From assembly GCA_903845155.1 (NCBI GenBank), contig CAIMWN010000258.1, positions 1 to 41,568 on the forward strand: 41,568 bases of DNA. The letters run 5' to 3'. The position numbers and the translations under genes are program-made. Source of the stretch: Oligoflexia bacterium (GTDB lineage: Bacteria; Bdellovibrionota; UBA1018; CAIMNF01). This document shows, one piece after another, positions 1 through 41,568 of the stretch (the stretch's first letter is position 1; every line of letters begins with the position of its first letter). The notes beneath the pieces are model-generated. The model was not told the DNA's origin and did not search any database. It saw only the letters and a program-made list of their open reading frames with translations.

Positions 1-340
1 GGTGAATAGCGGGTCCCAGATAGGCAGTCCACTCCTGTGGAAAATGTTCACTAAAAAACTCTCCTACAATATTGGCCAACGTCCCCCTCCAGCCGGCATG
101 AATCGCGGCCACCATACTTGAATCTTTTTTCTTCAGCAAAATAGGTACGCAGTCGGCTGTATTTACTGCCACCACCACTCCATTTTTCTTTGTCCAAAAG
201 GCATCCGCTTCACCGTAATCCTGAAGTTCATCGATGACCTCAACTGAACGCACTCCATGCACTTGTTTTCTTTTAAACTGAGGGGCAACTCCAGGAGCTT
301 GCATATTTCCGAAAAAAAGCGAAATTACTGGTTGATTCAT
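1..340 (-). CDS. pgeF: Laccase-domain purine nucleosidase / polyphenol oxidase (PgeF/YfiH family), 3' end cut by window
   Basis: Translating the minus strand from the ATG at 338-340 gives about 113 residues running off the window edge, so the C-terminal half is missing. Family hallmarks are visible: the TADCVPIL metal-site Cys motif, the HAGWRG motif with its metal-binding His, and the LGPAI motif. The family (DUF152/laccase domain) contains cytosolic proteins long labelled polyphenol oxidase. E. coli YfiH is known for a peptidoglycan-precursor editing role, and homologues act as multi-activity purine nucleoside enzymes. No strong Shine-Dalgarno is seen. The N-terminus is slightly shorter than usual, reaching the conserved QVHG motif early. 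The family assignment is firm; the substrate is not shown by the sequence. Confidence 0.9.
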   Translation of the reverse strand, partial: MNQPVISLFFGNMQAPGVAPQFKRKQVHGVRSVEVIDELQDYGEADAFWTKKNGVVVAVNTADCVPILLKKKDSSMVAAIHAGWRGTLANIVGEFFSEHFPQEWTAYLGPAIH

Positions 341-430
341 GCTCGATTTAGAATACTCGCTTAGGCCAAATGAGATCAATTGTATTTTTTGAAAAGAATG
401 ATACGCTGGGAACGTCGCACGATTGCGCAA

Positions 431-507
431 GGGCCCTTAGCTCAGCTGGTTAGAGCTTCCCGCTCATAACGGGGGGGTCGTTGGTTCAAGTCCAACAGGG
501 CCCACCA
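431..507 (+). tRNA. tRNA with CAU anticodon, probably tRNA-Ile2 (lysidine-modified) or elongator tRNA-Met
   Basis: A complete cloverleaf of 77 nt: a perfect 7-bp acceptor stem (GGGCCCT/AGGGCCC), D-arm GCTC...GAGC, anticodon stem TCCCG/CGGGG around loop CTCATAA, variable loop GGGTC, and T-arm GTTGG-TTCAAGT-CCAAC. The 3' CCA is encoded. The anticodon is CAT. The TTAGCTCAG start and TTCAAGTCC T-loop resemble the Ile2 (CAU) class, read as AUA after TilS modification, more than elongator Met, but I cannot separate them with certainty. It is not initiator tRNA: the first acceptor pair G1-C72 is normal. Confidence 0.93.
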
Positions 508-522
508 TTCTTGAAATCCTTT

Positions 523-1410
523 TCATTCGTGTTTTACAATCAACAGCCCAGCTAAAAACGTCGTTCTGTCTCCGTAGCTGAGCAAGCTCCCTTTTAAGCT
601 CTTGATTTCAATCGGCGAATAGGGCTCGGGATTTACTGATAACGAGCGATTCCATTCAAACGTCGCCACATCAAAGAGGGGCGTTTGCCCATCCATTTGG
701 TAATGACGGGTGGGATTCGAAAGATAAACCGTTATTTTTTGATTCGACTCGGATTCATTCATCGAGTAACCAAAAATATTAATGGCGTGACTACTCTGCT
801 TTACCCATTGATTGAGTTCAGGATGCCAGGCCATGAAGGCAACTGCAGCGACGACATCGTCACCTTCCTGGAGTGCCGTTTTTAAATCCTCGATCGTCGG
901 TGCACGACTTTCCATTTCAAATCCTGCCGCAGGACCGACGTCATCCATTTTTCGAATCAGACGAACGGATTGATGGGGGTAACCTGAATCACGATAGAGC
1001 TGTGAAAGACAAGAAGCGGCGCTAAAAAAATCGATGGTGTTCGGATTTTTATCAAAACCACACCTGTGCATGAACCCTCGCACCAGTGCGGTCGTTTCCA
1101 CCGATTTTCTATCCTCACTTAATCCCTCAAGCAAGAGCTTGTCCAACCGTGGCGCTTGCCTTGCGTATTGATAAAGCAGCATATTTGAAATCGATGAAGG
1201 AATACAAAGCCCCGTTAACCCGTGATGAAGGTACTCAGTAAAGCCTGGGTCATTTTGCCAAACATAAAAGGATGGAGAATGATTCACCGACGTTTCATAG
1301 CCCGGAAATACCCTTTCGGGTAACTCTGCGTGAAAAAGGGGAATCAGTTCTGCGTGACAGCGATGGGGCATTGTTAGAAAACTGAATACAACTAGAAAAG
1401 TTGAGATCAT
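523..1410 (-). CDS. Secreted C39-like (papain-fold) cysteine peptidase-like protein
   Basis: 295 residues starting with a Sec signal peptide (hydrophobic residues 3-14, cleavage likely after CHA). The mature part has the spacing of C39-like/papain-fold peptidases: a Cys in GLCIPSSISNML at about 66-72, a His in SSHAINIFGY near 210, and an Asn in YLSNPT near 230, giving a plausible Cys-His-Asn triad. The protein would act in the periplasm or outside. It follows macB on the same strand with a 43-bp gap and no visible terminator, so it may be the distal gene of the efflux operon. A peptidase beside an ABC exporter recalls bacteriocin maturation, but here the peptidase is separate and secreted, so that link is only a guess. 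No clear ribosome binding site was seen. Confidence 0.6.
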   Translation of the reverse strand: MISTFLVVFSFLTMPHRCHAELIPLFHAELPERVFPGYETSVNHSPSFYVWQNDPGFTEYLHHGLTGLCIPSSISNMLLYQYARQAPRLDKLLLEGLSEDRKSVETTALVRGFMHRCGFDKNPNTIDFFSAASCLSQLYRDSGYPHQSVRLIRKMDDVGPAAGFEMESRAPTIEDLKTALQEGDDVVAAVAFMAWHPELNQWVKQSSHAINIFGYSMNESESNQKITVYLSNPTRHYQMDGQTPLFDVATFEWNRSLSVNPEPYSPIEIKSLKGSLLSYGDRTTFLAGLLIVKHE

Positions 1411-1453
1411 GCCGCATTATTACACTACTTTAGTTTAATTGCAAGACTTCTCT

Positions 1454-3412
1454 TTATTCATGCCTGAGCGCATCGATCGGATTCAGGAGTGAAGCCTTTC
1501 GCGCTGGATAGATCCCAAAAACAATTCCAATGGTGGCAGAGAAGAAAAAGGCAAGAATCACCGACTCAGGTGAAATGGAAGTCACCCAACCTGCTGCCGC
1601 CGAAAGTATTTTGGTCATGATCCAACCTAGCAAAATCCCCATCAGGCCACCGATTGCACTGACCGCCACTGATTCTACCAAGAATTGAAGTAAAATATCA
1701 CTTCTTCTCGCCCCGATCGCTTTTCGTAACCCAATTTCCTTCGTTCGCTCCGTCACGGAAACAAGCATAATATTCATAATTCCAATACCCCCCACGAGTA
1801 AAGAGATGGCCGCGATGGAGGCAAGTAGCAATGACATCGTTTTACTACTTTCCGTGAGGGCAGCTTGAATATCGGCCATATTTCTAATTTGAAAAGCATC
1901 GTCTCCGGCCGACAGTGGAATATTATGTCGCTTGTTCATCAACTCCGGAATGAGTGCCAATACTGAATCAATATCTGCAGCCGATGCTGCTTCAATATCG
2001 ATGTAGTCCACGTATAATTTACCGAGCACTCTTTTCATTGCAGTCATCACCGGAATCACAATGACGTCATCTTGATCGCGAAAACCACTTCCCCCTTTTT
2101 CAGGGAGCATTCCAATCACCTGAAAGATTACTTTATTGATCTTAATGTTTTCACCAATTGGATTTTGACTTCCAAAAAGCTGTCTAACCACTGTGGCTCC
2201 CAGCACCGCAACGCGCGCCCGCTTTAGATTTTCTTCATTGATGAAAAAACGGCCAATTTCTGGGGTAAGAGCGTGCATCGATGCGTAACTAGCAGAGGCT
2301 CCCACTACTTGGGTATTCCAGTTTTTATCTTGAAAGGTCACTTGTTGATTATTGCCAGTAACAGTGGGAGACGCATCATGAACACCTGAAATTTGCTGTT
2401 TAATTGCGTAGGCGTCTTCGAGCGTCAGCCTTGAAACTCCGCCCGCACCTTGGGAAACTCCCGCTACTCGAACTGCACCCGGGCGGAGCACCAGAAGATT
2501 AGAGCCCAATGACGAAAGCTGTTCTTCAATCGCCTTTTGAGCGCCATTTCCGATCGCCAGCATCGCCACTACCGCAGCCACTCCAATTAAAATTCCGAGC
2601 ATGGAGAGGGCCGTTCGCACTTTATTCGCCGCAAGTGTTTGCATGCCTTGCCTGAAATGTTCGGTAATTCCGTGCATAATCCCCCGCAGTCCCGGAATCA
2701 CCGGAAAAGGCTTTCGAGGTTCTAGCACCGCATTGCCGATAGGGGCAAATCGCTCGTCCGACTGAACGGCACCGTCACTCATCCGAACAATTCTTTTCGC
2801 TTGTGCCCCTACTGCTTCCTCATGCGTGACGACCACGATCGTGATGCCTTGTGCGTTAAGATCTTTAAGAATTTTCATTACTTCTTTACCGCTCGTGGAA
2901 TCCAAATTTCCGGTGGGCTCATCGGCTAAGATAATTCGAGGTAAATTAATGAGTGACCTGGCAATCGCAACTCGTTGTTGCTGACCGCCCGAAAGTTCGT
3001 TTGGACGATGTCCCTCACGGGGCTTTAGCCCTACTTTATCGAGAAAACCTATTGCTCGACTCAGATCAGGATTGCGTTCGGAATAAATCAATGGGAGTGC
3101 CACATTTTGAGCGGCGGTCATCCGGGGTAATAAATTAAATTGTTGGAAAATAAACCCGATCACTTCTCGTCTCATCACCGCAAGCTCATCTTCATCTAAT
3201 TGAGAAACTTCTTTGCCATCAATTTTGAATGAACCCTGCGTGGGCGTATCGAGCAAACCCAAAACATGCATCATGGTGGATTTCCCTGAACCCGAGGGGC
3301 CCATGATTGCAACAAAATCACCATCTTCAATTTGAAGCGAGACGCCCCGTAAGGCATTTACGGTATTGTCTCCCATCTGATAAATTTTGTGAATATTTTG
3401 AAGCGTGAGCAT
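1454..3412 (-). CDS. macB: MacB-type ABC transporter, fused ATPase-permease
   Basis: 652 residues, the usual length for MacB. The N-terminal ATPase has Walker A GPSGSGKST (38-46), signature LSGGQQQR (140-147) and Walker B ILADEP (161-166). After a linker, a first membrane helix near 268-290 is followed by a large periplasmic MacB-core domain and three C-terminal FtsX-type helices (about 525-640). In the MacAB-TolC family the ATPase drives a mechanotransmission cycle that expels substrates from the periplasm through TolC. Its ATG directly abuts the macA stop codon (TAA-ATG), so the three genes are co-transcribed and coupled. The substrate (macrolide, toxin, lipopeptide or siderophore) cannot be told from sequence. 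Confidence 0.95.
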   Translation of the reverse strand: MLTLQNIHKIYQMGDNTVNALRGVSLQIEDGDFVAIMGPSGSGKSTMMHVLGLLDTPTQGSFKIDGKEVSQLDEDELAVMRREVIGFIFQQFNLLPRMTAAQNVALPLIYSERNPDLSRAIGFLDKVGLKPREGHRPNELSGGQQQRVAIARSLINLPRIILADEPTGNLDSTSGKEVMKILKDLNAQGITIVVVTHEEAVGAQAKRIVRMSDGAVQSDERFAPIGNAVLEPRKPFPVIPGLRGIMHGITEHFRQGMQTLAANKVRTALSMLGILIGVAAVVAMLAIGNGAQKAIEEQLSSLGSNLLVLRPGAVRVAGVSQGAGGVSRLTLEDAYAIKQQISGVHDASPTVTGNNQQVTFQDKNWNTQVVGASASYASMHALTPEIGRFFINEENLKRARVAVLGATVVRQLFGSQNPIGENIKINKVIFQVIGMLPEKGGSGFRDQDDVIVIPVMTAMKRVLGKLYVDYIDIEAASAADIDSVLALIPELMNKRHNIPLSAGDDAFQIRNMADIQAALTESSKTMSLLLASIAAISLLVGGIGIMNIMLVSVTERTKEIGLRKAIGARRSDILLQFLVESVAVSAIGGLMGILLGWIMTKILSAAAGWVTSISPESVILAFFFSATIGIVFGIYPARKASLLNPIDALRHE

Positions 3413-4372
3413 TTAGTGCCGACCACCTGTACCCATCGGCGACAAAGGACTTCCGCTGCTGGTTTTAGGTGCACCTAATTTAAACTCGGGCTGCAAAACC
3501 GAATCGCCCTCAGAAAGGCCGCTTGCAATCTCCACTCGTTTGCCATCAGAATTACCCAGCGTAATATCACGACGATCTGGCTTCCCCTTTGCTTCAGCAC
3601 TCGGTACGAGCACAAAAGGACGCCCATCTTTACTCTTAATCACGTCTGAAGGCACAATGAGTACGCCTGTTTTTACCCCAATCGGAAAACTTACATTTGC
3701 AGTCATTCCACTGCGCATGTACGCCGGCACACGAGTGGGCAACACATCAATCAAATAGGTAGTGACGTTGTTTACGGTCTTAGCATCATATGCAATTTTA
3801 TTCACCTTACCCTCAATTACTTCAGTAGGGTAAGCGTCGAGCGTGATCGCGGCAGCCTGTTGTAACTTGATTTGTGAAATGTCGGTTTCATCCACGGTCG
3901 CCTGAACAATCAAATGATCCGACATCACGAGAATGGCATCACTCGTTGCAAATGTTTGTCCGGGTTGCACATTTCTTTGAATAATCATTCCATTTAAAGG
4001 CGCAAGGATGGGGGTTGGTTTATAAAGCTCTTCCCATTTTTTCACTTCATCAGGTCCAACTGAATGTGCGGCGTCCAAGAGTGCCGCGCGCTCAGTAGAG
4101 CTCACCCATGCTAAAACCTGGCCCTTTTTTACAGTGAAGCCCTGATCCACCAACACTTGTTCAGCCCGCCCTGCAATGGGGGATTGAATATTGAGCCTGT
4201 TTTCGGGTGCAACCGTCGCCGTACTTAATATTTTTACATCCATATCACCGCGAATGACCTGTATGGTTTTAAAGTGCGGGGCATTTCGTGAAGAAGTGTT
4301 GAAATAAAAATAGCTTCCTACTGCTCCGGTAATCACCACTCCTACTACTGTGATCCATTTTTTCTTGTTCAT
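3413..4372 (-). CDS. macA: MacA-like periplasmic adaptor (HlyD/membrane fusion family) with a very short hairpin
   Basis: 319 residues: N-terminal membrane anchor (6-25), a split biotinyl-lipoyl domain (IQSPIAGRAEQVLVDQG ... ILAPLNGMII), then beta-barrel and membrane-proximal domains. Between the lipoyl halves there are only about 30 residues (around 92-122), where E. coli MacA has a long coiled-coil hairpin. The hairpin normally meets the TolC tip, so this subfamily must dock differently or use another spacer. I recall this short form from other ABC-type efflux operons, so it is probably a lineage trait and not a deletion. It overlaps the upstream tolC-like gene by ATGA, with a GGAG ribosome site 8 nt before the ATG. 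It links MacB to the outer-membrane channel. Confidence 0.9.
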   Translation of the reverse strand: MNKKKWITVVGVVITGAVGSYFYFNTSSRNAPHFKTIQVIRGDMDVKILSTATVAPENRLNIQSPIAGRAEQVLVDQGFTVKKGQVLAWVSSTERAALLDAAHSVGPDEVKKWEELYKPTPILAPLNGMIIQRNVQPGQTFATSDAILVMSDHLIVQATVDETDISQIKLQQAAAITLDAYPTEVIEGKVNKIAYDAKTVNNVTTYLIDVLPTRVPAYMRSGMTANVSFPIGVKTGVLIVPSDVIKSKDGRPFVLVPSAEAKGKPDRRDITLGNSDGKRVEIASGLSEGDSVLQPEFKLGAPKTSSGSPLSPMGTGGRH

Positions 4373-5631
4373 GGAATGGCTCCAATTCCTTGTGCTTGCT
4401 CCCAGGCTGCTTCTGCAATAACTCTCGCCTGTTCGCTTTGAAGAATACTACGTTGTCTGTTAATTAAATCGGTCTCGGCCAAATCCCAATCCTGAAAGGT
4501 CATTAATCCATTTTTGTAATCAGCTCGTGCAATTTCTGCTCGCACTACCGCTGCTTGCAAGTAGCTAGTATCCACTTTCAGTTTTTCGACCGCCTCGACA
4601 AATGCCATCTTGGCTTGTTGCAATTGAGACAAGGCCTGAAGGGCAGTATAGTGAAGGGTAAACTCAGAAGCGCGATGAGTATCGATGGCTGAGCGAGTGG
4701 CGAAAAAATCGCGGCCGCCATTAAAGATCGGAATATTCAAGCTTAGGCCCACCGACCAACGATCATTTTCGGGAAACCAACTCGGTCCTAATTTTCCGAT
4801 CAGGCCTGATACACTGAGTGTGGGCGAAAAACCCGAGCGAGCTAAAGTGATACCTTGATCAGATGCTTGTTCCTGATAGAAAGCTTGCAAATAAGTGGGC
4901 GTGTCCTTCATGAGTAACTTTAGGTCAACGGCCCCACTAGGATCATGTACTGGAATCTCTCCCACCACTTCCAAGGAATTAAAATCATCCATTCCCAATT
5001 CTTGAGCAAGTTGAGCTTTTGCTGTCTGAACTGCATCGGTAGTTTGTAGTTCACTGTATTTTGAATCCATCAAGTAAGCTTGATAAAGTAAAACCGATCC
5101 TTTATTTTCATGTCCATTCTTGAATCGAAGATCTACTAGACGTAAATTTTGATCACGGCGCGATGTAATTTCCTTTGCTAAACTCACAGCCTTTTGCCCA
5201 AAACGGACAGCTTCAAAAGCAGCCTTCAAGTTGTAACTCACTTGCGCCTTCACTTGTTTTAAATTAGAGAGCGCAACACCCTCATTGGCTTTGCCTTGCT
5301 TATATTTCGCGAGGTCAGACAAGCCATTAAATAGATTTTGGGACACGGACAATGATGTGGAATAGGAAGTAGTGGTACTCGATATCGTACCCAAGCTCGA
5401 GAAATTGGTACTATTTGAATCGGTATAATTTACCCCACCCGAAATTTGGGGTAAAAAATTATTCGCGCTCGAGAAAGTTTGATTTTTTGAAGCTTCAAGG
5501 CTCTCCATTGCCGCTTGCAAGGCCGGATCATTTTGGCTGACGCGTTTAACTGACTCTTCCCACGTCAGCGGTTCTCCCCATGCTGATCCCATAAAACACA
5601 ATGTCACTCCCACCATCCCTAGGACATTCAT
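4369..5631 (-). CDS. tolC: TolC-family outer membrane efflux protein
   Basis: About 420 residues from the ATG at 5629-5631. That start puts a clean signal peptide first (MNVLGMVGVTLCFMGSAWG, then EP); an upstream TTG at 5649 would add six residues that fit less well. The protein has the internal duplication of OEP/TolC proteins: two long helical blocks, each followed by short beta segments (ISGGVNYTDS, LSVSGLIGKLG), ending in a helical region rich in Ala, Gln and Glu. It forms the trimeric outer-membrane channel that receives cargo from MacAB. It is first in a three-gene operon with macA and macB. Confidence 0.93.
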   Translation of the reverse strand: MNVLGMVGVTLCFMGSAWGEPLTWEESVKRVSQNDPALQAAMESLEASKNQTFSSANNFLPQISGGVNYTDSNSTNFSSLGTISSTTTSYSTSLSVSQNLFNGLSDLAKYKQGKANEGVALSNLKQVKAQVSYNLKAAFEAVRFGQKAVSLAKEITSRRDQNLRLVDLRFKNGHENKGSVLLYQAYLMDSKYSELQTTDAVQTAKAQLAQELGMDDFNSLEVVGEIPVHDPSGAVDLKLLMKDTPTYLQAFYQEQASDQGITLARSGFSPTLSVSGLIGKLGPSWFPENDRWSVGLSLNIPIFNGGRDFFATRSAIDTHRASEFTLHYTALQALSQLQQAKMAFVEAVEKLKVDTSYLQAAVVRAEIARADYKNGLMTFQDWDLAETDLINRQRSILQSEQARVIAEAAWEQAQGIGAIP

Positions 5632-5787
5632 TTGAACAGAATAGCACAAATCAAAAACGAACGAACGAATGCTCGATCCCCAGCAACATCAAATTGACTA
5701 TTTTACTCAACCATTAAAGCCTCTTTCAGGCATATTATTAAACCATTTCTATTTACAATTACACGAAATGAGTTTATAAAGCCTACT

Positions 5788-7146
5788 ATGAAAATGACGT
5801 ACCAATCGATCGCCAGCACCGGAGTCCTCCTGATCGCAAGCACCCTTGCACAAGCAAATGGAGTGAGCACTTTAAATTTATCTAATTCGCCTGCAAGGTG
5901 CGTCGAAGAAGCGGTACCCTCATTTCCAAGTGACGGACTAGTTTCGGATGAATATGGTAATCACGAAGATATCAAAGACCTCCTCGAACGAACTTCAGGC
6001 GTGCTCAACGAAAAAGACAAAGAATTCGAAACCGATTGGTTGCTCATGAACGCAGCGACGGACGCCAAATCTAAAATTTCCATTATTTATGAATCTGCGA
6101 ATAAATATAACATGCCACCTCAGGTACTCACTGGAGCACTCATTCAAGAGTCATCGATGGCGGACCTGAGTATTTCAGAAGATTTCGGAAACTGGTCATG
6201 CGGCATCGGTCAACTCAATGTGCAAGAGTGGTGCGAATGGGCAAATCAAGAATCGACTGCAGTTAAATCACGTATCCAATGGCCATCAAAGGAGATTGCA
6301 AAATACGTTTATAATAATCCGCAAATTGACGTTTGTTCTGGCTACTTCATCAGAGCAGAGCACGTAAAGCCTTTTTATAGTCAAGGAATGCAACGTTTGC
6401 GAGCGGAAAACCCAAAACGAGCTGAATTTCTTTTAAGTCAAAAATTAATTACCGAACCAAATACAATTTCTTACCAAGACGCAACTCCCATGATGAAATG
6501 GGTTTCTTCTGAACAGTTTCATTGCAAAAGACGCAATCGCTTTAATGATGAGTGCTTAAAAATCAGCCCCTCTAAGTCTTCAGAGGAGGCCGCCGCGTAC
6601 TTGAGATATCTCATCTCTAAAAACTTTGCCGAAAACTGCTCGAACCATGAGTTTGGAATTCCGGCAAAAGCGTTTAGCCTAAAATTGATTTTCGATGCAC
6701 TCCCCGACTCCATTAAGGACAGTCAACGATACACGGGTACAGCTTCATACCAACGGAAATGTATGCAAACACCGAAGAGCCGATATTTTCCCATGCATGT
6801 AGGCTGGTTGCTTGCAGACGCAGTTTACAATGCAGGCGAAGAAATTTTGCCCGGCATCTACAAATACTGGAAAAAGAAGAAACTAAGTCCAGAACAAGTC
6901 GGTCCCATACAGCTTGTTGATTCAATTAACTTTACGCTCAACGAAAAGAAAATTGCTAAACATCTTACTCCTATCGCAAAATGCGAAGCCCGGTTTCACA
7001 TTAGAAATGTAATTCGTCACATCACCCTTCCGGGACAAGTCCTCATCCCTGACGATCCGAACGAATCCGACGACTGCACTCAGCCTACCGCCAAACCTGC
7101 GAAACCGGCAACCGACGCACCTACTGATTCTTCTGCGGATCAATAG
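5788..7146 (+). CDS. Secreted lytic transglycosylase (SLT/lysozyme-like fold)
   Basis: 452 residues with a signal peptide (residues 1-24, cleavage near AQANG). Residues about 95-200 carry the SLT signature: YNMPPQVLTGALIQESS with catalytic Glu121, followed by the GIGQLN motif near 141. The enzyme would cleave the MurNAc-GlcNAc bond of peptidoglycan in the periplasm, forming 1,6-anhydro products. The extra 200 C-terminal residues are not a domain I recognise. They contain several Cys residues (possible disulfides) and end in a Pro/Thr/Ala-rich tail. The gene overlaps the convergent acidic-protein gene by 26 nt. No strong Shine-Dalgarno precedes the ATG, so the exact start is slightly uncertain. 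Confidence 0.85.
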   Translation: MKMTYQSIASTGVLLIASTLAQANGVSTLNLSNSPARCVEEAVPSFPSDGLVSDEYGNHEDIKDLLERTSGVLNEKDKEFETDWLLMNAATDAKSKISIIYESANKYNMPPQVLTGALIQESSMADLSISEDFGNWSCGIGQLNVQEWCEWANQESTAVKSRIQWPSKEIAKYVYNNPQIDVCSGYFIRAEHVKPFYSQGMQRLRAENPKRAEFLLSQKLITEPNTISYQDATPMMKWVSSEQFHCKRRNRFNDECLKISPSKSSEEAAAYLRYLISKNFAENCSNHEFGIPAKAFSLKLIFDALPDSIKDSQRYTGTASYQRKCMQTPKSRYFPMHVGWLLADAVYNAGEEILPGIYKYWKKKKLSPEQVGPIQLVDSINFTLNEKKIAKHLTPIAKCEARFHIRNVIRHITLPGQVLIPDDPNESDDCTQPTAKPAKPATDAPTDSSADQ

Positions 7147-7486
7147 GACTCTCTTCACTCGGGTCAAGATCATCCTCTTCACGACCTTCGAAGTTTAGGT
7201 CAGGTTCAACATCAAGGTCTTCGTCCCGCTCCTTATCGACATTTAAGTCAAAGGCATTGTTGTCGTAATCTTCAATATCTTCGTAACCATTATAGTCTAG
7301 GTCCGCCTTGAAATTAACATCATCAGGAGAAACGAAATTGCTGCTGGTACGTAAATCCTCTTCGCTCGTTCTCTCTGCTCTTTCTGAGACCTTTCCCTCA
7401 AGCCTAGAAATATCTTTAGGGGGCGGGACTTGCACTTTCACTTTTTCATGACTTTTCTTGCTCTGTGTTGACGAAGTGTGTTTCAT
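7121..7486 (-). CDS. Small highly acidic hydrophilic protein, sigma-54 promoter upstream
   Basis: 121 residues from the ATG at 7484-7486, chosen because GAGGG lies 5 nt upstream; an earlier in-frame GTG at 7492 overlaps that site. The first third is Lys/Pro-rich; the rest is strongly acidic, with runs of Asp/Glu (YEDIEDYDNN, REEDDLDPSEE). No signal peptide, membrane helix or known domain is visible, and it looks intrinsically disordered. No function is assignable. A sigma-54-like promoter at 7513-7529 would give a leader of only about 15 nt. The 3' end overlaps the convergent transglycosylase gene. Membership of the local sigma-54 gene set is the best clue, suggesting a stress or stationary-phase role (inference). 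Confidence 0.7.
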   Translation of the reverse strand: MKHTSSTQSKKSHEKVKVQVPPPKDISRLEGKVSERAERTSEEDLRTSSNFVSPDDVNFKADLDYNGYEDIEDYDNNAFDLNVDKERDEDLDVEPDLNFEGREEDDLDPSEESPIDPQKNQ

Positions 7487-7512
7487 AATCACCCTCTTTC
7501 AATCTTCAACGC

Positions 7513-7529
7513 TGCAAGAGCTGATCCAA
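7513..7529 (-). promoter_or_regulatory. Sigma-54 (RpoN) promoter of the acidic-protein gene
   Basis: The minus strand reads TTGGATCAGCTCTTGCA, with GG and GC separated by exactly 10 nt. It matches 11 of the 14 informative positions of YTGGCACGRNNNTTGCW. The predicted start is near 7502, leaving a short leader that still contains the GAGGG ribosome site. Confidence 0.7.
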
Positions 7530-7638
7530 AACTCATGATCGTTTTGGAAGCAAGCACTTAGCTTTGTTTTATTTTATTCCACAAACCAAGAATGAGACAA
7601 ATTGTTTCTTGAGTTTGAACAATATGTCCAAATGAAAC

Positions 7639-9279
7639 TCATTGATGCTGCTGATCTTTCAGAATCGACAACATTGAAAACTTTGAAGCGTTATATGGTG
7701 TCATTGTTGGTCTTGGTGTAGTTGTCGGCGCTGGTGTTGGGCGAGTTGGATTTTGCAACACCGGATGGTTTGTACTTGAACCTACTGGTGGCACGGGAGG
7801 CGTTGCATTCGTTCGCGTAATCACCACCGGATTATTTGGATTTGCGACTGCCACTCGTACAGTTTGCGGTGGCAACGTGGCCACTTGTCCTTGTGAATCC
7901 CGTCCTATTGGGGCCATCGCAACACCGCGACCATTAATAGTGGGTAGAATTAAATTTACAGTAGCCGCCCCGCGAGCATCAATTACACTCCCTACTGGAG
8001 CATTCCGAGCAGTGCTGATCGTTGCAATCACTTGCGTATAACGTGGTGGAATCGAATGAATTGCGACTGCATATTGCAGGCCTGCACTTCCGGTACTCAA
8101 GCTTGTATTTGGTATGATACCTAGCTTGCTGAGTATTTGAGTTCTAGGAGCAGCTGCAAAATAATTGGAAGTACTGGCTTGCGCGACCACCATCACTACT
8201 AAGGGATTATTATTAATGTGCAAATAGACGCTATCAATATCACCTTGAGTGAATTGTCCAACGGGCACAATCGTGAATCCTGGGTGGTAGGCATACCCGC
8301 TCTGACCATAATTGGCGCCTACTTTATATCCGAGCCAAAAGCCATCCGCAAAACCCTGATCTGCTCCATCACGATATCCATATGCATAAGAATTGAAATA
8401 GGGAAACCAACCCACATTTGCACTTCCATCATCAATCCACGTTGCACAATGGGCGTGATAAACGAAATCAGATCCTGCAAACGGGGCCCAGAGCCAGCCG
8501 TAAACACCATGAAAGCGCCAAAAGCCATAGTGATCCGTCATCCAGCCCCAAGGATCAAAAGAAATCCATGTCACGGTTTGATGGCTACTATCCATGGTCC
8601 AATATCCATGGCGATAAGGACTCCAGTCATCTTCATTGCCAATCAGATAAACATAAGGAGACCAATAACGAACGCCATTCACATACAGCCATTGCCCTTG
8701 CCCATTCAAAGCAATCGTCGGATCAAGTTGACTTTGGTGATATTGAGTTGGATCAGTAACAATACCACTTGGCGGAGTATAACCAACTGTCCGATAGTCA
8801 TCATTAATAATAATAAAATTGGAATAATTTTCTGGATGCCCTTGGAGGCTAACGGTGATCGTTATTTTTCGTGCGATATTTGAGGGCACGTAATACGCAA
8901 CCCCATAATTGTTTACGCTGAAATTAGAAAATGCCAAACAATCTTTCAAGAGGCTTGGATCACAATGATCACTTGGAGAAAAATCAGAACTCCATGAGAA
9001 CGCCTCCAACGGAGTATAAGATGCTTGATAACCTCTGGCTTGATCCAAAATATCTGCGGACAAAGTAATCACGTCTCCCGGATGTGCCTGAATCGTATTT
9101 CCATACTGAAGGCCATACGTTCCATTGACTGAAGTGATTGCGACCGGACCGGTGACTGTGGCCAAATTACCAGGATTACTCATTACCGCCCCACTCAGGT
9201 TTGCAGAATCACTTTTACCGCAACTACTCACCGTTAACAAAAGAAGAGGGACGGTGACTAATTTGGTTAATGGATTCAT
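7639..9279 (-). CDS. Large Trp/Tyr-rich lipoprotein with DUF6600/YxWGxW-like region
   Basis: 546 residues from the ATG at 9277-9279. That start is preferred because GGAG sits 9 nt upstream and because longer versions would run into the sigma-54 promoter at 9329-9345. The lipobox ends at Cys20 (LTVSSC). Residues about 190-320 hold aromatic repeats such as WSPYRHGYW, WGWMTDHYGFWRF and GWLWAPF, the pattern of DUF6600/YxWGxW-type exported proteins. A Gly/Asp/Tyr segment (GYRDGADQGFADG) and a Pro/Thr-rich tail follow. It is probably anchored in the outer membrane or on the surface. The biochemical role of this domain family is not known to me. An antisense plus-strand ORF (8218-8883) is a shadow. 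Confidence 0.75.
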   Translation of the reverse strand: MNPLTKLVTVPLLLLTVSSCGKSDSANLSGAVMSNPGNLATVTGPVAITSVNGTYGLQYGNTIQAHPGDVITLSADILDQARGYQASYTPLEAFSWSSDFSPSDHCDPSLLKDCLAFSNFSVNNYGVAYYVPSNIARKITITVSLQGHPENYSNFIIINDDYRTVGYTPPSGIVTDPTQYHQSQLDPTIALNGQGQWLYVNGVRYWSPYVYLIGNEDDWSPYRHGYWTMDSSHQTVTWISFDPWGWMTDHYGFWRFHGVYGWLWAPFAGSDFVYHAHCATWIDDGSANVGWFPYFNSYAYGYRDGADQGFADGFWLGYKVGANYGQSGYAYHPGFTIVPVGQFTQGDIDSVYLHINNNPLVVMVVAQASTSNYFAAAPRTQILSKLGIIPNTSLSTGSAGLQYAVAIHSIPPRYTQVIATISTARNAPVGSVIDARGAATVNLILPTINGRGVAMAPIGRDSQGQVATLPPQTVRVAVANPNNPVVITRTNATPPVPPVGSSTNHPVLQNPTRPTPAPTTTPRPTMTPYNASKFSMLSILKDQQHQ

Positions 9280-9328
9280 CGCCATTTTCTCCGCTTTAAT
9301 TTTTTTATAAACTTGATACAAATGACTT

Positions 9329-9345
9329 AGCAGAAAAGGTGCCAA
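9329..9345 (-). promoter_or_regulatory. Sigma-54 promoter of the Trp-rich lipoprotein gene
   Basis: The minus strand reads TTGGCACCTTTTCTGCT. The -24 box TTGGCAC is perfect and the GG-GC spacing is 10 nt; 11 of 14 informative positions match. The predicted start is near 9318, 39 nt before the ATG. Confidence 0.75.
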
Positions 9346-9383
9346 AGACGTTAAGAAGGCAATTACTTATAAATAAATTTTTC

Positions 9384-9427
9384 GACAAAATGCAACGATC
9401 AAATTTTGTCACATTTCGCATGACAAA
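9384..9427. promoter_or_regulatory. Cluster of inverted TTTGTC half-sites, candidate activator/enhancer site
   Basis: GACAAAAT (9384-9391) is a perfect inverted match to ATTTTGTC (9403-9410). TTTGTCA (9405-9411) pairs in turn with TGACAAA (9421-9427). The three half-sites lie 45-95 bp upstream of the sigma-54 promoter of the lipoprotein gene, where an NtrC-type activator would be expected to bind. Function is inferred. Confidence 0.45.
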
Positions 9428-9454
9428 TATGGAAGTAAATTTAATCATTTCACC

Positions 9455-9521
9455 AATCCATTCTAGTTCATTTCCCCAACTTAATTTTTAAAAAATGAGA
9501 ACTAATGAACCAGAATGGATT
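9455..9521. repeat. Long inverted repeat 3' of the YqjD-like gene A (related to the one at 26842-26909)
   Basis: An 18-bp inverted repeat with one mismatch: AATCCATTCTAGTTCATT (9455-9472) against AATGAACCAGAATGGATT (9504-9521), with a 31-nt loop. It lies 20 bp beyond the stop of the YqjD-like gene at 9542. A similar CCATTCT...TTCATT / AGAATGGA hairpin of almost the same length follows the paralogous gene at 26476-26802. It may be an RNA 3' end or stability element; there is no T-run here on the gene's strand. Confidence 0.65.
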
Positions 9522-9541
9522 TGAACTAAATGATCATCAAG

Positions 9542-9799
9542 TTAATGGGTGATCCGTTTTGAGTCAGATTCTGACTTGCTCATCAACTTAGCGATGACAA
9601 GACCAAGCGTAACAGCAGCTGAAAGCGCAATTACTGGATTCTTCTTAATGAGTTGAAGTGTGCCTGAGGCAACGTTTCTAACTTGAGTTGAAACTTCTTT
9701 GAGAACATTGGAGGCCAAATCTTCAACTTCTTCAAACGTTTTGCTATCAAAGCTACTAAAGGCATCCTTTGATTCAATAATCTTTTTATCTAAATTCAT
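9542..9799 (-). CDS. YqjD/ElaB-like (DUF883-type) C-terminal membrane-anchored protein, copy A
   Basis: 85 residues from the ATG at 9797-9799 (AGGAG 6 nt upstream; the ATG six bases earlier lies against the ribosome site). An amphipathic, coiled-coil-prone N-terminal half is followed by one membrane helix (NPVIALSAAVTLGLVIAKLMS) and a short tail ending RITH. This architecture is that of the E. coli YqjD/ElaB/YgaM ribosome-associated inner-membrane proteins induced in stationary phase; the assignment is by architecture. It is paralogous to the 26476-26802 protein: the membrane segment (KxNPVIAxxAAxxLGxVxAKxMSKS) and the final ITH are shared, and so is the leader sequence. A sigma-54 promoter lies at 9841-9857. 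Confidence 0.75.
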   Translation of the reverse strand: MNLDKKIIESKDAFSSFDSKTFEEVEDLASNVLKEVSTQVRNVASGTLQLIKKNPVIALSAAVTLGLVIAKLMSKSESDSKRITH

Positions 9800-9840
9800 A
9801 CACATCTCCTGTTGGTTGTTGGGTTTATCAATTTTTAAGA

Positions 9841-9857
9841 AGCAATATTAATGCCAC
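9841..9857 (-). promoter_or_regulatory. Sigma-54 promoter of YqjD-like gene A
   Basis: The minus strand reads GTGGCATTAATATTGCT: TGGCA, 10 nt between GG and GC, and a perfect TTGCT; 11 of 14 positions match. The predicted start is near 9830, 30 nt before the ATG. Confidence 0.75.
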
Positions 9858-9930
9858 TCAAGGTCGCACTCATTTCACTCTCTGCAACGATAAGGAGACC
9901 ATCATGCCCCGGCTGGGGTGCCAATTAACC

Positions 9931-10083
9931 CTAATGAAGTAATTTACGGCCCTGAATCACCCTGAATAAAACAGCAACCAGAGCAATGACTAAAAGCACA
10001 TGAAGTAAACCACCCAATGTATAGCCTGTACCTACGCCTAACAACCACAACAACACCATGACGACCGCAATTGTTTCTAACAT
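9931..10083 (-). CDS. lmo0937-family small membrane protein (50 aa)
   Basis: A 51-codon gene below usual length cut-offs, found by reading the minus strand from the ATG at 10081-10083. GGAG lies 8 nt upstream of the ATG. The product starts MLETIAVVMVLLWLLGVG, continues with TGYTLGGLLHVLLVIALV, and ends near VIQGRKLLH. This is the full pattern of the lmo0937/DUF5670 family: two hydrophobic stretches, the central TGYTLGGxxH motif and a final RxIQGR. These are inner-membrane proteins of unknown function, often seen with stress genes. The gene has its own sigma-54 promoter (10129-10145). The ORF 9944-10165 that overlaps it in another frame is not real. Confidence 0.9.
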   Translation of the reverse strand: MLETIAVVMVLLWLLGVGTGYTLGGLLHVLLVIALVAVLFRVIQGRKLLH

Positions 10084-10128
10084 AAATTTCTCCTACGTTT
10101 AACGTTGAGGAACATTCATTCTTGGTAT

Positions 10129-10145
10129 TGCAACTGTCGAACCAA
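10129..10145 (-). promoter_or_regulatory. Sigma-54 promoter of the lmo0937-family gene
   Basis: The minus strand reads TTGGTTCGACAGTTGCA, 12 of 14 informative positions of the consensus, with 10-nt GG-GC spacing and TTGCA intact. The predicted start is near 10118, 35 nt before the ATG. Confidence 0.8.
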
Positions 10146-10356
10146 GACTGTTCGAATTGACACAATGCTCGACTTTGACTCAGAACATGAAAATGCGAAA
10201 AAATTGTCGAAGATATTGATTTTCGGTGTCACTTTTTCCAACTAAATCTATGTAATCGCTTCAGAGTTAAATTGGGCGAAAAAACTGCAACTATCATGCC
10301 CAAGTTGCTCTATTTTCTCGTTTGTATTTTTTAACAAGGCACCTGAACATTAATGG

Positions 10357-11094
10357 ATGGTAGTAAAAAACATTGCGATGGCAGTTAGCATTTTTTCACT
10401 CTCCACCCTCGGCGCATGTGCCTTTAAAAATATGAAAGGCAGCATTACGCCCGAAACCCTGGCTATTTCCTATAGCCCAGATCAAATCGGATATAAGGAA
10501 GTCAATGACTCGGTATTCACACCGAATTGCATTGCCTGCCACAATCAATCCCTTCATCAGGGATCAATTGTGCTAGATAGTTATGCTGCGGTGAAAGCCA
10601 ATCTAGGGCTCGTTCAAAATCAAATCGTAGGACAAACCATGCCACCTAATGGCGCACTTGCGCAGGATCAAATAAATTTGGTTACGAATTGGATTCAAGC
10701 AGGAGCTCCAGAGCTTGCAAGTGACCCCGTTTCCACCACCCCCACACCCTCCACTACTTCAACTCCGCATCCAGGCACGCCCCCAACTCCCACACCAACT
10801 TCATCCCCGACCCCAACCACACTCACTGCAACCTATACCAGTATTCGTGCAAATATTTTTGCCAGTAAATGCTTGTCCTGTCACAGTGCCGGCTCGTCAG
10901 AAAGCCGTTACCCACTTGATGTTTATGCAAACATGATGGCCACCTCATCGATGATTGTACCCGGAAACCCAAGCAGCAGCACCGTGTACAATCAAGTATC
11001 GACGGGCAGCATGCCTCCCCGGGGCGGGAACTCACTGACGTCGGCAGAGGTGACCATCATTAAAACTTGGATTCAAAATGGGGCACCAGAATAA
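10357..11094 (+). CDS. Lipoprotein with two c-type cytochrome-like CxxCH domains
   Basis: 245 residues. A lipoprotein signal ends at Cys21 (TLGAC). Two similar domains of about 75 residues each contain a heme-binding site: CIACH (58-62) and CLSCH (172-176), each followed by a candidate distal Met in MPPNG or MPPRG and a closing WIQ(A/N)GAPE motif. The domains are joined by a Pro/Thr/Ser linker (about 125-157), typical of surface or periplasmic spacers. The pattern fits Planctomycete-type or cytochrome c domains in outer-membrane-linked lipoproteins. It may transfer electrons, but no redox partner is nearby. The start ATG has only a weak ribosome site. Confidence 0.8.
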   Translation: MVVKNIAMAVSIFSLSTLGACAFKNMKGSITPETLAISYSPDQIGYKEVNDSVFTPNCIACHNQSLHQGSIVLDSYAAVKANLGLVQNQIVGQTMPPNGALAQDQINLVTNWIQAGAPELASDPVSTTPTPSTTSTPHPGTPPTPTPTSSPTPTTLTATYTSIRANIFASKCLSCHSAGSSESRYPLDVYANMMATSSMIVPGNPSSSTVYNQVSTGSMPPRGGNSLTSAEVTIIKTWIQNGAPE

Positions 11095-11159
11095 CCATAA
11101 AGGGTTTTTAAAGAATTCACTGCTTGGTTTTTTGAAGAGCAATGTGAGATCGTACCTCA

Positions 11160-12530
11160 ATGCGAAAGCGGTCTCTGATTGAAAATATTGAAGCAGGCGG
11201 AATCATGGCAAAATTACTTTTGCCTATCGCATTTCTTCTCCCGGTCACCGTAAGTTGGTTTAGAGCAAAAGCTCAGTATCTCGGCTATCTCAACTTTGAG
11301 CAAGGTCACGTGATCATGGTCGCTCTTGCCACAATTCCCCTCTGCCTTCTGACGATGATATACATTAAAACGGTCAATAAATTTACTCTTGAACGCAAAC
11401 AGTTTGTCGAAATTGAAAAGCAGGCTCGACATGCAGCCGAACTCGAAAAGGAAAAACTACACTCACTTTTTTTGCAAGCTCCGGCGATCATCAGTATAAC
11501 AAGGGGACCTGATCATGTATTTGAACTTTTTAATAATGAAGCCCGCAAGACCATTAGTGGTCGCGACATTACCGGTTTAAGCATACGCCAGGGACTTCCA
11601 GAGCTTGAAGGAATGGGATTCTTTGAAGCCTTAGATGAAGCATATCGAAGCGGGAATCCCATCATACTTCAAGAAAGTCCGGCTGACTTAAAACAAGCGG
11701 ATGGTACTTATGTAAAACATTACTTTAATGTAGTTTATCAGCCCTGGAGAAATCCTTCCGGAATAATAGCTGGGATACTCAATGTATCTATCGATGTTAC
11801 GGAACCAGTTTTGGCCAGAAAAAAAGTCGAAGAGGCACTGAAAGCGAGAGATGAATTTATTTCGATTGCGTCGCATGAATTAAGAACTCCGCTTACTTCG
11901 CTTAAATTACAAGTGCAGATGACCAAAAAAGGAATTGACCCAGCCTTAGGCGTAATCCCCCCTGGCGACACCCTGAAAAAAGCATTTGAGTTAATCGAAC
12001 GACAAGTCAATCGTCTCACCGTACTCGTTCAAGACATGCTTGATATTAATCGAATTCAAACCGGAAAGCTCGCTTTAGAATTAAAACCGGTTCACCTCTC
12101 CGCTCTGATCAAAGACGTCGTTGAACAATTCGCTGAATACCTAGCAACTGCAAAAAACAGTATATCCATCGAAGTCGGTGAGGAATTTACCGGTCTATGG
12201 GACCGTTATCGACTTGAGCAAGTTCTCGCCAATCTCATCACTAACGCAGCAATTTACGCCCCCGGTTCAGCAATTGAAGTCACCGCCAAGAAAAAAGATA
12301 ACATGGTTGAAGTCTGTGTTCACGATCACGGTCCTGGTATTTCAAAAATAAACCAAGCCAAACTATTCCAGCGTTTTGAACGTGCGGGAATGTCTATCAA
12401 CATTAGTGGGCTCGGAATTGGTCTCTTTATATCAAAACATATCATTGAAGCTCATCTCGGCACGATCAGAGTAGAAAGTGAGGTAGGCCAAGGCGCTTCG
12501 TTTATTTTTGCGTTACCACTCAGTCAGTGA
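11160..12530 (+). CDS. Membrane sensor histidine kinase (2 TM - PAS - HisKA - HATPase_c)
   Basis: 456 residues. Two membrane helices (about 17-33 and 50-70) enclose a short loop, so there is little periplasmic sensing domain. A coiled coil (75-100), a PAS domain (about 101-218) and a HisKA domain follow, with phospho-acceptor His239 in SHELRTPLTS. The ATPase domain has the N box (NLITNAAIYA), G1 (DHGPGI) and G2 (GLGIGLFIS). No receiver domain and no adjacent cognate regulator are present, so it may feed the HPt/NtrC system downstream (inference). Its kinase half resembles that of the REC-kinase at 16042-17199. The 3' end overlaps the convergent ferritin-like gene by 7 nt. Confidence 0.93.
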   Translation: MRKRSLIENIEAGGIMAKLLLPIAFLLPVTVSWFRAKAQYLGYLNFEQGHVIMVALATIPLCLLTMIYIKTVNKFTLERKQFVEIEKQARHAAELEKEKLHSLFLQAPAIISITRGPDHVFELFNNEARKTISGRDITGLSIRQGLPELEGMGFFEALDEAYRSGNPIILQESPADLKQADGTYVKHYFNVVYQPWRNPSGIIAGILNVSIDVTEPVLARKKVEEALKARDEFISIASHELRTPLTSLKLQVQMTKKGIDPALGVIPPGDTLKKAFELIERQVNRLTVLVQDMLDINRIQTGKLALELKPVHLSALIKDVVEQFAEYLATAKNSISIEVGEEFTGLWDRYRLEQVLANLITNAAIYAPGSAIEVTAKKKDNMVEVCVHDHGPGISKINQAKLFQRFERAGMSINISGLGIGLFISKHIIEAHLGTIRVESEVGQGASFIFALPLSQ

Positions 12531-13075
12531 CGACTCACTTTCGTAAGCAAATCACAAAGTTCATTGGCATGTTTCTCTTCGTCTTCTAAAATTCCTTCAA
12601 GCATTCTCCTCGTCGTTGGATCACCCGCTCCAAACCATTGAACTAACTTCCGATACACATCGATGGCGACTCTCTCTGCGATCAGATCATCTTTAATCAT
12701 AGACAAGAGATCACCCACTTGTCCGTACTCTGTTGCTGAGCGCTGAGCAATACTGACCGGATTAAAGTCGGCGTCACCGCCCAACTGATTGATTCGTTCT
12801 GCAATCATCATCACATGCATCTCTTCACTCAATGCATGTTCTTTAAATTCAGCAGCGACCTGAGGAAAGTCGATTCCTTTAGCGGCAATCTGATGATGGC
12901 GGTACCTGAGGACACAAAGTATCTCGCTTGCGAGCGCATTATTCAGTAACAAACATGCTTCCTTTAGATTGAGCGGGTAGTCGTCCGTCACCGCTCCCTG
13001 CGCTAAGGATTGCATTGCATTTTTTCTCACTTCGGAAATATTGATCAGCGATTCAGTAGATTGATTTGTTTTCAT
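12524..13075 (-). CDS. Ferritin-like / bacterioferritin-type four-helix protein
   Basis: 183 residues. The core (about 35-178) has the four-helix di-iron pattern of the ferritin-like superfamily: a Glu in LASEIL, E-x-x-H in SEEMHVM, a Glu in DLIAERVAI, and E-x-x-H in EDEEKHANEL. The length and H/E spacing are bacterioferritin-like, implying iron oxidation and storage or peroxide protection in the cytosol; whether it forms a 24-mer cage is not shown. No ribosome site precedes the ATG, and the sigma-54 promoter at 13088-13104 predicts a start only about 2 nt upstream. The mRNA may therefore be leaderless, or translation may start at Met21 (codon near 13015). Confidence 0.85.
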   Translation of the reverse strand: MKTNQSTESLINISEVRKNAMQSLAQGAVTDDYPLNLKEACLLLNNALASEILCVLRYRHHQIAAKGIDFPQVAAEFKEHALSEEMHVMMIAERINQLGGDADFNPVSIAQRSATEYGQVGDLLSMIKDDLIAERVAIDVYRKLVQWFGAGDPTTRRMLEGILEDEEKHANELCDLLTKVSRH

Positions 13076-13087
13076 AAATAGATGAGT

Positions 13088-13104
13088 AGCAAGAATCTCG
13101 CCAT
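13088..13104 (-). promoter_or_regulatory. Sigma-54 promoter of the ferritin-like gene
   Basis: The minus strand reads ATGGCGAGATTCTTGCT: TGGC, 10-nt GG-GC spacing and a perfect TTGCT; 11 of 14 positions match. It is divergent from the sigma-54 promoter at 13231-13247, with two TGGGACA boxes between them. The predicted start near 13077 almost coincides with the ATG. Confidence 0.72.
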
Positions 13105-13143
13105 TCAGGACGTGGGCCTACAACGGTATGGGACCACTTCTTT

Positions 13144-13169
13144 TGGGACAATCGCGGAATTCTGGGACA
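13144..13169. promoter_or_regulatory. Paired TGGGACA boxes between divergent sigma-54 promoters
   Basis: TGGGACA occurs at 13144-13150 and 13163-13169, a 19-bp repeat, with a weaker ATGGGACC just upstream near 13128. The same heptamer recurs in other intergenic regions (13746, 24186, 29093). The location, 40-80 bp from both promoters, suits an NtrC-type enhancer shared by two divergent genes. Confidence 0.5.
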
Positions 13170-13230
13170 AAGCTGCCACGAGTGCGCCCACCATCGACTC
13201 AACAAAATGCCGTAGCGCCTCTATTTTCCT

Positions 13231-13247
13231 GCGGCACAATACGTGCA
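13231..13247 (+). promoter_or_regulatory. Sigma-54 promoter of the His-rich mini-operon
   Basis: GCGGCACAATACGTGCA has GGCAC and TGCA with 10-nt GG-GC spacing; 10 of 14 informative positions match. The predicted start near 13258 leaves a 20-nt leader that still contains the AAGGA ribosome site. Confidence 0.6.
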
Positions 13248-13277
13248 GCGTTTAAACCGAGGAACAAGGAAAAAACA

Positions 13278-13502
13278 ATGAGAAAATCGAAAATCAGTGA
13301 AAATCACGCTACCAAAGACCCTGCAAACATTCATGAACATCACGATCATCAGCACGGAGGAAAATGTGCCCTGAAGGGGGTTCAGCACGGCGATCGCGTG
13401 GATCAAGTTTTTGATGGACATCTACACCGAATCCAAGGCAGACATTTAAACGAAATTGAAGAGGACGACGTTCAAGTAAGCATGGTGAGGGAAATTAAGT
13501 GA
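13278..13502 (+). CDS. Small His-rich protein, metal-binding candidate
   Basis: 74 residues from the ATG at 13278-13280, chosen over an upstream in-frame start because AAGGA lies 8 nt before it and the promoter at 13231-13247 lies upstream of it. A HEHHDHQHGGKC cluster is followed by VQHGDRVDQVFDGHLHRI and more His residues. This resembles short bacterial proteins of the H-G-x-x-C ... VQHGDHVDY-DGHLH type, sometimes mislabelled as zinc transporter or dehydratase; their function is unknown, and metal binding is suggested by composition. The stop codon overlaps the next small gene by 4 nt. Confidence 0.75.
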   Translation: MRKSKISENHATKDPANIHEHHDHQHGGKCALKGVQHGDRVDQVFDGHLHRIQGRHLNEIEEDDVQVSMVREIK

Positions 13503-13672
13503 ATCAAACTATTTTTGAAGCAAAATTAAAGCAAATTGTTGGAAAAATCTGGAACGAATACGAAGAGATCATCGCTACTTTTAGCGATGAAAAAGGCGGC
13601 ATCAATGCTCCCACTCCTCCCACCACCACCACTCCCGCAACTAAAACAACTACCTACTACGATTATCATTAG
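13499..13672 (+). CDS. Translationally coupled 57-aa protein of unknown function
   Basis: A GTG start overlaps the preceding stop (GTGA) and has GAGGGA 6 nt upstream, the arrangement expected for translational coupling. The product has an amphipathic helical first half (FEAKLKQIVGKIWNEYEEI) and a Pro/Thr-rich tail ending in TTYYDYH. The helix loosely recalls CsbD-type stress proteins (KLKQxxGKxxxxxxE), but the match is too weak to name. It is below usual length limits, and a competing ORF in another frame (13536-13727) lacks a ribosome site. It shares the sigma-54 promoter of the His-rich gene. Confidence 0.6.
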   Translation: MNQTIFEAKLKQIVGKIWNEYEEIIATFSDEKGGINAPTPPTTTTPATKTTTYYDYH

Positions 13673-13745
13673 CTTTTTAGTCCGAAAGTTTATCCTAATT
13701 CTCCCAGTAAATTATTGTCAATCCTGAGTCAACGCTTACACGGAA

Positions 13746-13752
13746 TGTCCCA
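13746..13752. promoter_or_regulatory. TGTCCCA box upstream of the HPt-NtrC-CheY operon
   Basis: One copy of the recurring heptamer lies about 205 bp upstream of the HPt gene. If it is the NtrC-type regulator's site, the regulator's operon would be autoregulated. No good sigma-54 promoter was found here: the nearest candidate has 11-nt GG-GC spacing. Confidence 0.35.
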
Positions 13753-13957
13753 AACTAACTGACTTCACTACTCAACTCAGCTGCAGGAGTGTTGAGGCGA
13801 ACTGATCGTGGAGCTGTTCTTGCATGATTAACCATGGTGGGCTTCAGTGGATGAAGATAGGTAACTTTAAGCTATACAATTAATAGGAATTCTATATTTT
13901 TAATCGGCATTCCACAATGCGACTATGCGCGTTCTGCGCACCGTTAAGGGGAAACAA

Positions 13958-14335
13958 ATGAATTCACAGCAAGAGAAAATTAATGAAAAAACACTGGAAG
14001 CAGAAATCCTCCCAGTGAGCCCTTATTTAGGAAAAATTCGCGTACTCATCCACCCTGAGATCATGGATCTCATGCCTACTTACCTCAAGCGACGGGAAAT
14101 CGAAATGCAGAATCTGAAAGAGTATATCGTGTCTCAGGATTACGACTCTATCCAGCGATTAGGACATAAGTTATCAGGCCATGGAAGTATGTATGGTTTT
14201 GAACAAATATCCATTTCTGCGCGGAATCTTGAAGCTGCTGCGGAATGCAAGGACATGAATACCATCAAGACCGAAACTCATATTTTAGCCGAATATCTTG
14301 CGCACATTGAAATCGCACCCCAAGGAGACTTATGA
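13958..14335 (+). CDS. Histidine phosphotransfer (HPt) protein
   Basis: 125 residues from the ATG at 13958-13960 (AAGGGG about 6 nt upstream). The HPt motif is clear: RLGHKLSGHGSMYGF with phospho-accepting His70, in an all-helical domain. HPt proteins relay phosphate between receiver domains. Standing alone directly before an NtrC-type regulator (stop and start overlap as ATGA), it is the natural bridge between the hybrid kinase with three receivers at 18597-22832 and the regulator. This coupling is inferred from neighbourhood and domain logic. Confidence 0.92.
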   Translation: MNSQQEKINEKTLEAEILPVSPYLGKIRVLIHPEIMDLMPTYLKRREIEMQNLKEYIVSQDYDSIQRLGHKLSGHGSMYGFEQISISARNLEAAAECKDMNTIKTETHILAEYLAHIEIAPQGDL

Positions 14336-15723
14336 TGAGTAACAAGCATCGAATTTTATTGATTGAGGATGATTTAGATATTCAAGCGTACCTCATGCAC
14401 ACGCTTAAAACATTATACTCGTTCAAAGCCGTAGGAAGCATTTCTCAAGCACTCAATGAACTGAAGAGCCATCCTAACCAATATGATTTAATTCTTACCG
14501 ACGTTCAACTTCCTGGCATCAGCGGCTTGAAACTTACCGAAGCATTGAGAGAAAAGGGAATCGGTACTCCGGTCATCGTGATGACTGCATTTGGCAATCT
14601 GGAAAATGCAGTTACCGCCATGAAAGACGGCGCGTTTGACTACATCCTGAAACCCTTGAACTTTGAAGCCTTAAAAATATCGATCAATCGGGCTCTTCGC
14701 GTTCATACTCTAGAGAGTGACAATTTAATTCTAAGGCAAGAAGTGAAACGCTCTTGGAGTTTAGAAAATATCATCGGAAAAAGTGCCCCCATTCGCGCAG
14801 TTTTTGACTTGATTCAGCGAGTGGCTCCCACACAGGCTAATATACTCATCACCGGGGAAACAGGCACCGGCAAAGAAGTATTCGCTCGAGCCATCCACAA
14901 CCTGAGTGATCGCGCTTCAAAAGCGTTTATACCGATTAACTGTTCGGCAATTCCTGCCGAACTGCTCGAGTCTGAGCTTTTTGGCCACACCAAAGGATCG
15001 TTCACCGGTGCACACCAAGATAAAAAAGGTCTATTTGAAGAAGCCCAAGGTGGAACAGTATTCCTCGATGAAATCGGTGATATGAAAGTTTCTCTGCAGG
15101 CCAAACTGCTTCGAGTCATTCAAGAACGCAAAATCAAGCAGGTGGGCGGCTCAAAACTAATTGATATCGATATCAGAATTATTTCAGCAACCCATAAAGA
15201 CTTAAATGCCGCGATTCAAGAAGGCCTTTTCCGTGAAGACCTTTTTTACCGCCTCTGTGTGATTCCCGTAGAACTTCCAGCGCTCCGCCAACGTAAAACC
15301 GACATACCGTTGCTCATCGGCCATTTCTTAAAAAAGCACAGTGCCACACATGGACTCAAAATTCGTGGATTCAAACCACAAACCATGGAGAAGCTCATGG
15401 AATTTCCTTGGGAGGGTAATGTTCGGGAGTTGGAGAACTTCGTAGAACGCTCTGCTATTCTTTGTGATGACGAGTGGATGGATGAGCAGTATTTACCCTT
15501 TATTAACAAAAAGGTCTCGTCGAGCCAATTTTTAGATGAACGCTTTTCTGAAAATCTCACGCTTCAAGAAGTCGAAAAACGCTACATCAACATGATTTTA
15601 AGAAGAACGGGCATGAATAAAGAGCAATCTGCACAAATTCTAGGGATCAACAGAAGAACACTTTATCGTAAAGAAAAAGAAATGAATACGCCTGAAACCG
15701 CCAGCGCAATTGAGTTAACATGA
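14332..15723 (+). CDS. NtrC-family sigma-54-dependent response regulator (REC-AAA+-Fis HTH)
   Basis: 463 residues. The receiver domain has phospho-acceptor Asp57 (LTDVQLPG) and ends with the conserved Lys in LKPL. The central AAA+ domain has Walker A GETGTGKE (175-182), Walker [10 protein letters not shown], and the sigma-54 contact loop as GSFTGA (222-227), with Ser replacing the usual Ala. The C-terminal Fis-type helix-turn-helix (about 415-450) ends in a [11 protein letters not shown] recognition helix. It would use ATP to open sigma-54 holoenzyme promoters. It is the only such activator in the window, amid about a dozen sigma-54-like promoters. It overlaps both neighbours by ATGA. Confidence 0.96.
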
Positions 15724-16085
15724 AATCCATTCTTGTCATTGATGATGATGAAGACATAGGCGACGCACTGATGCTTTTTCTCCAAGATGAAGGCTATGAA
15801 ATTCGATTAGCGTCGAGTGGGAAACAAGGACTCATTTTCGTTCAAGAGAAGATCCCTGATCTGATTATTTTAGATTGGCAAATGCCAAAAATGAGCGGTG
15901 ACGAAGTGCTGAAAAACTTGGAAAAGATACCAAACATTGAGAAGACACCCATCATATTAATGAGTGCAAATATTGCAAGAATTCCATGCGAAAGCCTAAG
16001 AGCACGAAAGCATCTCAATAAACCCTTTAATATGGGGTTGATTACGAATTTAATTGCAGAGGTATTAGCGGAAGATCCACGATAA
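15720..16085 (+). CDS. Single-domain CheY-like response regulator
   Basis: 121 residues, a lone receiver domain: acidic pocket DDDED (8-12), phospho-acceptor Asp52 in LDWQMPKMSG, the Ser/Thr position in ILMSAN, and the conserved Lys in LNKPF. There is no output domain, so it acts by protein contact or as a phosphate sink. It is the last gene of the HPt-NtrC-CheY operon (ATGA overlap). Its 3' end overlaps the convergent REC-kinase gene by 44 nt. Confidence 0.93.
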   Translation: MKSILVIDDDEDIGDALMLFLQDEGYEIRLASSGKQGLIFVQEKIPDLIILDWQMPKMSGDEVLKNLEKIPNIEKTPIILMSANIARIPCESLRARKHLNKPFNMGLITNLIAEVLAEDPR

Positions 16086-17199
16086 ATGCTGCGCCTTTAC
16101 CAGGTTGACTTTCTACACGAATAAAACCATGGTGGGCTTCAAGAATCTGCTTCACGATATAGAGCCCAAGCCCCAAGCCACTAATTTCTGCAACAGTAAC
16201 CGCTCTTTCAAATCTTTGAAAGATACGCTCCTGATCTGCAAATGCAATTCCGCGCCCCTGATCACGCACCACAATTCGAACCGCACCAGGTGAACGAGTC
16301 AGTTGCACTAAAATAGGCTTTCCTTCGCCGTAACGAATTGCATTGGTTAAAAGATTTACAATCACCTGTTCAATCCTAAAGCGATCCCAATTTCCTTTTG
16401 CTGATGGGCAAACATCAACTTTTACCTCGCATTCGGCTGCAACAAACTGTTCCGACATCCTCTCGAGTAAATCTAAAATGAGCTCGCTTAAATCAAACTC
16501 CTCTAGCTTCATCGAGAGCTTTCCTGAACTAATCCGACTCACATCCAACATATCGTCGATCAAGCGATTAATCCGCTCGAGCTGCTTTTCATCGCCTTCG
16601 AACATTTTTGCAAGCTTCTCAATCGTAAATGCAGAGCTTTCTCCCTTATTAATCTTTCTCATCCGCATTTGTGAGTTCAACATTAATGAAGTGAGCGGAG
16701 TCTTCAGCTCGTGCGAAACGATCGACATGAACTCATCTCGAATCAAAACTGCCTGTTCCAGTTTTTGCTGGGTATTCTTGAGTTCCTTTTTCTGTTGATA
16801 AAGCTCAATGAAAATATTGACCTTACTTTTTACAACGTGGCTATCCAGTGGTTTAAACAGAAAATCTACGGCTCCACTCTCATACCCTTTAAATAAAAAA
16901 CCTTTGTCGGGGGCGGTTGCGGTCACAAATATAATTGGGATATTTTTAGTTCTATTGGCTCCACGCATCAGCTCAGCGAGCTCAAAACCACTGATTCCGG
17001 GCATTCTTACGTCAATGAGAGCTAAAGCAAACTCATGAATAATCATCAATTCCAGAGCTTCTGCACCCGACTTAGCCTTGAAAGTGATGACGTCATCACA
17101 CTTCAATAAACCGTCCAAAGCAAGTAGATTGCCATCCAGGTCATCCACGAGGAGAATTTTGGTCTTAGTTTCCGTATCCTGATCAATGTTTCGGGTCAT
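16042..17199 (-). CDS. REC-HisKA-HATPase hybrid kinase (cytosolic)
   Basis: 385 residues without membrane helices. The N-terminal receiver domain has Asp63 (LIDVRMPG) and Lys in FKPLD. A coiled coil (about 128-150), HisKA with His163 (SHELKTPLTS) and a full ATPase domain (NLLTNAIRYG, DQGRGI, GLGLGLYIV) follow. A receiver placed before the kinase suggests that it is controlled by phosphorylation from another kinase, such as the hybrid kinase of the same operon. It is last in the operon hybrid-cheR-cheB-this gene, starting inside the cheB stop (ATGA). Confidence 0.94.
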   Translation of the reverse strand: MTRNIDQDTETKTKILLVDDLDGNLLALDGLLKCDDVITFKAKSGAEALELMIIHEFALALIDVRMPGISGFELAELMRGANRTKNIPIIFVTATAPDKGFLFKGYESGAVDFLFKPLDSHVVKSKVNIFIELYQQKKELKNTQQKLEQAVLIRDEFMSIVSHELKTPLTSLMLNSQMRMRKINKGESSAFTIEKLAKMFEGDEKQLERINRLIDDMLDVSRISSGKLSMKLEEFDLSELILDLLERMSEQFVAAECEVKVDVCPSAKGNWDRFRIEQVIVNLLTNAIRYGEGKPILVQLTRSPGAVRIVVRDQGRGIAFADQERIFQRFERAVTVAEISGLGLGLYIVKQILEAHHGFIRVESQPGKGAAFIVDLPLIPLQLNS

Positions 17200-17774
17200 C
17201 TTTTAAGCCTCAAAAGTAATAATACAATTTCTTCTAATGATAGAACTTGTTCCGATAATGGTAAGAGCAAGCTTCGTGCCGCTTCTGGCATTACCCTAGC
17301 CAACGCAGTATCCGGATTTTGAATCAACGCCACACCGCCCCGATCTTGTATCCGCTTTAATCCCGCTGCTCCGTCTGGACTGGCGCCGGTAAGAAGGATT
17401 CCAAGCAAATGTGTACCAAATGCCTCAGCGGCTGATTCAAACAGTACATCGATCGAGGGTCTAGAATAGTGAACCGACTCTTCTGTCGAAAGCGAAAATG
17501 TGAAATCTCGCTCGATCAAAAGATGGTATCCCGGAGGTGCAAAGTAAATAGTTCCACTCTTGATGACTTCTTTCTCATCCGCTTCCTTGACTAACATATC
17601 AGTCTTCGTCAGAAAAAGCTCAGAGAGGTAACTTCGCTGGCCGCTGGGAATATGAAGCACGATTACTATCGGTAAGTGATACCCCTTGGGTAAACGAGGG
17701 AGGATCTGTTGAAGGGCCTCAATTCCGCCAGCTGAAGCTCCGATCACTACAGCATTAATTTGATCAGTCTTCAC
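17196..17774 (-). CDS. cheB: CheB-type protein-glutamate methylesterase, catalytic domain only
   Basis: 192 residues, GTG start with GAGGAGG 8 nt upstream. It comprises only the CheB catalytic domain, without the usual N-terminal receiver. The catalytic triad is visible: Ser14 (GASAGG), His41 (LHIPSG) and Asp134 (ASPDGAAG). In chemotaxis CheB removes methyl groups from receptor glutamates. Here no chemoreceptor, CheA or CheW is present, so it probably pairs with the adjacent CheR to modify the hybrid kinase or another sensor, as in CheB/CheR-PAS stress-signalling modules. It overlaps cheR by 11 nt. Confidence 0.92.
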   Translation of the reverse strand: MKTDQINAVVIGASAGGIEALQQILPRLPKGYHLPIVIVLHIPSGQRSYLSELFLTKTDMLVKEADEKEVIKSGTIYFAPPGYHLLIERDFTFSLSTEESVHYSRPSIDVLFESAAEAFGTHLLGILLTGASPDGAAGLKRIQDRGGVALIQNPDTALARVMPEAARSLLLPLSEQVLSLEEIVLLLLRLKR

Positions 17775-18591
17775 GTTTTACGCCTCCTCGTTTTTCAATC
17801 TTTTGAAAAATATGTTCCTCAGGTAAGAAAACATTAAAATCGTTTGCATACTTGGAAAACTCAACCGTTTCCTTGGTTCCCAAGCCTAAAAACCCTTTGC
17901 GGCAGAGCGACTCGTGAAATAATCCGAACACCCGATTTTGGAGATCACGGTCGAAATAGATCAGGACATTTCTGCACGAAACAAACTGCGTTTCTGAAAA
18001 TACCGAATCGGTCGCCAAGCTATGGTCTGAAAATGTAATATTCTTTACCAAGGAACGATCAAATTTTACAGAGTCAATGGAGGCAATGTAATAATCGGAC
18101 AACGAGTGTTTACCGCCCGACTTCTGGTAATTCTGGGTAAACTTTTGAACATCACCTAATGCAAACACACCGCGTTCGGCCTCAGCCAAACTTCTTGGGT
18201 TAATATCGGTTGCGTAAAGGATAGTGCGATCAAGCAGCCCTTCCTCTTGGAGGAGTATGGCCAGTGAATAAACCTCTTCACCGGTGCTACACCCTGCAAC
18301 CCATATCTTCAGCGATGGATAAGTCTTCAGTATCGGAAACATTTTCTCTCGTAGGGCGAGATAATAGGAGGGGTCGCGAAACATTTCACTGACAGATACA
18401 GTAAAAAACTGGAGTAAATCGAAAAATGCCTCGGCGTTTAAAAGCACTTTCTCCTGCAACTCAATCAGCGATTTACAGTTCATCCGAAACATGGCTTGAG
18501 CGGCCCTTCGTTCCATTGAAGCCTTTGAATAATGTCTGAAATCATAGTGGTACTGAAGGTAAATAGATTCCAGTAAGGGCCCTAGCTCCAT
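17764..18591 (-). CDS. cheR: CheR-type SAM-dependent protein-glutamate methyltransferase
   Basis: 275 residues from the ATG at 18589-18591, chosen because TAGGA lies directly upstream and because it starts 5 nt after the preceding stop; a longer form starting at 18624 would overlap the kinase gene. The N-terminal helical CheR domain (YDFRHYSKASMERR) and the SAM-binding motif IWVAGCSTGEEVYS are clear, followed by VSCRNVLIYFD. It would methylate glutamates of a sensor protein. The pairing with a receiver-less CheB and a CHASE3 hybrid kinase, and no chemotaxis genes, argues for a non-chemotactic adaptation role. Confidence 0.94.
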   Translation of the reverse strand: MELGPLLESIYLQYHYDFRHYSKASMERRAAQAMFRMNCKSLIELQEKVLLNAEAFFDLLQFFTVSVSEMFRDPSYYLALREKMFPILKTYPSLKIWVAGCSTGEEVYSLAILLQEEGLLDRTILYATDINPRSLAEAERGVFALGDVQKFTQNYQKSGGKHSLSDYYIASIDSVKFDRSLVKNITFSDHSLATDSVFSETQFVSCRNVLIYFDRDLQNRVFGLFHESLCRKGFLGLGTKETVEFSKYANDFNVFLPEEHIFQKIEKRGGVKRED

Positions 18592-18596
18592 ATTTC

Positions 18597-21500
18597 CTAA
18601 TCCCTCCCTAACTTTGGCATCCAAACCCGAATCAAAGAAAAGAGCTGATGAAGGTCAATCGGTTTTGCAAGATAATCATTCGCACCTGCCTCGAGGCAAA
18701 GGACTTGATCATTTTTAGTAGCTTTTGCTGTCACAGCAATCACAGGCAGTTTCAGAAACCGTTTTTGCTTTCTGATCTCACGAGTCGCTTGAAATCCATC
18801 CATCTCTGGCATCATGATGTCCATGAGCACTAAATCCATGCGTGGATTATCCTCAAGTCTTGCCAGTGCTTCTTTACCATTTCTCGCAACCACAATGCTC
18901 GCGCCTTTTTCTTCGAGTGCTGCCGATAACGCAAAGATATTTCTGACATCATCATCTACCACCAAAATTTTTCTACCTTCAAAAACATCTTCACGATTAC
19001 GGACCGCATTGATCATCTTACGCTGATCAGGTGAAAGCTTGTTTTCGACTCGGTGAAGAAAAAGACTGACTTCATCGAGGAGTCGTTCCGGCGATTTTGC
19101 TCCTTTGATAATAATAGAGCGTGAATATTTTCTGAGATGATCTTCTTCATCGCGAGAAAGGGATCGCCCAGTATATACAATCACAGGAGGGAAAGAGGCG
19201 AGCTCTTCTTGTTCCGTCATTTTCTGAAGCAATTGCTCGCCAGTCATGTCCGGGAGTTTCAAATCAATCACGATGCAGTCATAAACCATTTTTTTAAGTG
19301 CATCGAGTGCCTCACTGCCCAAGGCCACAGAGGTAATTTCTACATCTGGATCAGCGATGAGCTTCACAATACTTTCTCGTTGAAGTTTGTCATCTTCAAC
19401 AATCAAAATACGTTTTAATTTTTGGGAAAGTTTGGCTTCAATTTTTGCGAACGCAGCCTTGAGTTCATCCCGTTTAGCAGGTTTCAACACGTAACCAATC
19501 GCGCCCATTTCAAGCGCCTGCTCCATATAATTATGCGAAGATGCAATATGAACAGGAATGTGCCGTGTCGCCGGATCCTCTTTTAATTGATCCAGCACCA
19601 TTAAGCCTGAATGATCGGGAAGCTTAATATCGAGCAAGATTGCGTCTGGAATAAGACTAAGGGCGAGCGATAGTCCCTCTTCTGCGTCCTGTGCTACCAC
19701 GCATTTATAATGATGCTCATGCGCCAAATCAAAAAGGATTTGTGCAAAAATTGGATCGTCTTCAATGACCAGTACTGTATGCCCCGTAGTCGAAAGCGAA
19801 CCACGATCATCTGCAAAGGACAACGCCTTCGTTCTTTCTGGACGAGGCTTAGGAGGCGTCATTGATGCAGACGCTTGCCCCTGGGCATTTCCGTTCGCAG
19901 TAGAATAAACTTTCGGCGCAGAAGCCTCAATTCGTGACTCGTCATAAGTCTCAGGCAAAACAAGTGTAAAACGGCTCCCTTCACCGGGCACACTTTCCAC
20001 CTCTACGCTTCCACCCAGTAGACGCGCTAAATCGCGAGAAATGGAGAGCCCGAGTCCTGTGCCGCCATATTTACGATTAGTGGTCCCATCTGCTTGACGA
20101 AAGGCTTCAAAAATCACTTCTTGCTGGGCCTTTTGCACCCCGATACCCGTATCAATGACCGACAGGGAAAGCTTACCGTCAGACCGTTTAGAAACATGAA
20201 TAGAGATCTGTCCTCGCTCCGTGAATTTAAATGCATTCGAAAGCAAGTTTTTTAAAATTTGCTCGAGACGCTGCCGATCCGTAAATATAGTTTCAGGAAC
20301 GCTTGGATCAATTTTAATCTTGAAATCGAGTTTCTTTTCCTTAGCTAAAGGATCAAATGTTTTATCTAGGGTCCTCAGCACCTTAGGCAAGAAAACACTC
20401 TCAAGTCTAATCTCCAGTTTTCCGGCTTCTACTTTAGATAAATCAAGAATGTCGTTAATCAGATTGAGGAGATCATTCCCCGCAGAGTTAATAGACAGTG
20501 CATACTGAACTTGCTCTTGATTCAAATTTCCACCCACATTGTCCGCAAGAAGCTTCGATAGAATAAGTGAACTATTTAACGGAGTCCTCAGTTCGTGTGA
20601 CATATTTGCCAAGAATTCCGACTTGTATTGACTTGCTCTTTGAACTTCATCCGATCGCTCTTCCAAAAGTGTTTGGGCTTTGTGGAGAGCTTCATTTTTT
20701 TCATTCAAAATATCTCGCTGCTGTTTTAACGCCTGCGTTTGTTCTTCCAACTGAGTGTTGGTCTTTTCGAGCTCAGACTGTTGACTTTTCAATTTCGTTT
20801 GCGACGACTGAAGCGCCCGTGATTGCTCTTCCAACTCTTCATTGGCGGTTTTCAGTTCTTCTTGTTGAGACTGAAGTTTCTCTGTCAGTACTTGGGACCC
20901 TTCCAGAATTTCTGCCTGCTCTTTGCGCCTAATGGAAGTATTAATAGCAATGCCGATATTTTCTGATACATGTTCCAAGAATGCCTTTTGATGCTCGGAA
21001 AATGGAGTAAATGAAGCAAGCTCAATAACGCCATTCACTTCTCCCTCATAAAAAACAGGCGCTAAAATAAGTGAGGTCGGAGATGCACCTCCCAAATCAG
21101 AACTGATTTTCCCAAAGTAACCTGAAGGAAGGTGATCAAGAAGAATCGGACGCCTCTCTAGTGCCGCTTGCCCGACCAAACCTTCGCCGAGAGCAATGGT
21201 CTTCTCATTGTTTTCAAGTTTGGTAAAAGCATAGCCACTCACCCGCTTCAGAGTTTTTTCTTCATTTACATAATAGAATGCGCCCATTTGCGCATTCAAA
21301 AAGGGCGCGAGATGACTCAGTACACTTTGGCCCAAACCCGATACGTCTTGTTCTCCACGCATTTTATCAGACAATGTGATTTGACCTTCACGAAGAAACT
21401 CAAGCTCGCGCGCCTTCTCACGTAGATCCGCTTCTGCATGCTTTCGTTCGGTAATATCTCGCTCAGTAGTCGCAATCCCGGTTAATTTTCCTTTGTCGTC

Positions 21501-22832
21501 GGTGAGTTTGGTGTTAATCAGCCAAACATCGATGATGCGGCCATCTTTATGCTTACGCTTGGTTTCGAGATTCGGAACGAGTTCGCCCCGCTTCAGCGAT
21601 GCGAGAAAACCAAGCGCCTCTTCTTGATAATCGGCGGGCACGGTGTCGACAATATTTTTGGTAAGGGCTTCGGCTTCTGAGTAGCCGTACATAATTTCCG
21701 CGCCGCGATTCCATGCTAAAATATTACCTTCCAGGTCTTGAAAGGTAATGGCATCATTGGAATCCCTAATTACGGTCGCCATTCGACGGAACTTTTCTAA
21801 TGTTCTTGTCTGCTCGGTGATGTCGCGCTCAGTGGTAGCAATACCACTTAAGATACCTTTATCATCAGTGAGTTTAGTATTCGTAAGCCAGACGTCAATA
21901 ATTCTGCCATCTTTATGTTTTCGTTTTGTCTCTAAGTTGGGTAATAATTCTCCTCGTTTTAAGGATGCTAAAAAACCACGGGCTTCTTCCTGATAAGCAA
22001 TTGGAACTGTATCTACGATATTCATTCGCAATGCTTCTGATTCAGAATACCCATACATGATCTCAGCGCCCCGATTCCATGCTAAAATATTCCCTTCTAA
22101 ATCTTGAAAGGTAATTGCATCGTTGGAATCTTGAATCACCGTCGCCATTCGGCGAAACTTCTCTAGCGACCCAATTTGTTCAGTACCCACTTGGGAACGG
22201 ACCTTTAAGTTTCGAAAAAGTTCAAACGCAAGGAGAATAAAAGAACCGAATAAGATCCAGAAAACAGTTCTCGTTCCCCCCTGCGCATCAGAAACTCGCT
22301 GATCTTTTAACTGCTCTTCCGATGTGAGAATTTGGCTTGCAATTTCTCTAATTGCATCGATCAAAGATTTTCCACGTCGACTCTTAATCAGAGTAGTCGG
22401 ATCGCCATGAGATTTTTTAATACTGATGACGTGATCCGCAACCGTTTCCCACTCTGCCAGGAGTACGGTGATGCGATCTATTCGATCGGTTTGTTTTGGA
22501 TTATCTAAAACCAAATCTCGAAATTTACCAATCGCAATGGGCAATTCGGTTAAAGCATTCTTGTATGTGTCCAGAAATGCCGGGTCACCGGTAATCACAA
22601 AACCCCTACTACCCGATTCAAGTTCCGCCACCTGCCGCTCAATAAAGTTAATCTTTGAAATCACTTGATCTGTGTGATCTACCCAACTCGTCAGACTCAC
22701 CAAGCGATGGACTTGCCAAAACAAAAGTGCCCCCACGCACGTGAGTAAAAAAATGGGAATGATGATGATCGGGCTACTTTTAGACGTCGTTGGTTTTTGA
22801 ATGATTGCTCTTTTCTTGTGGTAAGCCAGCAT
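18597..22832 (-). CDS. CHASE3-PAS-PAS-GAF hybrid histidine kinase with three receiver domains
   Basis: 1411 residues. Order: membrane helix (about 21-42), CHASE3 periplasmic domain (43-185), second helix (188-205), PAS (224-340), PAS (346-462), GAF (about 485-635), long Gln/Glu-rich coiled coil (640-735), HisKA with His746 (SHELRTPLNS), ATPase domain (DTGIGV, GGTGLGLSI), then receivers with Asp1068, Asp1190 and Asp1338. The two PAS units are about 91% identical in protein (11 differences in 117 residues). It lacks its own HPt domain, so the free HPt protein encoded at 13958-14335 is a likely partner. First gene of a four-gene minus-strand operon; its AT-rich 59-bp upstream region is shared with the divergent LysR gene, and no ribosome site is obvious. 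Confidence 0.95.
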   Translation of the reverse strand: MLAYHKKRAIIQKPTTSKSSPIIIIPIFLLTCVGALLFWQVHRLVSLTSWVDHTDQVISKINFIERQVAELESGSRGFVITGDPAFLDTYKNALTELPIAIGKFRDLVLDNPKQTDRIDRITVLLAEWETVADHVISIKKSHGDPTTLIKSRRGKSLIDAIREIASQILTSEEQLKDQRVSDAQGGTRTVFWILFGSFILLAFELFRNLKVRSQVGTEQIGSLEKFRRMATVIQDSNDAITFQDLEGNILAWNRGAEIMYGYSESEALRMNIVDTVPIAYQEEARGFLASLKRGELLPNLETKRKHKDGRIIDVWLTNTKLTDDKGILSGIATTERDITEQTRTLEKFRRMATVIRDSNDAITFQDLEGNILAWNRGAEIMYGYSEAEALTKNIVDTVPADYQEEALGFLASLKRGELVPNLETKRKHKDGRIIDVWLINTKLTDDKGKLTGIATTERDITERKHAEADLREKARELEFLREGQITLSDKMRGEQDVSGLGQSVLSHLAPFLNAQMGAFYYVNEEKTLKRVSGYAFTKLENNEKTIALGEGLVGQAALERRPILLDHLPSGYFGKISSDLGGASPTSLILAPVFYEGEVNGVIELASFTPFSEHQKAFLEHVSENIGIAINTSIRRKEQAEILEGSQVLTEKLQSQQEELKTANEELEEQSRALQSSQTKLKSQQSELEKTNTQLEEQTQALKQQRDILNEKNEALHKAQTLLEERSDEVQRASQYKSEFLANMSHELRTPLNSSLILSKLLADNVGGNLNQEQVQYALSINSAGNDLLNLINDILDLSKVEAGKLEIRLESVFLPKVLRTLDKTFDPLAKEKKLDFKIKIDPSVPETIFTDRQRLEQILKNLLSNAFKFTERGQISIHVSKRSDGKLSLSVIDTGIGVQKAQQEVIFEAFRQADGTTNRKYGGTGLGLSISRDLARLLGGSVEVESVPGEGSRFTLVLPETYDESRIEASAPKVYSTANGNAQGQASASMTPPKPRPERTKALSFADDRGSLSTTGHTVLVIEDDPIFAQILFDLAHEHHYKCVVAQDAEEGLSLALSLIPDAILLDIKLPDHSGLMVLDQLKEDPATRHIPVHIASSHNYMEQALEMGAIGYVLKPAKRDELKAAFAKIEAKLSQKLKRILIVEDDKLQRESIVKLIADPDVEITSVALGSEALDALKKMVYDCIVIDLKLPDMTGEQLLQKMTEQEELASFPPVIVYTGRSLSRDEEDHLRKYSRSIIIKGAKSPERLLDEVSLFLHRVENKLSPDQRKMINAVRNREDVFEGRKILVVDDDVRNIFALSAALEEKGASIVVARNGKEALARLEDNPRMDLVLMDIMMPEMDGFQATREIRKQKRFLKLPVIAVTAKATKNDQVLCLEAGANDYLAKPIDLHQLFSLIRVWMPKLGRD
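21447..21797 (-). repeat. Second PAS-coding unit of a tandem intragenic duplication
   Basis: Encodes residues 346-462 of the hybrid kinase. It aligns without gaps to the unit at 21813-22163, with 11 amino-acid differences in 117. The DNA differs at many third codon positions, so the copy is old. Confidence 0.85.
21813..22163 (-). repeat. First PAS-coding unit of a tandem intragenic duplication
   Basis: Encodes residues 224-340 of the hybrid kinase; partner of 21447-21797, from which it is separated by only five codons. Confidence 0.85.
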
Positions 22833-22891
22833 GGCAGCTTATGTTATATAAAAAAAGTATATAAATAATATGAAACTGTTAGCATAATGTT

Positions 22892-23824
22892 ATGTTTAAT
22901 TTTAACCATCTTTATTATTTTTACGTTACCGCAAAGTCGGGTGGAGTGAATGCTGCTGCAAAACACTTGCATATCAGTCAGCCCTCACTCAGCAGCCAAC
23001 TCAAAGTACTTGAGCGAACGCTGGACGTTAGACTCTTTCAAAAAGTCGGCAGAACGAACAAGCTCACTCCAGCAGGTTCGGTCATCTTCGGTTTTTGCAG
23101 GCAGATGTTTGAACTTTCTGAAGAAATGGGCGAGCTCATCTCCAAAAGAGTACCTTCTGCGTCACGGCGGATCCACATTGGGGTCTCCGATGAGGTAGAC
23201 CGTCCCTTCGTCATTGAAGTCGTCAGTCTTTTTCTGAACAAACACGGCCTTACCCAACGGCCAAAAGTAACGGTGGTATCAGGTACTCATGAACAACTGA
23301 CGGAAAGACTTCGTTTTAGGGAACTGGACGCTGTGGTCACCCAGCAAGCAATGATGGATCCTGATCTCGAGAATTTGGCCCGTGCAGAAGTGCCGGTCGC
23401 CCTCACCTGTTCCAGTAGTTGGACCATACGCTCCAATACCAAAAACTTAAAAGCCGCTGCCGCTGTCAAAGAAATCATTGGCGGAGAAGATGCTCAATGG
23501 CTAATGCCGGCATCCAGTTTTAAATTAAGAGCAGAGATTGACCAATTCTTTGAAGTGAATCAACTCAAGGGGCGTATTGTTTTCGAGAGTGATGTTATTG
23601 CATCGTTGGTTCGCTCAGTGGTCGATGGCATTGGTTTATCGTTTTTACCCTTACTTTACGTTGCAAGAGAGGTCCGAGAAAAATCGGTGCGGGTCATTGG
23701 CCCCAAAGAAGGATATTGGAAATACCGCGTGTGGCTGACCTGTCATGGACAAAATAAAGATGACGAACTCATCAAGGCTCTCGCCGTTTCATTTAATAAG
23801 ATTTGCAAACAAGCATTAGGATAA
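22892..23824 (+). CDS. LysR-family transcriptional regulator (NhaR-like)
   Basis: 310 residues. The N-terminal winged helix-turn-helix starts FNHLYYFYVTAKSGGVNAAAKHLHISQPSLSSQLKVLE, the layout of NhaR-type LysR proteins (FNHLYYFW...GSVxxAA). A two-lobed effector-binding domain (about 90-305) follows. NhaR homologues respond to sodium or pH, but the ligand here is unknown. It is transcribed divergently from the hybrid kinase operon across a 59-bp AT-rich gap, the classic position for a LysR regulator controlling its neighbour. It may therefore regulate the kinase operon (inference). The 3' end is 33 bp from the next gene. Confidence 0.9.
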   Translation: MFNFNHLYYFYVTAKSGGVNAAAKHLHISQPSLSSQLKVLERTLDVRLFQKVGRTNKLTPAGSVIFGFCRQMFELSEEMGELISKRVPSASRRIHIGVSDEVDRPFVIEVVSLFLNKHGLTQRPKVTVVSGTHEQLTERLRFRELDAVVTQQAMMDPDLENLARAEVPVALTCSSSWTIRSNTKNLKAAAAVKEIIGGEDAQWLMPASSFKLRAEIDQFFEVNQLKGRIVFESDVIASLVRSVVDGIGLSFLPLLYVAREVREKSVRVIGPKEGYWKYRVWLTCHGQNKDDELIKALAVSFNKICKQALG

Positions 23825-23829
23825 ATATA

Positions 23830-23846
23830 ACGGCACTCATTTTGCA
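23830..23846 (+). promoter_or_regulatory. Sigma-54-like promoter of the small Lys-rich exported protein gene
   Basis: ACGGCACTCATTTTGCA: GGCAC plus TTTGCA with 10-nt GG-GC spacing; 10 of 14 positions match. The predicted start near 23857 falls on the annotated ATG, implying a leaderless transcript if correct. Confidence 0.55.
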
Positions 23847-23857
23847 TATAGCCTCAT

Positions 23858-24154
23858 ATGAAAACTAAAAATGACCGTCGTTACCATACTCTCATCACCA
23901 TGGTGCTCGCTATCGCTACAGCCATCACCACTACCCCCATCATTACTCATGCAGAAGATGCCGAAACTTCCATCAAAAATACCGCCATCGATGCAAAAAC
24001 AAACACGAAAAAAGAATTTCGAAAAGTGAAACGCACCGTTCGAAAAGCAGTGGGGAATGATACCGCGGGTAAAGACATCAAAGACAAAGCAAATGACATT
24101 GGAGATGACCTTAAGGGCGCCAAACAAAAGGCGAAAAACAAAGTCAACGAATAG
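23858..24154 (+). CDS. Small exported Lys-rich protein of unknown function
   Basis: 98 residues: a basic n-region and hydrophobic stretch (about 10-28) with likely cleavage after THA, then a 65-residue hydrophilic, very basic and acidic mature part (KKEFRKVKRTVRKAVGNDTAGKDIKDKANDIGDDLKGAKQKAKNK). This is predicted to be helical and resembles LEA/CsbD-like low-complexity stress proteins in composition only. No named family was recognised. There is no ribosome site before the ATG, and a sigma-54-like promoter puts the transcript start at the ATG. The alternative Met15 start would remove the charged n-region. Confidence 0.65.
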   Translation: MKTKNDRRYHTLITMVLAIATAITTTPIITHAEDAETSIKNTAIDAKTNTKKEFRKVKRTVRKAVGNDTAGKDIKDKANDIGDDLKGAKQKAKNKVNE

Positions 24155-24185
24155 AACAGCAGAAGTCTCGAAGAAAAACACTAAT

Positions 24186-24201
24186 TGTCCCAATGATGGG
24201 A
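24186..24201. promoter_or_regulatory. TGTCCCA-ATGA-TGGGA palindrome, candidate enhancer
   Basis: TCCCA and TGGGA are inverted around a 4-nt spacer, 52 bp upstream of the best sigma-54 promoter in the window (24253-24269). The TGTCCCA core is the recurrent intergenic heptamer. It could alternatively be a weak hairpin after the previous gene, but no T-run follows. Confidence 0.45.
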
Positions 24202-24252
24202 TTACCCCCCGGTACCCTTACACAAACTCCTGTTGTTGCTTGCATTTAAAGT

Positions 24253-24269
24253 TTGGCTCGGCTTTTGCT
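24253..24269 (+). promoter_or_regulatory. Sigma-54 promoter of the OmpA-lipoprotein operon
   Basis: TTGGCTCGGCTTTTGCT matches 13 of 14 informative positions (only A6 differs), with 10-nt GG-GC spacing. The predicted start is near 24280, 49 nt before the ATG. Confidence 0.88.
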
Positions 24270-24328
24270 TAATCAACTGAGTAACAATATTTAAAAACCA
24301 ATAACCCATTTTCAACCAGGAGCATCCC

Positions 24329-25726
24329 ATGAATAAAAGTATTCTTTCACCCAGTTTTAAAACAACCCTTGCCTTAGGTGTGATTATTGCTCTCGCACCT
24401 TGGCTTAGCTCGTGTAGCAACAGCCCCATTGTTCAAGACTTTCCGGAAACTGCAAGCCCAGGCGCCGAGGTGAGTAGCCTTGACGCCGACATCAACACTG
24501 CACGCACACTTCAAGTAAATGTGCTCTCGCCTCACAATTTTGAAGCAGCTGATCACGCCCTCAACTCGGCAAAGAAAAGCCTGGACCAACAAAAGGAGGC
24601 GAAAGTCACACTCCATCGAGTGGCTGAAGGTCGCGCATACTTAGTTCGATCAAATGAATTTGCGAAGGTTGGTCACGAAAACATTGAAGATGTCATCAAT
24701 GCTCGCGACGATTCAGTGAAAGCGGGTGCGCCCAATTTATTCCCGAGTGACTTTAAAAAAGCGGACCAAAATCTTAAAGAGGCCACTGCCGACATTGAAC
24801 AAAACAATTTAAAAAACGTAATTAAAAATCGCACTACTCTTCAAGCGAGCTATCTCGATCTTGAATTAAAATCAATCAAGCAAAACGCACTTGGTCAGGT
24901 CCGCGACATGATCACACTTGCCATTCAAGAAGGAGCGAAGCAATACGCACCACAGAGTCTTGCGAAAGCGCAAAAATGCGCAACTGATACTGATGCATTC
25001 ATCAATGCAAACCGACATTACACACAAGCAGTAGCAGCCAAAACTGCTGAAGCTCAGGAATCAGCCGATCATTTACTCAAAATTACCAGAAGTTCTAAGG
25101 CGAACAACAAGGTGCCTTCGGAAGAAATCGCACTAAAAATTGAAAACGACCAAAATGCTGTAAGCGAAAAAGACGCGCAACTCAATAGTAAGCAAAAACA
25201 ACTTGATCATAAACAGAATCAACTGACCCGAGAAAAAGACGCGAGTATTGCATTAACTGCTGAAAACAAAAATTTAGCTGCTGACCAAGCCTTTAACCGT
25301 AGTTTCGAAGAAGCAAGACTAGAGTTCAGTAACAACGAAGCTGAAGTCTACAAACAAGGAAACACTTTAATGATCCGCCTCCGCGGGTTGGAGTTTACTA
25401 CTGCAAAGGCTGAACTGAAGGGCTCAAATTTTCCTCTTTTAGCTAAAGTTCAAAAAGTCATTAAAGATTTCGGCAAGAGTACTGTCATCGTAGAAGGACA
25501 CACCGATTCTCGTGGTGGAAAAGCATTGAATGAAAAACTTTCAACCAATCGTGCTGAAGCAGTGAAAGATTATTTCGTATCGAATACTGGAAGCGATCCG
25601 CTTGAAATCAAATCGGTAGGATACGATTATCAAAAACCACTTGCCACCAACAAAACAGCCCAAGGTCGTGCTCAAAATCGCAGAGTCGATGTTCTGATTA
25701 CAGCCGAAGAACCAGGTAAAATCTAA
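24329..25726 (+). CDS. OmpA-family lipoprotein with DUF4398-like helical N-terminal region
   Basis: 465 residues. Lipobox ends at Cys29 (WLSSC). Residues about 45-330 are helical and Ala/Lys/Gln-rich, starting with a DUF4398-like stretch (HNFEAADHALNSAKKSL). The C-terminal OmpA domain (about 345-460) has the peptidoglycan-binding signature VIVEGHTDSRG and LSTNRAEAVKDYF...GRAQNRRVDV. It would tether the outer membrane to peptidoglycan. An AGGAG site precedes the ATG. It heads an operon with a beta-barrel protein and a YqjD-like protein, driven by the best sigma-54 promoter in the window. Confidence 0.92.
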   Translation: MNKSILSPSFKTTLALGVIIALAPWLSSCSNSPIVQDFPETASPGAEVSSLDADINTARTLQVNVLSPHNFEAADHALNSAKKSLDQQKEAKVTLHRVAEGRAYLVRSNEFAKVGHENIEDVINARDDSVKAGAPNLFPSDFKKADQNLKEATADIEQNNLKNVIKNRTTLQASYLDLELKSIKQNALGQVRDMITLAIQEGAKQYAPQSLAKAQKCATDTDAFINANRHYTQAVAAKTAEAQESADHLLKITRSSKANNKVPSEEIALKIENDQNAVSEKDAQLNSKQKQLDHKQNQLTREKDASIALTAENKNLAADQAFNRSFEEARLEFSNNEAEVYKQGNTLMIRLRGLEFTTAKAELKGSNFPLLAKVQKVIKDFGKSTVIVEGHTDSRGGKALNEKLSTNRAEAVKDYFVSNTGSDPLEIKSVGYDYQKPLATNKTAQGRAQNRRVDVLITAEEPGKI

Positions 25727-25758
25727 GTACAAATCATTTAAACCCAAAGGAGAATTTT

Positions 25759-26403
25759 ATGAAAATCACCAAAGCATCTGCATTCCAAATCACTATCTCA
25801 GCAATCGTACTCTCACTGTGTTTAGGCTCATCGGCTTTAGCAGAAGATGCAGACAAAACAGACTCTCACACAATGGGAGGATTCGGTGTTCATGGTGGAT
25901 TGAATTTTAGTGATTACCATTATGCAAACAGCACCTATTCACAAGCCACCAACAATACAACCGGAGCACTATTTGGAATTCACATGGAAGGAATGACTCT
26001 GGGTCTCTTTGGGCTCCGAATTGAAGCGAATTACAGCTCAAAAGGATATCAAATTGCCCAGATTGCAACAGTGACTCACCACTACCTCCAAATACCATTA
26101 CTTTTCAAAATTTCGCCAATCACGGGTCCTTTTGAACTATTTGTGGAGGCTGGTCCGGCAGCGGCGCTTCACTTGAGCAGCTCAACCGACATCGCTAACA
26201 CCAGCGTAAACTTCAATGACAATTCAAATAACTGGGATTTCAGCGTCATTGCAGGCGCTGGCGTGGGATTCAAAATCAATCCCGTTCTTTTGGAGTTTGA
26301 AGCTCGTTATGATTATGGCTTGAAAAACTTGAATGACTCAAACTCAGTTGATGTAAAGAGTCGTGCCCTTCAATTAATCGCAGGAGTGACATTTTTAATG
26401 TAA
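25759..26403 (+). CDS. Outer-membrane beta-barrel protein (OmpX/PorT-like)
   Basis: 214 residues with a signal peptide (cleavage near ALAED at about 29). The mature part alternates aromatic/hydrophobic and polar residues in short strands (FGVHGGLNFSDYHY, RIEANYSSKGYQI, VLLEFEARYDYGLKNL) and ends in a hydrophobic strand (LQLIAGVTFLM), typical of eight-stranded barrels of the outer membrane beta-barrel domain family. It lies 32 bp after the OmpA lipoprotein gene with a strong AAAGGAG site, so it is in the same operon. A role in the envelope is likely; transport function is not shown. Confidence 0.85.
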   Translation: MKITKASAFQITISAIVLSLCLGSSALAEDADKTDSHTMGGFGVHGGLNFSDYHYANSTYSQATNNTTGALFGIHMEGMTLGLFGLRIEANYSSKGYQIAQIATVTHHYLQIPLLFKISPITGPFELFVEAGPAAALHLSSSTDIANTSVNFNDNSNNWDFSVIAGAGVGFKINPVLLEFEARYDYGLKNLNDSNSVDVKSRALQLIAGVTFLM

Positions 26404-26435
26404 GCGAAATTTGTTCTGAACTGACTGAAAACAGC

Positions 26436-26454
26436 GGCAAAAATTGTTTTTGCC
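26436..26454 (+). promoter_or_regulatory. Perfect hairpin GGCAAAAA-TTG-TTTTTGCC before YqjD-like gene B
   Basis: An 8-bp perfect stem with a 3-nt loop sits between the beta-barrel gene and the YqjD-like gene, ending 12 nt before the ribosome site. Without a following T-run it is not a standard terminator, but it could attenuate, process or protect the upstream mRNA. Confidence 0.5.
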
Positions 26455-26475
26455 AATTAACCAATAGGAGATCAT

Positions 26476-26802
26476 ATGAAAATCGAACCCACTAGCCCAA
26501 CCGGCAAAAGTATGAATGGAAAATTAAATGAATTCGGCGATGAAGTCATTGGCTTCATTAAAGAGGAGAAAGATTCTTTTACCAATTTCGGCACCAAGGC
26601 AATTGGTGATATTGAAACGATGACTGCCGAGATGCTCACAGAAGTAAAAACGCGCGTAGATAGCCTCAGTACACGTGCCTTGACGACCGTAAAAGAAAAT
26701 CCAGTCATTGCCATCGCTGCCGCCTTTAGCCTTGGTTTTGTCGTTGCCAAAATAATGAGCAAATCTCTTTCTAGTTCACACTCGAACCGGATCACTCATT
26801 AG
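26476..26802 (+). CDS. YqjD/ElaB-like membrane-anchored protein, copy B
   Basis: 108 residues. The N-terminal half is hydrophilic and helical; one membrane helix (NPVIAIAAAFSLGFVVAKIMS) lies near the C-terminus, with tail ending RITH. It is paralogous to the 85-residue protein at 9542-9799: the membrane helix and the last residues are near-identical, while the N-terminal part has diverged and is longer. The leader (AACCAATAGGAGAT before the ATG) also matches that of copy A. It is third in the OmpA operon. Like E. coli YqjD it may bind ribosomes at the inner membrane in non-growing cells, but that is by analogy. Confidence 0.8.
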   Translation: MKIEPTSPTGKSMNGKLNEFGDEVIGFIKEEKDSFTNFGTKAIGDIETMTAEMLTEVKTRVDSLSTRALTTVKENPVIAIAAAFSLGFVVAKIMSKSLSSSHSNRITH

Positions 26803-26841
26803 CATTTTTATATTTGCATTACCCCATGCACTCAAGTGAAG

Positions 26842-26915
26842 ATTCCATTCTCTTTCATTTCGGCACCTTTTCTTTATAGGGGAAAAGGACCGACGAACGA
26901 GAATGGAATTTTTGC
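26842..26915 (+). terminator. Nested inverted repeat with T-run, 3' of YqjD-like gene B
   Basis: The outer stem ATTCCATTCTC (26842-26852) / GAGAATGGAAT (26899-26909) is perfect over 11 bp. Inside it, CGG/CCG (26861-26863/26890-26892) and CCTTTTC/GAAAAGG (26866-26872/26882-26888) form a second stem. TTTTTGCTTTTT follows. It probably ends the OmpA operon transcript, and its outer arms resemble the repeat at 9455-9521. Confidence 0.65.
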
Positions 26916-27122
26916 TTTTTAACGGCCCTCATGATCAGTTTTCGCCTATACCCGGCACTCAGGGATGCTGCGCTCAGACTCGCTTCAGACTGCGGAACGG
27001 AGTATCTGTGACATTAGGAACAAGTGGATACCCAAAAAGTCCCGCTAATGCCTCAACCGGTGCCCCATTCTCAGCCAAACGCCTCTTGCGCAGCCTGTAG
27101 GGTCCTGTCGTCAAAGCGAACA
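26916..27122. other. Gene-free segment of distinct composition between the OmpA operon and the 139-aa gene
   Basis: About 200 bp, visibly GC-richer than its flanks. ORFs exist on both strands (plus 26903-27100; minus 26974-27123, 49 codons), but neither has a ribosome site or recognisable domain. It could be a decayed gene fragment or a small RNA gene; I see no decisive structure. It ends exactly at the sigma-54 promoter at 27123. Confidence 0.4.
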
Positions 27123-27139
27123 TTGGCCCGCATTTTGCT
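27123..27139 (+). promoter_or_regulatory. Sigma-54 promoter of the 139-aa exported protein gene
   Basis: TTGGCCCGCATTTTGCT matches 12 of 14 informative positions with 10-nt GG-GC spacing. The predicted start near 27150 gives a 44-nt leader. Confidence 0.82.
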
Positions 27140-27193
27140 TAGCTTAATCATGGTTACACATTAAAAACAAAAAACAGAAAAGGACACGCTCTC

Positions 27194-27613
27194 ATGAAAA
27201 AAATTAAGAAGTTTTTTGCTTCTCTTATTATTGCAGCAACTCTCGTTAACACTACTCCAGCGCCACAAGCGCAGGCCGGCATCATTCTCGTTCCAGTACT
27301 GATCGGTATCGTATTCCTGGTCATTGGCATTGAGAATAATGATGTTCTCCTCATCGTACTCGACGCCGATGGCAATCTCCCCCAAGATGCCCTAGAACAA
27401 AATCTCTCTAAGAAATATAGTTTCATAGAGGATCGCGACGTTGTTCGAAATCTAGCGACCATCATTCGCGAAAAAGCAAAAGTGACTCCAGTAGTGAACG
27501 GTCAAAGATTGGTAACCCTTGCTCCCACAGACGTCCTTACTGTCCTTGAGCCTACAGGACTTGCGGTACTTCAACCTGAATTAGTATCAGGGTTAATCAA
27601 GGACCTTCAGTAG
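27194..27613 (+). CDS. Exported protein of unknown function with a hydrophobic segment
   Basis: 139 residues. A basic n-region and hydrophobic core (9-22) form a signal peptide with likely cleavage after AQAG. A second hydrophobic stretch (IILVPVLIGIVFLVIGI, about 30-47) follows closely, so the mature protein may be membrane-associated. The remaining 90 residues are mixed polar/hydrophobic with no family I recognise. An AAAAGGA ribosome site lies about 9 nt before the ATG. It is monocistronic: its own sigma-54 promoter lies upstream and a strong terminator follows. Confidence 0.75.
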   Translation: MKKIKKFFASLIIAATLVNTTPAPQAQAGIILVPVLIGIVFLVIGIENNDVLLIVLDADGNLPQDALEQNLSKKYSFIEDRDVVRNLATIIREKAKVTPVVNGQRLVTLAPTDVLTVLEPTGLAVLQPELVSGLIKDLQ

Positions 27614-27635
27614 ATTTAAAAATCTAAAATAGTGA

Positions 27636-27677
27636 GCGACCTCGGCAACGGAGAAATTCTAAGCTGAGGTCGCTTTT
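27636..27677 (+). terminator. Rho-independent terminator after the 139-aa exported protein gene
   Basis: The 11-bp stem GCGACCTCGGC (27636-27646) / GCTGAGGTCGC (27663-27673) contains one G-T wobble and is followed by TTTT. Confidence 0.85.
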
Positions 27678-27715
27678 ATGCGTTAAATGCGACCATTCTC
27701 GGGGTACAATCAAAA

Positions 27716-29068
27716 ATGAAGAAACCAGTCATCAATACTATTGTTGGAATTCTAGCACTGAATTTGTTAAGCTTTTGGACCAGCTCTGCTTATGCCTTAA
27801 GTACCGGTGCCGAAGAATACTGCCGGGAAATTCAAGACGCTCGGAACCAGATTCACAAAGTAAGTCGTGGGAGCCTGATTCGCGACCTCCTTCGCCTCAC
27901 CTTTGCCCCTGGAAAATTGGTTCAATTAAATAAAATAGTCGTGACCGTACCCGAAGCGCTGAAGGTTCACTTTGACCCAGCGACGCAAGAAGGGCCATTT
28001 GCCAAGAATATCATTTTCTCGATTGATCCACCCGAAGAGATTAGCAATTCAACAGAATTTCAAACAATGCAAATTCGCTATGAGGAACTCACTCAACTGC
28101 TCAAGAAACAAAATAAACAACTCATGAAAATTGCCACTGCGACATCTGTCGAAGAATGCGTTGCTCGATCTGAACAGTTTGACTTTAATTTTGATGCCTA
28201 TATGAGTCTTGCAAAAGAAAAGACTTCATTACAAGTAATCGCTCAGCTCCATGAAGGAGAAATTGCAGACCGGATGATCGGCAGAACCCTTTCGCATCTT
28301 AAGCTCAACTGGGAGGTCGTGCACTCTACAGATCTCACGCTCGTTCATGAAATGCTTCGTTCGCCTCAGCTGCAAAACGTGGTCATTATTTCACATGGCC
28401 TTGCTGATGGAAAACTAGTGGACTCTAGAATGAGCGAATACCCTTTGGGATTTTTTACAGATCTTTCACCAAATTTGCATTCGATCGCTATTTTTGCATG
28501 CCACGGCGAGGCCATTGCCGAGGCATATAAGATAAAAGCAACTTTGATGAGCAGCCCTTCCGTTTCCTCAAATAGGACACTTTTTATTTCAGACGGAACT
28601 ACCCTTGCAGGAATGGAAGAGCTAGTACCAGTAAAAGCCTTTCGTTCATTTATGAGAAAAGTTGATTCCGCCCTTGAAGAAGAAATGGCTCTCATGCCCG
28701 ATGAAACACCACACGGAGCTATCTATCAGCAGCCCACACTTTGCAAAATCGAGTTCGATGGATTTCACGTAAAAAACGGCACCTTCGGATATATTTTAAA
28801 TGGTCTCTTTATTGGTTCCTCAAACGCAGACCGCACTGATGTCACCGTTACGTTCCCGTGCGCGTTTGCAAATCGAACAAGAAATATCCTCGTCGTTCGC
28901 AGCCTAAGCCTACTCGGGGGCGCTGGCATTCAATCCTCAGACTTTCATGTCCTTTGGTCTAGCCCGAATCAAAGGATCCACGATTCCAAACTCACGCATT
29001 ACTGGCGGGCCGACAAGAGTTATCAGAGCTCTAAATTTGAATTCAGTCTTGGGCAAAAATCTAACTAA
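27716..29068 (+). CDS. Exported protein with a caspase-like (clan CD) His/Cys signature
   Basis: 450 residues with a signal peptide (hydrophobic 7-20, cleavage near SAYA). A helical region (about 110-190) precedes a candidate alpha/beta core. There a hydrophobic strand ends in His227-Gly228 (NVVIISHGLADG), and about 35 residues on a second hydrophobic strand ends in Ala-Cys262 (SIAIFACHGEA). The hydrophobic-HG ... hydrophobic-AC arrangement is that of clan CD cysteine peptidases (caspase, gingipain, clostripain, CHAT). The C-terminal 130 residues look beta-rich. I could not name a family, and proteolytic activity is inferred. The start codon lacks a clear ribosome site; no sigma-54 promoter is seen. 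Confidence 0.6.
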   Translation: MKKPVINTIVGILALNLLSFWTSSAYALSTGAEEYCREIQDARNQIHKVSRGSLIRDLLRLTFAPGKLVQLNKIVVTVPEALKVHFDPATQEGPFAKNIIFSIDPPEEISNSTEFQTMQIRYEELTQLLKKQNKQLMKIATATSVEECVARSEQFDFNFDAYMSLAKEKTSLQVIAQLHEGEIADRMIGRTLSHLKLNWEVVHSTDLTLVHEMLRSPQLQNVVIISHGLADGKLVDSRMSEYPLGFFTDLSPNLHSIAIFACHGEAIAEAYKIKATLMSSPSVSSNRTLFISDGTTLAGMEELVPVKAFRSFMRKVDSALEEEMALMPDETPHGAIYQQPTLCKIEFDGFHVKNGTFGYILNGLFIGSSNADRTDVTVTFPCAFANRTRNILVVRSLSLLGGAGIQSSDFHVLWSSPNQRIHDSKLTHYWRADKSYQSSKFEFSLGQKSN

Positions 29069-29092
29069 ACTCTTCGTTCCTCGTTCCCCCAT

Positions 29093-29099
29093 TGGGACA
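29093..29099. promoter_or_regulatory. TGGGACA box upstream of the 68/87-aa gene pair
   Basis: TTCCCCCATTGGGACA is a near-palindromic version of the recurrent motif, about 90 bp upstream of the sigma-54 promoter at 29187-29203, the usual distance for an NtrC-type enhancer. Confidence 0.45.
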
Positions 29100-29186
29100 T
29101 TTCCAACAGGCACTGCTTCCTTTGTCATTGAAATACACCCCCAAACCCATTCTCTCGGTCTTGCGTGAGATGGCGCCTGAAAATGA

Positions 29187-29203
29187 ATGGCATACGCCTT
29201 GCT
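29187..29203 (+). promoter_or_regulatory. Sigma-54 promoter of the 68/87-aa gene pair
   Basis: ATGGCATACGCCTTGCT: TGGCA and TTGCT intact, 10-nt GG-GC spacing, 10 of 14 positions match. The predicted start near 29214 gives a 40-nt leader. Confidence 0.7.
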
Positions 29204-29253
29204 TTATCTAAGGTGTAAACAAAAACTCAACAACAAGGAATTTGGAGCAGACC

Positions 29254-29460
29254 ATGCAGGACGCAAAAAAACAAAATGATCATCATTACTTAGCAGTTTC
29301 AAGGAAGCGAATGATTGAAGTGATCGGTGAAGTGGACGATATCAGCTACTTACGCTCCTTAGATCTACTGGAAGTCGACGGATTACGAGCAACTTTGACG
29401 AAACTATCGATTTCAATGTTGAGCGAGTACGACAAATACAGTTTAGAAATGAAACACTAA
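29254..29460 (+). CDS. Small cytosolic protein of unknown function (68 aa)
   Basis: 68 residues from the ATG at 29254-29256, with GGAG 6 nt upstream; a TTG at 29242 overlaps that ribosome site and is rejected. The product is hydrophilic, probably helical, with no signal peptide or membrane helix. No family was recognised. It is the first of two genes, 10 bp before the next, between a sigma-54 promoter and a strong terminator. Confidence 0.7.
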   Translation: MQDAKKQNDHHYLAVSRKRMIEVIGEVDDISYLRSLDLLEVDGLRATLTKLSISMLSEYDKYSLEMKH

Positions 29461-29470
29461 AAAGGAAAAT

Positions 29471-29734
29471 ATGAATAAACAAATAACGGAAATTCAAAAA
29501 GCAAGAATCAACCAAAATAATGTTCTCGGTACTTCGGGCGGCGAAATGCCAGATGCATTGACCCGAATCACCAGTGAAAGCTTTGACAATGTGTCTTACG
29601 CCTTCGGCTTAAGAGAAGTCCAAGCAGAAAGAATACCGGAATCTCGAGGCGATCTCGCGGATCAAGCACAAGAAGGCATCGATGCCGCTCTAGAAGATAA
29701 AATCAGTGCAATTCGACGCAAAAATCTTTTGTAG
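29471..29734 (+). CDS. Small hydrophilic protein of unknown function (87 aa)
   Basis: 87 residues; AAGGA precedes the ATG by about 6 nt. It is charged and helix-prone (DALTRITSESFDNVSYAFGLREVQ), without signal peptide or membrane segment. No family was recognised. Co-transcribed with the 68-residue gene, and followed by a bidirectional terminator. Confidence 0.7.
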   Translation: MNKQITEIQKARINQNNVLGTSGGEMPDALTRITSESFDNVSYAFGLREVQAERIPESRGDLADQAQEGIDAALEDKISAIRRKNLL

Positions 29735-29756
29735 GATACAACACTCACAAAAGAAA

Positions 29757-29800
29757 AAAGCCTTATCATTCACCACCAGTGAGTGATAAGGCTTTTTTTT
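29757..29800. terminator. Bidirectional rho-independent terminator
   Basis: A 15-bp stem AGCCTTATCATTCAC (29759-29773) / GTGAGTGATAAGGCT (29779-29793) with one wobble, an A-run before it and eight Ts at its end. It stops the plus-strand 68/87-aa operon and the minus-strand gene at 29802-30311. Confidence 0.92.
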
Positions 29801-29801
29801 A

Positions 29802-30311
29802 TTAATTTCTAATATAACTCACTAGTTCAATCACACCACTTTGTGCAGGATCAACATTATTCACTTGCTCCTTCACTACACCAAATGGAACATCACCGAA
29901 CCAAAAATCAAAAGTTTGAGTATTCCCCGATGGGTCTGTAGTGGTCACTAAAACGCGGCAGGTATTGATTACCGTACCCAAAACGGAAATGCTTTCGATC
30001 ACACCCGAACCAGCAAAACCTTGCCCTAATTTTGAACAGGCATCAGCAGACGATGCTGATTGCATTAAATATTGGGTAATTGCAATATCACTCACTAGGT
30101 CCTGCGCTTGGGTTTGCGCTCCCATGGCAAGAACTTCATGTACTTGAAATTGATTTTTACTATCGTCAACCGCAGTAACTACCTGAGTATCCGTGTAACT
30201 GACACCAGTTCCTGAAATGAGTCGCAACACAGCTTGATCACCTACCTTTGGAAATGCGTGCGCGTAACTAGTGGATAAGAACAATGCAGTCGTCATCATG
30301 ATGATTTTCAT
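29802..30311 (-). CDS. Exported protein of unknown function (169 aa)
   Basis: 169 residues with a short signal peptide (cleavage near AHAF at 19). The mature part is predominantly beta-prone (VLRLISGTGVSYTDTQVVTAV; FDFWFGDVPFGVVKEQV) with two Cys residues that could form a disulfide (ADACSKL, INTCRVL). No family was recognised. AGGGG lies about 9 nt before the ATG. Its terminator is shared with the convergent operon. Confidence 0.75.
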   Translation of the reverse strand: MKIIMMTTALFLSTSYAHAFPKVGDQAVLRLISGTGVSYTDTQVVTAVDDSKNQFQVHEVLAMGAQTQAQDLVSDIAITQYLMQSASSADACSKLGQGFAGSGVIESISVLGTVINTCRVLVTTTDPSGNTQTFDFWFGDVPFGVVKEQVNNVDPAQSGVIELVSYIRN

Positions 30312-30444
30312 TGAAAGGCCCCTCTGCTCAGGGCTCGGCCCCGAGGTTTTTGTTTTGATTCCTCATCAGATTAAGGGCATCTGAAAATAAAAGTAAGATG
30401 AATTTTTTGCCTAGCGCCAATAAATTTTCGCAATCCCTTTTCCC

Positions 30445-30461
30445 CTGGCAAGGGATTTGCT
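30445..30461 (+). promoter_or_regulatory. Sigma-54 promoter of the 64-aa membrane protein gene
   Basis: CTGGCAAGGGATTTGCT matches 13 of 14 informative positions (only C7 differs), with 10-nt GG-GC spacing. The predicted start near 30472 leaves a 15-nt leader consisting of little more than the AGGAGG ribosome site. Confidence 0.88.
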
Positions 30462-30486
30462 CCTCCCTATGAACAGGAGGATCGTT

Positions 30487-30681
30487 ATGAATGGTTTTGA
30501 AAAGTCTGCTCTAGTGTGGCTCACCTGGCTGGGTATCGCGAGTTTGTTTCTACCTGGACTCCTTGCTTTACTTTGGGAAAACTGGGTTGAAGGCAAGGAA
30601 TCGGTGGAGAAGCGCCCCGATCAAACCATTTACCCTGAACCCAAAACCTCAAGGGATCAACAAGGCTCTAAAGCTGCTTAA
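30487..30681 (+). CDS. Small single-pass membrane protein (64 aa)
   Basis: 64 residues from the ATG at 30487-30489, with a perfect AGGAGG 6 nt upstream; earlier in-frame starts would lie before the predicted transcript start. One membrane helix (about 8-30, LVWLTWLGIASLFLPGLLALLW) is followed by a charged C-terminal tail. No family was recognised. The sigma-54 promoter and ideal ribosome site suggest strong inducible expression. It ends 11 bp from the convergent methyltransferase remnant. Confidence 0.8.
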   Translation: MNGFEKSALVWLTWLGIASLFLPGLLALLWENWVEGKESVEKRPDQTIYPEPKTSRDQQGSKAA

Positions 30682-30692
30682 AATAAGCTCTC

Positions 30693-31151
30693 TCAGATGA
30701 CTTTTGTGCGTAGCCTAAATATCCCCTTTGGAGCAAGAACGCGAGCGGCCTCTCTCACGACGGCTTCTGGATCTTCCATGTGTTCTAAGAAATCCATGCA
30801 AGTCACCACTTCAAAAGTTCCATCTGCGAACGGCAAATGATAAGCGTCAGCATGAACGTAATTTACTAATTTGGCTTTGTCGTATTGGCTGGCAATATGA
30901 AGAGAAGATTCAGATGCATCGAGGCCGGTTACTCTATACCCATCATTGCCTAAATCATTACTCAAAAATCCGGCACCACAACCTAAATCCAAAACTCGAA
31001 GAAGATTATTCTCATGGAGTGGAAAGGAATCGTGAATCACTTGCTTCACCCAAGCGTTCTTTGTTTTTGCCTCTGCACGCAAAAGAGCGACCGGATCGTC
31101 GTGCGCTTCATACCATCGAGAACCGAGGTCGTGATAGATTTCATTATTCAC
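30693..31151 (-). pseudogene. Truncated UbiG-like SAM methyltransferase of the type III PKS operon
   Basis: The reading frame encodes NNEIYHDLGSRWYEAHDDPVALLRAE, the usual opening of the UbiG-like methyltransferases that accompany type III polyketide synthases, then the SAM motif VLDLGCGAGFLS and the later motifs LPFADGTFEVV and VLEHMED-like. It stops at LAPKGIFRLRTKVI, about 150 residues in, where homologues continue for roughly 90 more. No continuation was found in the other frames. The start is unclear: a GTG at 31149-31151 has no ribosome site, and the frame is open further up to a frameshift near 31254-31258 that would join it to the upstream membrane ORF. Probably a non-functional or unusual remnant. 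Confidence 0.65.
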
Positions 31152-31189
31152 GTTGGGTGAGGAGCGAACTTCGGATTGAAATGGTTTTT

Positions 31190-31405
31190 TTAAAATATTC
31201 CAAAACACCAACTGGTAAAGTGAGTAAAGTGCCAGGATGCCTGCTTGAATTTGAAAAACAGAATGAGCCCCGTAAGGGTATCGAGAACATGACCGATACG
31301 CTCCCAGCGAGGCAAATCCCGCTTATGATGAAAGTAAAACTCATCAAAGGTCATGCTGGCACTTTGAATAACCAGGACGCTTAGGTAGAAACTCAAGAGC
31401 GACAT
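31190..31405 (-). pseudogene. Truncated membrane protein of the type III PKS operon, frameshifted
   Basis: Begins at an ATG inside the polyketide synthase 3' end (13-nt overlap). A hydrophobic helix (SLLSFYLSVLVIQSA) is followed by MTFDEFYFHHKRDLPRWERIGHVLDTLTG. I recognise that motif from small membrane proteins encoded next to bacterial type III PKS genes, from memory and not verified. After that motif the frame turns into FKFKQASWHF and stops. Adding one T in the T5 tract (A5 on the plus strand, 31254-31258) instead gives a continuous hydrophobic stretch that runs on into the methyltransferase frame. So this is either a frameshifted pair or an error in a homopolymer. Confidence 0.6.
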
Positions 31406-32547
31406 AGGCGGAAAACACCACCACTAATTGTGATTCCCGGCCCAAAAGCAATGCAAACAACAATGGCACCATCTTTACGGTTCGGATTTTTCAAAATCGC
31501 CTCCCAAATATGAGGAAGAGTGGCGGATGACATGTTCCCGCGATGCGTGAGCACATCATGACTTTCTATGGTCTGATCAGGCGTAAGCTCCATCACCGCT
31601 TCTACCGTTTCAATAATTTTTGGTCCTCCAGGATGAATGGCATAAATCAAAGGCTGTTGAAACGAAATACCTGCTTGTTCGAAGAGTTTTGCCAGATAAG
31701 GCTTAAGGTAAGTGTTAAACAACCCAGGTACTTCTCTCGACAATGAAATTACAAAATGCGTTGAACCTGGAGTCCAAGTCATGAGTTCGGTGGTATTCGG
31801 AACAATGGTTTCAAGTAAGGATAGAACTTCAAATCCAAGTTTCGGTTTTTTCCGAGTCATGCTGTACTTCATGTGCCCATCTGCGAACAAACTCTGAACC
31901 ACCATTTGTTGCGGATCAAAATCGAGGGGATTCACATGCAAAGAACAAAGTTCATTATGGACTATATCCACTTTGTACGGAACTTCATTTTCTCGAACCG
32001 CTGGAGCACTCGCCGACAATCCACGTGCGAGCCTCAGTGCTGGCAGCGAAGCATAGCACCCCATATGATAGGCGTGAGTGACCGTCGATGGTTTTTCCCA
32101 CTGCGCCACTATTCTTTGTGCAGGACTCGGTGAACTATAGCCTGTGCACGACACGTGAATGAGTTGATCGGGTGCAGATTCTCCTTTTTGTACGGGATAA
32201 AATTCTTTAAATACTTCCTGAACTCGATCGGAGTAAAAACTCATTCTTGAATCAAGAGTGGGAAGATGCGCACTGTTAAAAAAGGTCAGCTCGGATTCAT
32301 TTCCGGGAAGCACCACTACATAATCACCCACCTCAGTGCGACGTTCTTTAATTTTTGAATTCGCAAGGCCAAAGCGTTGCACCTTCGCTTCAATTCTTTT
32401 GCGCTCTATGGGTTTGTCTAAATCAAGAGCTACCCGCTTTTGATTCATTAAAAGCCTAATATCGACCATGTTTTTAACCGACTGGTCTTGGGAGAGCAAA
32501 AACTTGGGACAAACAGAATGAAAATCAGAAATATATACTGGCGTCAT
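31393..32547 (-). CDS. Type III polyketide synthase (chalcone/stilbene synthase family)
   Basis: 384 residues from the ATG at 32545-32547, with GGGAGG about 8 nt upstream; a 37-residue longer form lacks such a site. The catalytic triad is complete: Cys164 (YHMGCYAS), His305 (IHPGGPK) and Asn338 (THRGNMSSAT). The GPG loop is present near 369-371. The homodimer condenses malonyl-CoA units onto an acyl-CoA starter in the cytosol. Bacterial versions make alkylresorcinols, alkylpyrones or tetrahydroxynaphthalene, often lipidic quinols for envelopes or cysts. Its companion genes downstream are truncated or frameshifted, so the final product may differ from that of intact operons. Confidence 0.95.
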   Translation of the reverse strand: MTPVYISDFHSVCPKFLLSQDQSVKNMVDIRLLMNQKRVALDLDKPIERKRIEAKVQRFGLANSKIKERRTEVGDYVVVLPGNESELTFFNSAHLPTLDSRMSFYSDRVQEVFKEFYPVQKGESAPDQLIHVSCTGYSSPSPAQRIVAQWEKPSTVTHAYHMGCYASLPALRLARGLSASAPAVRENEVPYKVDIVHNELCSLHVNPLDFDPQQMVVQSLFADGHMKYSMTRKKPKLGFEVLSLLETIVPNTTELMTWTPGSTHFVISLSREVPGLFNTYLKPYLAKLFEQAGISFQQPLIYAIHPGGPKIIETVEAVMELTPDQTIESHDVLTHRGNMSSATLPHIWEAILKNPNRKDGAIVVCIAFGPGITISGGVFRLCRS

Positions 32548-32667
32548 GTTGAATCCTCCCGTTACGTAGCTGTGATATCGCACTTCACCTAAAACAAATA
32601 GAGCGTTGCGATAACTTAATGTGGAAGCAAAAATAACAACAACATTTTCGGAGTCCAATCTGAGAAG

Positions 32668-33327
32668 GTGAAAACAGAAATAAATTTATTTGCATTTTTA
32701 CTCGCGTTCTTCATTCTACAAAGCGCCTGGGGAAAAGTAATCGTGTATGACCTCACACCACTGAACAGCAAAACCCCCGGAATAAAATTCTACCTCCCCT
32801 TTACTGCTGGGACTCATGAGGGTGAGTCGAATCAGCTTCTAGGTTCAATCACTATCGACACAGAACACTGGAACGATTCTCATGGTGAGTTTCATGTACC
32901 GATTGATTCTATCACTACCGGTAACAAAACGCGCGACTGCCACCTGCGCGAGTCACTAGGACTCAACTACTCCGATGCCCATTACCCAGCAGAACACTCC
33001 TGCACAGATCAGAATCAGTTACCACTTTCAGGAAAACGATCCGTGATATACCCAGAAATCACTTTGAAAATACACTCTCTCAGCAAAACACCCTCCTCCG
33101 ATTTGCTTGAGATTAATGGAACATGGACTATTCATGGCAATTCTCGGGCGGTGAAACTCCCCGTTAAAATGCTGCCTCATGGAAAAGAATTTCAGATTCA
33201 AGGCGAAGCCGAGTTATCTTTAAAAGACTACGGCGTAGAAGTAAAATCGGTCCACCTACTCTTTGTAAGCATATCAGTACACGATCAGGTGAGAGTGCTT
33301 TTCAATCTACTCTTGTCACCGCATTAA
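32668..33327 (+). CDS. YceI-family exported lipid-binding-like protein
   Basis: 219 residues from a GTG, with a signal peptide (hydrophobic 6-20, cleavage after WG). The YceI lipocalin-like beta-barrel is recognisable in LTPLNSKTPGIKFYLPFTAGTHEG, the IPIDSITTGNKTRDCHLRE-like block, and the closing ISVHDQVRVLFNL; the final segment is a variant of the usual strand. YceI proteins bind polyisoprenoid-type lipids in a hydrophobic cavity, mostly in the periplasm. Divergent from the polyketide synthase gene (120-bp gap), it could handle a lipid product of it, though that link is speculative. It overlaps the convergent lipoprotein gene by 26 nt. Confidence 0.82.
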   Translation: MKTEINLFAFLLAFFILQSAWGKVIVYDLTPLNSKTPGIKFYLPFTAGTHEGESNQLLGSITIDTEHWNDSHGEFHVPIDSITTGNKTRDCHLRESLGLNYSDAHYPAEHSCTDQNQLPLSGKRSVIYPEITLKIHSLSKTPSSDLLEINGTWTIHGNSRAVKLPVKMLPHGKEFQIQGEAELSLKDYGVEVKSVHLLFVSISVHDQVRVLFNLLLSPH

Positions 33328-34345
33328 GGGCGTCTTGAAATCGTTTCAATGACTGACCACGAAGACGATCTGCAGGATCAGTGGAGAGCAAGAGAGCCGG
33401 AATATTAAAAGGGTCCAAATTGAGATGATTTAAGAAAACTGAAATTTTCTTATCATTCATCGGATCATATCCGTGAGTTCGTAAAAATGTTTCAGTCTCA
33501 GTTGCAAATTCGAGTGCTCCTGCATTAAATTGAATTTGAAGGATATTTCTCGAGCTGAAATTAGGCGTCCAGCTCCCGTTAAAAATATTACTCCGAATGT
33601 AATCCCAAAACAGCATCAAAGTCCCTGGCGCATCTCCCTCCGAATCAGACGCAGCCAAAACAAAGGCAAATGCCTTGAGGAAATTTTGCCTCACCCTCAG
33701 AAAATAAATGGCGTCTTGTTCTTGAATGAGCACTTGCGCCTGATAATCGGGCAAACTACTCAAGGAGAGCGTTCCATCACTTACTCCCTTCTTAGCGTTG
33801 ATACCGTCTTCAATCATACTGAGCATGCTGACTTGCACTTTACTCGTTCCATTGAGTGCATCGATTTGAGTTTGACTCACGAATTGAATTCCTGCGGCGA
33901 GTGCGTAAAGATTCTGAGCCATATTGGCGTTCGAACTGGGGGAAACATCACTTCGATCACTAATAAATTGTCTTATCTTTAAGAAGAACTCTTGAACGGC
34001 TTCCGACATCAGCGCTTGACGCCCACGATCCGTTTCTAGCATGGGCTTCCAACTTTGATACTCTAAAGAAGCAAGATATTCGGTTGCGAATCCTATTTTA
34101 GTTCCAATATCATTTGAAGCATTCATTGCAGCCAAGGCATTTTGTCGCGCATCTCGCGCTTGCGCTGCTCGAAGGTCAAAGTATAAAACATCTGCATCAC
34201 TCTTTACATCATGGATCGAGTCTCGCATTGAATCAATCGAACCACTCATCTTACTGATCGAATCATGCATGTCCGAGAGCTCGCCAGTGACTCCACAGCC
34301 TGCCGAAAATAGAATAAGTAAGCTTGAGAAGATTAGACTTTTCAT
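33302..34345 (-). CDS. Lipoprotein with N-terminal coiled coil, function unknown
   Basis: 347 residues. Lipobox ends at Cys17 (LFSAGC). Residues about 22-60 form a heptad-like coiled coil (MHDSISKMSGSIDSMRDSIHDVKSDADVL), followed by a mostly helical body. No catalytic motif or family was recognised. It is expected on the periplasmic face of the inner or outer membrane. The ATG has only a weak ribosome site. The gene downstream on this strand is the decayed PKS operon, separated by the convergent YceI gene. Confidence 0.75.
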   Translation of the reverse strand: MKSLIFSSLLILFSAGCGVTGELSDMHDSISKMSGSIDSMRDSIHDVKSDADVLYFDLRAAQARDARQNALAAMNASNDIGTKIGFATEYLASLEYQSWKPMLETDRGRQALMSEAVQEFFLKIRQFISDRSDVSPSSNANMAQNLYALAAGIQFVSQTQIDALNGTSKVQVSMLSMIEDGINAKKGVSDGTLSLSSLPDYQAQVLIQEQDAIYFLRVRQNFLKAFAFVLAASDSEGDAPGTLMLFWDYIRSNIFNGSWTPNFSSRNILQIQFNAGALEFATETETFLRTHGYDPMNDKKISVFLNHLNLDPFNIPALLLSTDPADRLRGQSLKRFQDALNAVTRVD

Positions 34346-34427
34346 CTGCTATTTTTAGAACGGGCAAACGAGGAAGCCTAATTATGTTTCTTTAATGCCG
34401 CTCTGCCACTACAAAATGGAAAGCGTA

Positions 34428-35210
34428 TTAATTTCTCATCATTTGCGGCCAATTTGCCGTATTGGTAGCACGTGCAGTCTGACATTGTGAAGAAGTGAGC
34501 GACGAAGTATTCGGCCCGATATAGGGGTTCATTAAGTTCGTATCGTCAGTCACGTGATAGAGCCCCATATAGTGCCCAAGCTCATGCCCCACCGTCATTG
34601 GATTTCTTGCAAACAAACTTTCCACGAGCGTGCCATAAGGTCCACCGCCTGGCATCTCGGTGACCGCAATGGTTGAGCCCGTAAGTGCTCCCACTACTAC
34701 CACTAAGAATTTATCTGACTCAGCGAAGGCGGATCGCACTTGGCTTCCATCGTTTTGCCAATCAGAATTAAAAGCCAAACCACGCGTAGTAGGATCAACG
34801 GATTCATATTTCTCAAGTTGAAATCCAATATTACAAGTACTCCAAATACTATTCATACCGATCACTAAAGTACTGGCATCCGCTTCTGGAAGCAAAACTC
34901 CAGAAGAGTTTTCATAAGACTCAATTTTAAGACCAATACATTGATGATTTAAATCAGTCGTCACACAACTCGGCAGTCCTAACGGATTTTTACTTACCGG
35001 AGCCCCCGGCGGTGTGCTTTGCGTTTGGCCCGGAGAACCGGCTGTTACCGGCAAGGAAACCGGAGCTACCTGTCCTGCCCCCAGTGACCCGGCAGAACTT
35101 ACCGATCCCAGGGCGAGCTTATCATTCCCACAGGCGGTGAGGCCGAGGCTCAAGGACATGATTAAAATGGTGGTTTTTTTTGGGTCAGCGTAACGTGAAA
35201 AAATACTCAC
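34428..35210 (-). CDS. Metzincin-type zinc metalloprotease lipoprotein
   Basis: 260 residues from the GTG at 35208-35210, chosen because AGAGG lies 7 nt upstream and the lipobox then falls at a usual position (GLTAC, Cys27). A Pro/Ser/Gly linker (about 35-78) leads into a catalytic domain with the full metzincin zinc motif HELGHYMGLYH (His209, Glu210, His213, His219) and a Met-turn at LMNP (Met227). The first-strand and Cys pattern suggests a pappalysin or matrixin-like member; I do not assign a subfamily. Displayed on the envelope, it would degrade extracellular or host/prey protein. It lies 82 bp upstream of the coiled-coil lipoprotein gene. Confidence 0.85.
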   Translation of the reverse strand: MSIFSRYADPKKTTILIMSLSLGLTACGNDKLALGSVSSAGSLGAGQVAPVSLPVTAGSPGQTQSTPPGAPVSKNPLGLPSCVTTDLNHQCIGLKIESYENSSGVLLPEADASTLVIGMNSIWSTCNIGFQLEKYESVDPTTRGLAFNSDWQNDGSQVRSAFAESDKFLVVVVGALTGSTIAVTEMPGGGPYGTLVESLFARNPMTVGHELGHYMGLYHVTDDTNLMNPYIGPNTSSLTSSQCQTARATNTANWPQMMRN

Positions 35211-35669
35211 TATGCACCTCTTCCGTGATGGGTTTAAATCAGAACTACATCCGTGCAGCTCTTCCACTTATTATTAAACATAAACTGGAGGTTGGCGGTT
35301 AAAAAACCCCAACAACAGAAATAAAGCCTGTTTTATGGTTTTAAACGACTTGGGAGCTAACACAACGTTCTAATACTTACACAATGACCGTTTAACTCTT
35401 CGCGCTGACTAGGCAAAACTCCTGGGGCAAGCACGGGCGAAGTTTGAGACGACTGGATTTAATAAAATGAGCTCATATTAATGGAATAATGATCGCCTTA
35501 CCTAGAAATAGAGCATCCATTGCCCTAAACGCAGAGCGCATGATTCCCATTCAATACTGAAGTGATAAAATTTCATTTTTTTACGTTTTGCGCCCATCGC
35601 CATGCATTTTTTTTCTATACAGTACCACTTTCAGATGTAACGATTGACCGATCCGGGGGGAAATGAAAC
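35211..35669. other. 459-bp intergenic region between divergent protease and DUF3465-like genes
   Basis: No supported ORF. It contains a bulged inverted repeat at 35291-35313 (GTTGGCGGTT / AACCCCAAC), AT-rich stretches, and presumably both divergent promoters. No sigma-54-like site with correct spacing was found. A GGGGGGAAA purine run precedes the plus-strand start at 35670. Confidence 0.6.
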
Positions 35670-36167
35670 ATGAAGTTATCTCTTGCTTTGCTCGGTTTTA
35701 CCTTAGGTTTTAATCAGTTCGCGTTTTCAATGGATTGTTACGATACGAATCGTGTGGCTAAACTAGCCAACAATAATCAACAAGTTCTCACGTGGCTAAA
35801 AGGCACGAATACTGACTGGCACCGCGCCTATATTACTGGCGTGGTAGTTCTACGTAAACCAGATCAAACGGGTCATTCGCATTACGTAATTGATTTAGAT
35901 GGAGACGGCAAAGGTGATGTGGAAGTCATTTATCAAAATGATTTTGGCGACATTCCTTCCATCAATCAAGGCAACACGATTACCGCATGTGGCGACTTCA
36001 AAGTGGATCACCAAAACTTTTCTAGCGGCGGCTTTGTTCACTGGGTTCACTGTAATCCTCGAAATAAAGAACCCAATCATGCAAATGGTTTTGTGGCAGT
36101 GAATGGCGTCACTTACGGAGTCAATGCTCCCGCCGGTGAGCCTGCCTGCAAAATGCCCAATTTCTAG
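35670..36167 (+). CDS. DUF3465-like exported protein
   Basis: 165 residues with a signal peptide (cleavage near AFS, about 20). The mature domain resembles the DUF3465 OB-fold-like family: an ITGVVVLRKPDQTGHSHYVIDL strand pair, a central VIYQNDFGDIPSINQGNTI segment, and the terminal GGFVHWVHCNPRNKEPNHANGFV signature with VNGVTYG. Four Cys residues may form disulfides. The family is periplasmic and of unknown function. A DGDGKGD stretch (about 74-80) looks like a calcium-binding loop. The family call is from motif memory. Confidence 0.75.
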   Translation: MKLSLALLGFTLGFNQFAFSMDCYDTNRVAKLANNNQQVLTWLKGTNTDWHRAYITGVVVLRKPDQTGHSHYVIDLDGDGKGDVEVIYQNDFGDIPSINQGNTITACGDFKVDHQNFSSGGFVHWVHCNPRNKEPNHANGFVAVNGVTYGVNAPAGEPACKMPNF

Positions 36168-36264
36168 GCTAGCCTGGATCTAGCCATCGATTACCTGATT
36201 CAATAAACGCCCAATTTACTCAACTACCATTGTTTAATTATTCGACAAGCAATGAAAAATATTC

Positions 36265-36283
36265 AAAACCGATAGGTTTTTTT
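36265..36283 (+). terminator. Weak terminator-like hairpin
   Basis: AAAACC-GATA-GGTTTT followed by TTT: a 6-bp stem of low GC content, about 100 nt after the DUF3465-like gene. Plausible, but weak. Confidence 0.4.
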
Positions 36284-36313
36284 GATCTGATATCCATTCT
36301 AATGCGCTTGAAG

Positions 36314-36330
36314 TCGGCACGATCTATGCA
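36314..36330 (+). promoter_or_regulatory. Sigma-54 promoter of the glucoamylase gene
   Basis: TCGGCACGATCTATGCA: GGCACGA intact, TGCA intact, 10-nt GG-GC spacing, 12 of 14 positions match. The predicted start near 36341 gives a 42-nt leader with a TAGGAT ribosome site. Confidence 0.78.
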
Positions 36331-36382
36331 ACTCCTTGTGTTTTGATCAAATCCCGTCATACGAGTTTATAGGATATTTTTT

Positions 36383-37966
36383 ATGCAACCCATACGTCAG
36401 TCCATCATCAGCACACTCATCTGCTCTCTCATTTCCATGAGCGTGAATTCAAATTCGTATGCAGCCAACTGCAATGCCATCGCTAATGTGAATCAATATG
36501 AAAGTAATGACTCATGGATTGCAAAAATAAAAATCACAGCAGAAAATTTTATCGTCGCTGCCATTGCTCCTGAAGGCGGAAGCCCGGGCTCCGTCATGGC
36601 ATCACCGAGTCGCGGCGATCCAAGCCATCCCGTTAGTCAAAACTATTTTTATCATTGGAAGCGGGACTCTGCACTGACGATGAAAGAAGTTTTCTATTTG
36701 GCAATGGGTGCGAAGGCAAAAGGCGATGTAAATAAGATGAACAAATATTTTGGTCTGCTCAGCGATTACGCCAGCTTTTCAAGAGGTCTTCAACTCACCC
36801 CTAATCTAAGCAGTGATATTGACCACAATGGCGTTCGCAATGTGGATGGTCGCGGAGTGGGAGACCCAAAATTTAATATGAACGGAACTGCATATTGGGG
36901 CGAATGGATGAGACCTCAGAATGACGGACCAGCTCTAGAAGCGCTTACCCTCATGCTTTATGCGAGGGCGCTGATTGCAGACGGTAAAATGGATCAGGTG
37001 CTCAAAACCCTCTATAATCCGACCCTCCCCGCGAATACCGTCATCAAAGTAAATTTAGAAGCAACTGCAAAATATTGGAGTGAGCAAAGTGGAAATGTCT
37101 GGGAAGATAAAAAAGGCGATCACTTTTTTACTCGTCTCGCACAATGGAAAGCAATGAAAGAAGGCGCCGATTTCGCGCGTCTCATGAATGACCCTTTCGC
37201 TGCTGATCACTATAGTCAAATTGCAGCTACCATTCAGCCAACTTTGAATCAATTTTTTAATCCTGCCGATGGTTACATTCACGCTACCGTCAATCAAACT
37301 TCCGGCATTGACAAAGGTGCTTCACTCGACGCTGAAATCCTTTTTGCAGTCATTCACAGCGCTGAATTGGGTCAACCCTTCTCAATATTAGACGACCGGG
37401 TAATGGCTACTCTTTTGAAACTAGAACAAAGCTTCATGCCCATTTATGCCATCAACAAAATTAAGACATCAGCGGCGGGAGAACCGCTCGGAACTGCGAT
37501 TGGACGTAATCAAGAAGACAAATATAATGGCTACACTACAGACGCCACCTCACTCGGAAATCCTTGGTTCATCTCTACACTTGGAATGGCTGAAGCATAT
37601 TATCAATTTCGAAACGCATTAAATATCGTAGGAAACATTACGGTAAGTCCGTTGAACGTAAACTTTTTGAATGCGATCGGAATGTCGAAACACCTCACTC
37701 CCGGAATGGTAATTAAAAAAGGAAGCGTACAGTGGAGTGATCTCGTGGTATCTGCAAAACAAAAAGGCGATGGCTTCATTCAACGCTCAAAATTCCATTC
37801 AGCAGCAGACGGACACTTCAGCGAACAGTTCAACAGAGATACCGGTACCGAAGAAGGGGTAGCTGACCTCACCTGGAGTAATGATGCATTCCTCAGCCTT
37901 GATCGCTCCATGACCTTCAGTCTTGCTGATTTAGCAACTCGCCTTGGCTTGACGCACTTATATTAA
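36383..37966 (+). CDS. Secreted glucoamylase (GH15)
   Basis: 527 residues with a signal peptide (cleavage near SYAAN, about 27). GH15 hallmarks: NYFYHWKRDSALT near 87-99, YWGEWMRPQNDGPALEAL near 171-187, the candidate general acid Glu241 in NVWEDKKGDHFFT, and the general base Glu481 in GHFSEQFNRDTG, followed by WSNDAFL. The (alpha/alpha)6 enzyme releases glucose from the ends of starch- or glycogen-type glucans. The length matches a single catalytic domain without a starch-binding domain. Export implies use of external or prey-derived glycogen. A sigma-54-like promoter lies upstream. Confidence 0.93.
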   Translation: MQPIRQSIISTLICSLISMSVNSNSYAANCNAIANVNQYESNDSWIAKIKITAENFIVAAIAPEGGSPGSVMASPSRGDPSHPVSQNYFYHWKRDSALTMKEVFYLAMGAKAKGDVNKMNKYFGLLSDYASFSRGLQLTPNLSSDIDHNGVRNVDGRGVGDPKFNMNGTAYWGEWMRPQNDGPALEALTLMLYARALIADGKMDQVLKTLYNPTLPANTVIKVNLEATAKYWSEQSGNVWEDKKGDHFFTRLAQWKAMKEGADFARLMNDPFAADHYSQIAATIQPTLNQFFNPADGYIHATVNQTSGIDKGASLDAEILFAVIHSAELGQPFSILDDRVMATLLKLEQSFMPIYAINKIKTSAAGEPLGTAIGRNQEDKYNGYTTDATSLGNPWFISTLGMAEAYYQFRNALNIVGNITVSPLNVNFLNAIGMSKHLTPGMVIKKGSVQWSDLVVSAKQKGDGFIQRSKFHSAADGHFSEQFNRDTGTEEGVADLTWSNDAFLSLDRSMTFSLADLATRLGLTHLY

Positions 37967-38060
37967 TTCCATAAAATTAATTTACTAAAATCGAGTTCAT
38001 CCATCATTCCGCGACCTTCGGGAATTCTAAATGCCCAATTTTTTTACTCAAGAATTCACT

Positions 38061-38088
38061 TTGACTTTTGCTGCATGTGTGTTACCAT
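38061..38088 (+). promoter_or_regulatory. Sigma-70-type promoter of the RRM protein gene
   Basis: TTGACT (38061-38066), a 16-bp spacer and TACCAT (38083-38088). The transcript would start near 38095, giving a leader of about 80 nt with a repeated TCTTCAGG. Such long leaders are common in cold-inducible RNA-binding protein genes. Confidence 0.5.
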
Positions 38089-38174
38089 TGGCTTGTCATT
38101 AATTTGCTTCTTCAGGGTCTTCAGGTAATTTCGCCTTTTGTCTTCTTAAGTGGCTCCCAACCTTAGGAGGTCTT

Positions 38175-38474
38175 ATGGGTAAAAAACTATATGTCGGGAA
38201 TCTTCCCTTTTCAGCAACCGATCAAACTTTGTTAGACACATTTTCACAATGTGGAACAGTTGATTCAGCTCGCATCATTATGGATCGCGAATCTGGACGC
38301 AGCAAAGGCTTTGGATTCGTAGAAATGTCTACAGACGAAGAAGCTAACGCAGCTATCAATAAATTCAACGGAGCAGACTATAACGGTCGTCCAATGACTG
38401 TTAACGAAGCGAAGCCAATGGCTCCTCGTGATAACAGCCGTGGCGGCGGCGGCGGCGGACGTGGTCGCTACTAA
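38175..38474 (+). CDS. RRM-type glycine-rich RNA-binding protein
   Basis: 99 residues, one RRM domain: RNP2 as LYVGNL (5-10), RNP1 as KGFGFVEM (about 44-51), then a Gly/Arg-rich tail ending RGGGGGGRGRY. It matches the small cyanobacterial and proteobacterial Rbp proteins, cytosolic single-stranded RNA binders or chaperones often induced by cold. An ideal AGGAGG site precedes the ATG, and codon use and the strong terminator suggest high expression. Monocistronic. Confidence 0.95.
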   Translation: MGKKLYVGNLPFSATDQTLLDTFSQCGTVDSARIIMDRESGRSKGFGFVEMSTDEEANAAINKFNGADYNGRPMTVNEAKPMAPRDNSRGGGGGGRGRY

Positions 38475-38512
38475 GCGATATACGTTAGCTAGCTCAAACT
38501 AGTTTAAGAAAA

Positions 38513-38544
38513 AGCCTCTCTGTGTTTCACAGAGGGGCTTTTTT
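38513..38544 (+). terminator. Rho-independent terminator of the RRM protein gene
   Basis: The 12-bp stem AGCCTCTCTGTG (38513-38524) / CACAGAGGGGCT (38528-38539) has one wobble and a TTT loop, and is followed by TTTTT. Confidence 0.93.
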
Positions 38545-38739
38545 CGTTTGTGGGGGAGGTTGAAAACGCCGCCCCCTACTCTGTACTCAATGAAATCAAT
38601 TTAATCTTGATGTCTTTCATCTTATAAAATTTCCGCCCATTTCACTCAAGTAATATGTATAAATACATTCAAAGGAAATCCGCACCAGCATCACGGGAAA
38701 TCAATCCCTCAATCTTGGAACGGTATGATTGGAATTTAC

Positions 38740-40359
38740 ATGAAAAACAAGCAATTGCACTTCTCTTTACTGCCCCTGTTATTCTTCGGAACTCAAGCTT
38801 TGACGCTGAGTTCAGCTCATGCACAGCAAATACAGACAAATTCAGGCAGCATTGCACCAGCGTCTGACAAGTTATTTCAGGTTCGTGAATTCACCTGTGA
38901 GGTAATGATGTGGGACTTTGAATCCCCGCTCCAGATTGAAATGGCGATTAGGGATATTAAAAAATATGGAGCGTCGAAATCCGGCAAGGTCTTCAAGGTC
39001 TTTCAAATCAATTTAGACAATTTAATTCTTTATAGTTCATACAACAGGCAAGTGAAACTGAAGTCGGTTCAAAGAAATGACCAATTCATACAAATAGAAA
39101 TCCAATCTCCTGACGACTGGCAAGCGTTACAGTTCAATCTATATAAAGAAGCGGAACTAAGAATAGTTAAACGCGATCTAAACGAAAGCCAATTGGAGAG
39201 AAAACAAGAAGCAGCTCGAGCGAATGTAAGTAATTTAGTCTTTAATTACGTTTCAAAATTCTTTAACGGAACCGTCTCTGCCGACGAAGCAAGAGTCCTT
39301 GAGTCGAAGATGATTCATACCATTTTTGTAGACCCATTATTTCAAACCAATCCAGCCCTCTATTTACGCACTTGGAAACAGTATCTCGCAAACCTCAGAC
39401 AACAATATCCAACATCACCGGTGAACCAAAGCATGGCGATGCTATTTTTAACATCTCTAGACTCTCAAGGTAGACTTGAAGAATTTGCCGAAGGGGTCAA
39501 GTTATCCAACTATGTTGCTAGATCTGGCAATGAAGAATTAATCTCATTAAAATGGTCTGCGGAACTAAAAAGAGCAATTAACACTACTGTCGAATATGGT
39601 GTGATGAGAACTGGCGATTGGTCCCTTTTTAATAAAAAAGAGGCTCAGAGAAGTGCAGCCGCGGCTGAGAGCATTATTTTAGAAATGATCCTACCTTCAG
39701 CAGAGTTTCAGAAAAACCCTGGTTTATTCCTGGAAAATTTTGCTAAAAATAATTCATATCTCAATCCAAAAGACTCCGCGCGTGCAGTGAAGGCAATCAC
39801 GTGGCTCTTAGATACGGACAGAGAGATTTTTGCAGCAATACGTGCAGCTCAGTTGATCGAGCCAGTTGCTGAAACTACAGACCTAGTAACGACTGAGACC
39901 TCTATCGAGTCGCAGTCACGTTTTACTAAAATCCAACGTGATCTGGCGATATCAAAAATTGAATACCCCGAGATTTTTGAGCAAATCAGGTATCTTGGTC
40001 TCGACATTAGCAAAATAGCTCGTCAGATCAAAGCAGTTGAAGACAATACCGAAGTTCGAAATGCACTCGCAGCAAAGGACAGCGCACGCATTACTTCTGC
40101 AGTGACCAAGCTTCAATCAAAGATTGAAAGTGATCAAACCACTAGTTATTCACTCGAACTCATGCGCATCGTTGAAAACCGTGAAGGCCTTAACACTTAT
40201 GATCTGATGAATGTGGAAAATAAGAAGAAAGCCAATGAGATACTCTCCATCTACCAAAATTATCTTGTTGTACTCATCAAACGTCATCACACTAATATGG
40301 AGTTACTTGCGAAATTGCTAGACTCTAATAAAGGCACGACTGATCAGAACTCACCCTAA
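38740..40359 (+). CDS. Exported protein of unknown function (539 aa)
   Basis: 539 residues from the ATG at 38740-38742, preferred because it opens directly on a signal peptide (MKNKQLHFSLLPLLFFG, cleavage near AHAQQ) with GGAA upstream; an ATG at 38725 would add five residues. The N-terminal 110 residues of the mature protein look like a mixed alpha/beta domain; the rest is almost entirely helical and rich in Ala, Lys and Glu, recalling repeat or coiled-coil scaffolds. No motif or family was recognised. Isolated gene; no partner is evident. Confidence 0.75.
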   Translation: MKNKQLHFSLLPLLFFGTQALTLSSAHAQQIQTNSGSIAPASDKLFQVREFTCEVMMWDFESPLQIEMAIRDIKKYGASKSGKVFKVFQINLDNLILYSSYNRQVKLKSVQRNDQFIQIEIQSPDDWQALQFNLYKEAELRIVKRDLNESQLERKQEAARANVSNLVFNYVSKFFNGTVSADEARVLESKMIHTIFVDPLFQTNPALYLRTWKQYLANLRQQYPTSPVNQSMAMLFLTSLDSQGRLEEFAEGVKLSNYVARSGNEELISLKWSAELKRAINTTVEYGVMRTGDWSLFNKKEAQRSAAAAESIILEMILPSAEFQKNPGLFLENFAKNNSYLNPKDSARAVKAITWLLDTDREIFAAIRAAQLIEPVAETTDLVTTETSIESQSRFTKIQRDLAISKIEYPEIFEQIRYLGLDISKIARQIKAVEDNTEVRNALAAKDSARITSAVTKLQSKIESDQTTSYSLELMRIVENREGLNTYDLMNVENKKKANEILSIYQNYLVVLIKRHHTNMELLAKLLDSNKGTTDQNSP

Positions 40360-40434
40360 AACCAGTTCTCCATAAACTAAAACTATTTAATCATGCGTGA
40401 CCGATACCAACCTATGTTAATTAAATAGCGCGTA

Positions 40435-40463
40435 TTTACAAAAGCGCAGCCATCCGTTATAAT
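40435..40463 (+). promoter_or_regulatory. Sigma-70-type promoter of the 177-aa exported protein gene
   Basis: TTTACA (40435-40440), a 17-bp spacer and a perfect TATAAT (40458-40463). The start would be near 40470, 22 nt before the ATG. This is the clearest housekeeping promoter in the window. Confidence 0.85.
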
Positions 40464-40491
40464 GGCTTCAATTTCAAACTCGGAGTAAAAC

Positions 40492-41025
40492 ATGAAATCA
40501 AGCATTGCAGTTCTCTTAGCCATTTTTTCAATTCAAGCCGCAAGCGCCCGAACCTGCGTTACCGCAGAAAACCGTAAAGAAAAGGAAAGTGTTCAAGTTT
40601 GCGCTGAAGTAACTAAGATTTCAAACACCGGTAATACTAGCGTTACCGGTTTTCCTAAAAATGCAGGCCAACATTTTGAACTCACCGCACTTACTCAACA
40701 AGACAACGCTCACATTCTCAATCACGAATTCAGAGTAAAAGATCTCTGTACCTTATTCGGAGCTGCAATCGTTCCGGGCTACGACACTTACATTAAAGAC
40801 GCTTCCACTGAAACTTTGAAAGTACTGGTCCCTAACTCCTTCCCACAAGATCACGCGAACTCTCAGTTCTCAGACGTAGAAAAACTAATTCTCCGCATTA
40901 GCGGAAAATACAGAGCTTATAACGTAGAACACGTCGTTACCAAAATGAATTGCTACGGCTACAAAGCAGACCAAATCCAACGCAGACCGGGCCCCATGGG
41001 ATTCCCCGACCGAATGATTTTCTAA
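40492..41025 (+). CDS. Exported protein of unknown function (177 aa)
   Basis: 177 residues with a signal peptide (cleavage near ASARTC, about 19). The mature protein starts with a CVTAENRKEKESVQVCAEV segment whose two Cys residues could pair, and contains two further Cys residues (DLCTLFG, MNCYGY). Beta-prone, no recognised family. GGAG lies 7 nt before the ATG, and a strong sigma-70 promoter precedes it. Its stop codon directly abuts that of the convergent slyD-like gene. Confidence 0.75.
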   Translation: MKSSIAVLLAIFSIQAASARTCVTAENRKEKESVQVCAEVTKISNTGNTSVTGFPKNAGQHFELTALTQQDNAHILNHEFRVKDLCTLFGAAIVPGYDTYIKDASTETLKVLVPNSFPQDHANSQFSDVEKLILRISGKYRAYNVEHVVTKMNCYGYKADQIQRRPGPMGFPDRMIF

Positions 41026-41496
41026 TTAATGAAAGAGCGGCTTATTCTGAACTTCCGCCTCTTCATTTTCTTCGCGCGAAGAGGTCACCTCTACATCAAA
41101 CACCAAATCCTGCCCGGCAAGCGGGTGATTGGCGTCGAGTAACAAATCGCCTTCAGATAAATCGACGACAGTAAAAGTTCGAAGTTCATGATCTTGCGTG
41201 TAACGCCCACGCACTTTATCACCCATCCGAATCTTCTTACCCTGATGAACGCTTGAACGAGAAACGCGTACGAGTAAACTCAGATCATAAAAGCCATAGG
41301 CCTGATCCGCATTCACTCGAATTTGCTTCCTTTCACCCTCTTTTAAGCCCTTCAAGCCTTCAACAAAACCTTGAAGCTCATGCACGGGTTCACCCTCACT
41401 GGGTGTGGTAACCACATCATGATTAAAGGACGAACTAATAAGGTGACCTAACTGATTCTTCAGTACGCAACGGAACGATACGATCTGGACTCTCAT
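41026..41496 (-). CDS. slyD: SlyD-like FKBP-type peptidyl-prolyl cis-trans isomerase
   Basis: 156 residues. The FKBP core is split around an insert-in-flap domain as in SlyD: the N-terminal strand and EGEPVHELQGFVEGLKGLKEGERK-type segment, then the Tyr/Gly motif ADQAYGFYD, the insert (RMGDKVRGRY...), and the closing DANHPLAGQDLVFDVEV. It accelerates proline isomerisation and has chaperone activity in the cytosol. The His/Cys-rich nickel-binding tail of E. coli SlyD is absent. The insert carries LLVRVSRSSVHQ in place of the usual loop. AAGGA precedes the ATG by about 5 nt. The 72 bp upstream to the window end hold its promoter region. Confidence 0.9.
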   Translation of the reverse strand: MRVQIVSFRCVLKNQLGHLISSSFNHDVVTTPSEGEPVHELQGFVEGLKGLKEGERKQIRVNADQAYGFYDLSLLVRVSRSSVHQGKKIRMGDKVRGRYTQDHELRTFTVVDLSEGDLLLDANHPLAGQDLVFDVEVTSSREENEEAEVQNKPLFH

Positions 41497-41568
41497 AGGA
41501 TCCTTTCATATCAGACATGTTTACTTACACTGACTTGTACTAAATCAAACCGACCAAACTGATTAAAA

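Follow-up and report, generated by a model that had tools for sequence, protein, structure and literature searches.

Bacteria of the phylum Bdellovibrionota carry an undescribed and unannotated, multi-copy family of predicted exported, caspase-like proteins, and nearly all genes of this family are paired with a gene for a small exported protein. We describe the member found in an Oligoflexia bacterium (assembly GCA_903845155.1; Bdellovibrionota, a predator lineage), on a contig stretch of 41,568 nt that is hereafter called the window. Our preferred reading, to which we give a probability of about 0.6, is that the protein is an exported cysteine peptidase of caspase-like type that either acts on a membrane partner or is under its control. 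It would leave the cytoplasm by the Sec route and fold at the cell surface or in the periplasm, where a disulfide-bonded beta-sandwich at the C-terminus would carry the caspase-like alpha/beta domain. In the peptidase, Cys262 would act as nucleophile and His227 as base, with Asp236 in the active-site loop. The small exported partner would insert a glycine-rich hydrophobic hairpin in the membrane, and the 2 genes would form a module in which the peptidase most likely cleaves its partner, or is held and controlled by it. This two-gene module is new relative to the preliminary description of the DNA. To our knowledge, physiological substrates are not known for most bacterial caspase-fold proteins; a fixed partner gene provides a concrete candidate for a substrate or a regulator. 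Should the partner prove to be the substrate, this gene pair would reveal how the lineage employs caspase chemistry outside its cytoplasm, where predators and prey meet.

The caspase-like gene occupies positions 27716-29068 of the forward strand; its open reading frame is confirmed, begins with ATG, and encodes 450 amino acids. Residues 1-27 (27716-27796) read by inspection as a textbook Sec signal peptide: MKKPVINTIVGILALNLLSFWTSSAYA, followed by Leu, combines an MKK start, a hydrophobic core, and an SSAYA end. AlphaFold2 gives this region a pLDDT of 27-36, and relatives have similar N-termini. The predicted caspase-like alpha/beta domain (residues 94-333; 27995-28714), delimited with AlphaFold2, Foldseek, and hhalign, includes a helical insert at residues 107-192. 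It is followed by the C-terminal beta-sandwich (residues 340-447; 28733-29056), assigned from AlphaFold2 and conservation. Within the alpha/beta domain, the putative catalytic His227 (28394-28396) comes after strand 219-225, Asp236 (28421-28423) lies in the subsequent loop (H-x4-G-x-L-x-D), and the putative nucleophile Cys262 (28499-28501) comes after strand 256-260. The preliminary description had proposed a signal peptide on this protein and His227-Gly228 and Ala261-Cys262 pairs that each end a hydrophobic strand; inspection of the sequence supports the former, and the codons at 28394 and 28499 and the modelled strands place the pairs as it had them.

Genome searches returned family matches in 31 of 369 phylum genomes, some with 2 or 3 copies; the source genome holds 2 further paralogs, on contigs C77 and C83. 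A scan of wider genome contigs used a tight 4-row alignment and yielded close relatives only, and a close relative (48% identity) sits in a MAG record labelled Betaproteobacteria bacterium. The family alignment comprises 42 distinct proteins taken from the matched loci, with a median pairwise identity of ~19%. Its 5 most conserved positions in the protein are Asp236 and Cys262 (both 42/42), Tyr271 (41/42), His227 (40/42), and Pro243 (40/42), and 35-36 residues separate His and Cys in 38 of the 42 members. The His227/Cys262 pattern is more than chance, since it is retained across 42 relatives at such low identity. His is followed by Gly in 15 members, by Ser in another 15, and by Ala in 6. The HG...AC pattern of the preliminary description thus stands for its His and Cys; the Gly is no family feature, and it is Asp236 and Cys262 that lead the conserved positions.

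The protein has exactly 5 cysteines, at positions 36, 148, 262, 343, and 382. Cys343 and Cys382 are each found in 37/42 members, Cys36 in 38/42, and Cys148 in 34/42; 2 short members, L069 and L070, do not have the segment that bears Cys36 and Cys148. With Cys343 and Cys382 kept equally often, and Cys36 and Cys148 kept in most full-length members and both missing from the 2 short ones, Cys262 would be the unpaired residue. The simplest reading is that of 2 disulfides, including a likely one between Cys343 and Cys382 in the beta-sandwich, and 1 free Cys262. Members of the family also differ in length. Short exported relatives of ~235-270 aa with an HGSxDGxxxD...C motif and no beta-sandwich (L071, 4367-5170; L075, 3920-4669) resemble a pared-down form of the caspase-like domain. 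At the other extreme, members of ~670-880 aa have an extra N-terminal region before the caspase-like part (L002 on C77 of the source genome, 1501-3987; L042, 1850-4015; L044, 616-3261).

We consider peptidase activity likely; in clan CD (the caspase superfamily) such activity goes with a strict P1 preference. Alternatively, the caspase-like fold may exist without proteolysis: the protein would then be a pseudo-peptidase for binding or scaffolding at the surface or in the periplasm, with a ligand bound by the sandwich and a structural role for the loop residues. We judge this unlikely. It draws on the variable residue after His across the 42 members, and on the related L069 and L070, where Gly or Arg replaces His; since Cys and Asp are retained in both, the Cys may serve a purpose other than catalysis there. 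It also draws on the C-terminal domain: beta-sandwiches dominate the Foldseek matches of the whole model, and those of C2, GH2, and CE20-ancillary type are among them. Pseudo-variants of bacterial caspase homologs do exist, in the form of the pseudo-orthocaspases (PMC6426788). Yet His and Cys are both retained in 37 of 39 clusters formed at 60% identity, despite the divergence elsewhere (~19% identity), and a fixed, unpaired cysteine outside the cytoplasm is something that most surface-binding proteins do not need.

Directly upstream of the caspase-like gene, profile searches place the partner gene (27194-27613, forward strand), which encodes a small exported protein of 139 aa. Partner proteins span 126-193 aa, have no Pfam match, and share a common layout: the signal peptide closes with a conserved AxA before Gly (AQA in the window), and a hydrophobic stretch rich in Gly, a Leu-Asp (LD) motif that is conserved, and a C-terminal domain come after it. 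The partner profile matches 16 of 369 phylum genomes, and all 16 also have a caspase-like gene (hypergeometric p = 7e-20). At the level of loci, 23 of 26 partner matches lie within 2 kb of a caspase-like gene on the same strand. The other 3 comprise one beside a truncated contig-end open reading frame (L183), which resembles the beginning of a caspase-like family gene, and two that stand solo on contig 11 of genome G160. Viewed from the family, a partner is adjacent on the same strand in 25 of the 29 genes with readable flanks (22/29 by the iterated profile, plus G001 C11, G003 C43, and G007 C2 by an earlier profile). The 4 genes with no adjacent partner are the C77 paralog of the source genome, in which the dyad is present; the contig-end gene L048; and the His-less L069 and L070, the contig of the latter ending shortly after the caspase-like gene. 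The coincidence of His loss and partner absence in L069 and L070 is suggestive of a co-loss, probably in a single evolutionary event.

The order of the 2 genes varies, and so does the junction between them. In the window, where the partner comes first, the spacer contains a terminator-like hairpin (27635-27674, forward strand) with a 12-bp stem followed by TTTT and a z-score of -3.9; a stricter terminator scan, with loops limited to 8 and five T required, leaves it out. Such hairpins occur in 8/10 partner-first spacers vs 6/74 other same-strand spacers of the same loci (Fisher p = 2.7e-6). The L032 spacer, not scored among the 8 owing to a too-early start codon, also folds strongly when the likely start is used. 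Because a terminator-like hairpin usually separates the genes in this order, partner and caspase-like gene need not be co-transcribed, and we set aside an ordinary operon running from partner into caspase-like gene. Where the caspase-like gene comes first (L173, L174, L175, L177, and L179), it is usually followed by 2 or 3 partner copies, of which the leading one overlaps or abuts the caspase-like stop codon. Both arrangements, as judged from gene order and spacers, would favour more partner than peptidase.

Is the partner a functional counterpart or a neighbor by history? That it serves as substrate or regulator, either role alike, we hold at roughly even odds. On the historical account, which we find improbable, the genes encode 2 separate exported proteins that belong to one regulon and form no functional unit; the hairpin that usually stands between partner-first genes and the 2 lone copies in G160 speak for it. 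Set against this account, the genes conserve their adjacency and shared strand, whichever of them comes first, in a family diverged to ~19% identity, stop and start codons overlap where the caspase-like gene leads (L173, L175, L177, and L179), and none of the 16 partner-bearing genomes has a partner without a caspase-like gene. A second recurrent pair is found near the module in relatives: a small, Gly-rich, signal-peptide-like protein and a protein of ~398 aa (L177, 7061-8765; L178, 3159-4812; L179, 6821-8474; L176, 1653-3378 and 5370-7099; L065, 1776-3442).

The fold of the protein was modelled with AlphaFold2, with the window protein and 4 relatives as input and a second run on the domain alone. 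The whole-protein model has a pLDDT of 80.8 and a pTM of 0.77, and the domain model 81.8 and 0.74. From the N-terminus, the modelled order is strand 97-102, the helical insert, strand 199-203, helix 207-214, strand 219-225 leading to His227, strand 256-260 leading to Cys262, helices 264-279, strand 286-293, helix 306-326, and the beta-sandwich (342-447 in the model). The succession of strand and His, then strand and Cys, appears in both runs. This alpha/beta order is compatible with the six-stranded sheet and 5 conserved helices of the caspase topology, for which the Foldseek matches are not significant. Among the best 50 matches to the domain model, ~21 are caspases 3, 6, 7, 8, or 9 or SAVED-CHAT proteins, and REC, flavodoxin, and mixed folds make up most of the remainder. 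The first rank goes to a REC/flavodoxin type (E 0.12), the best caspase has an E of 0.23, and no match falls below 0.001; the caspase matches share 14-18% identity over ~100 columns. With the whole model, gingipain RgpB ranks fourth (E 0.012).

Profile comparisons offer a separate line of evidence. The family core aligned by hhalign with DUF4347 proteins of the phylum at a score of 35-38, a probability of 48-51%, and an E of ~1e-4 over 64 columns, in which the His residues of the two profiles coincide and so do the Cys residues; this was the only profile tested that brought the dyad into register. The probability was 56-58% with both profiles reversed together, and reversed decoys scored at most 13 (probability at most 0.13%). 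Against the family core, receiver domains of the source genome scored 14, C25 17, and C14 24. Several independent and individually modest lines thus point to a caspase fold for residues 94-333, which these models and profiles make quite probable, a good case and not a conclusive one. The caspase fold of the preliminary description is partly supported, by the position of the dyad after the strands and by the DUF4347 register, and less so by Foldseek, where the caspases are non-significant and mixed with REC and flavodoxin folds. The comparison with known folds that it had put forward as a check is likewise divided: it yields the caspase/CHAT share and the RgpB match, and nothing below 0.001. 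A different alpha/beta fold outside the caspase superfamily (a flavodoxin-like, receiver-like, or Rossmann-like thiol hydrolase with a convergent Cys-His pair) would suit the REC/flavodoxin first rank and the weakness of all matches, but we consider it improbable, given the receiver score of 14 vs 35-38 for DUF4347 with decoys at 13 or below, the caspase matches over ~100 columns, and a strand order with His and then, ~35 residues on, Cys, as is typical of clan CD (PMC4357240).

Membership of clan CD is defined by a His that terminates strand 3 and a Cys that terminates strand 4, and all its families with a known structure share a structurally conserved Gly beside the catalytic His (McLuskey and Mottram 2015, PMC4357240). 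In the AlphaFold2 model, His and Cys of our protein lie at the C-terminal ends of 2 consecutive core strands; the Gly is present here (Gly228) and is lacking as a family-wide feature. Since Gly228 is not conserved across the family and no named family is matched, we use the label caspase-like and make no family assignment.

The closest likeness in the dyad region is to DUF4347 (PF14252), which has a like arrangement (HG closing a hydrophobic strand, then a loop, then a strand closed by SC) and whose phylum relatives are exported; the G-x-L-x-D-S loop of the family and its C-terminal beta-sandwich were not seen in the DUF4347-like proteins that we read. Gingipains are exported proteins in which a caspase-fold domain is followed by a beta-sandwich. 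The C25 gingipain RgpB (PDB 1cvr, 4ief) thus has the architecture predicted for our protein and ranks 4, 13, and 24 in the whole-model Foldseek search, but the TM-score is low (0.16-0.17), Pfam gives no match, and neither the propeptide nor the surface-sorting domain of gingipains was recognized in the caspase-like protein. C14 caspases and metacaspases and CHAT proteins share an alpha/beta domain with a His-Cys dyad after consecutive strands; they differ in that the C14 profile leaves His and Cys out of register, the Gly after His varies in our family, and our family is exported and not cytoplasmic. We claim no kinship specifically with C25 or C14, for which hhalign did not align the dyads.

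That no known family is matched, as first described, was borne out by database scans. Pfam and NCBIfam, applied to the protein, its relatives, and the partner, gave chance-level hits only, and the PADLOC anti-phage defence models matched neither the caspase-like protein nor 2 relatives nor the partner (chance level only for the last). The Pfam gathering score of DUF4347 was not reached by the protein or 9 relatives; their sole sub-threshold match (E 0.024) is spurious and lies in the signal-peptide region. C25 (PF01364) and C14 (PF00656) were found neither in the family proteins tested nor in the source genome, and CHAT (PF12770) neither in the family proteins tested nor in 114 sampled phylum genomes. 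Neither the protein alone nor a 13-row profile matched any PDB sequence, viral contigs, phages, and plasmids yielded no relatives, and a Foldseek search of the model against viral models gave no match.

Export had first been held to set the protein apart from most bacterial metacaspases and CHAT proteins. This contrast is not supported within the phylum: C25 (gingipain-type) domains occur in 64 of 192 phylum genomes, and many phylum C14 and DUF4347-like proteins start with signal-like sequences. Elsewhere, 46 bacterial metacaspase-domain proteins have a single N-terminal helix, possibly a signal peptide (Asplund-Samuelsson 2012, PMC3501461). Exported caspase-fold proteins are common in Bdellovibrionota, and export itself is not unusual. 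The C25 domains of the phylum occur in open frames of ~2000-3500 codons (G284, G185, G111, and G096, among others), often in several copies per genome.

A mechanistic analogy, and that alone, can be drawn with bacterial gasdermin systems, where the gene of a caspase-like protease adjoins that of a membrane-acting protein. The pair described here differs: both products have signal peptides, the partner is a hydrophobic-hairpin protein and no gasdermin, and the pair is known from genes alone. By this analogy, the module might be an extracytoplasmic two-component system in which the caspase-like peptidase cleaves its membrane-inserted partner and switches membrane activity on or off, following caspase/gasdermin-like logic with unrelated parts. 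We regard this as a long shot; the cut site would perhaps be the conserved Leu-Asp between the partner's hydrophobic hairpin and its C-terminal domain. The broader reading of an exported peptidase with a membrane partner has its own counterevidence in Foldseek scores of REC/flavodoxin folds as good as those of caspases, in a Gly in only 15/42 members, in the 2 His-less members, and in a C77 paralog that lacks the partner.

The window encodes further proteins of note. On the reverse strand, 18597-22832 encodes a 1411-aa hybrid sensor kinase with CHASE3, PAS, GAF, and HisKA/HATPase domains and 3 receiver domains, and a sigma-54 response regulator is found at 14332-15723. A chalcone/stilbene-synthase-like type III polyketide synthase (31393-32658, reverse strand; Pfam PF02797) has as neighbors a methyltransferase-domain open reading frame (30693-31211, reverse strand) and a YceI-like protein (32668-33327, forward strand), and a glycoside hydrolase family 15 protein is encoded at 36383-37966 (forward strand).
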